The translations under genes were made by a program, and so were the position numbers. From contig JAQVHL010000015.1 of the NCBI GenBank assembly GCA_028696185.1, forward strand, positions 1 through 49,964: a stretch of 49,964 nt of DNA, given 5' to 3'. The notes below the pieces were generated by a model, which saw only the letters and a program-made list of their open reading frames with translations, searched no databases and had not been told where the DNA came from. How positions within the stretch are numbered: the stretch's first letter is position 1; each line of letters starts with the position of its first letter. Of the stretch, positions 1 through 49,964 are shown one piece after another. Origin of the DNA: Halothiobacillaceae bacterium (GTDB lineage: Bacteria; Pseudomonadota; Gammaproteobacteria; Halothiobacillales; Halothiobacillaceae).

Positions 1-18
1 ACTAACTCTTAAACAGAC

Positions 19-306
19 TCACCGACGCACCTCGCACGCCTGATTAGCACAGATCACTTTCGCGGAGTGAAGAAGGGACATTCTTCTTCTCTTGTAGGAC
101 TCCAAAACCCCCACTCCATTTTCGCAAACTAACTCGTTAAGCCTTGAATATGCCTTGACCTTAACCTCAGATGAGGAGAACAGATGCATACGTGAAACAT
201 ACAAATCTCCAGCCATATATCCCGCATTATAAACAAGGAAAAACACCCCCAAAGAAAACAGAACAGGCACGCCTTTTTGCAACAAAGCCATCAAAGAAAA
301 TCTCAT
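19..306 (-). CDS. small single-pass membrane protein, possible immunity protein
   Basis: I do not recognise this 95-residue protein. Residues 12-32 form one hydrophobic segment (PVLFSLGVFFLVYNAGYMAG); the rest is polar with two cysteines near the C terminus. I chose the ATG at 306 because it overlaps the stop of the preceding gene as ATGA, suggesting translational coupling; a TTG lies upstream at 324. It is the last of three chained genes behind the RHS fragment. Base composition is more AT-rich than in phoH and miaB, as is common for horizontally acquired RHS toxin tips and their partners. An immunity role is inferred only from position, size and the membrane segment. Confidence 0.55.
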   Translation of the reverse strand: MRFSLMALLQKGVPVLFSLGVFFLVYNAGYMAGDLYVSRMHLFSSSEVKVKAYSRLNELVCENGVGVLESYKRRRMSLLHSAKVICANQACEVRR

Positions 307-605
307 TGGGAAAGCCTCTTGCAATCAGAAGAATAAAATGGCACTCCCCCCGCCCAATCAAAAACCGCTTTCCCTTCCATACCAAATCCAATCATCATAT
401 CATTCATTATCATGACATCATCAACCTTTCCAGCAGACAAAAGCCCTTCAGCAACAGACAAATAATCAGCCTCCAAACAATCCATGCGACACATATCGGT
501 AATTATTATTTCCGCCCTATAATCACTTCCCTCATAAAAACCAAAAATCGAAAAAGCAATCACACCAAAAACAAATAAAAGCCAAAAAAATCGCCCATGA
601 AGCAT
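303..605 (-). CDS. small membrane-anchored protein, candidate RHS-tip immunity protein
   Basis: This is a 100-residue protein of unknown family. It has an N-terminal hydrophobic segment at residues 6-24 and then an acidic, probably periplasmic region with three cysteines. The ATG at 605 shares one base with the stop of the RHS fragment (TGATG); a GTG lies one codon earlier at 608. The gene directly follows the RHS variable tip, and genes in that position usually encode the cognate immunity protein. A membrane-anchored product would fit a toxin acting in the envelope or periplasm. There is no sequence similarity I can cite, so function rests on position alone. Confidence 0.55.
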   Translation of the reverse strand: MLHGRFFWLLFVFGVIAFSIFGFYEGSDYRAEIIITDMCRMDCLEADYLSVAEGLLSAGKVDDVMIMNDMMIGFGMEGKAVFDWAGGVPFYSSDCKRLSQ

Positions 606-1633
606 CACACACCACCCCTTAAATATTCACAAGAAACCTTATTACAAGATGGATCCGCAACCTTTCCAGGGCAATGCGTTTGATAGTATTTATTGCACTC
701 AATACACAGAATTTTTCGGCGCAGATTGACCATTAAATTACACGCATTACCAGTCTTCTCAGCCCTCTGCCAACAAGCACTTTCGTCCTCGCACTTATCT
801 GGCATAGCAGGAAACCCACCATTCTTACACTTTATGGTCATATCCATACTCGCAGCCAACCCCAACGGATCAATCACATTAACTGGATTACCACCAACAT
901 ACGCATACGTATTAACCCCCCCATCAAGCCCAATCGGGTCCGATTCAATATACCGCCCCAGAGTCGGATCATAGTCCCGAAAGTAGTTGTAGTGCCTTCC
1001 CGTCTCGCTGTCAAAGTATTGCCCAGGAAAGCGGAGCGCGATCTCCGTGCGGGCGCCGGCCTGGATGTGGCTCTGTCCGAAGGCTTCGCTTTCGGCTTGC
1101 CAGCGGATCTGCCCTTGGCTGTCGGTGGCCAGCGTTGGGGTGCCCAGGGGGGTGGTGTGCAGGTAGTGGTACTGTACGTTGCTGCCGCTGTGTTCGGCCT
1201 GCCACAGGGGGCGGGTGCCCCAGGGGCGGTCGGCTTCCCAGCCGTAGCTGCGCTTGATTTGTCCGCTGTCGTCTATTTCCGCCAGCAGCCCTTCGGCACT
1301 GTAAAGGTACCATGTGGTGCGGGCGATGCCGCTGCGGTAGTCGCTTTTGCGGATCCGTTGCCCTAAGGCGTCGTATTGGTAGCTGGCGAGAAGTTGGCCG
1401 TTTTCTTCGATGCGGGTGAGCCGTTGGCGGGCGTCGTAGTGGTAGCGGCGCTCGTGGCCAGGACGGCTTTCGTGTTTCAGGTGTCCGCTGGCGGTGTAGC
1501 TGTAGGTGGTGCGTTCGTTGCCGTGCCCTTGGGCAAGAAGTTGGTTGCCGGGCCCGTATTCCCACGGGCCCGGTGGGTGCGCGCTGCTCTGGCGGTTGTG
1601 GACGGGGTCGTAGCTGTAGTGCTCTTCGGGCAT
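605..1633 (-). CDS. RHS/YD-repeat protein, C-terminal fragment with cysteine-rich tip
   Basis: The frame encodes YD repeats such as YQYDALGQRIRKSDY, followed by the RHS core: RFPGQYFDSETGRHYNYFRDY, then GRYIESDPIGLDGG, then NPVNVIDPLGLA at about residues 250-260. RHS proteins form a shell around a C-terminal toxin that differs between strains. Here the 82 residues after DPLGLA contain nine cysteines and match no toxin family I know. The open frame continues upstream to 1759 with more YD-repeat sequence, including EYAYDRLDRL, then meets an in-frame stop at 1760-1762 with no good start. It is therefore a 3' remnant of a much larger gene, either an orphan tip module or a pseudogene. Base composition falls in the tip. 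ATG 1633 is only the first methionine. Confidence 0.8.
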   Translation of the reverse strand: MPEEHYSYDPVHNRQSSAHPPGPWEYGPGNQLLAQGHGNERTTYSYTASGHLKHESRPGHERRYHYDARQRLTRIEENGQLLASYQYDALGQRIRKSDYRSGIARTTWYLYSAEGLLAEIDDSGQIKRSYGWEADRPWGTRPLWQAEHSGSNVQYHYLHTTPLGTPTLATDSQGQIRWQAESEAFGQSHIQAGARTEIALRFPGQYFDSETGRHYNYFRDYDPTLGRYIESDPIGLDGGVNTYAYVGGNPVNVIDPLGLAASMDMTIKCKNGGFPAMPDKCEDESACWQRAEKTGNACNLMVNLRRKILCIECNKYYQTHCPGKVADPSCNKVSCEYLRGGV

Positions 1634-1801
1634 CCCCAGGGCTTGGCGTTCGGCGCTGGGCTGGACGTGGATGAGGCGGTCAAGCCGGTCGTACGCGTAT
1701 TCGGTGTGCCCTTCCCGGTGGTCTACCCGAAGCAGGTTCAGTTCTGTTTTTTCAATTGGTTAGACGGCCGGCTTTGCCAGGAGCTTCGATGTATCTGCCG
1801 G

Positions 1802-2779
1802 TTATCCTTTTGACCGTTCTGCCTGCTCGTAGGCGTTGACGATGCGTTTGACCAGCGGGTGGCGGACGACGTCGCGCGCCTGGAAGAAGGTGAAGCTCAC
1901 GCCTTCGACGTCCTGCAGCACTTCGATGGCGTGGCGCAGGCCGGAGGTGACGCCGCGCGGCAGGTCGATCTGGGTGACGTCGCCGGTGACGACAGCGCGT
2001 GAGCCAAAGCCGATGCGGGTGAGGAACATTTTCATCTGTTCGATGGTGGTGTTCTGCGCTTCGTCGAGGATGATGAAGGCTTCGTTGAGGGTGCGCCCGC
2101 GCATGAAGGCGAGGGGGGCGACTTCGATGACGCTGCGTTCGATCAGGCGGGCGACTTTCTCGAAGCCCATCATTTCGTACAGGGCGTCGTACATGGGGCG
2201 CAGGTAGGGGTCGACTTTCTGTGCGAGGTCGCCGGGCAGAAAGCCTAGCCGTTCGCCGGCTTCGACGGCCGGACGCACGAGCACGATGCGTCGCACCTCG
2301 TCGCGGTCGAGGGCGTCCACCGCGCTGGCCACGGCAAGGTAGGTCTTGCCGGTACCGGCAGGCCCGATGCCGAAGGACAGGTCGTGGTCACGGATTTCGG
2401 CGAGGTATTTCACCTGGTTGTGTCCGCGCCCGCGGATGATGCCGCGAGCGGTGCGGATGGCCACTTCGTCGATGGGTGCGGCGGCGCTGTCCTCGGCCAG
2501 CGCCTCCAGGCCGGATTCCTGCAGGTACAGGTTGACGCGCACACCGTCCAGCACTTCGCGGGCGGTGGCGGCGTACAGCTCGCGCAGTACCGAGGCGGCG
2601 GCCTGCGCCACTGCTTCGGGGCCGATCACCTGGAAGCTGAAGCCACGGTTGTTGATCTCCACGCCGAGCCGGCGCTCGATCTGGCGCAGATGCGCTTCCA
2701 GCGGGCCGCAGAGGTTGGCGAGGCGTTCGTTGTCGCCCTCTTCGAAGCTGAAATCGACATGGGACAGCGGCGCGCTCAT
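1802..2779 (-). CDS. phoH: PhoH-like ATPase (YbeZ family)
   Basis: This 325-residue cytoplasmic PhoH-family P-loop ATPase has Walker A GPAGTGKT at 139-146, DEAQ at 239-242 and a TGDVTQ motif near 266. YbeZ proteins are linked to RNA metabolism and ribosome maturation with the endonuclease YbeY. The ATG overlaps the miaB stop as ATGA, so the two genes are cotranscribed and probably coupled. In many proteobacteria the order is miaB-ybeZ-ybeY-ybeX. Here the next sequence is the RHS remnant, only about 40 bp beyond the stop, so ybeY is absent from its usual place. Length and motifs are normal for the family. Confidence 0.95.
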
Positions 2780-4194
2780 GCGCTCACCTCACCTGCGATG
2801 AGCCCGCGCGCGGCGGCGCGCTCACGATCGATGGCGGCAATGCCGACGAATTCGCCACGCAGGGAGTTGGGCAGCACGTCGGTAACGCGCACGTTGACGA
2901 ACAGGCCGGTTAGTTCCGGACGGGCGACGAAGTTGACGGTGCGGTTGTTTTCGGTGCGTCCGGCCATCTCGCGCGGGTCTTTCTTCGATGCCCCTTCGAC
3001 CAGAATGGTCTGCACGCTGCCACGCATGGCTTCGCTGATGGCGCGCGCCTGGGTGTTGATCAGTGCCTGCAGGGCCTGCAGGCGCTCTTTTTTGAGCGCT
3101 TCGGGGGTGCTGTCTTCCAGGTTGGCCGCCGGGGTGCCGGGGCGCGCGCTGTAGATGAAGCTGAAGGACTGGTCGAAGCCGATGTCGCGGATGAGCTTCA
3201 TCGTCGCTTCGAAGTCGGCATCGCTCTCGCCGGGGAATCCGACGATGAAATCCGAGGAGATGCTGATGTCCGGGCGGGCCTCGCGCAGGCGGCGGATTTT
3301 GGATTTGTATTCGATTGCGGTGTGACCGCGCTTCATGGCGGCAAGAATGCGGTCGGCGCCGGACTGTACCGGCAGGTGCAGGAAGCTGACCAGTTGCGGA
3401 ACTTCGCGGTAGGCTTCGATCAGGCTGTCGCTGAATTCAACCGGGTGCGAGGTGGTGAAGCGGATGCGGTCGATGCCTTCGATGGCGGCAACGAAGTGGA
3501 TGAGCAGCGCCAGATCCGCCACCTGTCCGTCGTGCATAGCGCCGCGATAGGCGTTGACGTTCTGCCCCAGGAGGTTCACTTCGCGCACACCCTGCGCCGC
3601 AAGCTGGGCAACTTCGGCGATCACGTCGTCGAAGGGGCGTGAGACTTCCTCGCCACGGGTGTAGGGCACGACGCAGAAGGTGCAGTACTTGGAGCAGCCT
3701 TCCATGATGGAGACGAACGCGGTCGGCCCTTCGGCACGCGGCTCGGGCAGGCAGTCGAATTTCTCGATTTCCGGGAAGGAGATGTCCACCACCGGGGTGC
3801 GCGCCTGGCGTACCGTGCGCACCATCTGCGGCAGACGGTGCAGGGTTTGCGGGCCGAACACCATGTCCACATACGGCGCGCGGGTGCGCAGGGCCTCGCC
3901 TTCCTGACTCGCGACACAGCCGCCCACGCCGATGACGAGATTGGGGTTCTTCGCCTTGAGCGTCTTCCACTGCCCGAGCTGGGAGAAGACCTTTTCCTGC
4001 GCCTTTTCGCGGATGGAGCAGGTGTTGAGCAGGATGACATCGGCATCCTCGGGCGAATCGGTCAGGTGCATGCCCTCGCTCACACCGAGCACATCGGCCA
4101 TCTTGGAGGAGTCGTATTCGTTCATCTGACAGCCCCAGGTCTTGATGTAGAGCTTCAGGGGGCGGGCGGAGGTGTCTTCGGAAGGGCGATTCAT
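2776..4194 (-). CDS. miaB: tRNA-2-methylthio-N6-isopentenyladenosine-37 methylthiotransferase MiaB
   Basis: MiaB is a radical-SAM enzyme that adds a methylthio group to N6-isopentenyladenosine at tRNA position 37. The 472-residue length is close to E. coli MiaB. The N-terminal UPF0004 domain carries the three cluster cysteines C22 (KTWGCQMN), C59 (NTCSIREKA) and C93 (GGCVASQ). The radical-SAM motif [10 protein letters not shown] gives C167, C171 and C174. A C-terminal TRAM domain follows. I chose ATG 4194 (MNRPSED) because the family begins close to the [10 protein letters not shown] block; the frame stays open upstream to 4323 but that part is unconserved and runs into the inverted-repeat element. 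It overlaps phoH by four bases. Confidence 0.96.
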
Positions 4195-4237
4195 GTCGGT
4201 TATACAGTCGCTTGGAGTGAAGCGCGGAAGTCTAGCA

Positions 4238-4366
4238 GCCTGTCGGAGTTTAAGGAAATCGCCTGCAAATCCGTCTGGGAGGTGCCTATTTCGCCGCTTT
4301 TCTGGGCACATAGAGCCCGCCATTGCCCAGTCCGGTTTTCGCTTCGACGCCTAAAGTCCGACAGGC
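4238..4366. repeat. 129-bp element with terminal inverted repeats (MITE-like)
   Basis: The ends form an inverted repeat of about 17-18 bp: the left end begins gcctgtcggagtttaagg and the right end, reverse-complemented, begins gcctgtcggactttagg, with one substitution and a one-base indel. The interior has no gene. Size, terminal repeats and a position just upstream of miaB fit a miniature inverted-repeat element mobilised in trans. I see no clear target-site duplication and no second copy in this window, so mobility is inferred. Confidence 0.5.
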
Positions 4367-4383
4367 GACGAGCACATGCCCAG

Positions 4384-4409
4384 TAAAAAGGGCGGGGAAC
4401 CCCCGCCCT
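4384..4409 (-). terminator. Rho-independent terminator of the comEA-like gene
   Basis: Read on the minus strand, the stem agggcgggg pairs with ccccgccct around a short loop and is followed by a run of Ts (the a-tract at 4384-4389). A second G/C-run hairpin, closed by gtttcaa/ttgaaac at 4418-4452, lies between it and the stop codon of the upstream gene. Confidence 0.75.
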
Positions 4410-4452
4410 CCTCCTGTGTTTCAAGGGGGGGAGCCCCCCCCCGCGTTGAAAC

Positions 4453-4758
4453 TTACTTCGCCTTGCCCGCCGGTGCAGCCGGTGCTGCCGGTGCGGCGGG
4501 CTTGCTGACGGTCAGTTGATCGCGCAGCCCTTCCAGGCTCTTATCACCGATCCCCGGCACCTTGACCAGATCGTCCAGCGACTGGAACGGACCATGCTCC
4601 TGACGGTACTTGACAATGGCTTCCGCTTTTTTCGGCCCAATGCCCTTGACCTGCTCCAAGGCCACTGCGTCGGCGGTGTTGACATCGACCGGCGCCGCCC
4701 AGGCCAGCATCGGCGCCAGTACAGCCGCCAGCATGAATCCCTTGATTTTCCCTTTCAT
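4453..4758 (-). CDS. ComEA-like helix-hairpin-helix DNA-binding protein
   Basis: This 101-residue exported protein has an N-terminal signal peptide (MKGKIKGFMLAAVLAPMLAWA) and a mature region starting APVDVNTADAVALEQVKGIG. It carries two helix-hairpin-helix motifs, VKGIGPKKAEAIVKYR and VPGIGDKSLEGL, as in ComEA/YbaV proteins that bind double-stranded DNA non-specifically. The tail is a low-complexity Ala/Pro stretch (PAAPAAPAAPAGKAK). ATG 4758 was chosen over an upstream ATG at 4803 because of the AAGGAG ribosome-binding site just before it and the clean signal peptide. It may take part in DNA uptake, but no competence gene is adjacent. It is a single-gene unit with its own terminator. Confidence 0.88.
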   Translation of the reverse strand: MKGKIKGFMLAAVLAPMLAWAAPVDVNTADAVALEQVKGIGPKKAEAIVKYRQEHGPFQSLDDLVKVPGIGDKSLEGLRDQLTVSKPAAPAAPAAPAGKAK

Positions 4759-4893
4759 GAAAAGCTCCTTCGTAAATAATACATTCCAATGTCGGGCAGG
4801 CATCCCCGCCCACCCGACATTCAGCTCTTAGCTCATTTCTGGAAAAATACAAGGGCCGGCAGCAAGATACCTGCAAGGGGAGCGCCCTGTGCC

Positions 4894-5910
4894 CTACTGC
4901 GGCAGGCGATATACGAAGTCACGCCGCTTGCGCTCGGCGTCCATCAACACGGACACGGCGGGGCTCCCCCCCGGTGCGGAGAGGGCAATATCCAGTGGGC
5001 GCCGACTGAGGTCATCGGTCGCCAGGACATCCGCCCCGGCAGCCAGCAGGGTTCGCGCGGCCTGCGCGTCGCCGGCACGGGCGGCGTACATCAGTGCCGT
5101 CAGACCATTGCGGTCACGCGCATCGACCGGTACACCCACGGCGATCAACTGTTCAAGAATGGCCTGTCCATTGCGCCGCTTCTGCGCGGCATGCATCAGG
5201 AGCGTAACCGCCGATTCATCGGGGCGCAGCAGCTTGGCCTTCGGCCCGGCGTCGAGCAGCGCCTTCACCACGGCCGGGCGACCGTGTTCGATAGCCAGCC
5301 ACAAGGGGTGCGATTCACCCGCTGGCGTGTCGGCGAGTGTCGGCACGCCGCGTTGAATGAGGTCGATAGCCTGCGTGTCGCGTCCCTCACGTATGGCCCG
5401 GCGCAGGCTGGCCTTGTCTGGTGCGGGGGGCGTCATGGCCTGCGCCAGGGGCTCTTCCTTGTCCACCGCGCGGCAATCGCCCAAGGGGTTGCGTCGGGTT
5501 ACGCCCGCATCAACGCCAATGATCTGGCAATCCCAACCGGGAATCGGACCGTACGCGCCTTCGGCCAGCACCCGTGGGCTCAACACCAGGCGCCCCTCCG
5601 GCCCCAGGTCGGCAGGCAGACGTACGCGCAGTATGCCACCCGGCGCAAGCTCGATGGCCTGCAGTGGCGGTAACGGACGCAGGTAAGCCTCCCCGAGCTC
5701 GACCAGGGAATGGGGAAAGCGCCCGTGCTCGGCATGGAACTGACTCAGGCGCTGACGCAATTCCCCCGTCGCGGAGAGCACTTCTGCAAGACGCGCCGCT
5801 GCCGCGTACTGGCCGACATGACGTTCCACGAACCACACGCTCGCGCCAAAATTCAGCGCCCACAGCGCGAACAAGCCCAGCAACGCGAAAAGCAGCGCCT
5901 TCATCCACAT
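4894..5910 (-). CDS. membrane-anchored protein with pilin-like region and ankyrin repeats
   Basis: This 338-residue protein combines parts rarely seen together. Residues 4-26 are a transmembrane segment. Residues 40-135 resemble the globular part of type IV pilins: FHAEHGRFPHSLVELG, then GRLVLSPRV, then a GWDC ending with a further cysteine at 146. Residues 165-325 are ankyrin-type repeats, e.g. NGLTALMYAARAGDAQAARTLLAAGADV. The pilin-type prepilin cleavage motif is not evident, so it is probably not an assembled pilin. The DUF4124 gene lies 11 bp upstream in the same direction, so they probably form one operon. Ankyrin repeats suggest protein-protein contact in the periplasm, assuming N-in topology. 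The specific role is unknown. Confidence 0.7.
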   Translation of the reverse strand: MWMKALLFALLGLFALWALNFGASVWFVERHVGQYAAAARLAEVLSATGELRQRLSQFHAEHGRFPHSLVELGEAYLRPLPPLQAIELAPGGILRVRLPADLGPEGRLVLSPRVLAEGAYGPIPGWDCQIIGVDAGVTRRNPLGDCRAVDKEEPLAQAMTPPAPDKASLRRAIREGRDTQAIDLIQRGVPTLADTPAGESHPLWLAIEHGRPAVVKALLDAGPKAKLLRPDESAVTLLMHAAQKRRNGQAILEQLIAVGVPVDARDRNGLTALMYAARAGDAQAARTLLAAGADVLATDDLSRRPLDIALSAPGGSPAVSVLMDAERKRRDFVYRLPQ

Positions 5911-5921
5911 CCTGATCTACC

Positions 5922-6626
5922 TCAACGCACCATCTCGTATTCCTGCTCCACACTGCGGAACTCGCTTCTAAGCTTGCGCAGCTCGCGCTCGTAGGGCTCG
6001 TTGCAGCGCTGACGGGCCCGGTAGGCGTCATCCACCATCACCACGCCGGTACGCTCGTCCTTACCGCAATCGCGCAGGCGACGCTGCTCCAGGTCGTCGA
6101 TGGCGGCCTTGAGCGTCGCATGCCGCTTGCCGATGGCCTCCTTGTCGTCCTTGAGCTCGTTCATGCGGCCTTCGGCCCAGTCGATCTTGCAACGCAGCAC
6201 GGCGATGCGCTCATCGTAGCGGCGAAGCTCCTCCACACCACTGCGCCGCGACTCGCGCATACGCTTGAGAAACGCCAGGCGGTCTTTCTCCACCCGCTCG
6301 ATGGACAGGTGCCAACCGTCAATATTGCTGGACAGCGAGGAAATCTCGTACGCCGCCGAACGCTCGTTGCGCCGCGACTCGCGCATCACCGGCAGACGCT
6401 CTTCCCCGCAGTACCACTCCTTGCCGCGCAGGCGCGGGCGCACAGCGCTCGTCACGTTCTCGACCTGCTCCACCGGCTGGTTCGCAGCGGCCGGTGGCAT
6501 CTGTCCGAAATGCACGCGCCCGTTCTCGTCCACCCATTTATAGACATCCGCCGCGCCGGCCATGCCCGCCAGGCCGGTCAGCACAACAGCAAAACAAACT
6601 CCAAGGACCCGTCCCATACGCTTCAT
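5922..6626 (-). CDS. DUF4124 domain-containing secreted protein with coiled coil
   Basis: The 234-residue product begins with a signal peptide (about residues 1-25, ending MAGAADV). A DUF4124 motif follows: VYKWVDENGRVHFGQMPP. From about residue 95 onward the sequence is highly charged with Arg/Glu/Lys heptad-like spacing, suggesting a long coiled coil. It contains several cysteines (WYCGEERLP, LRCKIDW, LRDCGKDE). DUF4124 proteins are common periplasmic proteins of proteobacteria without an agreed function. The ankyrin/pilin-like gene begins 11 bp downstream, implying cotranscription. Confidence 0.8.
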   Translation of the reverse strand: MKRMGRVLGVCFAVVLTGLAGMAGAADVYKWVDENGRVHFGQMPPAAANQPVEQVENVTSAVRPRLRGKEWYCGEERLPVMRESRRNERSAAYEISSLSSNIDGWHLSIERVEKDRLAFLKRMRESRRSGVEELRRYDERIAVLRCKIDWAEGRMNELKDDKEAIGKRHATLKAAIDDLEQRRLRDCGKDERTGVVMVDDAYRARQRCNEPYERELRKLRSEFRSVEQEYEMVR

Positions 6627-6739
6627 CGCTGCCCCGCCCCTTCAAAATCAGCACTGCCCTGCATCATACCCAATCCTGTCTGCCGCCCCTCATCCCAGCG
6701 CACGACGATCGACCTCTGAAAAAAAATTCACAACAGGTG

Positions 6740-6766
6740 TTGACAGCCTCCCACTCCCCCTATAAC
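6740..6766 (+). promoter_or_regulatory. sigma70-type promoter of the tRNA cluster
   Basis: A perfect -35 box TTGACA (6740-6745) is followed after 15 bp by TATAAC (6761-6766), about 40 bp before the first tRNA. A GC-rich stretch (gcgccc) follows the -10 box, as is typical of stringently controlled stable-RNA promoters. Confidence 0.7.
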
Positions 6767-6807
6767 ATTCGCGCCCACTTCACGACGACACAGCGTGAAG
6801 CGAAAGT

Positions 6808-6883
6808 TCCCTGATAGCTCAGTCGGTAGAGCAAATGACTGTTAATCATTGGGTCGCTGGTTCGAGTCCAGCTCAGGGAGCCA
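6808..6883 (+). tRNA. tRNA-Asn (GTT)
   Basis: 76 nt including an encoded CCA. Acceptor arms tccctga/tcaggga pair. The anticodon loop reads ctgttaa with GTT at 6841-6843, and the T arm contains ggttcgagtcc. It is the first gene of a four-tRNA cluster read from the promoter at 6740. Confidence 0.97.
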
Positions 6884-6889
6884 ATTATT

Positions 6890-6966
6890 GCGCCCGTAGC
6901 TCAGTTGGATAGAGTACCTGGCTACGAACCAGGTGGTCGGAGGTTCGAATCCTTCCGGGCGCGCCA
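6890..6966 (+). tRNA. tRNA-Arg (ACG)
   Basis: 77 nt including an encoded CCA. The acceptor stem is gcgcccg/cgggcgc. The anticodon ACG is at 6924-6926 in the loop ctacgaa; its first base is normally converted to inosine by TadA. It starts six bases after the tRNA-Asn. Confidence 0.97.
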
Positions 6967-6974
6967 TATTCTAG

Positions 6975-7050
6975 GTCCCCATCGTCTAGAGGCCTAGGAC
7001 ACCGCCCTTTCACGGCGGTAACCGGGGTTCGAATCCCCGTGGGGACGCCA
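6975..7050 (+). tRNA. tRNA-Glu (TTC), copy 1
   Basis: 76 nt with encoded CCA; acceptor gtcccca/tggggac. The anticodon TTC is at 7009-7011. Identical to the second copy at 7123-7198. Confidence 0.97.
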
Positions 7051-7058
7051 TATACAAG

Positions 7059-7081
7059 ATCCGGCAATGACCGGATTTTTG
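7059..7081 (+). terminator. hairpin with T-run after tRNA-Glu copy 1
   Basis: atccgg/ccggat stem around a 6-base loop, followed directly by five Ts. It lies between the two tRNA-Glu genes, so either the second copy depends on read-through or this hairpin attenuates or helps processing. Confidence 0.65.
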
Positions 7082-7082
7082 A

Positions 7083-7106
7083 TGGGGGCTACGGCCCCCA
7101 CTTTTT
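7083..7106 (+). terminator. second hairpin with T-run between the tRNA-Glu genes
   Basis: tgggggc/gccccca stem with a 4-base loop and the tail ctttttg. Two consecutive terminator-like hairpins separate the duplicated tRNAs. Confidence 0.6.
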
Positions 7107-7122
7107 GCAGTGTACTTTCGAC

Positions 7123-7198
7123 GTCCCCATCGTCTAGAGGCCTAGGACACCGCCCTTTCACGGCGGTAACCGGGGTTCGAATCCCCGTGGGGACGCCA
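7123..7198 (+). tRNA. tRNA-Glu (TTC), copy 2
   Basis: Identical over all 76 nt to the tRNA-Glu at 6975-7050, pointing to a recent tandem duplication or gene conversion. It is preceded by two terminator-like hairpins; I do not see a strong separate promoter. Confidence 0.97.
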
Positions 7199-7206
7199 CT
7201 CTTCTC

Positions 7207-7243
7207 AAGCCCTGATGCTCCACTGCGGGATCGGGGCTTTTCT
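7207..7243 (+). terminator. terminator ending the tRNA cluster
   Basis: Stem aagccctgat/atcggggctt with a loop of about 14 bases, followed by a T-rich tail (cttttct). It directly follows the last tRNA-Glu. Confidence 0.65.
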
Positions 7244-7442
7244 TTGCCCAGAAAACGCCACACCGGGGGTTTTCCGTACGGATTCGCGGCTAACGCCCGC
7301 GCCTACAGGGCTATTCCTGGGCGAAACGGCCTACCGCTGCAATCCTGCTTTTTGCAGGAGGGGCGTTAGGGCGTTTACAAAGCGAAGGTTTTTTGGACGA
7401 GAGTGGGCGAAAGAAACCCCCTTGGGACCGCCTGAACCGCCT

Positions 7443-7888
7443 GCTTGCGTTGGCGCCTGTTTGAAGAGGCAACCCTCAAGGCAGGCGAAAAAGGGCTTCA
7501 ACGGTTATTGAAAGCGGCTTTAACCGGCTGTTGAACGACTTGATCTTTGGCAAGCGGACAGGCTGAAAAATCAAGGATGTGTTTTTTTTAGAAACCGCTC
7601 AGGACAGGCTTGCGCACTGTTTCGCCCGCCTCAAGCGGCGCACTTCGAACGACTTGAATCGCGCGCGGGCGAGCCCTGGCCGGGGCCGCTCCGACCGGGC
7701 CGTCCCGAATTCGAGCGCCGTACCCATCAGGGCTTGGGGCATGGATGCCCCAAGGGTGCGAGAACAGGATGCACAACATCCTGTTGTGGCGGGACTGAAA
7801 GGACCCTCCATGGCCCTTTCACCCGGTCTCCGCAACCCCGTCCATGGCGCCTCCAAGGGGGAGCTGGGAATCCTTCGTCCGGCGCTGA
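7443..7888 (+). repeat. dispersed hairpin repeat, copy R1
   Basis: Starts at gcttgcgttggcgcctgttt and aligns almost throughout with the copy at 8121-8496. Compared with that copy it has an extra segment of about 47 bp near 7561-7608. It contains the block gggactgaaaggaccctccatggccctttcaccc, a palindromic gaaagg/cctttc hairpin, and ends near ggcgcctccaaggggg. The final part (to 7888) matches the inverted copy at 27.1 kb. Confidence 0.7.
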
Positions 7889-7918
7889 ATTGTTGGACAA
7901 GCGTGGGTGTAGGAAGGG

Positions 7919-8050
7919 CCCCCTTGGGACCGCCGTGGACTGACCTGTGGAAGCCGGGTAAATGGGCCAGGGAGGGCCCATTTAGTCCCAGCGCGACAGG
8001 ACGTCGCGTTGGGACGGCCCGGCTGGAGCAGGTCAGGCCAGGGCTTGCCC
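7919..8050 (-). repeat. dispersed hairpin repeat, diverged inverted copy R3
   Basis: Read on the minus strand it follows the order of R1: gggcaagccctggcc, then ccgggccgtccc, the gcgggact-like block, aaatgggccctccctggcccattt in place of the R1 hairpin, and acccgg leading to cccaaggggg. The compensating changes in the hairpin (aaatgggcc/ggcccattt instead of gaaagg/cctttc) suggest that the stem is conserved. Confidence 0.5.
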
Positions 8051-8082
8051 GAAGGGCGGTCCCGTGGGGGTGTGTTCTTTGG

Positions 8083-8114
8083 GTTACTTTTCTTGCACAA
8101 GCAAGAAAAGTGAC
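8083..8114. repeat. 32-bp palindrome (gttacttttcttgc/gcaagaaaagtgac)
   Basis: Two 14-bp arms pair at 13 of 14 positions around a 4-base spacer (acaa). It lies between repeat copies R3 and R2 in non-coding DNA. It could be a protein-binding site, a strong hairpin or part of the repeat family. Confidence 0.6.
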
Positions 8115-8120
8115 TCGCCC

Positions 8121-8496
8121 GCTTGCGTTGGCGCCTGTTTGAAGGGCTTAGCCTCATGGCGGGCGAAAAAGGGCTCCAACGGTTCTTGAAAGCGGCTTTG
8201 ATCGGCGGCTGAACGACTTGATCTTTAGCAAGCGGACAGGCCTGCGCACTGTTTCGCCCGCCTCAAGCAACGCACTTCGAACGGCTTGAATCGCGCGCGG
8301 GCAAGCCATGGCCGGGGCCGCTCCAACCGGGCCGCCCCGAATTCGAGCGCCTCACCCGTCAGGGCTTGGGACAGGGATGCCCCAAGGGTGCGAGAACAGG
8401 ACGCGCGACATCCTGTCGCGGCGGGACTGAAAGGGCCCTCCATGGCCCGTTCACCCGGTCTCCACAACCCCGGCCTTGGCGCCCCCAAGGGGGGAG
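8121..8496 (+). repeat. dispersed hairpin repeat, copy R2
   Basis: Direct copy of R1 beginning at the same gcttgcgttggcgcctgttt sequence. Shared blocks include gaacgacttgatcttt, gcgcactgtttcgcccgcc, gccccaagggtgcgagaaca and the gggactgaaagggccctcc hairpin. It ends near gcccccaagg. A following stretch, tttttgtaaacaccct, is also found beside the copy at 27.1 kb. Confidence 0.7.
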
Positions 8497-8611
8497 AAAG
8501 CCCCCCCTTCGTTCAGTTCGGTGCCAGGCGTCAAAAAAACCTTCTTTTTGTAAACACCCTTAGCACCGGAATAGGCATTGAAAAGCCATTGTGCCGCCTG
8601 GACCGAGGCGG

Positions 8612-9469
8612 CTAGAGGGCGAGCCGCCCTTCCACATTGTCAATCAGGCGTGTCGTCCCCAACCACGCGGCGCCCAGCACCACGAAGCTCTCGCCAGGCG
8701 TGGGGACAAAGGGCGCCAGATCCGCGCTGTGCCTGACGCTGAGATAATCGGGGCGAAAACCTGCCTGCTCCAACTCGGCACGGCCACGCGCTTCCAGGGC
8801 AGGAATATCGCCTTCACCCGCCTGCAGGGCATCGCGCAGGCGGGTGAGCACGGCGTAAAGCCCTGGCGCCTGCGCACGCTCGGCCTCGTTCATATAGCCA
8901 TTGCGCGAACTGAGCGCCAACCCGGAGGCTTCGCGCTGGGTCGGCACGCCGATGATCTCCACCGGCATGTCCAGATCGGCCACCAGGGTACGGATGAGGG
9001 CCAGCTGCTGGTAATCCTTCTGCCCGAATACCGCCACGTCGGGCTGGACGAGGTTGAACAGCTTGGTCACCACCGTGGCCACTCCGGTGAAATGCCCCGG
9101 CCGCGACGCGCCGCAGAGAATGTCGGACAAGCCCGGCACCTCGACCCGCGTACAGGCCTCGATACCGCGCGGGTAGAGCGCGATGACTTCAGGCAGGAAC
9201 AGCAGGTGCGCACCGGCTTCGGCCAGCAACTGGGCATCGCGCACCTCGGTGCGCGGGTAGCGGGCGAGGTCCTCTCCGGCGGAAAACTGCAGCGGATTGA
9301 CGAAAATGCTGACCACCACTCGATCGGCCGCCTGCAAGGCCCGACGAACCAGCGTCAGATGCCCTTCATGCAGATTGCCCATGGTGGGCACAAAAGCGAT
9401 GCGCAGCCCCTGGGCACGCCAGTCCTGCACGCGATGACGCAGAGAGAGAGGTGTGTTGACGCTCTGCAT
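8612..9469 (-). CDS. panC: pantothenate synthetase
   Basis: PanC condenses pantoate with beta-alanine using ATP, the last step of pantothenate (vitamin B5) synthesis. The 285-residue product has the nucleotidyl-transferase signature PTMGNLHEGH at 28-37 and the FGQKDYQQL motif. The start ATG 9469 overlaps the panB stop by one base (TGATG), so it is translated from the same mRNA. The frame extends far upstream through panB, but that part is shadow sequence. Length matches E. coli PanC (283). Confidence 0.96.
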   Translation of the reverse strand: MQSVNTPLSLRHRVQDWRAQGLRIAFVPTMGNLHEGHLTLVRRALQAADRVVVSIFVNPLQFSAGEDLARYPRTEVRDAQLLAEAGAHLLFLPEVIALYPRGIEACTRVEVPGLSDILCGASRPGHFTGVATVVTKLFNLVQPDVAVFGQKDYQQLALIRTLVADLDMPVEIIGVPTQREASGLALSSRNGYMNEAERAQAPGLYAVLTRLRDALQAGEGDIPALEARGRAELEQAGFRPDYLSVRHSADLAPFVPTPGESFVVLGAAWLGTTRLIDNVEGRLAL

Positions 9470-10281
9470 CAGAACGACTCTCCGGCTGTGGGGAAGGACT
9501 TTTCGCGCACGGCGCGCACATAGGCCTGGATAGCGCCACGCAGGCTTCCGCCTGATTCGGGCATGAAGTCGCGCGAGAAGCGCGGACGACCGCTGAAACT
9601 GATACCCAGCACATCGTAAAGAACCAGAACCTGACCGTCGCAGTCCGGACCGGCGCCGATGCCGATGACGGGTATGCTCAGACGTTCGCGTACACGTGCG
9701 GCCAGCGACGCGGGCACGCATTCGAGAATGAGCATGTCTGCGCCGGCGGCTTCCAGGGTCAGGGCATCGCCCAGAAGACGCTCGGCATCCTCGTCCTGAC
9801 GCCCCTGGACACGATAGCCGCCCAGCTTGTGTACCGATTGCGGCTGCAATCCGAGATGCGCGCACACCGGAATACCCTGCTCGGCCAGTCGCCGCACGCT
9901 ATCGGACTGCGGGGCGCCGCCTTCGAGTTTGACCATGTGCGCGCCGCCCTCTTTCATCAGCCGCGCCGCATTGTGCAGGGCCGTTTCTGCCGTGGCGTAG
10001 CTCATGAAGGGCATGTCGACGATCAGAAAGGCACGACGCAGGCCGCGTGCAACCGCCTGGGCGTGGTAGATCATCTCGTCCAGTGTCACCGGCAGGGTGG
10101 TTTCCCGCCCCTGAATGACCATCCCCAGGGAATCGCCCACCAGCACACATTCCACCCCGGCCTCGTCGATGAGCCGCGCGAGGCTGGCGTCATAGGCCGT
10201 AAGCATGCTGATGGGTTCGTGGCGCGCCTTCATGGCGCGCAGATGACGCAGGGTGACGGGGGAGCGTTCAGGCGTCGTCAT
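9469..10281 (-). CDS. panB: 3-methyl-2-oxobutanoate hydroxymethyltransferase
   Basis: PanB transfers a hydroxymethyl group from 5,10-methylene-tetrahydrofolate to ketoisovalerate, the first committed pantothenate step. The 270-residue TIM-barrel protein shows the family blocks TAYDASLARLIDEAG, VGDSLGMV, KEGGAHMVKLEGG and IPVIGIGAGPDCDGQVLV. ATG 10281 gives MTTPERSPVTLRHL, a normal N terminus. It overlaps the end of folK by 14 bases and the start of panC by one. Clustering of folK with panB makes sense because PanB uses a folate cofactor. Confidence 0.96.
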   Translation of the reverse strand: MTTPERSPVTLRHLRAMKARHEPISMLTAYDASLARLIDEAGVECVLVGDSLGMVIQGRETTLPVTLDEMIYHAQAVARGLRRAFLIVDMPFMSYATAETALHNAARLMKEGGAHMVKLEGGAPQSDSVRRLAEQGIPVCAHLGLQPQSVHKLGGYRVQGRQDEDAERLLGDALTLEAAGADMLILECVPASLAARVRERLSIPVIGIGAGPDCDGQVLVLYDVLGISFSGRPRFSRDFMPESGGSLRGAIQAYVRAVREKSFPTAGESF

Positions 10282-10837
10282 GGATGTCGATCTCCTCGTC
10301 GATGCGTTCAAGCCCGTGTTCCGGACAGTGCGCCAGCAGCACGGGCAGCGGGGCGAGCCCCGGCGGTTGAAGAGCCGGGGCAATATCGTGCAGGGGTTGC
10401 AGGACAAAGCGCCGTTGCGCCATGTGCGGATGCGGGACACACAGGCGCGGCAGCGTCAGAGCTTCCTGACCGTAGAGCAGGATGTCCAGATCCAGGGTGC
10501 GCGCGCCCCAATGCTGCTCGCGCCGACGGCCCTGGGACAGTTCGATGGCCTGCAGGGCATCGAGCAGTGAAAGCGGCGGCAGGCGGGTCTGCAATTGCGC
10601 GACGGCATTCAGGAAATCGGGCTGCCCCGCCGGACCGATGGCCGGATTGCGGTAGAGCGGCGAGACGGCCACCAGAGCGGTATCCGGCAGGCGGGCCAGG
10701 GCACGGCAGGCGCAGCGCAACTGACGCGCGGGATCGTCGAGATTGCTGCCCAGTCCGACGAAAACCCGCGCGGCGTCGGCCTCAGCCACCGCGCGGCCGT
10801 CGGCGGAAGCCAGAGCGGCGACGCGGCTTGCGCTCAC
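10268..10837 (-). CDS. folK: 2-amino-4-hydroxy-6-hydroxymethyldihydropteridine diphosphokinase
   Basis: FolK pyrophosphorylates 6-hydroxymethyl-dihydropterin in folate synthesis. Family motifs are visible: VFVGLGSNLDDPARQL, SPLYRNPAIGPAGQPDFLNA, RTLDLDILLYG and VPHPHMAQRRFVLQPL. The start is uncertain. GTG 10837 has a purine-rich sequence (AGGGGGGAG) before it but overlaps pcnB by 56 bp; GTG 10789 overlaps by 8 bp and gives a length nearer E. coli FolK (159); ATG 10852 has no ribosome-binding site. The C terminus runs 14 bases into panB. It is second in a pcnB-folK-panB-panC operon, an order also found in other gammaproteobacteria. Confidence 0.92.
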   Translation of the reverse strand: MSASRVAALASADGRAVAEADAARVFVGLGSNLDDPARQLRCACRALARLPDTALVAVSPLYRNPAIGPAGQPDFLNAVAQLQTRLPPLSLLDALQAIELSQGRRREQHWGARTLDLDILLYGQEALTLPRLCVPHPHMAQRRFVLQPLHDIAPALQPPGLAPLPVLLAHCPEHGLERIDEEIDIHDDA

Positions 10838-12224
10838 GCTCTCCCCCCTCATGTGCCGGCGCGTGGGTGTGGGCGTGCGTGCGCGAAGGCACACTCTCCT
10901 CGATCTCGCGCCAGTAGTCGCAATCGCCCCGCAGCGGCTCGCCGGATTCGGCGCGCAGACAGAGGAAATCCACCCCGGCGCGGAAGCGCTCATGCGCCCC
11001 CAGACCGGCCTCGCGCCGTCCCCCACGCTGGGAGAAACGCGGTTGCAGGAACCAGATATCGCGGATCATCAGGGTGACGCGCTTGGGGATGGCCACACGG
11101 CGCACCACGGCATCCAGCACTTCGTCGGCGGCATGACGCAGGGCATCGCCCCAGGGTTCGTGCTCGGCCATGTTGCGCTCGTAGGCGGCACGCACCGGCT
11201 CCCAGAGCAGGGCGGCAAACAGGAAGGCAGGATTGACCGGCAACCCTTCCGCCACCCGCTGATCGGTACTCTCCAGCGCCAGACGCACCAGTTTGTGAAC
11301 GCGCCCCTCGTCGCGGTCGCGGCACAGCTGGGCATCGACGGCGGGAAGCAGCCGGCGCAGCAGGTCGTAATGGCGCAAAAGCTCGAACGAGGCAGCGCCG
11401 TGCCCGGACTGGAACAACTTGAGAACTTCCTCGTACAGCCGTGCGGCGGGGATGGGCTCCAGCAGCTCACCCAGGTGGAACAAGGGCGTCTCGGTGGCCT
11501 CGTCCATGCGGAAGCCCAGCTTGGCTGCAAAGCGCACCGCGCGCAGCATGCGCACCGGGTCTTCGTGATAACGCGCCTCGGCATCGCCCAGCATGCGCAG
11601 GCGACCGGCTTCGAGATCCGCCAGTCCGTCGGCGTAATCGATGAGCGAGAAATCCTCGATATCGTAATACAGTGCGTTGACCGAGAAATCGCGCCGCCAG
11701 ACGTCTTCCTCCAGCGTGCCATAGACGTTGTCGCGCAGGATGCGCCCGTCCTCGGCCACTTTGCCGGCATCGTCCTCGCCGTCGTGTCCGCCCCGGAATG
11801 TCGAGACTTCGACAACATCCTCGCGGAAATACACATGCGCCAGGCGGAAGCGCCGACCGACCAGACGGCAGTTGCGAAACAGCGCGCGAACCTCTTCGGG
11901 ACGGGCATCGGTCACCACGTCGAAATCCTTGGGCTCACGCCCCAGCAGGAGATCGCGCACCCCTCCGCCGACCAGACAGGCGCGGAAACCCGCGTCCTTG
12001 AGACGGTACAGGACGGTCAAGGCATGCTTGCTGATGCGCTGGCGCGAGATCGTGTGATCGGCGCGGGGAACGATGCGGGCTGTCGGGGAATCTATCGAGC
12101 TCAAGTTGGTAACGCTGTGGAAAACATCGCGGATACGGATGCGTGAAGCATAGCATTTCACGAGGATTTTGACGCCCACCCGCCCGACATCCGATGCATG
12201 CAACCCACGGCCTGCTTCTTGCAT
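10782..12224 (-). CDS. pcnB: poly(A) polymerase I
   Basis: PcnB adds poly(A) tails to RNA 3' ends and so promotes decay. It has the class II nucleotidyltransferase head: [11 protein letters not shown], then [14 protein letters not shown] with the catalytic aspartates, [12 protein letters not shown], and the RNA-binding [14 protein letters not shown] block. The C terminus is an Arg-rich tail with a His/Thr repeat ([10 protein letters not shown]). The true start is unclear: ATG 12224 is the only in-frame ATG but precedes about 50 unconserved residues, and family alignment would favour a start nearer 12104 (a TTG). E. coli pcnB itself uses a non-AUG codon. It leads the operon pcnB-folK-panB-panC and is divergent from the mrp operon. 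Confidence 0.93.
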
Positions 12225-12290
12225 AACCCAAGACTTGAGCCTCGGCTCGTGTTACATTCCAGACAATCCTACGTACCGGCCCGCCCCCCC

Positions 12291-15098
12291 ATGAGCCTGT
12301 TGACCCTTGTCCTGCTGCCCTTTCTTGCCGCCCCGGTGGCGGCCTGGGGCTCGCGCTTCGGCCGGCTGCATGCCGCCTGGATCGCCGGCGCCTTCACCGC
12401 GCTGGCTCTGGCGCTGCTTGCGCCCCTGCTGCCCCCGGTATTCGGTGGGGAAACGCTGGTGCACAGCTGGGCCTGGATACCCAGCCTGGGCGTGACACTC
12501 GCCTTCCGCCTCGATGGATTGTCGATGATGTTCGCGCTGCTGATTCTCGTCATCGGCCTGCTGATCATCCTTTACGCGCGTTATTACCTGAACCCACGCG
12601 ACTGCATGGGGCGCTTTTACGCCTATCTGATGCTGTTCATGGGCTCGATGCTGGGCGTGGTGCTTTCGGAAAACCTCATCCAGATGGTGGTGTTCTGGGA
12701 ACTGACTTCGCTGAGCTCCTTCCTGCTCATCAGCTACTGGCAGCACCGCGCCGAAGGCCGCCAAGGCGCGCGCATGGCGCTGGCCATCACCGGCGGCGGC
12801 GGGCTGGCCCTGTTCGGCGGCGTGATCCTGCTGGGGCATATTGTGGGCAGCTACCAGCTCAGCGACGTACTGGCCGCCGGGGATATCATCCGCGCCCATC
12901 CCCTGTATCTGCCCACATTGCTGCTGATCCTGCTCGGCGTATTCACCAAATCCGCGCAGTTCCCCTTTCATTTCTGGCTGCCGCATGCCATGGCGGCGCC
13001 CACGCCGGTATCCGCCTATCTGCATTCGGCCACCATGGTCAAGGCCGGCGTATTCCTGCTCGCCCGCCTCTACCCCGCGCTGTCCGGCTCGACGGAGTGG
13101 TTCATGCTGGTCAGCGGCGCGGGGCTCGCCACCCTGCTGCTGGGCGCCTACACGGCGCTGTTCAAGCATGACCTGAAGGGGCTGCTGGCCTACTCCACGT
13201 TAAGCCACCTCGGGCTCATCACCCTGCTGTTCGGTCTGTCCACGCCACTCGCGGCGGTCGCCGGGGTGTTCCACATCATCAACCACGCGACCTTCAAGGC
13301 ATCCTTGTTCATGGCCGCCGGCATCATCGACCACGAGGCGGGCACACGCGACATGCGCCGTCTGAACGGTTTGTGGAAATACATGCCGCATACTGCCCTG
13401 CTGGCCATGGTCGCCGCAGCGGCGATGGCCGGGGTGCCCCTGCTCAACGGCTTTCTGTCCAAGGAAATGTTCTTCGCCGAAACCGTGCATGTGGCGCAGC
13501 TGACCGCAGTCGGCTGGCTGCTGCCGGCGCTGGCCACCCTGGCCGGGGTGTTCTCGGTCGCCTACTCGCTGCGCTTCATCCATGACGTGTTCTTCAACGG
13601 CGAGCCGGTCGATCTGCCCAAAACCCCTCACGAGCCGCCGCGCTGGATGAAAGTGCCTGTGGAAGTGCTGGTGGCGCTGTGCCTGATGGTGGGCATGCTG
13701 CCGGCCTTTACCGTGGCCCCGCTGCTGGCCGTGGCCGCTACCGGTGCTTTGCAGGCCACCCCGCCGCAGTACAGCCTGGCGCTGTGGCACGGCTTCACAC
13801 CCGAACTGGGCATGAGCGCGGTGGCCCTTACCCTGGGCATTCTTGTTTACATCGGACGCAAACCACTGTTCGCCCTGCACGAGCGCACCGTGGGCCGGCT
13901 GGACGCACGGGCGGTGTACAACGCCCTGCAGGGTGCGCTCTTGCATGCCAATAGTGCGCTCATCGCACGCATCGAAACCGGCTCGCTGCAACGCATGGCC
14001 TTGCTGACCGTGCTGGTGGCGGTAGCTGCCGGCACAGTGGGCTTTCTGGGAAGCAATGCGCCGCTTACCGGGACGCGCGCGGGCCTGCCCCTGGATGCCG
14101 TATCGCTGCTTGCCGCGCTGGCGCTGATCGCCGCCGCCCTGGGCACGGCCGCCCTGCACCGGCAGCGGCTGGTGGCGCTGGTGCTGATCGGCGTGGTCGG
14201 GCTGGTGGTTTCCCTCGCCTTCGTCAAGTTCTCCGCCCCTGATCTGGCCCTGACCCAGCTTTCCGTGGAGGTGGTCACCCTGGTGTTGCTGCTGCTGGCA
14301 CTGCACTACCTGCCGCAGCATTCGCCGCCAGAATCCTCCAACGCGCGCCGCCTGCGCGACATGGCGCTGGCCCTTGCCGCAGGCGGTGGTGCGGCAGCAC
14401 TGACCTGGGCCGTTCTGACCCGGCCCTATGAGCACATCGCCGGCTACTTCCTGGAAAACAGCGTTCCGGGCGGCGGTGGACACAACGTGGTGAATGTCAT
14501 TCTGGTCGATTTCCGTGGCTTCGATACCCTGGGTGAAATCACCGTGCTGGGACTGGCGGGGCTGGGCATTTACGCACTGCTCAAGGGGCTGCGCCTGCCA
14601 CTGCGCCGCGCGGATGAGCGGGGCGTCGACTGGAGCAGCGATGCCCACCCGCCGATCATGGCCACGCTGAGCCGCCTGCTGTTGCCGCTGGCCCTGCTGG
14701 TTTCGGTGTACATCTTCCTGCGCGGGCACAATATGCCCGGCGGCGGCTTCATTGCCGGGCTGATTACCGCCGTGGCGCTGATCCTGCAGTACCTGGCCAA
14801 CGGCATCGACTGGACGCGGGGGCGTGTACCGGCCAATGCCCATCCGCTGATCGGCAGCGGATTGCTGATTGCCACCCTGACCGGCCTGGGCAGCTGGGTC
14901 TTCGGTTACCCCTTCCTCACCTCGACCCACGGCCATCTGCACTGGCCGCTCATCGGTGAATTCGAGCTGGCCAGCGCCATGGCCTTTGACCTGGGGGTGT
15001 ATCTGGTCGTGGTCGGTGCCACCTTGTTGATTCTCATCCACCTGGGCAAGCTGTCGCGCACGGCACTGCCGCATTCTGCCGAAGGAAGCCGTGACTGA
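12291..15098 (+). CDS. mrpA: Mrp/Mnh-type Na+/H+ antiporter, fused subunits A and B
   Basis: The 935-residue membrane protein is the largest Mrp antiporter subunit, related to NuoL of complex I. Evidence includes the antiporter block [28 protein letters not shown], with its conserved His and Lys residues, and many transmembrane helices. The C-terminal third is an MrpB-type domain ([18 protein letters not shown] near residue 810), making it an A-B fusion as in PhaA of alphaproteobacteria; no separate mrpB follows. ATG 12291 follows a run of Cs without a clear ribosome-binding site. Six overlapping genes mrpA-C-D-E-F-G form the operon. The complex exchanges Na+ for H+ and supports pH and salt tolerance. 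Confidence 0.95.
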
Positions 15099-15478
15099 TG
15101 GACGCCCTGCTTTCTATCGCCATCGGCGTACTCACGGCCACTGGCGTGTACCTCACCCTGCGTGGACGCACCTTTCCGGTCGTTCTGGGCCTGACCCTGC
15201 TGTCCTACGCGGTCAATGTGTTCCTGTTCCTGATGGGACGCGCCAGCGTGGGCCTGCCCCCGCTGATCGCCCCCGAGGCCGCCGGCTACACCGACCCGCT
15301 GCCGCAGGCCCTGGTTCTCACCGCCATCGTCATCGGCTTTGCCATGACAGCCTTCGTGGTGGTGCTGGCCCTGCGCGCGCGCGCCGAACTGGGCAATGAC
15401 CATGTGGACGGTCTGAATACCGGCCTGGATGAAACCGCCGAACGGCAGCACAAGGGCGAGCGGGAGGACCGGGCATGA
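15098..15478 (+). CDS. mrpC: Mrp antiporter subunit C
   Basis: 126 residues, three predicted transmembrane helices, related to NuoK. Typical sequence: GVYLTLRGRTFPVVLGLTLL and later DPLPQALVLTAIVIGFAMTA. It starts in a TGATG overlap with mrpA and ends in an ATGA overlap with mrpD, so translation of the operon is coupled. The C-terminal tail is hydrophilic (EDRA end). Confidence 0.95.
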   Translation: MDALLSIAIGVLTATGVYLTLRGRTFPVVLGLTLLSYAVNVFLFLMGRASVGLPPLIAPEAAGYTDPLPQALVLTAIVIGFAMTAFVVVLALRARAELGNDHVDGLNTGLDETAERQHKGEREDRA

Positions 15479-17010
15479 GCCATCTGACCATTGCCCCGCT
15501 GCTGCTGCCACTGCTGGCGGGTGTCCTGATCCTGCTGCTGGGCGAGCGTCGCCTTGCCGCGCAACGCGCGCTGTCCCTGGCGGCTGTTGCGCTGTCGATT
15601 CCGCTGGCCCTGCTGCTGCTTTCCCGCGCCGCGCAGGGAGAAATCGCCGTCTATGCACTGGGGAACTGGCCCGCGCCCTTCGGCATCGTGCTGGTGGCCG
15701 ACCGGCTCTCCGCCTTCATGCTGACGATCACCGCCCTGCTGTCCGCCTTTGCGCTGGCGCATGCCGTGCGTGGCGACGACCGCTTTGGTCCGCATTTTCA
15801 TGTGCTGTTCCAGCTGCAGCTTTTTGGCCTGAACGGCGCTTTCCTGACCGGGGATCTGTTCAACCTGTTCGTGTTTTTCGAGGTACTGTTGCTGGCCTCC
15901 TACGGCTTGGTGCTGCACGGCGGCGGACGGGCGCGCACCCGTGCCGGCCTGCATTACGTGGTCATCAACCTCATCGGTTCCACCCTGTTCCTGTTCGCAG
16001 TCGGCGCGCTGTACGGCGTGCTCGGTACGCTGAACATGGCCGACCTGGCGGTGAAGATCGCCACGCTGCCCGAGGCCCATACCGGCGTGGTGCGTGCCGC
16101 AGGCTTGCTGCTGCTGGTGGTTTTCGCCATCAAGGCGGCCCTGCTGCCCCTGCACATGTGGCTGCCGGGCGCCTATGCCGGGACAAGCGCCGGGGTCGCC
16201 GCGCTGTTCGCCATCATGACCAAGGTCGGGGCCTACAGCATCCTGCGCGTTTATACGCTGATCTTCGGTGCCGATGCCGTCGCCGGGGTCCAGTGGCTGG
16301 CTGAACCCTGGCTCCTGCCACTGGCCCTCGCCACATTGGCGCTGGGTGTGGGCGGCGCGCTGGCCAGTCGCGCCCTGCGTGAGCAGATTGCCTATCTGGT
16401 GCTGGCTTCCGCTGGGACGCTCCTGGTCGGTTTCGGCCTGTTCAGCGTGGAAGGCATCAGCGCCGGCCTGTATTACCTGGCACACTCCACCTTTGCCGCA
16501 GCCGCGCTGTTCCTGCTCGCCGACCGCATCGTCCTGGGACGTGGCGCCATGGCGGACCGCTACGAAGCGGGGCCGCCCTTGCCCCACCCACGGCTGATCG
16601 GCGGCGTGTTCTTTGCCCTGGCGGTGCTGATTGCGGGCCTGCCGCCGCTCGCGGGTTTTTTCGGCAAGCTCGCCCTGCTGCAAGCCGCACTGGCCTCCCC
16701 TGCCCTCGTCTGGATCTGGGCCGTGGTGCTGATCGGCGGCCTGTTGACGGTCATCGCCCTGGCGCGCAGTGGCAGCCTGCTGTTTTATCGGGCGCATGGC
16801 GTGCCGCAGGCGCAGGCCAACAACCCCCTGGGTGATGAGCTGTCACGGCTCGCGCCCATCTTCGGCCTGCTGGCACTGGGACTGCTGCTGGTGGTCGAGG
16901 GCGAGGCGGTACTGAATTACACCCGCGCCACGGCCGAACAGTTGCTCGTGCCCGCCCCGTACATCGAGGCCGTCCTGCACCCGGTCGCCACACAGGAGGC
17001 ACGCCCATGA
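15475..17010 (+). CDS. mrpD: Mrp antiporter subunit D
   Basis: 511-residue multi-pass antiporter-like subunit of the NuoM/NuoN type. Recognisable blocks are GDLFNLFVFFEVLLLASYGL, with the conserved membrane Glu, FAIKAALLPLHMWLPGAYA and YYLAHSTFAAAALFLLADRI. With MrpA it forms the ion-translocating core. Its start and end overlap mrpC and mrpE by four bases each (ATGA). Confidence 0.95.
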   Translation: MSHLTIAPLLLPLLAGVLILLLGERRLAAQRALSLAAVALSIPLALLLLSRAAQGEIAVYALGNWPAPFGIVLVADRLSAFMLTITALLSAFALAHAVRGDDRFGPHFHVLFQLQLFGLNGAFLTGDLFNLFVFFEVLLLASYGLVLHGGGRARTRAGLHYVVINLIGSTLFLFAVGALYGVLGTLNMADLAVKIATLPEAHTGVVRAAGLLLLVVFAIKAALLPLHMWLPGAYAGTSAGVAALFAIMTKVGAYSILRVYTLIFGADAVAGVQWLAEPWLLPLALATLALGVGGALASRALREQIAYLVLASAGTLLVGFGLFSVEGISAGLYYLAHSTFAAAALFLLADRIVLGRGAMADRYEAGPPLPHPRLIGGVFFALAVLIAGLPPLAGFFGKLALLQAALASPALVWIWAVVLIGGLLTVIALARSGSLLFYRAHGVPQAQANNPLGDELSRLAPIFGLLALGLLLVVEGEAVLNYTRATAEQLLVPAPYIEAVLHPVATQEARP

Positions 17011-17498
17011 AGCGCTGGTTGCCCCATCCGATACTGAGTCTGGTGCTCGCGCTCGTCTGGCTGCTGCTGGTCAACGAACTGAGCATCGGCCAACTGGTGC
17101 TCGGCGCCCTGCTGGGCCTGCTCCTGCCGCTGTTCACCCGGCGCTTCTGGCCCGATCCGCTGTGCATTCGCCGGCCGGCCACCTTGGCGCGCTTCGTCGG
17201 CCTCGTGCTGCATGACATCATCGTGGCCAACTTCCAGGTGGCGCGGCTGATCCTGGGGCGCCCCGAAGCCCTGCAACCGGCCTTCATCGTGGTGCCACTC
17301 GCGCTCAAGACCGATATCGCCATCAGCCTGCTGGCCAACACCATCTGCCTGACCCCCGGCACGCTGACGGCCGAACTCGCGGCGGATCGCTCGCATCTGC
17401 TCATCCATGCCCTCAACGCGCCGGACCCCGCAAGCGTGGTGGACGAAATCAAGACCCGCTACGAAGCGCCACTCAAGGAGATTTTCGAGTCATGCTGA
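17007..17498 (+). CDS. mrpE: Mrp antiporter subunit E
   Basis: 163 residues with two N-terminal transmembrane helices and a cytoplasmic domain bearing the MrpE signature LANTICLTPGTLTAEL. It overlaps mrpD by four bases and mrpF by seven. MrpE is needed for assembly or stability of the complex rather than resembling a complex I subunit. Confidence 0.94.
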   Translation: MKRWLPHPILSLVLALVWLLLVNELSIGQLVLGALLGLLLPLFTRRFWPDPLCIRRPATLARFVGLVLHDIIVANFQVARLILGRPEALQPAFIVVPLALKTDIAISLLANTICLTPGTLTAELAADRSHLLIHALNAPDPASVVDEIKTRYEAPLKEIFESC

Positions 17499-17761
17499 AC
17501 ACCGTGCTCGTCATCGCCGTCGCACTGGTCAGCCTCGCCCTACTGCTGACCCTCTGGCGCCTGTTCCGTGGCCCCAGCCTGCCCGACCGCATCCTGGCGC
17601 TCGACACCCTGTATGTGAACGCCATCGCCCTGCTGGTCCTGTTCGGCCTGCTGCAAAAGCAAAGCGTGTACTTCGAAGCCGCCCTGCTCATCGCCATGCT
17701 GGGCTTCGTCGGCACCGTGGCCCTGGCGAAATACCTGACCCGAGGAGACATCATCGAATGA
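17492..17761 (+). CDS. mrpF: Mrp antiporter subunit F
   Basis: 89 residues, three transmembrane helices. Typical MrpF sequence: RLFRGPSLPDRILALDTLYV followed by an AALLIAMLGFVGTVALAKYL helix. It overlaps mrpE upstream and mrpG downstream (ATGA). Confidence 0.94.
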   Translation: MLNTVLVIAVALVSLALLLTLWRLFRGPSLPDRILALDTLYVNAIALLVLFGLLQKQSVYFEAALLIAMLGFVGTVALAKYLTRGDIIE

Positions 17762-18090
17762 ATCCGGCCACCGAGCTTCTCTTGAGCGCACTGATCCTGC
17801 TTGGGGCGGTCTTCACCCTCATCGGCAGCATCGGCCTTGCGCGCCTGCGCGATTTCTACACCCGGCTGCACGGCCCGACCAAGGCCAGCACCCTGGGCGT
17901 TGGCAGCCTGCTGATCGCCTCCGCGCTGTATTTCAGCTTGACCGAACCGGGCATCAGCCTGCATGAAGTACTGGTAACCCTGTTCCTGTTCATCACTGCC
18001 CCCGTCAGCGCCCATCTGCTGGCCAAAGCCGCCCTGCACCTGAAGCTGCACAGCCTGGCCCGCCGACCAGAGCAAAATAACGAAGACTGA
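17758..18090 (+). CDS. mrpG: Mrp antiporter subunit G
   Basis: 110 residues with three transmembrane helices and the conserved block IGLARLRDFYTRLHGPTKAS. ATG 17758 overlaps the mrpF stop as ATGA. It ends the operon. No clear T-tailed terminator follows; a weak ccgtgc/gcacgg hairpin lies near 18112-18134. Confidence 0.94.
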   Translation: MNPATELLLSALILLGAVFTLIGSIGLARLRDFYTRLHGPTKASTLGVGSLLIASALYFSLTEPGISLHEVLVTLFLFITAPVSAHLLAKAALHLKLHSLARRPEQNNED

Positions 18091-18272
18091 TTACACTCGC
18101 CCAGACAAATCCGTGCCGAATCCCTTGCACGGACATGACCCACACCGGGTAGAGCTCTTTTTATACCGAATAAGATGTAATTAGAATGGCTTGATTTCCC
18201 TTCCGGGTGGAGCGTTTCGTGGGCTATCACAGACCATGCGAGATGCTCGAATGTTTTCTATCGGAGGGGGAA

Positions 18273-18341
18273 GGTAACGTTAACCCGCAAGCAAAAGGGG
18301 CGCGAAGCGCCGCTTTTGCGAGCCGGTGTTGAACGCGTTAT
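18273..18341 (-). repeat. attC-like imperfect palindrome after the 102-aa ORF
   Basis: On the minus strand the sequence starts at the stop codon of the upstream ORF (gaataacgcgttcaacaccgg) and ends ggttaacgttacc. The two arms pair as TAACG, TTNAAC, CCG and GCAAAAG with unpaired bases between them, around a ggcgcttcgcgcc hairpin tip. A stop codon embedded in the first arm, bulges in the stem and a terminal GTTA are all usual for integron attC sites. The core does not fit the GTTRRRY consensus exactly, so this is a degenerate or diverged candidate. Confidence 0.5.
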
Positions 18342-18646
18342 TCTGCCTGATTTGCCAAATTTCTTGCCGCCATTATTATTTCTTGTTCACACTGGAGGAT
18401 AAGGCTCTCATTTCCATTTCCACCTTGCTCGACGTTCCATTTGATGTCCTCGATTGCACTCGCATTGGACTTGAATGGCCAAAGATCATCAGGGCATCTT
18501 GAGCCCAATTTATCTATGACCTCTTTCCAAATTTTCATCCCACCTTCGTATTCAGATAGCTCTCCGGACACGATTTTTTTGGCAGTGGCTTTTGCCAGCG
18601 CATAGGCGTCATCTCTGTTGATTTCTTCCATGTCTTTATCAGCCAT
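18338..18646 (-). CDS. unknown 102-aa protein, possible integron gene cassette
   Basis: I do not recognise this soluble, acidic protein (MADKDMEEINRDDAYALAKA at the start). It contains three cysteines or fewer and no signal peptide, and seems mainly helical. The start ATG 18646 lies inside the end of an attC-like sequence (acgttATGg), and the TAA stop forms the beginning of another attC-like palindrome. This ORF between two recombination sites, with little spacing, is the normal form of an integron gene cassette. Base composition is lower in GC than the mrp genes. No integrase is visible in the window. Function unknown. Confidence 0.6.
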   Translation of the reverse strand: MADKDMEEINRDDAYALAKATAKKIVSGELSEYEGGMKIWKEVIDKLGSRCPDDLWPFKSNASAIEDIKWNVEQGGNGNESLILQCEQEIIMAARNLANQAE

Positions 18647-18712
18647 AACGTAGAAGTGAGCAACCTGCGTGAGTTTTCGCGCAGGTCCAGTGGAATGATG
18701 GGTTGGGACACT
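18644..18712 (-). repeat. attC-like site upstream of the 102-aa ORF
   Basis: On the minus strand: tcccaacccatcattccact at the left, the pairing arms acctgcg/cgcaggt around gcgaaaactca, then ttctacgttatgg at the right. The left part cccaacccatcattc and the right part ctacgtta closely resemble known chromosomal integron attC sites; the final core GTTATGG departs from GTTRRRY. It probably ended an earlier cassette now lost to the adjoining IS remnant. Confidence 0.55.
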
Positions 18713-18767
18713 TCTCGGCATGGAAATTTAGAGTCATGGCACAGAAGGTTTCTGGTATACCCCCAGT

Positions 18768-18929
18768 GGCTTCGTCGTTCAGGCCAAGCGCTGGGTGGTC
18801 GAGCGCACACACGCATGGAACGAGAGCGCGCGTCGTCTCATCGCCCATCACGATCTCTCCTCGTGAGTTCCAGTCGCTTGGGTCTGGCTGGTCGAAGCGC
18901 GTATCCTTGCAACCCGACTGGCAGGATAA
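18768..18929 (+). pseudogene. IS5-family transposase C-terminal remnant (frameshifted)
   Basis: One frame reads GFVVQAKRWVVERTHAWNE then SARRLIAHHDLSS and stops; another continues as VPVAWVWLVEARILATRLAG and stops. Joined by a frameshift near 18863, these give the typical last 50 residues of an IS5-group DDE transposase (RRWVVERTxAW...). The rest of the element is absent. It borders the attC-like site. Confidence 0.65.
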
Positions 18930-18958
18930 TTATTTCGGCCACACCCTCTGAAAACCCA

Positions 18959-20272
18959 TCAATTATTCCTGAACCCCGTACGCGCATTGGCATAAAAATC
19001 AAACGATTTTGTGAATGACTGGAACCAGCCATTTGCCTGAACATTCGCCACCACCTGAATTTCCGGCTCCGGCGCAGATGCCGAAGCACGATTCACGGCT
19101 GAAGTGATGGCGGCACCAGCATTCAAGTTCCAGGTAAAACCTGCGAATGCGTTTTCAACCTTGAAAGCAACGCTGGGCATCCAGTATCCAGGTACGGACG
19201 GATGGGTCGCTTTATACGCGCCATCCAGCTTGAATTGGGCATCATACAAAGTCATGCCAAACAGGTTTTTTCCTGTATAAGAGACGACCGGCGATTCACC
19301 ACGCACGGCATATTCGTAATTTTCATAGGATCCATCCTTTACGGACAGAATCGTTGTATAAGCCCCTTCCGCCGTGGTTTTCGGTCGCCCATCCTTGATG
19401 ATTTCCCAAGCGAACTTGGCGACTTTCAAACCCAGCTTCGCCGCTTCCACACCAACCTCCGCCGCGCCGCCCTTGGATCCCACATCGGATGAAATATAGG
19501 CGAACTCTCCCTGCATCGCGGACGTCTTGCCGAAAAATTTCGCCAAAAAATCCGGAAACCTCATCCCTGACTGCCTGTATTGCTCATCGAGGTCGAATAC
19601 ACTCATACCTCTTCGCTGAAGCTCGGCATACAAACTAGAAAACCCCTCGCCAAGCCGTTCCAGAACACTCCCAAAATAAGCGATTGTCAAATCGTTCATC
19701 ATCATGAAATCCCTCAAATCGGACTCCATGTCCGAATAGGATTTAATCGAATTACTATAATGAGCATCAACGGTTTCATAGAACGCGACATAACTCTTAA
19801 CATCCGGCAAACCTGAAGCCATATACTCCTTATAAAGACCCTCAGGACTCTCATCAAGATCCGCGAACTCCCACGCCAGCTCATGTATCGAATGGCTGGG
19901 ATAGTGATTTCCCAATTCGTAGATAAGCTCTTCTACAAATCCTATCACTGCAGCATGATCAACCTCATCCACCGCCCCTCTGATTGAAACCATATGCGCC
20001 GACTGCATCACCAAAGGAAGTTGTTTGTTTTCCCTTGATTCAAGAATGGCAATTTGCGGCGCTCCCGCTGCAACCAGCGATGGATCATCCACAAGTCTCC
20101 TGCTGTCAGTCAGTGCGTAATATTTGTATGTTTCCTTTTGCACCTCCCGACCGTCTACCGCCACGGTGGTGAAAATCTTGTCTCCCGCCTTGGGTTGATA
20201 GACCGAATCCTCGGAACCGCAACCGGCAAGCGCAACAAGCATGAACGAATTTACGGCAACCCACTTTTTCAC
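18959..20272 (-). CDS. putative outer-membrane or surface lipoprotein of unknown function
   Basis: The 437-residue product has a lipoprotein signal peptide, VKKWVAVNSFMLVALAGC, with the lipobox LAGC at C18. I chose GTG 20272 because AAGGAG lies just before it; the longer frame upstream (ATG 20302 and beyond) adds a charged stretch that would spoil the signal. The mature part has no motif I recognise. It contains a helical region with many Met/Asp residues (about 150-270), a G/A-rich segment and a C-terminal, probably beta-rich part (SYENYEYAVRGESPVVSYTG). Base composition in the middle is more AT-rich than in neighbouring housekeeping genes, suggesting acquisition. Its neighbours are an IS remnant and a cassette-like ORF. 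Confidence 0.65.
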   Translation of the reverse strand: MKKWVAVNSFMLVALAGCGSEDSVYQPKAGDKIFTTVAVDGREVQKETYKYYALTDSRRLVDDPSLVAAGAPQIAILESRENKQLPLVMQSAHMVSIRGAVDEVDHAAVIGFVEELIYELGNHYPSHSIHELAWEFADLDESPEGLYKEYMASGLPDVKSYVAFYETVDAHYSNSIKSYSDMESDLRDFMMMNDLTIAYFGSVLERLGEGFSSLYAELQRRGMSVFDLDEQYRQSGMRFPDFLAKFFGKTSAMQGEFAYISSDVGSKGGAAEVGVEAAKLGLKVAKFAWEIIKDGRPKTTAEGAYTTILSVKDGSYENYEYAVRGESPVVSYTGKNLFGMTLYDAQFKLDGAYKATHPSVPGYWMPSVAFKVENAFAGFTWNLNAGAAITSAVNRASASAPEPEIQVVANVQANGWFQSFTKSFDFYANARTGFRNN

Positions 20273-20435
20273 AACTTTCTCCTTTATATCAAAGGCTTGC
20301 ATGAATAAAGCCCCGACCAACCCATGAGAGCACTCTAGCACACGCTCCGTAAACCCATCGTAAACACACCGTAAAAACAGCAAGATACATATTCACAGCA
20401 TGGATTCCGGCCTCTGCCCCCCATCACACCGGTGC

Positions 20436-20467
20436 TTGACACATAACAACCAAATAACTAGTTTATT
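20436..20467 (+). promoter_or_regulatory. possible promoter/operator of the arsR-like gene
   Basis: TTGACA at 20436-20441 is a good -35 box. An imperfect palindrome, aaataactagtttatt (20452-20467, core AACTAGTT), covers the expected -10 region and lies five bases before the ATG. ArsR-family repressors bind such AT-rich palindromes at their own promoters, so autoregulation is likely. The -10 box is weak. Confidence 0.4.
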
Positions 20468-20471
20468 GGAC

Positions 20472-20789
20472 ATGAAAACCGATTTCACCGATCGACTACC
20501 CGAAGACTGGGAACCGCTGGCGCGGGTGTTCACCGCGCTGGGCGACCCGCATCGCCAGCGCATCCTGTTCCTGTTCGAGCCCGGGGAGCGGCTGAACATC
20601 ACCCAGATCGTGGCGGCCATGCCGCTGTCACGCACGGCGGTGGTGCACCATCTGCGCGTGCTGGCCGAAGCCGGCGTGCTCCACGGCGAGCGGCAGGGTA
20701 ACCAGACGCTCTATGCGGTGGACAGCCCGCGGGTACGCGAGGCGCTCGGGCGAGTCATCGAGTATCTGGATTGGCACGGTTATCCCTGA
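20472..20789 (+). CDS. ArsR-family winged-helix transcriptional regulator
   Basis: The 105-residue protein has an ArsR-type winged helix: FTALGDPHRQRILFLFE, then LNITQIVAAMPLSRTAVVHHLRVLAEAGVL and GNQTLYAVD. The metal-binding ELCVCDL motif of ArsR/SmtB is replaced by LNITQIVAAM, so it is probably not a classical thiol metal sensor. ATG 20472 was chosen over an upstream in-frame ATG at 20400 because the family starts here and the promoter lies between. It sits 17 bp before aas in the same direction, so it may control the aas-lplT pair and itself. Confidence 0.88.
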   Translation: MKTDFTDRLPEDWEPLARVFTALGDPHRQRILFLFEPGERLNITQIVAAMPLSRTAVVHHLRVLAEAGVLHGERQGNQTLYAVDSPRVREALGRVIEYLDWHGYP

Positions 20790-20806
20790 CAAGGAGGGAC
20801 TTCCCC

Positions 20807-22969
20807 ATGTTTCGTCGATTACTGGTCGTTCTGGTCCGCACCCTGCTCAAGCCAGTGATGCGGATCTTGTTCCGGGTGCGCATCGAGGGGACTTTCGATG
20901 CGATGCAGGCCGAGCGCCTCATCATCATCGCCAACCACGAATCGTATCTGGACGGTCTGCTGCTGGGGTTGTTCCTGCCGGTGAAGCCGGTGTTCGTGGT
21001 GCATACCCTGATCGCGCGCCAACCGATGTTCCGCGCGATGCTCTGGCTGACCGACTACCTGACTGTGGACCCCATGCACCCGATGGCGGTGAAACAGATC
21101 CTCGCGCTGGTCAAAAGCGGACGTCCGGTCGTGATCTTCCCCGAGGGGCGCATCACGGTAACCGGCGGCTTGATGAAGGTCTACGAAGGGCCGGCCTTCG
21201 TGGCCGCGCGCACCGGGGCAACGCTTGTGCCGGTGCGTCTGGACGGGCCGGCGCGCAGCACTTTCGCCCGTCTGTCCGGCGAAGCGCGCCGGCAGTGGTT
21301 TCCGCAGATCCGGCTGAGCATCCTGCCGCCGACGCAGCTGCCGATGCCGGAGGGGGCGACCGCCAAGGAGCGCCGCCGCCGTGCGGGCGAAGCGATGCGT
21401 CACATCATGCAGGAAATGATGTTCCAGAGTCACAAGCGCCGGACCCTGTTCGAGGCGCTGGTGGACGCAGGCGACATCCATGGCTGGAAAACGCCGATTG
21501 TCGAGGACGTGAATCAAACGCCCTACACCTACCGCCAGGTATTGAAAATGGCGCTGGCGGCTGGGCGCTTTCTGGCGCGCGAAGGCGAGGACGGCGAGCA
21601 TGTGGGCGTACTGCTGCCCAATCTCGCCATTACCGCCGGCGCCATCATCGGTGCCTCAGCCTTCGGGCGGATTCCGGCGGTACTGAACCCGACGGCGGGG
21701 GCCGATGCGCTGCGCAACGCACTTACCGCCGCACAGGTGGGGCGCGTGCTGACCTCGCGCGCCTTCATCGACAAGGCCAATCTGCAAGCCACCCTCGCCG
21801 CCCTGCCGGAGGTGAAGTTCCTGTATCTGGAAGACCTGCGCCCGTCCCTGAGGCTCAAGGACAAGCTGTGGGTGCTTGCCGCCAGCCTCTGGCCCGCGCG
21901 CTATGTGCCGAGCGGCAACGTCGAATCCCCGGCGGTGGTGCTGTTCACTTCGGGCTCGGAAGGCAAGCCCAAGGGCGTGGTGCTCTCGCATCGCGCGCTG
22001 GTGGCGAACGTGGCCCAGATCCGCGCGATCATCGACCTCAACCGGCGCGACCGCATCTTCAACGCCCTGCCCATGTTCCACAGCTTCGGCCTGACCGCGG
22101 GCACGCTGTATCCGCTGATCGCCGGGGTGCCGGTCTTCCTGTATGTCAGCCCCCTGCACTACCGCGTCATCCCGGAAATCGTCTACGACCGCAACTGCAC
22201 CGCGCTGTTCGGCACCGGCACCTTCCTGGCCCATTACGGGCGCTTTGCGCACCCGTATGACTTCTTCCGCCTGCGTTATGTCGTCGCCGGAGCGGAAAAA
22301 CTCAACGAGAACGTGCGCACACTATGGTTCGAGAAATTCGGCGTGCGCATCTACGAAGGCTACGGCGCCACCGAAACCGCCCCCGTACTCGCGGTGAACA
22401 CGCCGATGGCCTACCGCGCCGGAACCGTCGGCCAGATCCTGCCGGGCATCGAACACCGTCTGGTGCCGGTCCCCGGCATCGAGCGCGGCGGACAACTGCA
22501 GGTGCGCGGTCCTAACGTCATGTCCGGCTATCTGCGCAGCGACGCCCCCGGCGTACTGGAACCCCCCGTTACCGAACTGGGTGAGGGTTGGTACGACACC
22601 GGGGATGTGGTGAGCATCGACGCGGATGGCTTCGTGCGCATCGAAGGGCGGGTCAAGCGCTTTGCCAAGATCGCCGGGGAGATGATCTCGCTGGAAGTGG
22701 TGGAACGCATGGCGCAGGCGGCCAATCCCACCGCCCAGCACGCCGCCACCAGCCGCCCGGACGCGGCGCGCGGCGAGGCGCTTATCCTGTTCACCACCGA
22801 CCGCCAGCTGACCCGCGAGACGCTCCTGGGCGCCGCCCAGCAGCTGCATCTGCCGGAACTGGCCGTACCGCGCATCATCCGCGTCGTGGACGAGCTGCCG
22901 ATGCTGCCCACCGGCAAGGTGGACTACCTCACACTCAAGGCCCGCGCCAGCACGGAGGCCCCGGCATGA
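20807..22969 (+). CDS. aas: bifunctional acyl-[ACP] synthetase / 2-acylglycerophosphoethanolamine acyltransferase
   Basis: Aas re-acylates lysophospholipids in the inner membrane. The 720 residues match E. coli Aas (719). The N-terminal PlsC-type domain has NHESYLD, with H44 and D49 as the HX4D motif, and FPEGRITVTGG near 110. The C-terminal AMP-forming ligase domain has VVLFTSGSEGKPKG from about residue 377, EGYGATETAP and GWYDTGDVV. The start follows an AAGGAGGG ribosome-binding site. The stop overlaps lplT as ATGA, as expected for partners: LplT flips the lysolipid in and Aas acylates it. Between the two domains no obvious break is seen. Confidence 0.93.
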   Translation: MFRRLLVVLVRTLLKPVMRILFRVRIEGTFDAMQAERLIIIANHESYLDGLLLGLFLPVKPVFVVHTLIARQPMFRAMLWLTDYLTVDPMHPMAVKQILALVKSGRPVVIFPEGRITVTGGLMKVYEGPAFVAARTGATLVPVRLDGPARSTFARLSGEARRQWFPQIRLSILPPTQLPMPEGATAKERRRRAGEAMRHIMQEMMFQSHKRRTLFEALVDAGDIHGWKTPIVEDVNQTPYTYRQVLKMALAAGRFLAREGEDGEHVGVLLPNLAITAGAIIGASAFGRIPAVLNPTAGADALRNALTAAQVGRVLTSRAFIDKANLQATLAALPEVKFLYLEDLRPSLRLKDKLWVLAASLWPARYVPSGNVESPAVVLFTSGSEGKPKGVVLSHRALVANVAQIRAIIDLNRRDRIFNALPMFHSFGLTAGTLYPLIAGVPVFLYVSPLHYRVIPEIVYDRNCTALFGTGTFLAHYGRFAHPYDFFRLRYVVAGAEKLNENVRTLWFEKFGVRIYEGYGATETAPVLAVNTPMAYRAGTVGQILPGIEHRLVPVPGIERGGQLQVRGPNVMSGYLRSDAPGVLEPPVTELGEGWYDTGDVVSIDADGFVRIEGRVKRFAKIAGEMISLEVVERMAQAANPTAQHAATSRPDAARGEALILFTTDRQLTRETLLGAAQQLHLPELAVPRIIRVVDELPMLPTGKVDYLTLKARASTEAPA

Positions 22970-24168
22970 ACGACGCCGCGCATGCCGGGACCGACCGGCC
23001 GTTGCTCTCACGTCCCATGCTCGCCCTGCTGGGCGCGCAGTTTCTCTCCGCCTTCGCCGACAACGCCCTGCTCATCGTCGCCATCGCCACGCTCAAGGCA
23101 CAGGCCGACGCCGGACAGGTGCCCTGGCTGCAGATCGCCTTCGTCGCGCCGTTCATCCTGCTCGCGCCCTTCGTCGGTCTGATCGCCGACGCCCAGCCCA
23201 AGGGCCGCGTGCTGCTGATCGGCAACGGCATCAAGCTCATCGGCGCCCTGGGGCTCCTCACCGGCCTCCCGCCGGTAATCGCCTACGGCATTGCCGGCAT
23301 CGGTGCGGCGGTTTACTCGCCGGCCAAATACGGCATCCTCACCCAGCTCTTCGGCCCAGGGAAGCTCGTGCGTGCCAACGGCTTGCTCGAAGGCTCCACC
23401 ATCGTCGCCATCCTCGTCGGCGTCTTTGTCGGCGGACAGCTGAGCGACGCCTCGCTTTCGCTGGCACTGAACGTGGTCATCGGCCTGTTCGTGTTCGCCG
23501 CCCTGCTCAACCTGCTCATCCCGCGCCTGCCCATCGAACGGGCGCTGCACACCACCGACCCCGCGCAGCTTGCGCGCGAATTCGGCGACAACCTGCGCGT
23601 GCTGCATGGCAACCACGACGCGCGCGACTCGCTGATCGCCACAGGCACCTTCTGGGGCATGGGCGCCACCCTGCGCCTGATGCTGTTCGCCTGGGTGCCG
23701 GTAGCGCTGGGCATTCCCGACAACGGCACCCCCGCCAACCTCATGGGCGCGGTCTCCATCGGCATCGTCGCCGGTGCAGCCCTCGCCGGGTTATGGGTCA
23801 CCCTCGCCACGGTGAATCGTGCCCTGATCGGCGGCTTCCTGCTCGGCCCGCTGGTCATGGGACTGGCCCTGATCGGCGACATCGGGCTCGCCGTCGGCGT
23901 ACTCGTGGCCCTGGGTGCCGCCGGCGGGCTGTTCGTCGTACCCATGAACGCCCTGCTCCAGGAACAGGGCCATCACAGCATCGGCGCCGGCCGTGCGCTC
24001 GCCGTGCAGAACTTCTGGGAAAACGCCGCCATGATGGGCTTTGTCGGCCTGTACCTGTTCCTCACCCAGCTCGGCCTGCCCATCCAGGCCAGCCTGTTCC
24101 TGTTCGGCGCCTTCCTGCTCGCCGCCGTTTCCCTGGTCTCCTGGCTGCGCCTGGGGCGGCGCGGATAG
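22966..24168 (+). CDS. lplT: lysophospholipid transporter LplT (MFS)
   Basis: A 400-residue major-facilitator protein (E. coli LplT has 397). Typical sequence includes LLGAQFLSAFADNALLIVAI, SPAKYGILTQLFGPGKLVRANG and VPMNALLQEQGH. It moves lysophospholipids such as lyso-PE across the inner membrane to Aas. Translation is coupled to aas by the ATGA overlap. It converges with hrpB, leaving only 34 bp without a clear terminator. Confidence 0.93.
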   Translation: MNDAAHAGTDRPLLSRPMLALLGAQFLSAFADNALLIVAIATLKAQADAGQVPWLQIAFVAPFILLAPFVGLIADAQPKGRVLLIGNGIKLIGALGLLTGLPPVIAYGIAGIGAAVYSPAKYGILTQLFGPGKLVRANGLLEGSTIVAILVGVFVGGQLSDASLSLALNVVIGLFVFAALLNLLIPRLPIERALHTTDPAQLAREFGDNLRVLHGNHDARDSLIATGTFWGMGATLRLMLFAWVPVALGIPDNGTPANLMGAVSIGIVAGAALAGLWVTLATVNRALIGGFLLGPLVMGLALIGDIGLAVGVLVALGAAGGLFVVPMNALLQEQGHHSIGAGRALAVQNFWENAAMMGFVGLYLFLTQLGLPIQASLFLFGAFLLAAVSLVSWLRLGRRG

Positions 24169-24202
24169 CCACCGGCCCCCACAGAAGACGAAAAACCCCC
24201 AG

Positions 24203-26719
24203 TCATGCCTTGCGCTTCGCCCCACGGCTGGGCGCAGCATGCAGCGGATCATCGGGCCAGTCGTGCTTGGGATAGCGCCCCTTGATTTCTTTTTTCACCT
24301 CCGCGTAGCTGCCGCGCCAGAACCCCGCCAGATCACGGGTGACCTGTACCGGACGACGAGCGGGTGAGAGCAGGTGCAGGGTGACGGGCTCACGACCATC
24401 GAGCACGCGCGGGGTGTCGCTCTGGCCGAACATCTCCTGCAGACGCACGGACAGGCTCACGCCCTCCGGGCCATAATCCAGACGCAGGCGTGAGCCGCTG
24501 GGCACCTCGACATACTCTGGCGCCAACCTTTCCAGCGCCTGACGCTGCGCCCAGTCCAGACGCTCGCGCAGCGCGCTGGACAGATCCAGACGCGCCAGAT
24601 GCGCAAGACGCGATAAACCGGCGGACCAGGGGGGAAACCAGTCTTCCAAGCCAGCCATCAGGCTTTCATCGTCCAGCGCCGGCCAGCCCGCATCCGGCTG
24701 ACGTGCACGCACGAACGCCAGCCGGGCCTGCCAGCGTCGCAGGGTATCCGTCCAGGGCAGGCAGGTGGGGCCGGCCTGCCGCAGGCCCTCGATCAGGGCG
24801 GCACACACAGCCTCAGCTGGCGGAGCGGGCAACGCACGCTCCTCTATCACCAGTTCGCCCAGCAGACGACGGCGCACGGCCTTGACCGCCAACTCACGCG
24901 CGTCCCAGTGAACGCAGGTCGTTTCGCGACACAGTTCGGGCAGCGCCTGAACCAGAGATTCGATATCCAGCTCAGCCGCCAGGCGTATGCGCGCCTCGCG
25001 CGCCTCGCCGTCAAGCTGCGCTACGACCAGCCAGTCGCACGAGGCCAGGGCATCTTCACGGGGAAGCACGGCCCCGCGCCCGCCCGACAAGCGAAAACGC
25101 GGCTCGCTTCCCTCCCGGCGCTGGGCGATGCGGTCCGGATAGGCCAGGGCCAAGAGCGGCCCCAGCACGCGACGGTCGATGCCCCTTGGGCGGGGCCTCG
25201 ACAGATCGATACCGGCGGCCTGCGCCAGATGACGGATCACCTCGCGCAGATGCCCGAGGGCGCGGGCGCCGCCTTCCCCACGCGCCAGAGCGTCCAGACG
25301 CAGGGCAATATCGCTGCTGGGCAGATTCCAGGGATCGCGCTCGGACAGCAGGCCCGCCAGTTCGACGGCCAGCCCCGCCCACGCGGCTGTCTCGCCCTCC
25401 TGAGCCTCGCGCGCGTGCACCAGAAGCCGCGCCAGCCGCGGATGCAGGGGGAGTCGGGCCATATGCCTGCCTGTAACGCTCAGCCGTCCGTCGGCATCCA
25501 GCGCGCCCAGGGCCTGCAACAGCGCGCGAGCCTGCCCCAGGGCGGCTGGCGGTGGCGGGTCCATCCAGCGCAGGGTGCCTACCTCCGATGCGCCCCATTC
25601 CGCCAGCTCCAGAACCAGCGGCGCCAGATCGGCCTGCAGGATTTCCGGGGTATCGGCGGCGGCCAGCCGCTCCTGCTCGCTCTCGCTCCACAGGCGCACG
25701 CACACCCCCGGCTCCAGGCGCCCGGCACGGCCTGCGCGCTGCACGCTCGCCGCGCGCGAAACGCGCCGCGTGACCAGTCGACTCATACCCGAAGCCGGAT
25801 CAAAATGCGCCTGGCGCGAGAGCCCCGCATCGACAACCACCCGCACGCCTTCGATGGTCAGGCTGGTTTGCGCAATGGCGGTGGATAGAACCAGCTTGCG
25901 CCGACCGGCCGGCGCGGGCCGTATCGCGGCGTCCTGCTCCGCCAGCCCCAGCCGGCCATAGAGCGGATGCAGATCGACATCGGCAGGCAGTCCCGCCGTT
26001 TCCAGCGCCTCGGCCAGACGGCGGATTTCGCCCTCGCCGGGGAGAAAGACCAGCACGCTGCCGGTTTCCTCGATCAGCACGCGCCGCACCGCCGCGCGCA
26101 GCGCCTCGTCCTCACGCTGCCCCGCACGGGGAGGCCAGTAACGCACTTCAACCGGATACGCCCGTCCCGCGCTTTCGATGACCGGCGCGCCATCGAGCAA
26201 GCGCGACACACCGGCCGCATCCAGGGTGGCGGACATCACGAGCAAACGCAGGTCCGGGCGCAGCGCCTCACGGGCCTCCAGGGCCAGGGCCAGCCCCAGA
26301 TCCGCCTGCAGGCTGCGTTCATGAAACTCATCGAAGATCAGAAGCCCCACATCGTCCAGCGAGGGATCGTCCTGAAGGCGTCGGGTCAACACCCCTTCGG
26401 TGACCACTTCAATACGTGTGCGCGGTCCGACCCGGCTTTCCAGGCGCACCCGATAGCCCACGGTTTCCCCCACGGGCTCCCCCAAGAGGCCCGCCATGCG
26501 CGCTGCCACCGCACGCGCCGCCAGACGACGCGGCTCCAGCAGCAGGATGCGCTTGCCCGCAAGCCAGCTCTCCTCCAGCAAAGCCAGTGGAATCAAGGTG
26601 GTCTTGCCGGCCCCTGGCGGGGCAACCAGCACGGCACGGGCCGTATCGCGCAGGGCCTGCGCCAGAGGCGCAAAACTGGAACGGACCGGCAGGTCGGGCA
26701 GGGACGAAATCAAGCTCAT
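24203..26719 (-). CDS. hrpB: ATP-dependent helicase HrpB
   Basis: A DEAH-like RNA helicase of 838 residues, close to E. coli HrpB. Motif I is APPGAGKTT at 33-41, motif II is DEFH (FDEFHERSLQADLGLAL), motif III is SAT (VMSATLDA) and motif VI is QRAGRAGRLEPG. The HrpB C-terminal domain follows (e.g. RLRLDYGPEGVSLSVRLQEMFG). ATG 26719 (MSLISSLPDLPV) is the normal family start; an earlier ATG at 26740 adds seven residues. It stands alone, convergent with lplT. Its exact cellular substrate in bacteria is not established. Confidence 0.95.
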   Translation of the reverse strand: MSLISSLPDLPVRSSFAPLAQALRDTARAVLVAPPGAGKTTLIPLALLEESWLAGKRILLLEPRRLAARAVAARMAGLLGEPVGETVGYRVRLESRVGPRTRIEVVTEGVLTRRLQDDPSLDDVGLLIFDEFHERSLQADLGLALALEAREALRPDLRLLVMSATLDAAGVSRLLDGAPVIESAGRAYPVEVRYWPPRAGQREDEALRAAVRRVLIEETGSVLVFLPGEGEIRRLAEALETAGLPADVDLHPLYGRLGLAEQDAAIRPAPAGRRKLVLSTAIAQTSLTIEGVRVVVDAGLSRQAHFDPASGMSRLVTRRVSRAASVQRAGRAGRLEPGVCVRLWSESEQERLAAADTPEILQADLAPLVLELAEWGASEVGTLRWMDPPPPAALGQARALLQALGALDADGRLSVTGRHMARLPLHPRLARLLVHAREAQEGETAAWAGLAVELAGLLSERDPWNLPSSDIALRLDALARGEGGARALGHLREVIRHLAQAAGIDLSRPRPRGIDRRVLGPLLALAYPDRIAQRREGSEPRFRLSGGRGAVLPREDALASCDWLVVAQLDGEAREARIRLAAELDIESLVQALPELCRETTCVHWDARELAVKAVRRRLLGELVIEERALPAPPAEAVCAALIEGLRQAGPTCLPWTDTLRRWQARLAFVRARQPDAGWPALDDESLMAGLEDWFPPWSAGLSRLAHLARLDLSSALRERLDWAQRQALERLAPEYVEVPSGSRLRLDYGPEGVSLSVRLQEMFGQSDTPRVLDGREPVTLHLLSPARRPVQVTRDLAGFWRGSYAEVKKEIKGRYPKHDWPDDPLHAAPSRGAKRKA

Positions 26720-27173
26720 GGGACGGTTCCGTTTTTCCACAGAGCCTGTGGATAACTTTGTGGATGACTCTTGGAAGAGCGATGCGAAGGCTTGTCGGAT
26801 CAGGGCTTTTGACAGATTGGCTACAAAATAATCAACACAACAAACACTTAAAAATCAATCATTTAAAAAAACAACCCCAGAAAACCGCATCCTGACGCGC
26901 CTCTCCTCCTGTCAAGTCCTTCCTGTGCAAAAAGTTGCTTGACAGGCACCTGCCCAGGGCTTCGCAAACCGGAAAATGAACACCCCCGGCGCCGCTTGTT
27001 CCGAAGGGTTTTTAACACCCTGTAAGAGGGTGTTTACAAAAAAAATGCTGCGAACAATATCAGCGTCGGACGAAGAATTCCCAGCCCCCCTTGGAGGCGC
27101 CATGGACGGGGTTGTGAAGATCGGGCGAAAGGGCCATGAATGGCCCTTTCAGTCACAGCCTGCGGGGAACGGG
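26720..27173. other. intergenic region with AT-rich stretch and a repeat copy
   Basis: No gene seen. The first 200 bp upstream of hrpB are AT-rich (26821-26890) and probably carry its promoter. At 27009-27036 lies a hairpin aacaccct/agggtgtt, and at 27061-27155 an inverted copy of the 7-8 kb repeat family. Confidence 0.6.
27061..27155 (-). repeat. dispersed hairpin repeat, copy R4
   Basis: Read on the minus strand this matches the end of R1 (about 7790-7888) in the same order: gactgaaaggg, a catggccctttc hairpin, cccg, acaaccccgtccatggcgcc, tccaagggggg, ctgggaat and cttcgtccg. The hairpin is here the perfect pair gaaagggccat/atggccctttc. It lies directly behind gloA and might serve as its transcript end. 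Confidence 0.65.
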
Positions 27174-27563
27174 CTATCCGTGGCGTGGCCCCAGCAACTC
27201 GATCAGGTAACCGTCGGGGTCTTCGACAAATGCGATGAGGGTGGAACCGGCATTCATGGGACCGGCCTCGCGAACGATCTTGCCGCCCTGTGCGCGAATG
27301 CGCTCGACAGCCTGATACACATCGTCCACTTCCACCGCGAGATGGCCAAAGCCATTCCCCTGTTCGTAGTGGGTCACGCCCCAGTTCCAGGTCAGTTCGA
27401 TGACGGCCTGCTCGCTTTCCTCACCGTAACCGACGAAAGCCAGGGTGAAGTCGCCCTCAGGGTAGTCCTTGCGGCGCAGCAGGCGCATGCCCAGCACCTC
27501 GGTATAGAAACGGATGGAGCGGTCGAGATCGCCGACACGGATCATGGTGTGCAAAAGTCGCAT
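27174..27563 (-). CDS. gloA: lactoylglutathione lyase (glyoxalase I)
   Basis: GloA isomerises the methylglyoxal-glutathione hemithioacetal to S-lactoylglutathione. The 129-residue protein has the four metal ligands at the same positions as E. coli GloA: H5, E56, H74 and E122. Conserved blocks are [20 protein letters not shown] and [11 protein letters not shown]. The short length and ligand set point to the Ni2+/Co2+-type bacterial enzyme. It lies 78 bp behind the PhnD/GGDEF/EAL gene on the same strand. Confidence 0.94.
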
Positions 27564-27641
27564 GGGAAGATCGCTTCCATGGTGAAAAAACGGATAGCTC
27601 GCCCCCCGAAGGGCGCGTGAAACAGAATCGAAGACTGGTTT

Positions 27642-30461
27642 TCAGGCCGGAACGGTTGCGTCGAGCATCGCGTCGAGCGGTTCGGGCCGATGCACCAGCC
27701 AACCCTGGACATGGGTGACGCCTATACCGCGCAGGCGTTCGAGAGTATCGGCATCTTCCACCCATTCGGCCACCGTACTCGCCCCCATCAGGGCGCCGAC
27801 GCGATGAATGGACTCGACCATTACCGCCGCCACGGCGTCGCGTTCGATGTCCTTGATGAGATTGCCGTCGATCTTGATCTGGTCGACATTGAGCCTGCGC
27901 AGGAAGTTGAAAGACAACAGACCGTTGCCGAAATCGTCCAGCGAGAAACGGAAGCCGTGCTGACGCAGGTTTTGAATGCGCTCCGCCACCGGTTCGAGAT
28001 TGTGAATGGCGGCGGTTTCCGTCACTTCGATACAGATCAAGTGCGGATCAATGCCATTGAGGCGCGCTTCGGTCAGGATGAACAGCTCGATGTCCGGATC
28101 CTGGATGGTCTCGGCCGACAAATTGATGGAGAAGGAAAAGCCCCGTGCTTCCTCGCGGGCAATTTTCCGGAACAGATGACGGACGATCCAGCGGTCGATT
28201 TCCGGCATCAGGCGGAAGCGCTCTGCCGCAGGGATGAAGCTGCCCGGCATGAGCAGCTGACCGCCTTCCTCAAGACGCACGAGAATCTCGAAATGCCCCT
28301 CCTGCGCCTCGTCAAGCAGGGCGCCGCGCGCATCGAGCCCGGCCAAGGGGGCAACCCGCTGGGCAAACAGTACGAAACGATCCTGTGCCAGCGCTTCGCG
28401 CAGACGCTGCAACCAGCCCAGGCTTTCGTGATGACGTCGCACTTCCTCGTCATCCGGCTGGTGAACGTGAGCGCGGTTTCCACCATGGGATTTGGCCAGG
28501 AAGCAGGCCGAATCGACCGCATTCAAGGCATCGGCGGCAGTACCGGTCGCCGCATCCACCGGCGCAATACCCACACTCAAGCCCACCTGGTAAAAACGCC
28601 CTTCCCAATCCAGGCGGAAATCACGCACTGCGGCGACCATATCTTCGGCCAGTTCCTGCGCGAGCTCCACATCCATGCCTTCGACAAGGACAGCGAATTC
28701 GTCACCACCAATACGCCCGATCACGCTATACGGAGGGCACAGAACGCCGAAAAGGCCGGCCAGACGACGCAGAACCTCATCGCCCGCCGCATGCATCCCC
28801 GAATCGTTGACCACCTTGAAGCCATCCAGATCGAGAAAAAGCAGGGCATGCATGCCACCGGTCTCCCGTGCATCCACCACGCGGCTTTCCAGCACACGCT
28901 CGAATTCCCGGCGGTTGACCAGTCCGGTCAGCGGATCATGGGTGGCGCGGTAGCGCAGTTGTTCATTGAGCTGCCGCAAATCGGTCAGATCATGCAGACT
29001 GATGGCCGCGCCTTCGACACGCCCTTCCTCGCCAACCAGAGCCGTGATGCTGTAGCGCACGAAACGCGCCTCGTCCCCGCTCACCGGACGCAACCAGGCT
29101 TCTTCCTGAACCACCTGTTCGGGGGCGATGGAGTACAGCGCACGGCTGAGCGCACTATCCACCGGGCGGCCTCCGGGCGTGGCATCGTCGGCAAACAACG
29201 GAAACACCCGTACAAACAGCTGACCCTCGGCCTGCGCCCGCGTCAGGCCGGTGATTTCTTCAGCGGCAGGGTTCATGTAGCCAATGCGCCCATCCGGACC
29301 GGTCGTGACGACGGCTTCGTCGATGGCGCGCAGGAGATTGGACAGGGCCGCGCGGGCCTGCGCCAAACGCCGATTGACGCGCAGTCCATGCAAATACAGC
29401 GCAAGAAACAGTGCCAGAGCCCCCAGCACGAACCAGGGCCAGTACCGATACAGCAGTGCCAGAAAACGCCGGGTATCGTTTTCCGCATTCGGGTCCAGCC
29501 CAAGCTCGCGCATCATGCTGCGGATGCTGGTGTAATCCAGCGGAATGGACCAGCCCGCCGCACCCGCCGCCCGGTTCGCCGGATGATCCTTGGGCATGGA
29601 CAACAGGGCCAGACTGACCCGCCGCCCGAGATCGGCAGGGATGCCCTTACGCATAACCAGCGGCCACTCGGGGTAAAGCTGCGTACTATGCACGAAGGGA
29701 AACCCGGGCGTACGCCGCCCGCCAAGAATTTTGACCGCGTCGGGCGAAAGCCGACCCTCCCTTACCATCGCTTCCAGCAGGCCGGTGCGAACGATGCCAG
29801 CGTCAGCGCGCTTATCGAGCACGGCCTCGACAATCTGGTCCTGGGGCAGGCCGGTAAAAAGCCCCTGGATATCGCTCTTCATGTCGATATCCAGGGCCTT
29901 GAGCTCACGCATGCCGATCAGCCAGCCACCAAAGGCATCCGCCGCCACCCCGGCGATCCGTTTATGGCGCAGATCGTCCAGCGAATCGATGTCGGCGCGG
30001 TCAGCACGGGTAAAGAACGTTGCACCGAAGCGGTCCAACGCATACTCACCATCCAGCAGGCGAAGGGTGGCGATTTGCGACAGACCATAGCGCTCGGCGT
30101 TTTCGACATACAGCAAGGGCTGGGACAACAGAAAATCGATCTGGCCCTCGGCCAGCGCCGGCCCCACCTCGCGCAGCATCAACGGGCGAAGAATGAATTT
30201 CTCTCCGCTGAGTGATTCGTTGAGGTACTGGAGCGTCGGGTTCCACTCGGCAAGCGCCTTGTCCGTGCCCCGCCAGGCCAGCACCCCGATCACCCACGTA
30301 TTCTGCTTGTCCGGGGTTTCAAGCGCCTCGCTGGACCAGCCAAACGCCCAGACAGGCAGCGGGGAGAGCAGGCACAGGCAAACCGCCAGCACGATGCCCG
30401 CCTGTCGCGCCCATCGACGAAGGGAAGCCCCCCTGCCCTGTTTGCCTGGCAATACGCTCAA
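27642..30461 (-). CDS. PhnD-like sensor, PAS, GGDEF and EAL domain protein (c-di-GMP signalling)
   Basis: About 939 residues. After a signal sequence (ending PLPVWAFG) comes a periplasmic PhnD/phosphonate-binding-type domain (WVIGVLAWRGTDKALAEWNP, then FLLSQPLLYVENAERYG). A transmembrane helix follows (WFVLGALALFLALYLHG), then a PAS domain (AIDEAVVTTGPDGRIGYMNP), GGDEF with intact GGDEF near residue 585, and an EAL domain. In the EAL domain the signature is EIL near 725, but DDFGNG, KIDG and the HVQGW end are present. The start is TTG 30461, preceded by GGGGGAAG; another TTG at 30569 would overlap argG. It probably links a periplasmic ligand to c-di-GMP levels. Confidence 0.88.
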   Translation of the reverse strand: MSVLPGKQGRGASLRRWARQAGIVLAVCLCLLSPLPVWAFGWSSEALETPDKQNTWVIGVLAWRGTDKALAEWNPTLQYLNESLSGEKFILRPLMLREVGPALAEGQIDFLLSQPLLYVENAERYGLSQIATLRLLDGEYALDRFGATFFTRADRADIDSLDDLRHKRIAGVAADAFGGWLIGMRELKALDIDMKSDIQGLFTGLPQDQIVEAVLDKRADAGIVRTGLLEAMVREGRLSPDAVKILGGRRTPGFPFVHSTQLYPEWPLVMRKGIPADLGRRVSLALLSMPKDHPANRAAGAAGWSIPLDYTSIRSMMRELGLDPNAENDTRRFLALLYRYWPWFVLGALALFLALYLHGLRVNRRLAQARAALSNLLRAIDEAVVTTGPDGRIGYMNPAAEEITGLTRAQAEGQLFVRVFPLFADDATPGGRPVDSALSRALYSIAPEQVVQEEAWLRPVSGDEARFVRYSITALVGEEGRVEGAAISLHDLTDLRQLNEQLRYRATHDPLTGLVNRREFERVLESRVVDARETGGMHALLFLDLDGFKVVNDSGMHAAGDEVLRRLAGLFGVLCPPYSVIGRIGGDEFAVLVEGMDVELAQELAEDMVAAVRDFRLDWEGRFYQVGLSVGIAPVDAATGTAADALNAVDSACFLAKSHGGNRAHVHQPDDEEVRRHHESLGWLQRLREALAQDRFVLFAQRVAPLAGLDARGALLDEAQEGHFEILVRLEEGGQLLMPGSFIPAAERFRLMPEIDRWIVRHLFRKIAREEARGFSFSINLSAETIQDPDIELFILTEARLNGIDPHLICIEVTETAAIHNLEPVAERIQNLRQHGFRFSLDDFGNGLLSFNFLRRLNVDQIKIDGNLIKDIERDAVAAVMVESIHRVGALMGASTVAEWVEDADTLERLRGIGVTHVQGWLVHRPEPLDAMLDATVPA

Positions 30462-30546
30462 TCTTCCCCCATTACCCGGATCCGGCGTAAAAACCCGCCC
30501 CCAAGGATAGACCAGCCTGTCGGGATTGCGGCAACAGAACAGGCGC

Positions 30547-31764
30547 TCAGCGCCCGCGATTGGCCGCAATACGCATACGCAGCGCGTTCAGGCGGATGAA
30601 CCCCTCCGCGTCTTTCTGGTTGTACGCACCGGCATCGTCCTCGAAAGTGGCAATGGCCGGATCGAACAGACTGTCGGCCACCGAACGGCGACCCACCACC
30701 GACACCCCGCCCTTGTACAGTTTCAGGCGCACATCGCCGTTCACATGCACCTGGGAGGCATCGATCATCGCCTGCATCATCTGCCGCTCCGGACTCCACC
30801 AGTAGCCGTTGTAGATCAGGCTGGCGTAGCGCGGCATCAGCTCGTCCTTCAGATGCGCCACCTCGCGATCCAGGGTGATGGACTCGATGGCGCGATGCGC
30901 CTTGAGCAACAAGGTGCCGCCCGGCGTCTCGTAGCAGCCGCGTGACTTCATGCCCACATAGCGGTTCTCGACCAGATCGAGGCGGCCGATGCCGTGCGCT
31001 CCACCGATGGCGTTCAGCCGCGCGAGCAGGACAGCCGGCGACAGACGTTCGCCGTCAATCGCCACGCAGTCGCCCTTCTCGAAGGACAGCTCGATGTACT
31101 GCGGCGCATCCGGCGCCTTCTCCGGGGGCACGCTCCAGCGCCACATGTCCTCTTCCGGCTCCCACCACGGGTCTTCCAGATTGCCGCCTTCATAGGAGAT
31201 GTGCAGCAGGTTGGCGTCCATGGAGTATGGGGATTTTTTCTTGCTCTTGGCAAAATCGACCGGAATGCTGTGAGTCTCGGCGTAGCTCATCAGCTTTTCG
31301 CGCGAGTTCAGATCCCATTCGCGCCACGGGGCAATCACCTTGACCCCCGGCTTGAGCGCGTAGGCGCCCAGCTCGAAACGCACCTGATCGTTACCCTTGC
31401 CGGTCGCCCCGTGGGAAATGGCATCCGCACCGGTGGCATTGGCGATCTCGATCAGACGCTTGGCGATCAGCGGACGGGCGATGGACGTACCGAGCAGGTA
31501 CTCGCCCTCATACAAGGTATTGGCGCGGAACATAGGGAACACGAAATCGCGCACGAACTCCTCGCGCAGATCCTCGATATAGATTTCCTTCACCCCCATC
31601 GCCTGCGCCTTGGCCCGCGCCGGCTCCAGCTCCTCGCCCTGCCCCAGATCGGCAGTGAAAGTGACCACCTCACAACCGTAGGTGTCCTCCAGCCACTTGA
31701 GAATGACGGAAGTATCCAGACCGCCGGAATAGGCAAGGACAACTTTTTTCACGGATGAGGACAT
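30547..31764 (-). CDS. argG: argininosuccinate synthase
   Basis: ArgG joins citrulline and aspartate with ATP in arginine synthesis. The 405-residue product has the N-type ATP pyrophosphatase P-loop [10 protein letters not shown] (residues 10-19), [15 protein letters not shown] and the citrulline/aspartate binding blocks. ATG 31764 ([15 protein letters not shown]) is the usual start; an ATG at 31794 adds ten residues. The length is that of the common bacterial type, shorter than E. coli ArgG (447). The C-terminal end is 85 bp from the chosen start of the signalling protein downstream. Confidence 0.96.
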
Positions 31765-32180
31765 GACGGCTCCACGAAGTTTCAGTTCAAACACGCCCGA
31801 TCAAGACCCGGACGCAACAAAATGGCGACGATTATAGCGCCGTTTGCCGCCCAGGCGCACGCCCGGACACAGCGGCCGTATCGCCCCTGTAACGCGAGCA
31901 ACGGCCTCGGCAGGCCTTGAGAAGCCCTCCCCCTGGCGGGCAAATCATCCCGGATGATTCATTGGCCCGGCCTGCATCCCTTGCGCCGGGAAGATGGGCT
32001 CGTCGCCCGGCCCAACCGATTTGTCGGGCCCCCGACGACCATACCCCGAAGGGACTTCCGGCATGAATGCCCTGAATAAAAAAGGTTTTTCGCGCGAACT
32101 GGGGAAAGTAGAGGTTGACGGGTCGGAAGTTGGTGGATTGGCAGTCACCAAACAAACCGATCCCCTTCCTCTTCCCCGTC
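31765..32180. other. intergenic region upstream of argG and the ISL3 remnant
   Basis: No gene is supported here. The sequence near 32085-32110 (tttttcgcgcgaactgggga) looks like the left terminal region of an ISL3-type element preceding the transposase start, but the matching right end is missing. Confidence 0.4.
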
Positions 32181-32455
32181 ATGCAAGATGCTATGTTGGG
32201 CCTGGTCTTCTGGGAAGGCCATGTCGTCGATTCATCCCAGGAGCGAGCCGACGGTTCGCTGTTGTTGTCCCTTTCTGAAGACCCTTCGTACCGTCCCCGC
32301 TGTGGACATTGCGGCAATGACTGTGTCCTGATCCATGAGCGGCGACGCCGCGTGCGGGATCGAGACGGGTTTGACCGACGCGTCTGGCTCGATGTGCCGG
32401 TCCGGCGTCTGGATTGCTATCAGTGCGGCGCCCGTGCGGCCGTGCGGCCGTGCGG
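32181..32455 (+). pseudogene. ISL3-family transposase, N-terminal fragment
   Basis: The frame starting MQDAMLGLVFWEGHVVDSSQ shows the N-terminal zinc-binding domain of ISL3 transposases: CGHCGNDC, then DVPVRRLDCYQCG. After about 92 residues homology ends abruptly at a triplicated gtgcggcc, and the DNA switches to the polyvalent-protein sequence. The catalytic DDE domain is absent. The element was thus truncated by insertion or deletion. Confidence 0.75.
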
Positions 32456-34312
32456 CTCAACACGGACGAGCGCATCACGCGGCGCGGGGCGGCCCACGTG
32501 GTCGCCGTGTTTGAGCTGTCAGACGGTCAGACGGTGACGATCTACTTGCACAACCCGGACGTTACGCCGAAGAAAATAGCCCCGAGCGATGTGCTGATTT
32601 CCTGGCGCTGGTTGTTGAACAAGAAGGACATCACCATCGTTGTCGCGCCAGAAAACGGCGCGGACCTGAATGTCCGCGAGGTGGCGCAGCGGGTCATGCG
32701 ATTGGCCGAGAAAAATAGCCCGGCGTTCCGGCGCGCGAACGCAAAGCGGGCGGAGCGCATGGGGCGCATCGAGGCGCTGAAAGAGGAAATTTCCGGGCTG
32801 GAGAAGACGCTGGCCGCAGCCCAGCACGCGTTGGAAGCGGCGAAGGTTGAGGCGGAATCGGTCCGCATCGTTTCCATGGGGCGCGAATTCTCTGAAAACA
32901 AGATGACGCATGCGGATGCGGATGCGGATGCGGAAAACGATTTCACCGCCTCCACCAAGCCGTTCGACGCCTACCTGGAAGATGCCGGCGGCGATGCGTT
33001 CGAGGCGGCGAAAGCTTTTTTCAAATCCGAATTGCAGGGCATAACGGTTGATACCGTAATTGGCAAGGTGCATATGCTCGGCTCGACCTGGCGGGAAATG
33101 AAGCGCGGCGCGAAGTCGGACGCGATGAAGGCCGCGCTAATCGCCCGCGTGCCCGAAATCCTCTCCAGCGGGAAATATGATGGCAGGACAGAGCTCAAGA
33201 AGGATCGCACCGACGGCTTCGTCGCGTTCCACTTCTTCTACAAGGAATTGGATGTGGACGGCAAGCTGGTCACTGCTGGCGTGAATGTCGGCGAACGTGC
33301 CAACGGCGAATATGTATATGTCGCTTACGGTGTCGGACACGATGGGATGCCGAACTGGGCAAAAAACAAAGCCGCATCGAGCGTTTCGCTAGATGCGGCT
33401 TTTCGCGGAGAGGTGTTCCGAGGTCCAGGGGTGCCCAGTGAGCCAACAACCGAGCCCGGATCGACTTCCTATCCCTTGCTCACTGTTGATTCAATTGTGG
33501 GCGACGAGGCTGATGGCGTCAATATATTCATCCTGCGCGTGGTGGACAAGGCAACAGGAAATCGCCTGACCGAACTCGAAGACGATGTAGGCCAGGAAGG
33601 GCATGAACGTAGCGACAAGGCAGGTAGCACAACTACTTCCGAGCCAGTAGCGCCAGACGTCCCTGATCTGACCTACCTCCGCAGCTCCGACGGACTTTTC
33701 ACTACGTTCCTGCCGAACACCCCGGATGGGGAAAAGGCGTGGCGCACGATGAACGCAACCCAGGGCAGCGAGGGCGGAAAGATTCTGGCGCACCACACTG
33801 AGGCCATAATCCAGCAAATCCGCGACGCAGGCTACACCGTTGCAGCGGGTGCCAGTGGACAGATCACGTCCGAGGAAGCCGACGCGCTGCTGGCCGAGCT
33901 GGAATCGCGAACGCAACCCGACGAGCAATCTCTGATCGACGCCTACTTCAACTCTTGGGCTGAGGCGGCCACTAAAATCAATGCCGCTGTTTCGGAGGTC
34001 GACTGGGCGGGCATGACCGACGCCACCAGCGCGAACGCCGAAATGCAGAAGTTGAACGCTGCGGTCAAGGGCGACAGATCTGGGGCAAGCTCGTTGCCGT
34101 CCTTGTCCCAGACGTGCAGTATTTGGATGTTCAGGGCGTTGACAAATTCTCCGGTGTCATCAAGAATTGCCCGTACGGCCTCATCTGATCCCAAGTCCAC
34201 GACGGCATCGCCGGTGCAGCGACGGGTGATGATGGGGCTTTCTTTTTGCGGCAGAATCAAGCACGAGCATCCGGCTCACGGGCACGCAAAAGAATCGCGC
34301 CGATCAGATTGA
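32414..34312 (+). CDS. DarA-related / LPD3-like polyvalent protein fragment (fused, 5'-truncated)
   Basis: The meaningful part begins near 32455. AAHVVAVFELSDGQTVTIYL, then SWRWLLNKKDITIVVAPENG and NVREVAQRVMRLAEKN are typical of defence-against-restriction (DarA-related) proteins of phages and plasmids. A coiled coil follows (residues about 120-155), an Ala-Asp repeat (ADADADAEND), and an LPD3-like domain (GSTWREMKRGAKSDAMKAAL, then FVAFHFFYKELDVDGKLV). The frame runs through a strong terminator hairpin at 33368-33403. After about 34075 the sequence no longer looks like protein. The TTG at 32414 lies inside the transposase fragment and is not a real start. Most likely a degraded giant polyvalent gene. 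Confidence 0.55.
   Translation: MLSVRRPCGRAAVRLNTDERITRRGAAHVVAVFELSDGQTVTIYLHNPDVTPKKIAPSDVLISWRWLLNKKDITIVVAPENGADLNVREVAQRVMRLAEKNSPAFRRANAKRAERMGRIEALKEEISGLEKTLAAAQHALEAAKVEAESVRIVSMGREFSENKMTHADADADAENDFTASTKPFDAYLEDAGGDAFEAAKAFFKSELQGITVDTVIGKVHMLGSTWREMKRGAKSDAMKAALIARVPEILSSGKYDGRTELKKDRTDGFVAFHFFYKELDVDGKLVTAGVNVGERANGEYVYVAYGVGHDGMPNWAKNKAASSVSLDAAFRGEVFRGPGVPSEPTTEPGSTSYPLLTVDSIVGDEADGVNIFILRVVDKATGNRLTELEDDVGQEGHERSDKAGSTTTSEPVAPDVPDLTYLRSSDGLFTTFLPNTPDGEKAWRTMNATQGSEGGKILAHHTEAIIQQIRDAGYTVAAGASGQITSEEADALLAELESRTQPDEQSLIDAYFNSWAEAATKINAAVSEVDWAGMTDATSANAEMQKLNAAVKGDRSGASSLPSLSQTCSIWMFRALTNSPVSSRIARTASSDPKSTTASPVQRRVMMGLSFCGRIKHEHPAHGHAKESRRSD
33368..33403. terminator. bidirectional terminator-like hairpin inside an open frame
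   Basis: aaaGCCGCATC ... GATGCGGCtttt: an 8-bp perfect stem, extended inside by agcg/cgct, with an A-run before and a T-run after. It would stop transcription on both strands, yet the surrounding frame is open through it. Confidence 0.6.
34080..34260 (-). other. apparently inverted protein-coding segment
   Basis: The plus-strand frame here is poor protein (Ser/Arg-rich). On the minus strand the segment starts with ATG 34260 and reads MILPQKESPIITRRCTGDAV, then SDEAVRAILDDTGEFVNALN and ILHVWDKDGNELAPDLS, which looks like genuine coding sequence. It ends where the plus-strand coding pattern resumes. It fits a small inversion or an inserted fragment of another gene. Confidence 0.4.
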
Positions 34313-34400
34313 CGCCTGGGCTGGAGTCACGCCGGAGAAGCGGGCAGCAGACGAGGCCGCACAAGAGGCGACGCGCAGAGCGGCAAAACTTGAGAGAGCG

Positions 34401-35621
34401 GTGAAATCGGCATGGACGGGCATGGGCGACATGCACATCCGGTCAAATGGCGACGTAGTGACAGGGCAGGCGTGGGTGGCCCAGCGGTTCGCGGACGGCA
34501 TGACAGAAATCCGATCCGAAAAAAGCGGTGCGGCAACAGCCTATGCGATTTACAACCCGGAAAAGATGACATCAACCAGCGTCAAAGCCAAGGCCGTCAA
34601 TGTGTTCTTTAAGGCGGCACTGGCCTATGGCGGGCTGCGCGAGGCGCTCGATCTGGTGGGAGCGGACATCCCGACAGTGGATGCGCGCAAGGAATCTTTA
34701 ACGCCCGTGCAAATCGCCAGCAACGAGCTTGGCGAGTTCCCTGACACCGATGAAGGCAAGAGGTCACTGAGGAACGCGGTGCGCGAAAGGTTGATGGCGA
34801 TGCGCGGCGAATGGGTGGATTGTCCTGCGCTTGGCGCAAAGGTCGAGATTCGCCGTCGCGGCATTGACAAGGCGCTTGGCGCGAGTGCTGACGCCAGAAA
34901 GCTCAAACTAATGCCGCACATCAAGAGCTTGATCCACTCATCTATCAAGGTGGGCGAGCGTGTTCCGTACAACGCTGACGAAGATAAAAGCGCGGTCGCC
35001 TACTACGTCCTGCGAGTATCGGCCCGAATTGACGCGGATGCTGTTGTGGTGCGCTTGATTGTCAAGGAAGACGTGAACGGCAAGTTTCACTATGACGCCA
35101 CCGTGCATGATGTCAATGCGGTCATGGACAGCGCGCAAGACAAAGGCCCGGGCGAAGCCGGGCCTTTTCTGCCACTACTACCAATGGCGGGGGAACAGAA
35201 TCCTTCCCGCTTCGCTAGTGACCAACTTGACTCAATCCTAGAACCAGGACGTGAGTACGTCAATATCTTCATCGAGGGCGATGAGCCGGAGTCGGTGGAT
35301 GAAGAGGGCGTTGTGGAGCCTGCGCCAGCATCAACGGCCGTTGTGGATGATGAAATGCCTGTTGGCGCTCCACAAACAGTCGCAGTGACATACACGCAGC
35401 AGGACGCAGACCGAGCCCTGTTCCAGTCTGTGATCGATAACCGCGTATCCGAAGTTGCCCCGCAGCTTGCTGAGGGCATTCTTGATCCCGGCCTTGCCGA
35501 CTTGTTGGAAGCGGCCTACCTGCGCCACCAGGGCGACGCCGACATGGCTGCCTTGTTCGAGGCGGCGGTGAACGCCTACGCCGCAGCCGCGCTTGCGGCC
35601 ACCGCCAATATCGGAGCCTGA
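34401..35621 (+). CDS. polyvalent-protein fragment with LPD3-like domain (5'-truncated)
   Basis: The frame is open from 34233 and reads as protein from about 34251 (AESSTSIRLTGTQKNRADQ, a helical charged segment), but there is no start until GTG 34401, so the 5' end is probably lost. The middle (KSLIHSSIKVGERVPYNADE, then VRLIVKEDVNGKFHYDATVH) resembles the LPD3-type domains of phage polyvalent proteins. At 35142-35168 the frame passes through a terminator hairpin. The tail is acidic and Ala-rich (EGVVEPAPASTAVVDDEMPV). Its layout of domain, hairpin, then a tail containing VNIFI resembles the preceding frame. Function unknown. Confidence 0.5.
   Translation: MKSAWTGMGDMHIRSNGDVVTGQAWVAQRFADGMTEIRSEKSGAATAYAIYNPEKMTSTSVKAKAVNVFFKAALAYGGLREALDLVGADIPTVDARKESLTPVQIASNELGEFPDTDEGKRSLRNAVRERLMAMRGEWVDCPALGAKVEIRRRGIDKALGASADARKLKLMPHIKSLIHSSIKVGERVPYNADEDKSAVAYYVLRVSARIDADAVVVRLIVKEDVNGKFHYDATVHDVNAVMDSAQDKGPGEAGPFLPLLPMAGEQNPSRFASDQLDSILEPGREYVNIFIEGDEPESVDEEGVVEPAPASTAVVDDEMPVGAPQTVAVTYTQQDADRALFQSVIDNRVSEVAPQLAEGILDPGLADLLEAAYLRHQGDADMAALFEAAVNAYAAAALAATANIGA
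35142..35168. terminator. second terminator-like hairpin inside an open frame
   Basis: AAAGGCCCGG and CCGGGCCTTTT pair around a 6-base loop, with A- and T-runs on either side, a bidirectional terminator form. The frame continues through it as DKGPGEAGPF. Confidence 0.6.
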
Positions 35622-35624
35622 CCT

Positions 35625-36017
35625 ATGACCTCGATTTCTCTTGGCCGATCCGGCGCAGTGACCGCACTGGAAAAAATGAAGCTCGCGCGCGAGTTGATGA
35701 CATCTCGCGCGGAGGTGAACGCGCTGGAGGCTGGGCCGTTGGCTGCCATGAAGCGGCTCAAGCTGACATCGCGCATCAACCAGATTCGCGCCTTGCTTGG
35801 CGCGGGAGCGAAGCCCGCAGAACAGTCCCAGGCCAATGGCGCACGCCAGATCGAGGCGGGCGAGGTGGATGGCGGCGCGCTGGTCCACGCCACGAGGCGT
35901 ACCTGGGAGAACTGGGAAGCCCCTGTCGTCTCTGCAAATCACCGCCCCATGTCACTGATGGCGTGGGAGCTTTTTCTCATCAAGACCACCGGAAAGGGGT
36001 TTGATAATGGCGTTTGA
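35625..36017 (+). CDS. small hypothetical protein of the mobile island
   Basis: 130 residues, unrecognised. The N-terminal two thirds is basic and helical (TALEKMKLARELMTSRAEVN, then AAMKRLKLTSRINQIRALLG), the rest more polar with two Trp residues (RRTWENWEAPVV). ATG 35625 lies just behind the stop of the preceding frame. It overlaps the start of the next gene by 11 bases. Cytoplasmic. Its company suggests a phage or plasmid origin. Confidence 0.55.
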   Translation: MTSISLGRSGAVTALEKMKLARELMTSRAEVNALEAGPLAAMKRLKLTSRINQIRALLGAGAKPAEQSQANGARQIEAGEVDGGALVHATRRTWENWEAPVVSANHRPMSLMAWELFLIKTTGKGFDNGV

Positions 36018-36420
36018 CAGTTACATATTTGACCGCGAAGGCTTCAAGGAGTTGACGGACGAGAAGGCCGACAACCTCAAGGCCAATCGCGGTCTCTCTG
36101 ACCTGCTGGGTTTCGGCCTGAGCGTGGTGGCTGGGCGGCTGGCAAAAGACCGCCTGCGCTACCGCGATTACGGCCCCTATTGGTGGGCGCTCAAAGACCT
36201 GATGAACGCCAACGGATACGACCTTGGTAGCGAGACAGATGAGGTCGTGAAAGCAATCTACCGTGGTGACCGAGACGTGGACACGCTCATCATGGCCGAT
36301 GAGTTCCGCGAACTTTACCTGCAAACCTGGGTGCTCCACACCAATCAGTTCGACCTGGATAGCGAGAGCGGCGAGATGTGGACGCTGTATGACAGGGACA
36401 TGGAACCGTTCGCGTATTGA
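36007..36420 (+). CDS. small hypothetical protein of the mobile island
   Basis: 137 residues, no family recognised. Acidic, soluble, rich in Tyr/Trp and Asp (MAFDSYIFDREGFKELTDEK at the start; later DYGPYWWALKDLMNANGYD). ATG 36007 follows AAAGGGG at a suitable distance; a TTG at 36001 is in frame. It ends the plus-strand island, convergent with the DUF1566 gene. No catalytic motif is evident. Confidence 0.6.
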   Translation: MAFDSYIFDREGFKELTDEKADNLKANRGLSDLLGFGLSVVAGRLAKDRLRYRDYGPYWWALKDLMNANGYDLGSETDEVVKAIYRGDRDVDTLIMADEFRELYLQTWVLHTNQFDLDSESGEMWTLYDRDMEPFAY

Positions 36421-36519
36421 TCCGGTGATGTACGGCATATAAGCCAGGAGCGGAAAACCCCGCCACGCCCACCCCATCCGGCGACTTATCCGGCCCGGCA
36501 TGGATAAGCGCACCACGCC

Positions 36520-36553
36520 AAAAAAACCGGGGCGGTCTATCCAACCGCCCCGG
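36520..36553 (-). terminator. terminator of the DUF1566 gene
   Basis: ccggggcggt/accgccccgg stem with a 7-base loop; seven As on the plus strand before it give the T-run on the minus strand. It lies about 30 bp behind the stop at 36584. Confidence 0.75.
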
Positions 36554-36583
36554 CCTGGGTGCTTCAGATAAGGAGCCCGCGTC

Positions 36584-38152
36584 TCAACCCGCGAGTCGGC
36601 CCATAAGCCGCCGGCGTGCGCCAAGGCCGATCAGCCCCAGCAGCCCCGCCATCAGGGCCAGCCCCCAGGGCAGCGGACCCGGCACCGGAGCAACGCCCTG
36701 CCCCGGACCGCCGGGGTCCTGAATGCTACCATCCGCTGCGCCATCGGCATCGTACGGACCACCGTCCACCAGGGTGAAGACGGCCGTGTGACCGGAAACT
36801 GTGGCGGGTATCGTACTCCAGGAGCCGCCCAGGTACTTCCAGTAACTCAGACCATCGACATTACCCGAGTAGCTGACAGTGACAGTGGCGCTACCGCCGG
36901 TGCCGCAGCCATTCAAGGTAAAACCCAGGGCGCCGTACGGCAGGCTGACGCCCGTTGGCAAGCCCGGAGGTGGGGTAACCGGGGCCGAGGAGCCCGTGTC
37001 GATAACGCAGCTGCCGCCAGCTACGCTCAGGGTCACTGTGCCGCTGCCACCCTGCGCCGCCGCACCCGGCGCGCTGCAGGCCGCATCGCTGCCGCCATTC
37101 GCACCCTGACAGATCCAGGCGTGCGTACCGGCGGCGCTGCTGAGGCTGCCCGGTGTGCCGCTGGCACACAGGCCGCTATTCGGAGCGGTGAGGCGGGCCA
37201 CACCCTGGGCAGCACCGCAGCTGCCCGTGACCGGCGTAGCGCTGAACGTGGCGTCTACGGTACACGTGCCAACGATGGCGCCGGTGGTGTAGGTATCGCC
37301 ACTGAGCGATCCGCCGCAACCGTCAACCGAGGCAAGCGCGTAGCCGGTGGCGGGGGTGACGGTAAACGCGGTGGTCGTGCCATAGGTCACGGCCTGTACC
37401 GTGGCAGGCGACAGGCTACCGTTGGCACCCGCCTGCGGGGTGACTTCGTACTGGCGCGGGGCGGCGCAGCTCGCCGTAGCGCCACCATTGCTTCCGGCAC
37501 AGCTCCAGGTGAATGCGCTCGCTGCGCCGGTCACGCCACCCGCACTGCCGGTTGCGCACAGGCCGCTGGAAGGCGTTGTAAGCGTGGCTACCCCCTGGGC
37601 CGTGCCGCACAAACCATCCTGGACATAAGGACCCGATGGCTGGCCACCGCGCACAAGGTGGACGCGGTAGTCATCACCACGACTGACAGTAGTAGTAAGC
37701 CCATAATCGAAATTTACCGCCCACGCTTGATCGGGATCAAGCACATCAGGAACTCCTGACAACAAAGTGGCATTCATATCGAAAAAGACATCCGTGTTAT
37801 AGGCAGGCTCATTCCGGCATAGCTCGACTAAGCTACGCAGTTCTTTCACGCTCGGCATGCGCCAGTCATCATACCCCGCAAAGTTGTGGGCTTCGGCATA
37901 AACCAACGCTGCATTCCATGTAAATACCTGTGCGCTGCCCGTACTACAATCTGCGCCGGACAAGCCTTCATTACACTTTTTCCACATGAGGCCAGTGCGA
38001 GTATCAGTGACCGTACCATCGCCATGATCCATGTAGATACTGTCCGGGTTGCTGGGCGGAATATTGTTTATACAGGTAAAAGCATGTGCACCAGCACTGA
38101 CCAGAAACAGGGCACAGAAACCTATCGTAGGCAGAGAAGTTGTCGTTTTCAT
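36584..38152 (-). CDS. secreted DUF1566 protein with InlB-like repeat, anchor-U domain and CTERM tail
   Basis: 522 residues. Signal peptide 1-24 (ending GAHA). DUF1566 (lectin-like fold) at about 40-170: DGTVTDTRTGLMWKKC and DDWRMPSVKELRSLVELC. Two 51-residue cysteine repeats at 182-232 and 312-362, each CG-AQGVA-L-P-SGLC-W-C-G-NGG-C. Between them is an InlB/flagellin-like beta segment (YEVTPQAGANGSLSPA). At about 395-482 is a choice-of-anchor-U-type domain ending DGSIQDPGGPG. The last 30 residues are PGPLPWGLALMAGLLGLIGL followed by ARRR, a sorting-type tail of the IPTL/PEP-CTERM class. It is probably exported and processed at the envelope. The sorting enzyme is not in the window. Confidence 0.82.
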   Translation of the reverse strand: MKTTTSLPTIGFCALFLVSAGAHAFTCINNIPPSNPDSIYMDHGDGTVTDTRTGLMWKKCNEGLSGADCSTGSAQVFTWNAALVYAEAHNFAGYDDWRMPSVKELRSLVELCRNEPAYNTDVFFDMNATLLSGVPDVLDPDQAWAVNFDYGLTTTVSRGDDYRVHLVRGGQPSGPYVQDGLCGTAQGVATLTTPSSGLCATGSAGGVTGAASAFTWSCAGSNGGATASCAAPRQYEVTPQAGANGSLSPATVQAVTYGTTTAFTVTPATGYALASVDGCGGSLSGDTYTTGAIVGTCTVDATFSATPVTGSCGAAQGVARLTAPNSGLCASGTPGSLSSAAGTHAWICQGANGGSDAACSAPGAAAQGGSGTVTLSVAGGSCVIDTGSSAPVTPPPGLPTGVSLPYGALGFTLNGCGTGGSATVTVSYSGNVDGLSYWKYLGGSWSTIPATVSGHTAVFTLVDGGPYDADGAADGSIQDPGGPGQGVAPVPGPLPWGLALMAGLLGLIGLGARRRLMGRLAG

Positions 38153-38356
38153 AACTGAATTTCCGTAGCAGATACTGGATGGCCCATTTCTCTACAGCTA
38201 GAGGCATGCGGAGAAACACCGGTCTCAAAAACAGACATAAAAAATTTTTCGCTTCAAACATATCAAGCACACGCAGACGTTTATCGCGCCACCACGACAA
38301 TTGACGGAAGCACAGTTCGCGGGCGCGGTTCGTATGCATTGAGCAGGATACAAACA

Positions 38357-39127
38357 TCAAGGACCGGCACGAACGAGACGGACATGTCGGCTCTCATCGC
38401 GATTGGAAGTACTCAGGACGCCTCTGTCGAAAACCACTCTCCACGCGAAACTCGAAATAATCGCAATAGGTGACCCCGACCAAAAACTCGAAGACGGCGT
38501 ATTTGGAAAGAACGCGGGATCGATAGCAGGATTCATGCGACCAAGATCGCCAATCTCTTCCAGTTCCCTAACGGTCGGCATGCGCCAATCACTATGACCG
38601 CACAGGCCAAGCGTGTTGACATCCGCCACATATTTTTCCGTGTCGCAGCGGCCGGGGGTTTCGCAGGTTCCACCATTCTCAGTACCGGGATTACCATCCG
38701 GGCTGGCGCTGTCATACCAGGTGTAGGTGTGATCCTGGCTTCTCAGGCCGCTGGTGGTCTTGACCTCCCAGATCAGGCCATTGACGTTGTCGCGGGTACA
38801 AGCCCAGTCGTCCGGACCGCTGCCCAAGGTGGCGCTCTCCGGTAACGGATGGCCGCTGTTGGAGATCTTGGTGTAGTCAAACCCGTTGGCAATGCCGTTA
38901 TTGGGCGTGCTGCCACCGGTCTTGGTCAGTGTGCCGGCATGGGCTGCAGCATCGCGCCCGTAATGGCAATCCTGACCGGCCGGGTGGGCCGGGTCGCAGG
39001 TAGTAGCGTTGCCGGAGGTGGCGTGCCCGCTCCAGGTGACGCCGGTGTCGTTGAGCGGTACGGCTTGCACCGGCAGGGCCAGCCACAGCGCCACCGCCAG
39101 GGCGGAGATTCGCAAGGTGGGATTCAT
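38357..39127 (-). CDS. secreted DUF1566 domain-containing protein
   Basis: 256 residues. Signal peptide MNPTLRISALAVALWLALPV ending QA. The mature part has DUF1566 sequence: DDWACTRDNVNGLIWEVKTT, then YTWYDS, CGHSDWRMPTVRELEEIGDL, FWSGSPIA and RHVRLVRAGP at the end. There are several cysteines likely to form disulphides. ATG 39127 was chosen for the signal peptide; the frame is open farther upstream. It lies 204 bp before the second DUF1566 gene in the same direction. It lacks the repeats and the C-terminal tail of that protein. Function of DUF1566 proteins is generally unclear; adhesion is often suggested. Confidence 0.8.
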   Translation of the reverse strand: MNPTLRISALAVALWLALPVQAVPLNDTGVTWSGHATSGNATTCDPAHPAGQDCHYGRDAAAHAGTLTKTGGSTPNNGIANGFDYTKISNSGHPLPESATLGSGPDDWACTRDNVNGLIWEVKTTSGLRSQDHTYTWYDSASPDGNPGTENGGTCETPGRCDTEKYVADVNTLGLCGHSDWRMPTVRELEEIGDLGRMNPAIDPAFFPNTPSSSFWSGSPIAIISSFAWRVVFDRGVLSTSNRDESRHVRLVRAGP

Positions 39128-39915
39128 GAAAAAAACTCCGTGGAGACTACAATCAAGGAAAAATGCCGTCCGAACAAAAGCCGGCGGCAGGAAAAACGCA
39201 TGACGGGCGTTCGCAGGCGCATGACGCGTCGGCAAAGAAAATCGGCAGGATCAAGGGGCGCCGCAGGAATGTGGCGCCGCACAATCGCGCAATCAGTTGA
39301 AATGCATGAGTTCGGCGCGGGGTTTCCGCGACGAACGTCCTCGAAAGCCCACAAGGATGGGGTTTTTCGATATTCATCAAGATGGGCGTGCGCCCGGAAG
39401 CACGCGCGCGCAACCCGGCCACTACGCCCCCGTGGAGGGCAGGCTCGGCGGAGATCATGAGAACTCCCGCTTTCGCGGGGAGAGGGAGGTCGTACCCAAT
39501 CCATTGGCGCTCGCATTCCATGCTTGCCGTCCACCCGGTGATGCGGACGAAAAAAACCTGTTTTCGGGAAAATAATCACTCGGCATGCCACTTGTCAACA
39601 CCCCCTCGGGGCGCCAAAGGTTCATCCCGCCGTCATGCCCCCGCGTTGCATCGCGACTGTTACTCGCAATGTCCACCTCACCCGGAGAAGGCGAACCGCC
39701 CCACGCTTATCCTGCGTTTCGTGCACCCGGCACGATGAACCACACGGAACGCACCTAAGACGCTGGCTCCCCGCCCCCCCATACCACCGCTACTCCCAGC
39801 GGGCGCGGGTAGGCAAAATTCCGCGCTTCCCGCATAATGGCGGCAATTTTTTCCTGCGCGGGGCGCGCGTCAAACCCGCCCTGCCGCCTTTGTCCATCAA
39901 GGAGTCGTCATTCCC
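39128..39915. other. long gene-free region between divergent DUF1566 and aceE genes
   Basis: No credible gene in 788 bp. It must contain the promoter of aceE on one side and of the DUF1566 gene on the other, but I cannot point to convincing boxes. A hairpin ctcccgctttcgcggggag at 39465-39483 is present. The aceE ribosome-binding site AAGGAG is at 39898-39903. Confidence 0.5.
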
Positions 39916-42576
39916 ATGACCCAGCAGTTTGTAGACAACGATCCGCAAGAAACCCGGGAATGGCTCGACGCGCTGGAAGCGGTGGTCGAGTTTGAAGGCA
40001 CCGAAAAGGCCCGTCACCTGATCGCCGCACTGATCGAGACGGCACGCAAGCACGGGATCGACACGCCCTACAGCGCCAACACCCCTTATATCAACACCAT
40101 CGCCCCCGAAGACGAGCCGCCCTACCCCGGCGACCGCCAGATGGAGCAGCGCCTGCGCGCGCTGGTGCGCTGGAACGCGATGGCGATGGTGGTGCGCGCC
40201 AACATGCACAGCAAGGTCGGCGGGCACATTGCCTCCTTCCAGTCCAGCGCCACCCTGTATGAAGTCGGTTTCAACCACTTCTTCAAGGGCCCGGACCATC
40301 CGAACGGGCCGGACATGGTGTTCTTCCAGGGCCATATCTCGCCGGGCATCTACGCCCGCGCCTTCCTCGAAGGCCGCCTGAGCGAGGAAGACCTCATCAA
40401 TTTCCGCCAGGAAGCGGAAAAGGGCGGTCTGTCCTCCTATCCGCATCCGTGGCTGATGCCGGATTTCTGGCAGTTCCCGACGGTTTCGATGGGGCTCGGG
40501 CCGTTGATGGCCATCTATCAGGCGCGCTTCATGAAGTACATGAACGCGCGCGGCCTGGCGCAGGCGGCCGACCGCAAGGTCTGGGCCTTCCTGGGCGATG
40601 GGGAGATGGACGAGCCGGAAGCGATGGGCGCGATTGGACTGGCCGCACGCGAGAAGCTCGACAACCTGATCTTCGTGGTCAACTGCAACCTGCAGCGTCT
40701 GGACGGCCCGGTGCGCGGCAACGGCAAGATCATCCAGGAGCTGGAAGGCACCTTCCGCGGCGCGGGCTGGAACGTCATCAAGCTGATCTGGGGGCCGGGC
40801 TGGGACGCGCTGATGGAAAAAGACAAGTCCGGCATGCTCATCAAGCGCATGATGGAAGTGGTCGACGGCGAATACCAGGCGTACAAGGTCAAGGGCGGCG
40901 CTTATGTGCGCGAGCACTTCTTCGGCAAGTACCCGGAAACGGCGGAACTCGTGCGCAACATGACCGACGACGAGATCTTCGCCCTCACCCGTGGCGGCCA
41001 CGCGCCGACCAAGATCTACGCCGCCTACAAGACCGCCTCCGGGCACGCCAATCAGCCGACGGTGATCCTCGCCAAGACCATCAAGGGCTACGGCATGGGC
41101 CCCTACGGCGAGGGCGCGATGAGTGCGCACCAGCAGAAAAAGCTCGATCAGAACGGCCTGCGTTACTTCCGCGACCGCTTCCGCCTGCCGATCTCCGACG
41201 AGCAGTTGGAAAACGACGTGCCCTTCTACCGTCCGGACGAGAATTCCGAGCTGATCCGCTACATGCGCGATCGCCGCGCCGCCCTGGGCGGCTCCCTGCC
41301 CGCGCGCATCGACCGTAGCGAGGTGTTGCCGGTGCCCGAGCTGGCCGCGTTCGAATCGGTCCTGAAGGGCACGGACGATCGCGAGATGTCCACCACCATG
41401 GTGTTCGGCCGCCTGCTTGCCGTACTGTTGCGCGACAAGGCACTGGGCAAGCGCGTGGTGCCGATCATTCCCGACGAGGCACGCACCTTCGGTCTGGAAG
41501 GACTGTTCCGCCAGGTCGGCATCTACGATCCGGCCGGCCAGCTCTACGAGCCGGTCGATGCCGATCAGGTCTCCTGGTACAAGCAGGCGCACAACGGCCA
41601 GGTGCTGCAGGAAGGCATCAACGAAGCCGGCGCCATGTCCTCCTGGATTGCGGCGGCTACCGCCTACGCCAACCACGGCGTGGCGATGATCCCGTTTTAC
41701 ATCTATTACTCGATGTTCGGCTACCAGCGCATCGGCGATCTGGTCTGGGCCTCCGGCGACATCCGCGCGCGCGGCTTCATCTTCGGCGCCACCGCCGGGC
41801 GCACCACGCTCGAAGGCGAGGGCCTGCAGCACAACGACGGCCACAACATCGTCTTCTTCAGCGCCGTGCCAAGCTGCCGCGTGTACGACCCGACCTATGC
41901 CTACGAAATGGCGGTCATCGTCCACGACGGCCTGAAGCGCATGTACACGGACAAGGAAAGCGTTTTCTACTACATCACCGCGATGAACGAGAACTACGCG
42001 CACCCGGCCCTGCCCGAAGGCGCGGAGGAAGGCATCCTCAAGGGGCTGTACCGCCTGCGCCAGAGCGACGCGGCGCACAAGGCCCGCGTGCAGCTGATGG
42101 GCTCCGGCGCCATCCTGCGCGAGGCCGAGGCCGCCGCACGGATTCTCGAAGACGAGTGGAAGGTCGCAGCGGATGTGTGGTCCGCCACCAGCTTCACGGA
42201 GCTTGCCCGCGACGGTCAGGACTGCGCGCGCCACAACCGCCTGCATCCGGACGGCCCCGCGCGCGTGCCGCATGTCACCGCCTGCCTCGCCGACAGTCAT
42301 GGTCCGGTCATCGCCGCGACCGACTATATCCACCTGTTCGCCGAGCAGATTCGTGGTTTCGTACCGCGCCGCTACGTCACCCTGGGCACCGACGGCTACG
42401 GCCGCTCCGACACCCGCGAAGCGCTGCGCCGCTTCTTCGAGGTCGACAGCCACAGCATCGTGCTTGCCGCGCTCACCGCGCTGGTCGATGAGGGCACGCT
42501 GGACGGCGCCGTACTCCGGCAGGCGATCGAACGCTACGGCATCCACCCGGACAAGCCCAATCCGGTGACTGTCTGA
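39916..42576 (+). CDS. aceE: pyruvate dehydrogenase E1 component, homodimeric type
   Basis: AceE decarboxylates pyruvate with thiamine diphosphate and passes the acetyl group to the lipoyl of AceF. The 886 residues match E. coli AceE (887). The thiamine motif is GDGE at 227-230 and NCN at 256-258. Other family sequences include HIASFQSSATLYEVGFNHFF, and DGYGRSDTREALRRFFEVD near the C terminus. It starts the operon aceE-aceF-lpd. AAGGAG lies before the ATG at slightly long spacing. Long antisense frames over this gene are shadows. Confidence 0.97.
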   Translation: MTQQFVDNDPQETREWLDALEAVVEFEGTEKARHLIAALIETARKHGIDTPYSANTPYINTIAPEDEPPYPGDRQMEQRLRALVRWNAMAMVVRANMHSKVGGHIASFQSSATLYEVGFNHFFKGPDHPNGPDMVFFQGHISPGIYARAFLEGRLSEEDLINFRQEAEKGGLSSYPHPWLMPDFWQFPTVSMGLGPLMAIYQARFMKYMNARGLAQAADRKVWAFLGDGEMDEPEAMGAIGLAAREKLDNLIFVVNCNLQRLDGPVRGNGKIIQELEGTFRGAGWNVIKLIWGPGWDALMEKDKSGMLIKRMMEVVDGEYQAYKVKGGAYVREHFFGKYPETAELVRNMTDDEIFALTRGGHAPTKIYAAYKTASGHANQPTVILAKTIKGYGMGPYGEGAMSAHQQKKLDQNGLRYFRDRFRLPISDEQLENDVPFYRPDENSELIRYMRDRRAALGGSLPARIDRSEVLPVPELAAFESVLKGTDDREMSTTMVFGRLLAVLLRDKALGKRVVPIIPDEARTFGLEGLFRQVGIYDPAGQLYEPVDADQVSWYKQAHNGQVLQEGINEAGAMSSWIAAATAYANHGVAMIPFYIYYSMFGYQRIGDLVWASGDIRARGFIFGATAGRTTLEGEGLQHNDGHNIVFFSAVPSCRVYDPTYAYEMAVIVHDGLKRMYTDKESVFYYITAMNENYAHPALPEGAEEGILKGLYRLRQSDAAHKARVQLMGSGAILREAEAAARILEDEWKVAADVWSATSFTELARDGQDCARHNRLHPDGPARVPHVTACLADSHGPVIAATDYIHLFAEQIRGFVPRRYVTLGTDGYGRSDTREALRRFFEVDSHSIVLAALTALVDEGTLDGAVLRQAIERYGIHPDKPNPVTV

Positions 42577-42667
42577 CCCGTTCGCCCCGTCCACGGGGAC
42601 GATGCGCGGCGCCCTCGGACCCGGCGCCGCGCCACACCCTAGAATTTCGACCAGTACAGGATCGACC

Positions 42668-43984
42668 ATGGCCATCAAGCAGATTCTCCTGCCCGACGTC
42701 GGCAACTACAGCAATATCCCCGTCATCGAAGTGCTCGTCAGCGAGGGCGATGTCGTCAATGTCGACGATTCGCTCATCACCCTCGAATCCGACAAGGCGA
42801 CGATGGAGATTCCCTCGCCCTACCAGGGCGTGATCCAGAAAGTGCTGGTGAAAGTTGGAGACAAGGTCCACCGCGACCAGCCAATCCTGGAGATCGAAGT
42901 CAAGACCACCGGCCCGAACGATGTTCCCGCCGAAAAACCGGCTGACAAGCCCGCGCCGGCCGCCGCCGCTAGCCCCGCTCAAGCGGCAGCACGCCCGGAG
43001 CCCCAGGCTTCCGCCGTGGCCACGGTCAATCTCGCCGACCTGCCGGTCAACGCCCAACCGATGGGCGCGAGCTTCCACGCCAGCCCCTCGGTACGCGCCT
43101 ACGCACGCAAACTCGGCGTCGATCTTTCCCGCGTCAGCGGCAGCGGCGCCAAGGGCCGCATCCTGGAATCCGACGTGGACGCCCACGTCAAGGACGTGAT
43201 GGAAGGCCGCAGCGCACCGCCCACGCTGCCCGCCGCCAGCAGCGGCCTGGGCATCCCCCCGGTGCCGGTCATCGACTTCAGCCCATTCGGTGAAATCGAG
43301 GAGCAGGCGCTTTCACGCATCAAGAAGCTCTCCGGCAAGCACCTCTCCGCCTGCTGGCTCAATGTGCCGCACGTCACCCAGTTCGACGAGGCGGACATCA
43401 CCGAGCTGGAAGCCTTCCGCCAGAGCCTCAAGGCCCAGGCCGAGAAGGAAGGCGTGCGCGTCACCCCGCTCGCGTTCATCATGAAGGCGGTTTCCCGTGT
43501 GCTGCGCGAATACCCGCAGTTCAACGCCTCCCTGGATGCCAGCGGCGAGAAGCTGATTCTCAAGAAATACATCAACCTCGGGATCGCGGTCGAAACCCCG
43601 GGCGGGCTGGTCGTGCCGGTGGTGCGCGACGTGGACGGCAAAGGCGTCTTCGATCTCTCGCGTGAGCTGATGGAGCTGTCCAAGCGCGCCCGCGACGGCA
43701 AACTCTCGCCCCAAGACATGTCCGGCGGCAGCTTCTCCATCTCAAGCCTGGGCGGCATCGGCGGCACCCAGTTCACCCCGATCGTCAACGCGCCGGAGGT
43801 GGCCATCCTCGGCGTCTCGCGCTCGAAGATGCAGCCGGTGTGGAACGGCAAGGAATTCACACCGCGCCTGATGCTGCCGCTCGCGTTGTCTTACGACCAC
43901 CGCGTCATCGACGGTGCGGAAGGCGCACGCTTCACCACACGCCTGTCCGCGCTTCTGTCCGACCTGCGCCAGCTCGTGCTCTAA
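42668..43984 (+). CDS. aceF: pyruvate dehydrogenase E2, dihydrolipoamide acetyltransferase
   Basis: 438 residues forming the core of the complex. A single N-terminal lipoyl domain has the target K43 in ESDKATMEIP; E. coli AceF has three such domains. An Ala/Pro linker follows (about 90-118), then the E1/E3-binding domain (SPSVRAYARKLGVDLSRVSG, then GAKGRILESDV). The catalytic domain ends with LALSYDHRVIDGAEGARFTT. ATG 42668 was chosen because the family begins MAIKQILLPDVG; it lies 91 bp behind aceE. lpd follows after 12 bp. Confidence 0.97.
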   Translation: MAIKQILLPDVGNYSNIPVIEVLVSEGDVVNVDDSLITLESDKATMEIPSPYQGVIQKVLVKVGDKVHRDQPILEIEVKTTGPNDVPAEKPADKPAPAAAASPAQAAARPEPQASAVATVNLADLPVNAQPMGASFHASPSVRAYARKLGVDLSRVSGSGAKGRILESDVDAHVKDVMEGRSAPPTLPAASSGLGIPPVPVIDFSPFGEIEEQALSRIKKLSGKHLSACWLNVPHVTQFDEADITELEAFRQSLKAQAEKEGVRVTPLAFIMKAVSRVLREYPQFNASLDASGEKLILKKYINLGIAVETPGGLVVPVVRDVDGKGVFDLSRELMELSKRARDGKLSPQDMSGGSFSISSLGGIGGTQFTPIVNAPEVAILGVSRSKMQPVWNGKEFTPRLMLPLALSYDHRVIDGAEGARFTTRLSALLSDLRQLVL

Positions 43985-43996
43985 GAGGAACGCCCC

Positions 43997-45739
43997 ATGC
44001 CCCGCATAATCGACGTGCGCCTGCCAGACATCGGCAACTACGCCAAAGTGGATGTCATCGAGGTGCTGATCCAGGCCGGCCAGACCATCGACAAGGACGC
44101 CGGCCTGCTCACCCTGGAATCCGACAAGGCCACCATGGAAATTCCCGCCCCGCAGGGCGGCAAGATCACCGAAGTGCTGGTCAAGATCGGCGAAAAGGTC
44201 GGCAAGGACGATCTCATCGCACGCATGGAAGTGGCCGGCGCCGATGAATCCGCCGAAGCGCCAGAAACCGCACCCGCAACGCCTGTCGCCGCGCCGCTTG
44301 CTGCGCCCGCGCCTGCCGGCGAGGCGGATATCCGCTGCCAGGTCCTGGTGCTCGGCGGTGGCCCTGGCGGCTACACGGCGGCATTCCGCGCCGCCGATCT
44401 GGGGCGCGACGTGGTACTGGTTGAACGTTACAGCCGCATCGGTGGGGTGTGCCTGAACGTGGGCTGCATTCCCTCCAAGGCCCTGCTGCACGTCGCGGCG
44501 GTGCTCAACGAAACCCGCGAGATGGGCGCGCACGGCGTGAGCTTCGCCGAGCCGAGCATTGACCTCGACAAGCTGCGCGGCTTCAAAGATGGCGTCATCA
44601 ACAAGCTCACCGGCGGGCTGGCCCAGCTCGCCAAACAGCGCAAGGTGCGCGTGGTGACCGGCACCGGCCAGTTCAGCTCGCCGCACAGCCTCACGGTCAC
44701 CGCCGACGACGGCAGCACCCAGACCATCGCCTTCGAACATGCCGTCATCGCGGCCGGCAGCCAGCCGGTCAAGCTGCCCTTCATACCCTGGGACGATGCG
44801 CGCGTGATGGATTCCACCGACGCCCTGGCGCTGGCGGACATTCCCAAGCGCATGCTGGTGATCGGCGGCGGCATCATCGGCCTGGAAATGGCGCAGGTGT
44901 ACGACGCGCTGGGTGCGAAGATCAGCATCGTCGAGCTGTCCGACAGCCTGATTCCCGGCGCGGACAAGGATCTCACCCGCCCGCTGCAGAAACGCATCCA
45001 GAAACGCTACGAAAATCTCTGGCTGGGCGCCAAGGTCACGGCCGTCGAAGCCACCGAAGCGGGCCTGACGGTGCGCTTCGAAGGCAAGGGCGTCCCCGAG
45101 AGCGACACCTTCGACCGCATCCTGGTCGCGGTGGGCCGCAGCCCGAACGGGCGCAAGATCGGCGCGGAAAACGCCGGGGTGCAGGTGGACGAGCGCGGGT
45201 TCATCCCGGTGGACGAGCGCCTGCGCACTAATGTGCCGCACATCCACGCCATCGGCGACATCGTCGGCCAGCCCATGCTCGCCCACAAGGCCGTACACGA
45301 GGGCAAGGTCGCCGCCGAAGTGATCTGTGGCCTGCCCTCGGCCTTCACCCCGATGGGCATTCCGGGGGTTGCCTACACCGACCCGGAAGTGGCCTGGGCC
45401 GGCAAGACCGAGGAAGACCTCAAACGCGAAGGCATCGAATACGAAAAAGGCGCCTTCCCCTGGGCCGCCTCGGGCCGCTCGCTGTCACTGGGGCGCGACG
45501 AAGGTCTGACCAAGGCGCTGTTCTGCGCCAAGACCCACCGCCTGCTGGGCGCGGGCATCGTCGGACCGAATGCCGGCGAGCTGATCGCCGAAGCGATGCT
45601 GGCCATCGAGATGGGCGCGGACATGGCCGACATCGGCCTGACCATCCACCCGCACCCCACCCTGTCGGAAACCCTGGGCTTCGCCGCCGAAATGGCCGAA
45701 GGCACCATCACCGACCTGCTGCCGCCGCGCAAGCGCTGA
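43997..45739 (+). CDS. lpd: dihydrolipoamide dehydrogenase (E3) with N-terminal lipoyl domain
   Basis: 580 residues, about 110 longer than standard E3 because of an N-terminal lipoyl domain (K44 in ESDKATMEIP) and an Ala/Pro linker (about 83-110). The flavoprotein part has the FAD-binding GGGPGGYTAAF, redox-active C152 and C157 in GGVCLNVGCIPSKALL, the NAD-binding GGGIIGLEMA and the HPHPTLSE active-site His. Lipoyl-bearing E3 is known in the pdh operons of several proteobacteria. It regenerates lipoamide with NAD+. A GC-rich hairpin at 45760-45776, followed by a T-rich stretch, may end the operon. Confidence 0.97.
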   Translation: MPRIIDVRLPDIGNYAKVDVIEVLIQAGQTIDKDAGLLTLESDKATMEIPAPQGGKITEVLVKIGEKVGKDDLIARMEVAGADESAEAPETAPATPVAAPLAAPAPAGEADIRCQVLVLGGGPGGYTAAFRAADLGRDVVLVERYSRIGGVCLNVGCIPSKALLHVAAVLNETREMGAHGVSFAEPSIDLDKLRGFKDGVINKLTGGLAQLAKQRKVRVVTGTGQFSSPHSLTVTADDGSTQTIAFEHAVIAAGSQPVKLPFIPWDDARVMDSTDALALADIPKRMLVIGGGIIGLEMAQVYDALGAKISIVELSDSLIPGADKDLTRPLQKRIQKRYENLWLGAKVTAVEATEAGLTVRFEGKGVPESDTFDRILVAVGRSPNGRKIGAENAGVQVDERGFIPVDERLRTNVPHIHAIGDIVGQPMLAHKAVHEGKVAAEVICGLPSAFTPMGIPGVAYTDPEVAWAGKTEEDLKREGIEYEKGAFPWAASGRSLSLGRDEGLTKALFCAKTHRLLGAGIVGPNAGELIAEAMLAIEMGADMADIGLTIHPHPTLSETLGFAAEMAEGTITDLLPPRKR

Positions 45740-45809
45740 GCACGCGCGTCACCTTCCGCCCCGCGCCTCGCGCGGGACGCTTCTTTCCATGGGGAGCTGA
45801 TCTTCAGCG

Positions 45810-46595
45810 ATGGAATTTCTCTATTACGCGCTTCTGGGGGCCTTCGCCGGCACCGCCGCCGGCCTGCTCGGCATCGGCGGCGGACTCATCATGGTGCCGG
45901 TGCTGGTCTTCCTCTTCGCGCAGCAGGGCATCGGCGGCGAGCATCTGGTGCATGTAGCCATCGGGACGTCGCTCGCCGCCATCGTGTTCAGCTCCATCTC
46001 CTCGGTCTGGTCGCACCACCGCCACGGAGCGGTGCAGTGGCCGCTGTTCCTTCGCATGACGCCCGGCGTGGTGATCGGCGCCATCGCGGGCTCGATGGTC
46101 GCCCACTACCTGCCGGGCGGAGCGCTCAAGATCGTGTTCGGGATCATCGAAATCCTCATTGCCCTGCAGATGGGCTTCGGACGCAACCCCAGCCCCAACC
46201 GCACCCTGCCCGGCCCCGCCGGGCTCACCGCCGTCAGCGGCGGTATCGGCGCGATTGCCTCGATCATGGGCATGGGTGGAGGGGCCATGTCCACGCCGTT
46301 CTTCATCTGGTGCAATGTGCAGGCCAAAAATGCCATCGCCACCTCGGCAGCCATCGGTCTGCCTTCCGCCATCGCCGGCAGCCTGGGCTACGTGTTCACC
46401 GGCTGGGCCATCCCGGACCTGCCCAGCCCCTCGCTGGGCTACGTCTACCTGCCCGCACTGGCCGGGATGGTGGTGTTCAGCATGCTTTTCGCTCCGCTGG
46501 GCGCGAAGCTTGCGCACCGCCTGCCAACCGTGATCTTAAAGCGCATCTTCGCCGTGTTCCTCATGGCGCTGGGCCTCAAGATGCTGCTGGGCTGA
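45810..46595 (+). CDS. TauE/SafE-family sulfite/anion permease
   Basis: A 261-residue integral membrane protein with about seven to eight helices. The family pattern is seen at both halves: [23 protein letters not shown] at the N terminus (GxxxGxxGxGGG) and [21 protein letters not shown] in the middle. This family exports or imports sulfur-containing organic anions such as sulfoacetate or sulfite, but the substrate cannot be told from sequence. It lies 70 bp after lpd and four bases before coaD. Confidence 0.9.
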
Positions 46596-46599
46596 ACGC

Positions 46600-47082
46600 A
46601 TGCCACGCACCGCGATCTACCCCGGCACCTTCGACCCCATCACCCTGGGCCATGTCGATGTGGCGCGCCGTGCCTGCCGGCTGTTCGACCGTGTGATCGT
46701 CGGCGTCGCTGCCGACACCAGCAAAACCCCGAGCTTTACCCTCGACGAACGCACCACCCTGGCACGCGAGGCGCTGGGGGAGCTTCCCTGCGTCGATGTC
46801 CGGCCGTTCTCGGGACTGCTGGTCGATTTTGCCCTCGATCAGGGGGCGATTGCCATCGTGCGCGGCTTGCGCGCGGTGTCGGACTTCGAATACGAAATCC
46901 AGCTTGCAGCCATGAACCGACGCCTGCACCCGGAAATGGAAACGCTCTTCCTGTCTCCGGCCGAACACCTGGGGTTTCTCTCCTCCAGCCTGGTGCGCGA
47001 GATCGCACGCCTGGGCGGCGATGTATCGCCCTTCGTGCCGGAAAACGTGCGGGCAGCACTGGCGGCGCGGCACAGGGACTGA
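46600..47082 (+). CDS. coaD: pantetheine-phosphate adenylyltransferase
   Basis: CoaD transfers AMP from ATP to 4'-phosphopantetheine in coenzyme A synthesis. 160 residues (E. coli 159). The nucleotidyl-transferase motif is [15 protein letters not shown] with TxGH, and the C-terminal block is [20 protein letters not shown]. The ATG lies five bases after the TauE-like gene's stop, so they are probably cotranscribed. It consumes the product of the pantothenate pathway whose genes panB and panC are elsewhere in the window. Confidence 0.97.
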
Positions 47083-47088
47083 CCGCCC

Positions 47089-47934
47089 ATGCTGCGCGAA
47101 TGGCTCGCCTGCGCACTCACACCCGCCCCACAGACGGCCCGTACACTCGGGCTGGTTCGCGAATCCATCGCCCTGGAAGCACGCTACCGCCGCGTGCGCC
47201 GGGCCTGGGCCGAGCATCTTGCGCAAAGCCGCCGCTTCCTGCTCGACAGTCTGGCCACCCTGCCTCGCGGGGATACCGCACTGGTCATGGGTTCCGGGCC
47301 GCTGCTCGATATTCCCATCGAGGACATCGCGCGCCGTTTCGACCGCGTGTTGCTCGTCGATCTGGTGCATCCGCCGCGCATCCGTCGCGCATTGAAACGC
47401 TGGCCGCATCTGCAGGCGATTACCCACGACATTACCGAGTCGCTCGATTCGCTGGCGCACGCCCCGTCGGCAGCCTTCGAGGAATGGCTGACGCGCAGCG
47501 CCCGACATGTACCGCAACGTTTCGTCAACGACGGGCGCATCCAGTGGGTCGCATCGGTCAATCTGCTCTCGCAACTGCCGCTGCCCGCCATGGCGCATAT
47601 CGCCCGCCAGCGCCCTGAGCTTTCCCCCCGGCTGGAGGACTGGGCGCTTTCGCTGATGCACAATCATCTGCACTACCTCGCCGCCTTCGAAGCGCGCGGC
47701 GCCCATGTCGCCCTGCTCGCCGACCGCCTGCGACTCACCCTCGACCGTGAAGGCCATCCCCTGATTGAAGAGCCCCTCGATGCGGCCCTGGCGCCAGTCA
47801 CCGGCCCTGCCCGCGCCAGCGCCCGTGAATGGGACTGGCCGGTGGCGCCTAAAGGGGAGTTGCCGGAGGGCCTGAGCCAGCATCACCGGGTTTTCGCCTG
47901 TCACGGCGGGCTTTTCCATGCTTGCCCTGACTGA
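47089..47934 (+). CDS. conserved-looking protein of unknown function, Rossmann-like segment
   Basis: 281 residues, soluble. Residues about 65-85 (TALVMGSGPLLDIPIEDIAR, then RFDRVLLVDLVHP) look like a glycine-rich Rossmann turn followed by a beta strand with an acidic end, as in SAM-dependent methyltransferases, but no other methyltransferase motif is certain. The central part has VNLLSQLPLPAMAHI, and the C-terminal end has a Trp/Asp stretch (AREWDWPVAP). It starts six bases after coaD and ends 65 bp before the ferredoxin gene, so it likely belongs to the same transcript. I cannot assign a function. Confidence 0.7.
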   Translation: MLREWLACALTPAPQTARTLGLVRESIALEARYRRVRRAWAEHLAQSRRFLLDSLATLPRGDTALVMGSGPLLDIPIEDIARRFDRVLLVDLVHPPRIRRALKRWPHLQAITHDITESLDSLAHAPSAAFEEWLTRSARHVPQRFVNDGRIQWVASVNLLSQLPLPAMAHIARQRPELSPRLEDWALSLMHNHLHYLAAFEARGAHVALLADRLRLTLDREGHPLIEEPLDAALAPVTGPARASAREWDWPVAPKGELPEGLSQHHRVFACHGGLFHACPD

Positions 47935-47996
47935 ATTCGCCCCCCTTTCGGTGCTATCATCCGCACCATAAATAAATCAAAACTCGGGGGACTTAA

Positions 47997-48245
<249 letters not shown>

Positions 48246-48266
48246 CCGGCACCCGAGCATGGCTAG

Positions 48267-48293
48267 TCAAAGGCCCCATCGCGGGGCCTTTGA
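48267..48293. terminator. hairpin terminator after the ferredoxin gene
   Basis: tcaaaggcccc/ggggcctttga, 11 perfect pairs with a 5-base loop; the T-run is short (ttt). It separates the coaD-ferredoxin group from opgD. Confidence 0.7.
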
Positions 48294-48361
48294 CGTTTCC
48301 AGCTTTCGATAGCTGCACAATTTTTATGTAATCTCTACGCATGACCCGCACGGAGCCGCCC

Positions 48362-49960
48362 ATGCCCACCAGTCCTGACCGCCGCCGTTTTCTCGCCGCC
48401 CTGGGCGCCCTGCCCCTGCTCTCGCTGCACGGGATGATCTCGAACGAGGCGCAGGCAGCCACGCTAAAAATGGGCGAGGCAGAAACCTTCGACATCGAAA
48501 CGCTGCGCGCGCGGGCACGACAGAGAGCCGCCACGCCCTACCGACCGGCCAAATTGGAGCACGAGGCGCTCCTGCAGGACATCGATTTCGATGCCCACCA
48601 GAAAATCCGCTTCCGCCCGGACCACGCGCTCTGGGGTAACGAAGAAGCCGCCTTCAGCGCGCAGGCTTTTCATCTGCATCGCTACCAGAAACACCCGGTC
48701 AAGCTCTACGAGCTGCGCGAAGGCCAGGCGCGCGAGATACTGTTCGACACCGAACTCTTCGATTTCCTCGACCCGAAGATGAAGGCACACGTCCCGGAAG
48801 ATCTCGGCTTTGCCGGCTTCCGCCTCATGAACCCCGATGGCAGGACCGACTGGCTGGCTTACCAGGGAGCCAGCTATTTCCGCAGCTGTGGCGAGCAAAA
48901 CCAGTACGGCCAATCGGCGCGCGGCGTCGCCGTCAATACCGCCATGCCGGACCCCGCGCTACCGGAGGAATTCCCGCTGTTCACCGCCTTTTGGCTGGAA
49001 AAGCCCGAACCGGGCAGCACGACGGTCACCCTCTATGCCCTGCTGGAAGGCGAAAGCCTGACCGGCGCCTACCGCTTCACCTGGCATAAACCCCGCCAGG
49101 GGCCGGTCAAGGCCGATGTGGACGCCTGGCTGTATCCGCGCAAGGACATCGCACGCCTGGGCATCGCCCCGCTCACCTCCATGTACTGGTATGGCGAAAA
49201 CGACCGCCGCGACGCCAGCGACTGGCGCCCCGAAGTGCATGACACCGACGGACTCGCGCTATGGACGGGAAGTGGTGAGCGCATTTGGCGTCCGCTGGGC
49301 AATCCGCCACGCCTGATGGTCAACAGCTTCGCCGACCGCAACCCGCGCGGCTTCGGCCTGCTGCAACGTGACAAGAACTTCGACCACTACCAGGACGACG
49401 GCGTGTTCTATGAAAAACGCCCAAGCGTATGGGTGGAACCTATGGGCGAATGGGGCGCGGGAGCCGTGCAACTGGTGGAAATTTCCACCGACGATGAGAT
49501 TTACGACAACATCGTTGCCTACTGGGTGCCCGCAAACCCGGTGCAGCCCCCACAGGAACTGCACTTCGCCTACCGCCTGCACTGGGGCGCGGAAGAACCC
49601 TACCCCGCTGGCAATGTGGCGCAGGTCACCTCCACCCGCCTGGGCAAGGGCGGCATCCCCGGCCAGCCACGCCCCCCCGGCCACACCAAGTTCGCCATCG
49701 ACTTTGCCGGCGGCCCGCTGGCGGCCATGCCACCGCGCTATGACCTGGAGGTCGTCGTCACCGCCTCACGCGGTACGGTCAGCGGCCAGTACGCCGTCCG
49801 GGTCGTCGGCACTGACCGCTGGCGCGCATTTTTCGACCTCGACGCCAACCCCGGCCCCGATCCGGTGGACCTGCGCCTGTTCCTGCGCCTGAACGGTCAA
49901 CCCCTGACGGAAACCTGGCTTTACCAGTATTTCCCTGGAAGCCAGCCTTGGCGTAGTTGA
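48362..49960 (+). CDS. opgD: periplasmic glucan biosynthesis protein, OpgD/MdoD type
   Basis: 532 residues of the MdoG/MdoD family, which shapes the backbone of osmoregulated periplasmic glucans. The N terminus has a twin-arginine signal, DRRRFLAALGALPLLSLHG, typical of OpgD (OpgG uses Sec). Mature sequence includes DFDAHQKIRFRPDHALWG, the block GASYFRSCGEQNQYGQSARG and DGVFYEKRPSVWVEP. ATG 48362 is chosen since GGAG precedes it; another ATG at 48341 lacks a ribosome-binding site. The gene ends four bases before the window edge. No opgH is seen here; it may follow outside. Confidence 0.93.
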   Translation: MPTSPDRRRFLAALGALPLLSLHGMISNEAQAATLKMGEAETFDIETLRARARQRAATPYRPAKLEHEALLQDIDFDAHQKIRFRPDHALWGNEEAAFSAQAFHLHRYQKHPVKLYELREGQAREILFDTELFDFLDPKMKAHVPEDLGFAGFRLMNPDGRTDWLAYQGASYFRSCGEQNQYGQSARGVAVNTAMPDPALPEEFPLFTAFWLEKPEPGSTTVTLYALLEGESLTGAYRFTWHKPRQGPVKADVDAWLYPRKDIARLGIAPLTSMYWYGENDRRDASDWRPEVHDTDGLALWTGSGERIWRPLGNPPRLMVNSFADRNPRGFGLLQRDKNFDHYQDDGVFYEKRPSVWVEPMGEWGAGAVQLVEISTDDEIYDNIVAYWVPANPVQPPQELHFAYRLHWGAEEPYPAGNVAQVTSTRLGKGGIPGQPRPPGHTKFAIDFAGGPLAAMPPRYDLEVVVTASRGTVSGQYAVRVVGTDRWRAFFDLDANPGPDPVDLRLFLRLNGQPLTETWLYQYFPGSQPWRS

Positions 49961-49964
49961 ACAC

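Follow-up and report, generated by a model that had tools for sequence, protein, structure and literature searches.

A probable remnant of an integron cassette, with both attC-like sites apparently decayed, in a Halothiobacillaceae genome

The stretch of DNA analysed here (the window, 49,964 nucleotides of contig C14 from a Halothiobacillaceae bacterium) carries a short open reading frame (ORF) enclosed by two attC-like sites, which raises the question of whether an integron gene cassette, in whatever state, can be recognised at this locus. In a preliminary description the ORF had been put down as a lone integron-type cassette without a visible integrase, tightly packed between its two sites and encoding a protein of no known family. 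The features on which the question turns are the following:

17758-18090, plus strand: mnhG-like gene, the convergent downstream neighbour, closing an mrp/mnh antiporter operon
18267-18346, minus strand: attC-like site B, which belongs to the cassette itself and overlaps the TAA stop codon of the ORF
18338-18646, minus strand: cassette ORF (P0001), 102 amino acids plus stop, GC 0.441, matching no known family
18643-18708, minus strand: attC-like site A, TCCCAAC...GTTATGG, its ATG being the start of the ORF; putative site of a lost preceding cassette
18761-18949, plus strand: 3' part of an IS4/5-type transposase gene, left as a remnant 52 bases upstream of site A and 96% identical to G000:C17:1034-1222
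18959-20383, minus strand: 474-residue ORF, the upstream neighbour of the cassette, GC 0.489

Both sites have the orientation of the ORF and each touches one of its ends; the ORF is followed by site B on the same strand, which is the order of an integron cassette (ORF, then attC-like site). Site A aligned with the attC at L023:4382-4448 in a relative with 49 of 60 columns identical and one gap (local score 63), and site B with the attC at L023:12650-12731 at 47 of 62 positions, ungapped (local score 49). For 3942 stretches of 70 bases elsewhere in the window, taken on both strands and compared with 47 attC of relatives, the best score was 35; a denser null, with 9854 stretches of 80 bases and 27 attC, gave 31 at best, and both nulls left out stretches that overlap 18200-18750. 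BLAST of sites A and B against 17 loci was concordant (E 1.9e-9 and 1.2e-5, respectively). The attC-like site that had been proposed at each end of the ORF is thus borne out by alignments lying above both nulls.

Covariance models were built from attC sites of family relatives, the window being part of neither. The first, R1, comprised 10 sites picked by eye; L023:9541-9618 and L021:15447-15510 (from set A1 to A2), as well as L023:10094, L023:493 and L026:711 (from A2 to A3), had been dropped beforehand because their arms were out of register in MAFFT. The second, R2, comprised 47 sites (set A5) found by R1 in eight relatives' loci, six of which yielded sites, and four of the five dropped sites (all except L023:493) re-entered by this route. 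The A5 cut-off of E 1e-4 was chosen after the R1 matches had been seen, against reverse-strand echoes (e.g. L027:818-875, minus strand), and it also excluded weaker plus-strand sites of the arrays. Many of the 47 sites stem from a single array whose 96-base repeats are almost identical, and the effective sequence number is 8.36. When scored with R1 the 47 sites lie, by selection, at 27.4-75.1 bits, further plus-strand matches in the same arrays going down to 14.8 bits; examples of R1 noise are a minus-strand match in L024 (16.4 bits) and a 34-base match in L022 (14.0 bits).

With filters off, R1 placed site A first in the window (15.8 bits, E 0.069), ahead of an unrelated match of 20 bases at 32010-32029 (13.3 bits); of site B it found the inner hairpin only (4.7 bits) and not the whole site. 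Under the same conditions R2 placed site B first (21.2 bits, E 0.0078; 16.4 bits and E 0.11 with filters) and site A third (13.2 bits, E 0.67), behind an unrelated stretch at 40135-40185 (13.7 bits). Genome-wide, the E values were 4.0 for site A with R1 and 6.4 for site B with R2, and an unrelated match on contig C22 scored close to site B with R2 (15.8 bits). Given the low scores with both models and genome-wide E values above 1, the sites are therefore weak by model. Low covariance scores had been named beforehand as a result that would speak against a cassette, and on the genome-wide scale this was nearly the outcome; Rfam returned no match at the cassette locus at its gathering cut-off. 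Plain alignment is firmer support for A and B as attC than the covariance models.

Both sites look decayed. The bottom strand of site A folds into little more than the inner hairpin (-10.8 kcal/mol, z -2.76; equalled by 3 of 200 shuffles) and that of site B into a longer stem (-21.4 kcal/mol, z -3.34; equalled by 1 of 200 shuffles), while four intact attC gave z values from -4.29 to -6.00, each equalled by none of 200 shuffles. In our reading, the distal L arm of site A has lost its pairing and the site is decayed. For site B, either the full spacing is retained and the R boxes would be mutated, as suggested by the R2 alignment, or the site may be read, as we do, as GAATAAC...GTTACCT with both R-L spacers shortened. 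An attC is defined by R''/R' boxes (AAC/GTT), paired L boxes and an inner hairpin. Site A, and site B in one reading, still has AAC and GTT in its two boxes, but L or R boxes or the spacing are damaged and the model scores lie at 13-21 bits. A search for direct and inverted repeats across 17800-19200 returned nothing. The ORF and its sites are indeed stitched together, as the notion of a tidy cassette would have it, but since both sites look decayed the locus is more relic than tidy cassette.

The ORF itself is a foreign gene whose protein has been under purifying selection in the past. Its GC content of 0.441, compared with 0.630 for the whole window, falls at percentile 1.7 among 974 window stretches, and its GC3 is 0.46 versus 0.81-0.83 in three mrp reading frames. 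The sole relative found, on the contig JAQTYP010000111.1 of a Methylomonas MAG (L012:4923-5204), has 76% amino-acid identity over 94 residues and was the single match in a scan of genome contigs that is sensitive to close relatives only. At the DNA level the match extends from codon 7 through the last codon (79.8% over 287 bases). The 94 codons compared comprise 51 that are identical, 20 with silent differences and 23 with an amino-acid change, corresponding to dN 0.14 and dS 0.90 (NG86) or 0.16 and 0.60 (YN00), that is, dN/dS of about 0.16-0.26. An in-frame ATG at 18721 would be an alternative start, giving 127 residues. Two promoter-like matches were found in 18050-19050, both on the plus strand (the ORF is on the minus strand, and cassette ORFs usually have no promoter of their own), and a DNA search of the genome revealed no second copy of the cassette.

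The Methylomonas relative sits within a run of short ORFs, all on the same strand, in which Pfam identifies one DUF7832 (6.6e-41) and, weakly, one DUF4304 (2e-4, below its cut-off). A candidate assignment of a neighbour in this run to Imm26 was not borne out by Pfam. No attC was found beside the relative within L012:4200-7700 (best 7.4 bits), and the gene therefore also occurs outside cassettes. Conservation of the ORF with the same flanks in a non-cassette context, the other outcome that the preliminary description had set against itself, is not what was seen: the only relative found shares the gene and not the flanks. A lone good attC is present at L012:61-120 (37.7 bits with R2), near the end of the Methylomonas contig and 4.8 kb from the relative of the ORF. 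In its short same-strand ORFs, with DUF7832 and a weak DUF4304, the run resembles polyimmunity loci (PMC3482391); however, no ORF of the run is assigned to an immunity family.

As to the protein, the claim that it belongs to no known family was confirmed. There was no match in NCBIfam and no meaningful one in Pfam or PADLOC, and this holds for immunity-protein and defence families in all three collections. Searches of 398 genomes of the phylum plus 57 relatives returned its own copy only, and the ORF is absent from all 26 other genomes of the family. A class-level search of 369 genomes with the two-row alignment gave its own copy and a weak match in G426 (E 0.008) that was not counted; no relatives were found in plasmids and phages or in viral contigs. 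Several candidates were set aside, namely Pfam DUF2188 (E 0.16, a short stretch), PADLOC PDC-S16 (E 0.015 over 33 residues, the best PADLOC match), a PHROG without known function (E 0.024, a short stretch) and the PDB chain 8g8i_A (C3HR3_9r_shift4; E 0.00044 over 26 residues, no stretch passing alone). Structure prediction yielded four helices at low confidence (mean pLDDT 56.9, pTM 0.41). The likeliest role, that of an orphan protein with an immunity-like or other accessory function, has been guessed from the gene's neighbourhood in Methylomonas and is as such rather doubtful. That the ORF represents a hitherto undescribed family of small, helical proteins with a role in immunity or defence, shuttling between integron cassettes and polyimmunity-like gene runs, is unlikely; if true, the spread of orphan immunity genes would in part proceed through integrons.

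The surroundings of the cassette were compared within the family and with the rest of the genome. The mnhG-like gene has a relative in 22 of the 26 other family genomes, and in the loci around these relatives (flanks up to 1.5 kb) the next genes of the window were unmatched outside its own locus, no empty site being displayed. On the other side, the transposase copy on contig C17 encodes a 389-residue product with DUF4096 (IS4/5 family) and DDE_Tnp_1, and of the gene in the window only the 3' tail was found. Directly upstream of site A there is no second cassette ORF. The 474-residue ORF gave no Pfam match, and a 455-residue part of it no NCBIfam match; its N-terminus resembles, in our reading, a lipoprotein signal. 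Farther away in the window, repeated intergenic blocks lie at 7433-8493 behind a four-tRNA cluster (260 nt at 91% and 131 nt at 87%), and between the two copies Rfam detects TwoAYGGAY at 7911-8078 (43.8 bits, cut-off 43); part of this repeat recurs inverted at 27053-27154 and also on contigs C75 and C95.

Contig C14 gave no match to the integron integrase profile (TIGR02249), so that A and B are attC-like sites without an adjoining intI, as in CALINs and SALINs. The absence of an integrase holds for this contig but not for the genome, which contains one full, two truncated and one decayed intI, and the search for an integron elsewhere that had been proposed was rewarded with the full gene on C75 and attC on C91, C95 and C44. 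The C75 intI (488 bits over 314 positions) lies 130 bases from the contig end on the expected attI side, and the decayed intI is located on C70. The last 186-204 bases of C75, comprising the 5' end of intI and the preceding DNA, recur on C91 (96%) and C44 (92%) as the truncated copies, with attC about 1.4 and 0.9 kb away, respectively. With R2, four attC at 48.8-58.5 bits were detected in the genome, two on C91 and one each on C95 and C44; the two on C91 may be one site doubled by assembly, because they are identical apart from an N gap between them. A complete integron would have intI and attI heading the array; the C75 intI and its upstream region have no match near the ORF, and stray matches in the window, at 2.5-3.0 kb and 26.1 kb, reach E 0.014 at best. 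The integrase profile also matches C63 and C57 (36-78 bits), in all probability at recombinases of the XerC/D type; in a control, 14 of 14 genomes gave matches at E <= 0.001 and none above the cut-off.

Across the 27 genomes of the family, its own included, intI was found in 8 (E <= 1e-80) and attC in at least 19 (E <= 0.01). The genome-wide attC scans scored 150 of 422-3592 candidates per genome, and the counts are consequently lower bounds. In the complete genome G399, intI at C1:2752003-2752944 adjoins a train of attC sites; there are at least 74 attC matches, with groups, among the matches listed, near 334-338 kb and 971-991 kb, a long way from intI. In the one-contig genome G402 at least 43 attC matches fall into several groups, and intI is absent at E <= 1e-80. 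Cassettes distant from an integrase are therefore routine in the family. G402 is a better example of integrase-less cassette arrays than the window.

Such arrangements have precedents. According to PMC9229058, SALINs are single orphan cassettes, of which 115 were counted across 41 Shewanella genomes. The present locus is similar in consisting of one orphan cassette far from an integrase, with integrases elsewhere in the genome, but differs in that its one ORF lies between two attC remnants, both apparently decayed. Measured against CALINs (PMC9024848 and PMC12444791), two attC-like sites without an adjoining intI would make the smallest CALIN, although the genome-wide scores of A and B are too low with our own models R1 and R2. 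PMC12444791 also describes, for Xanthomonas, CALINs away from the integron locus in about half of the genomes and widespread inactivation of intI in some species. A literature search on Halothiobacillus and integrons gave no paper with either term in its title or abstract. The integrons of the family itself (G399:C1:2752003 onwards, L021; G405:C8, L023) have the same attC subfamilies, A and B resembling two different sites of G405; in contrast to the window, their arrays are long, have good scores at most sites and are headed by intI.

The locus is, in all likelihood, a decayed remnant of an integron cassette array, worn to a single cassette of the SALIN/CALIN type. The attC homology of A and B, the foreign composition of the ORF, the past selection on it, the transposase remnant, and the intI and attC elsewhere in the genome are the observed parts of this account. 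The course of events would have been that an integron integrase took up the 102-residue gene as a circular cassette, inserting it either in an array at this locus or at a secondary site next to the mrp operon. The upstream part of the array would then have been removed or severed by a transposable element, and both attC sites would have drifted. By now the cassette has probably become fixed or almost fixed, having presumably lost the capacity to recombine, even if the one full-length IntI of the genome could in principle still act on it in trans.

This last point leads to an alternative in which the single cassette is still mobile, the C75 IntI recombining A and B in trans. An open full-length intI is present, a functional IntI can mobilise CALIN cassettes in trans according to PMC12444791, and both boxes of A (and those of B in one reading) retain AAC and GTT. 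However, the L arm of A pairs poorly, B is mutated or shortened, and the bottom strands of A and B fold less well (z -2.76 and -3.34) than those of the four intact sites (-4.29 to -6.00), and continued mobility is very unlikely. It is also improbable that A alone is a real (decayed) attC and that B is an ordinary terminator, intrinsic or two-way, separating the mrp operon from the convergent ORF. Site B does contain a G+C-rich hairpin with CCTTTTGCTT behind it, which was classed as terminator-like (1 found versus a mean of 1.1 in shuffles), and the hairpin is all that R1 detects of it; yet the 47/62 identity to a relative's attC extends outside the hairpin, and B is the best R2 match in the window. 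As an attC hairpin may double as a terminator, the two readings of B are in any case compatible.

The low covariance scores, which unrelated stretches match in both window and genome, would also fit chance look-alikes, i.e. two GC-rich hairpins flanking a spurious ORF. This explanation is exceedingly improbable: not one of the 3942 and 9854 control stretches reaches the alignment scores of A and B, and between the ORF and its relative dN is far lower than dS.

The preferred reading, that of a single decayed cassette remnant, assigns the locus to an already known kind; it is an ordinary relic, and alone alters no current belief about integrons. It does indicate that relics which a general scan would miss are picked up by aligning them with attC from within the family, and it points to an integron-rich family, with attC in at least 19 of 27 genomes. 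It would also illustrate a possible end of integron cassettes, in which a cassette is cut off from its integrase and its attC sites drift toward the edge of what covariance models can detect, the cargo gene staying in place.
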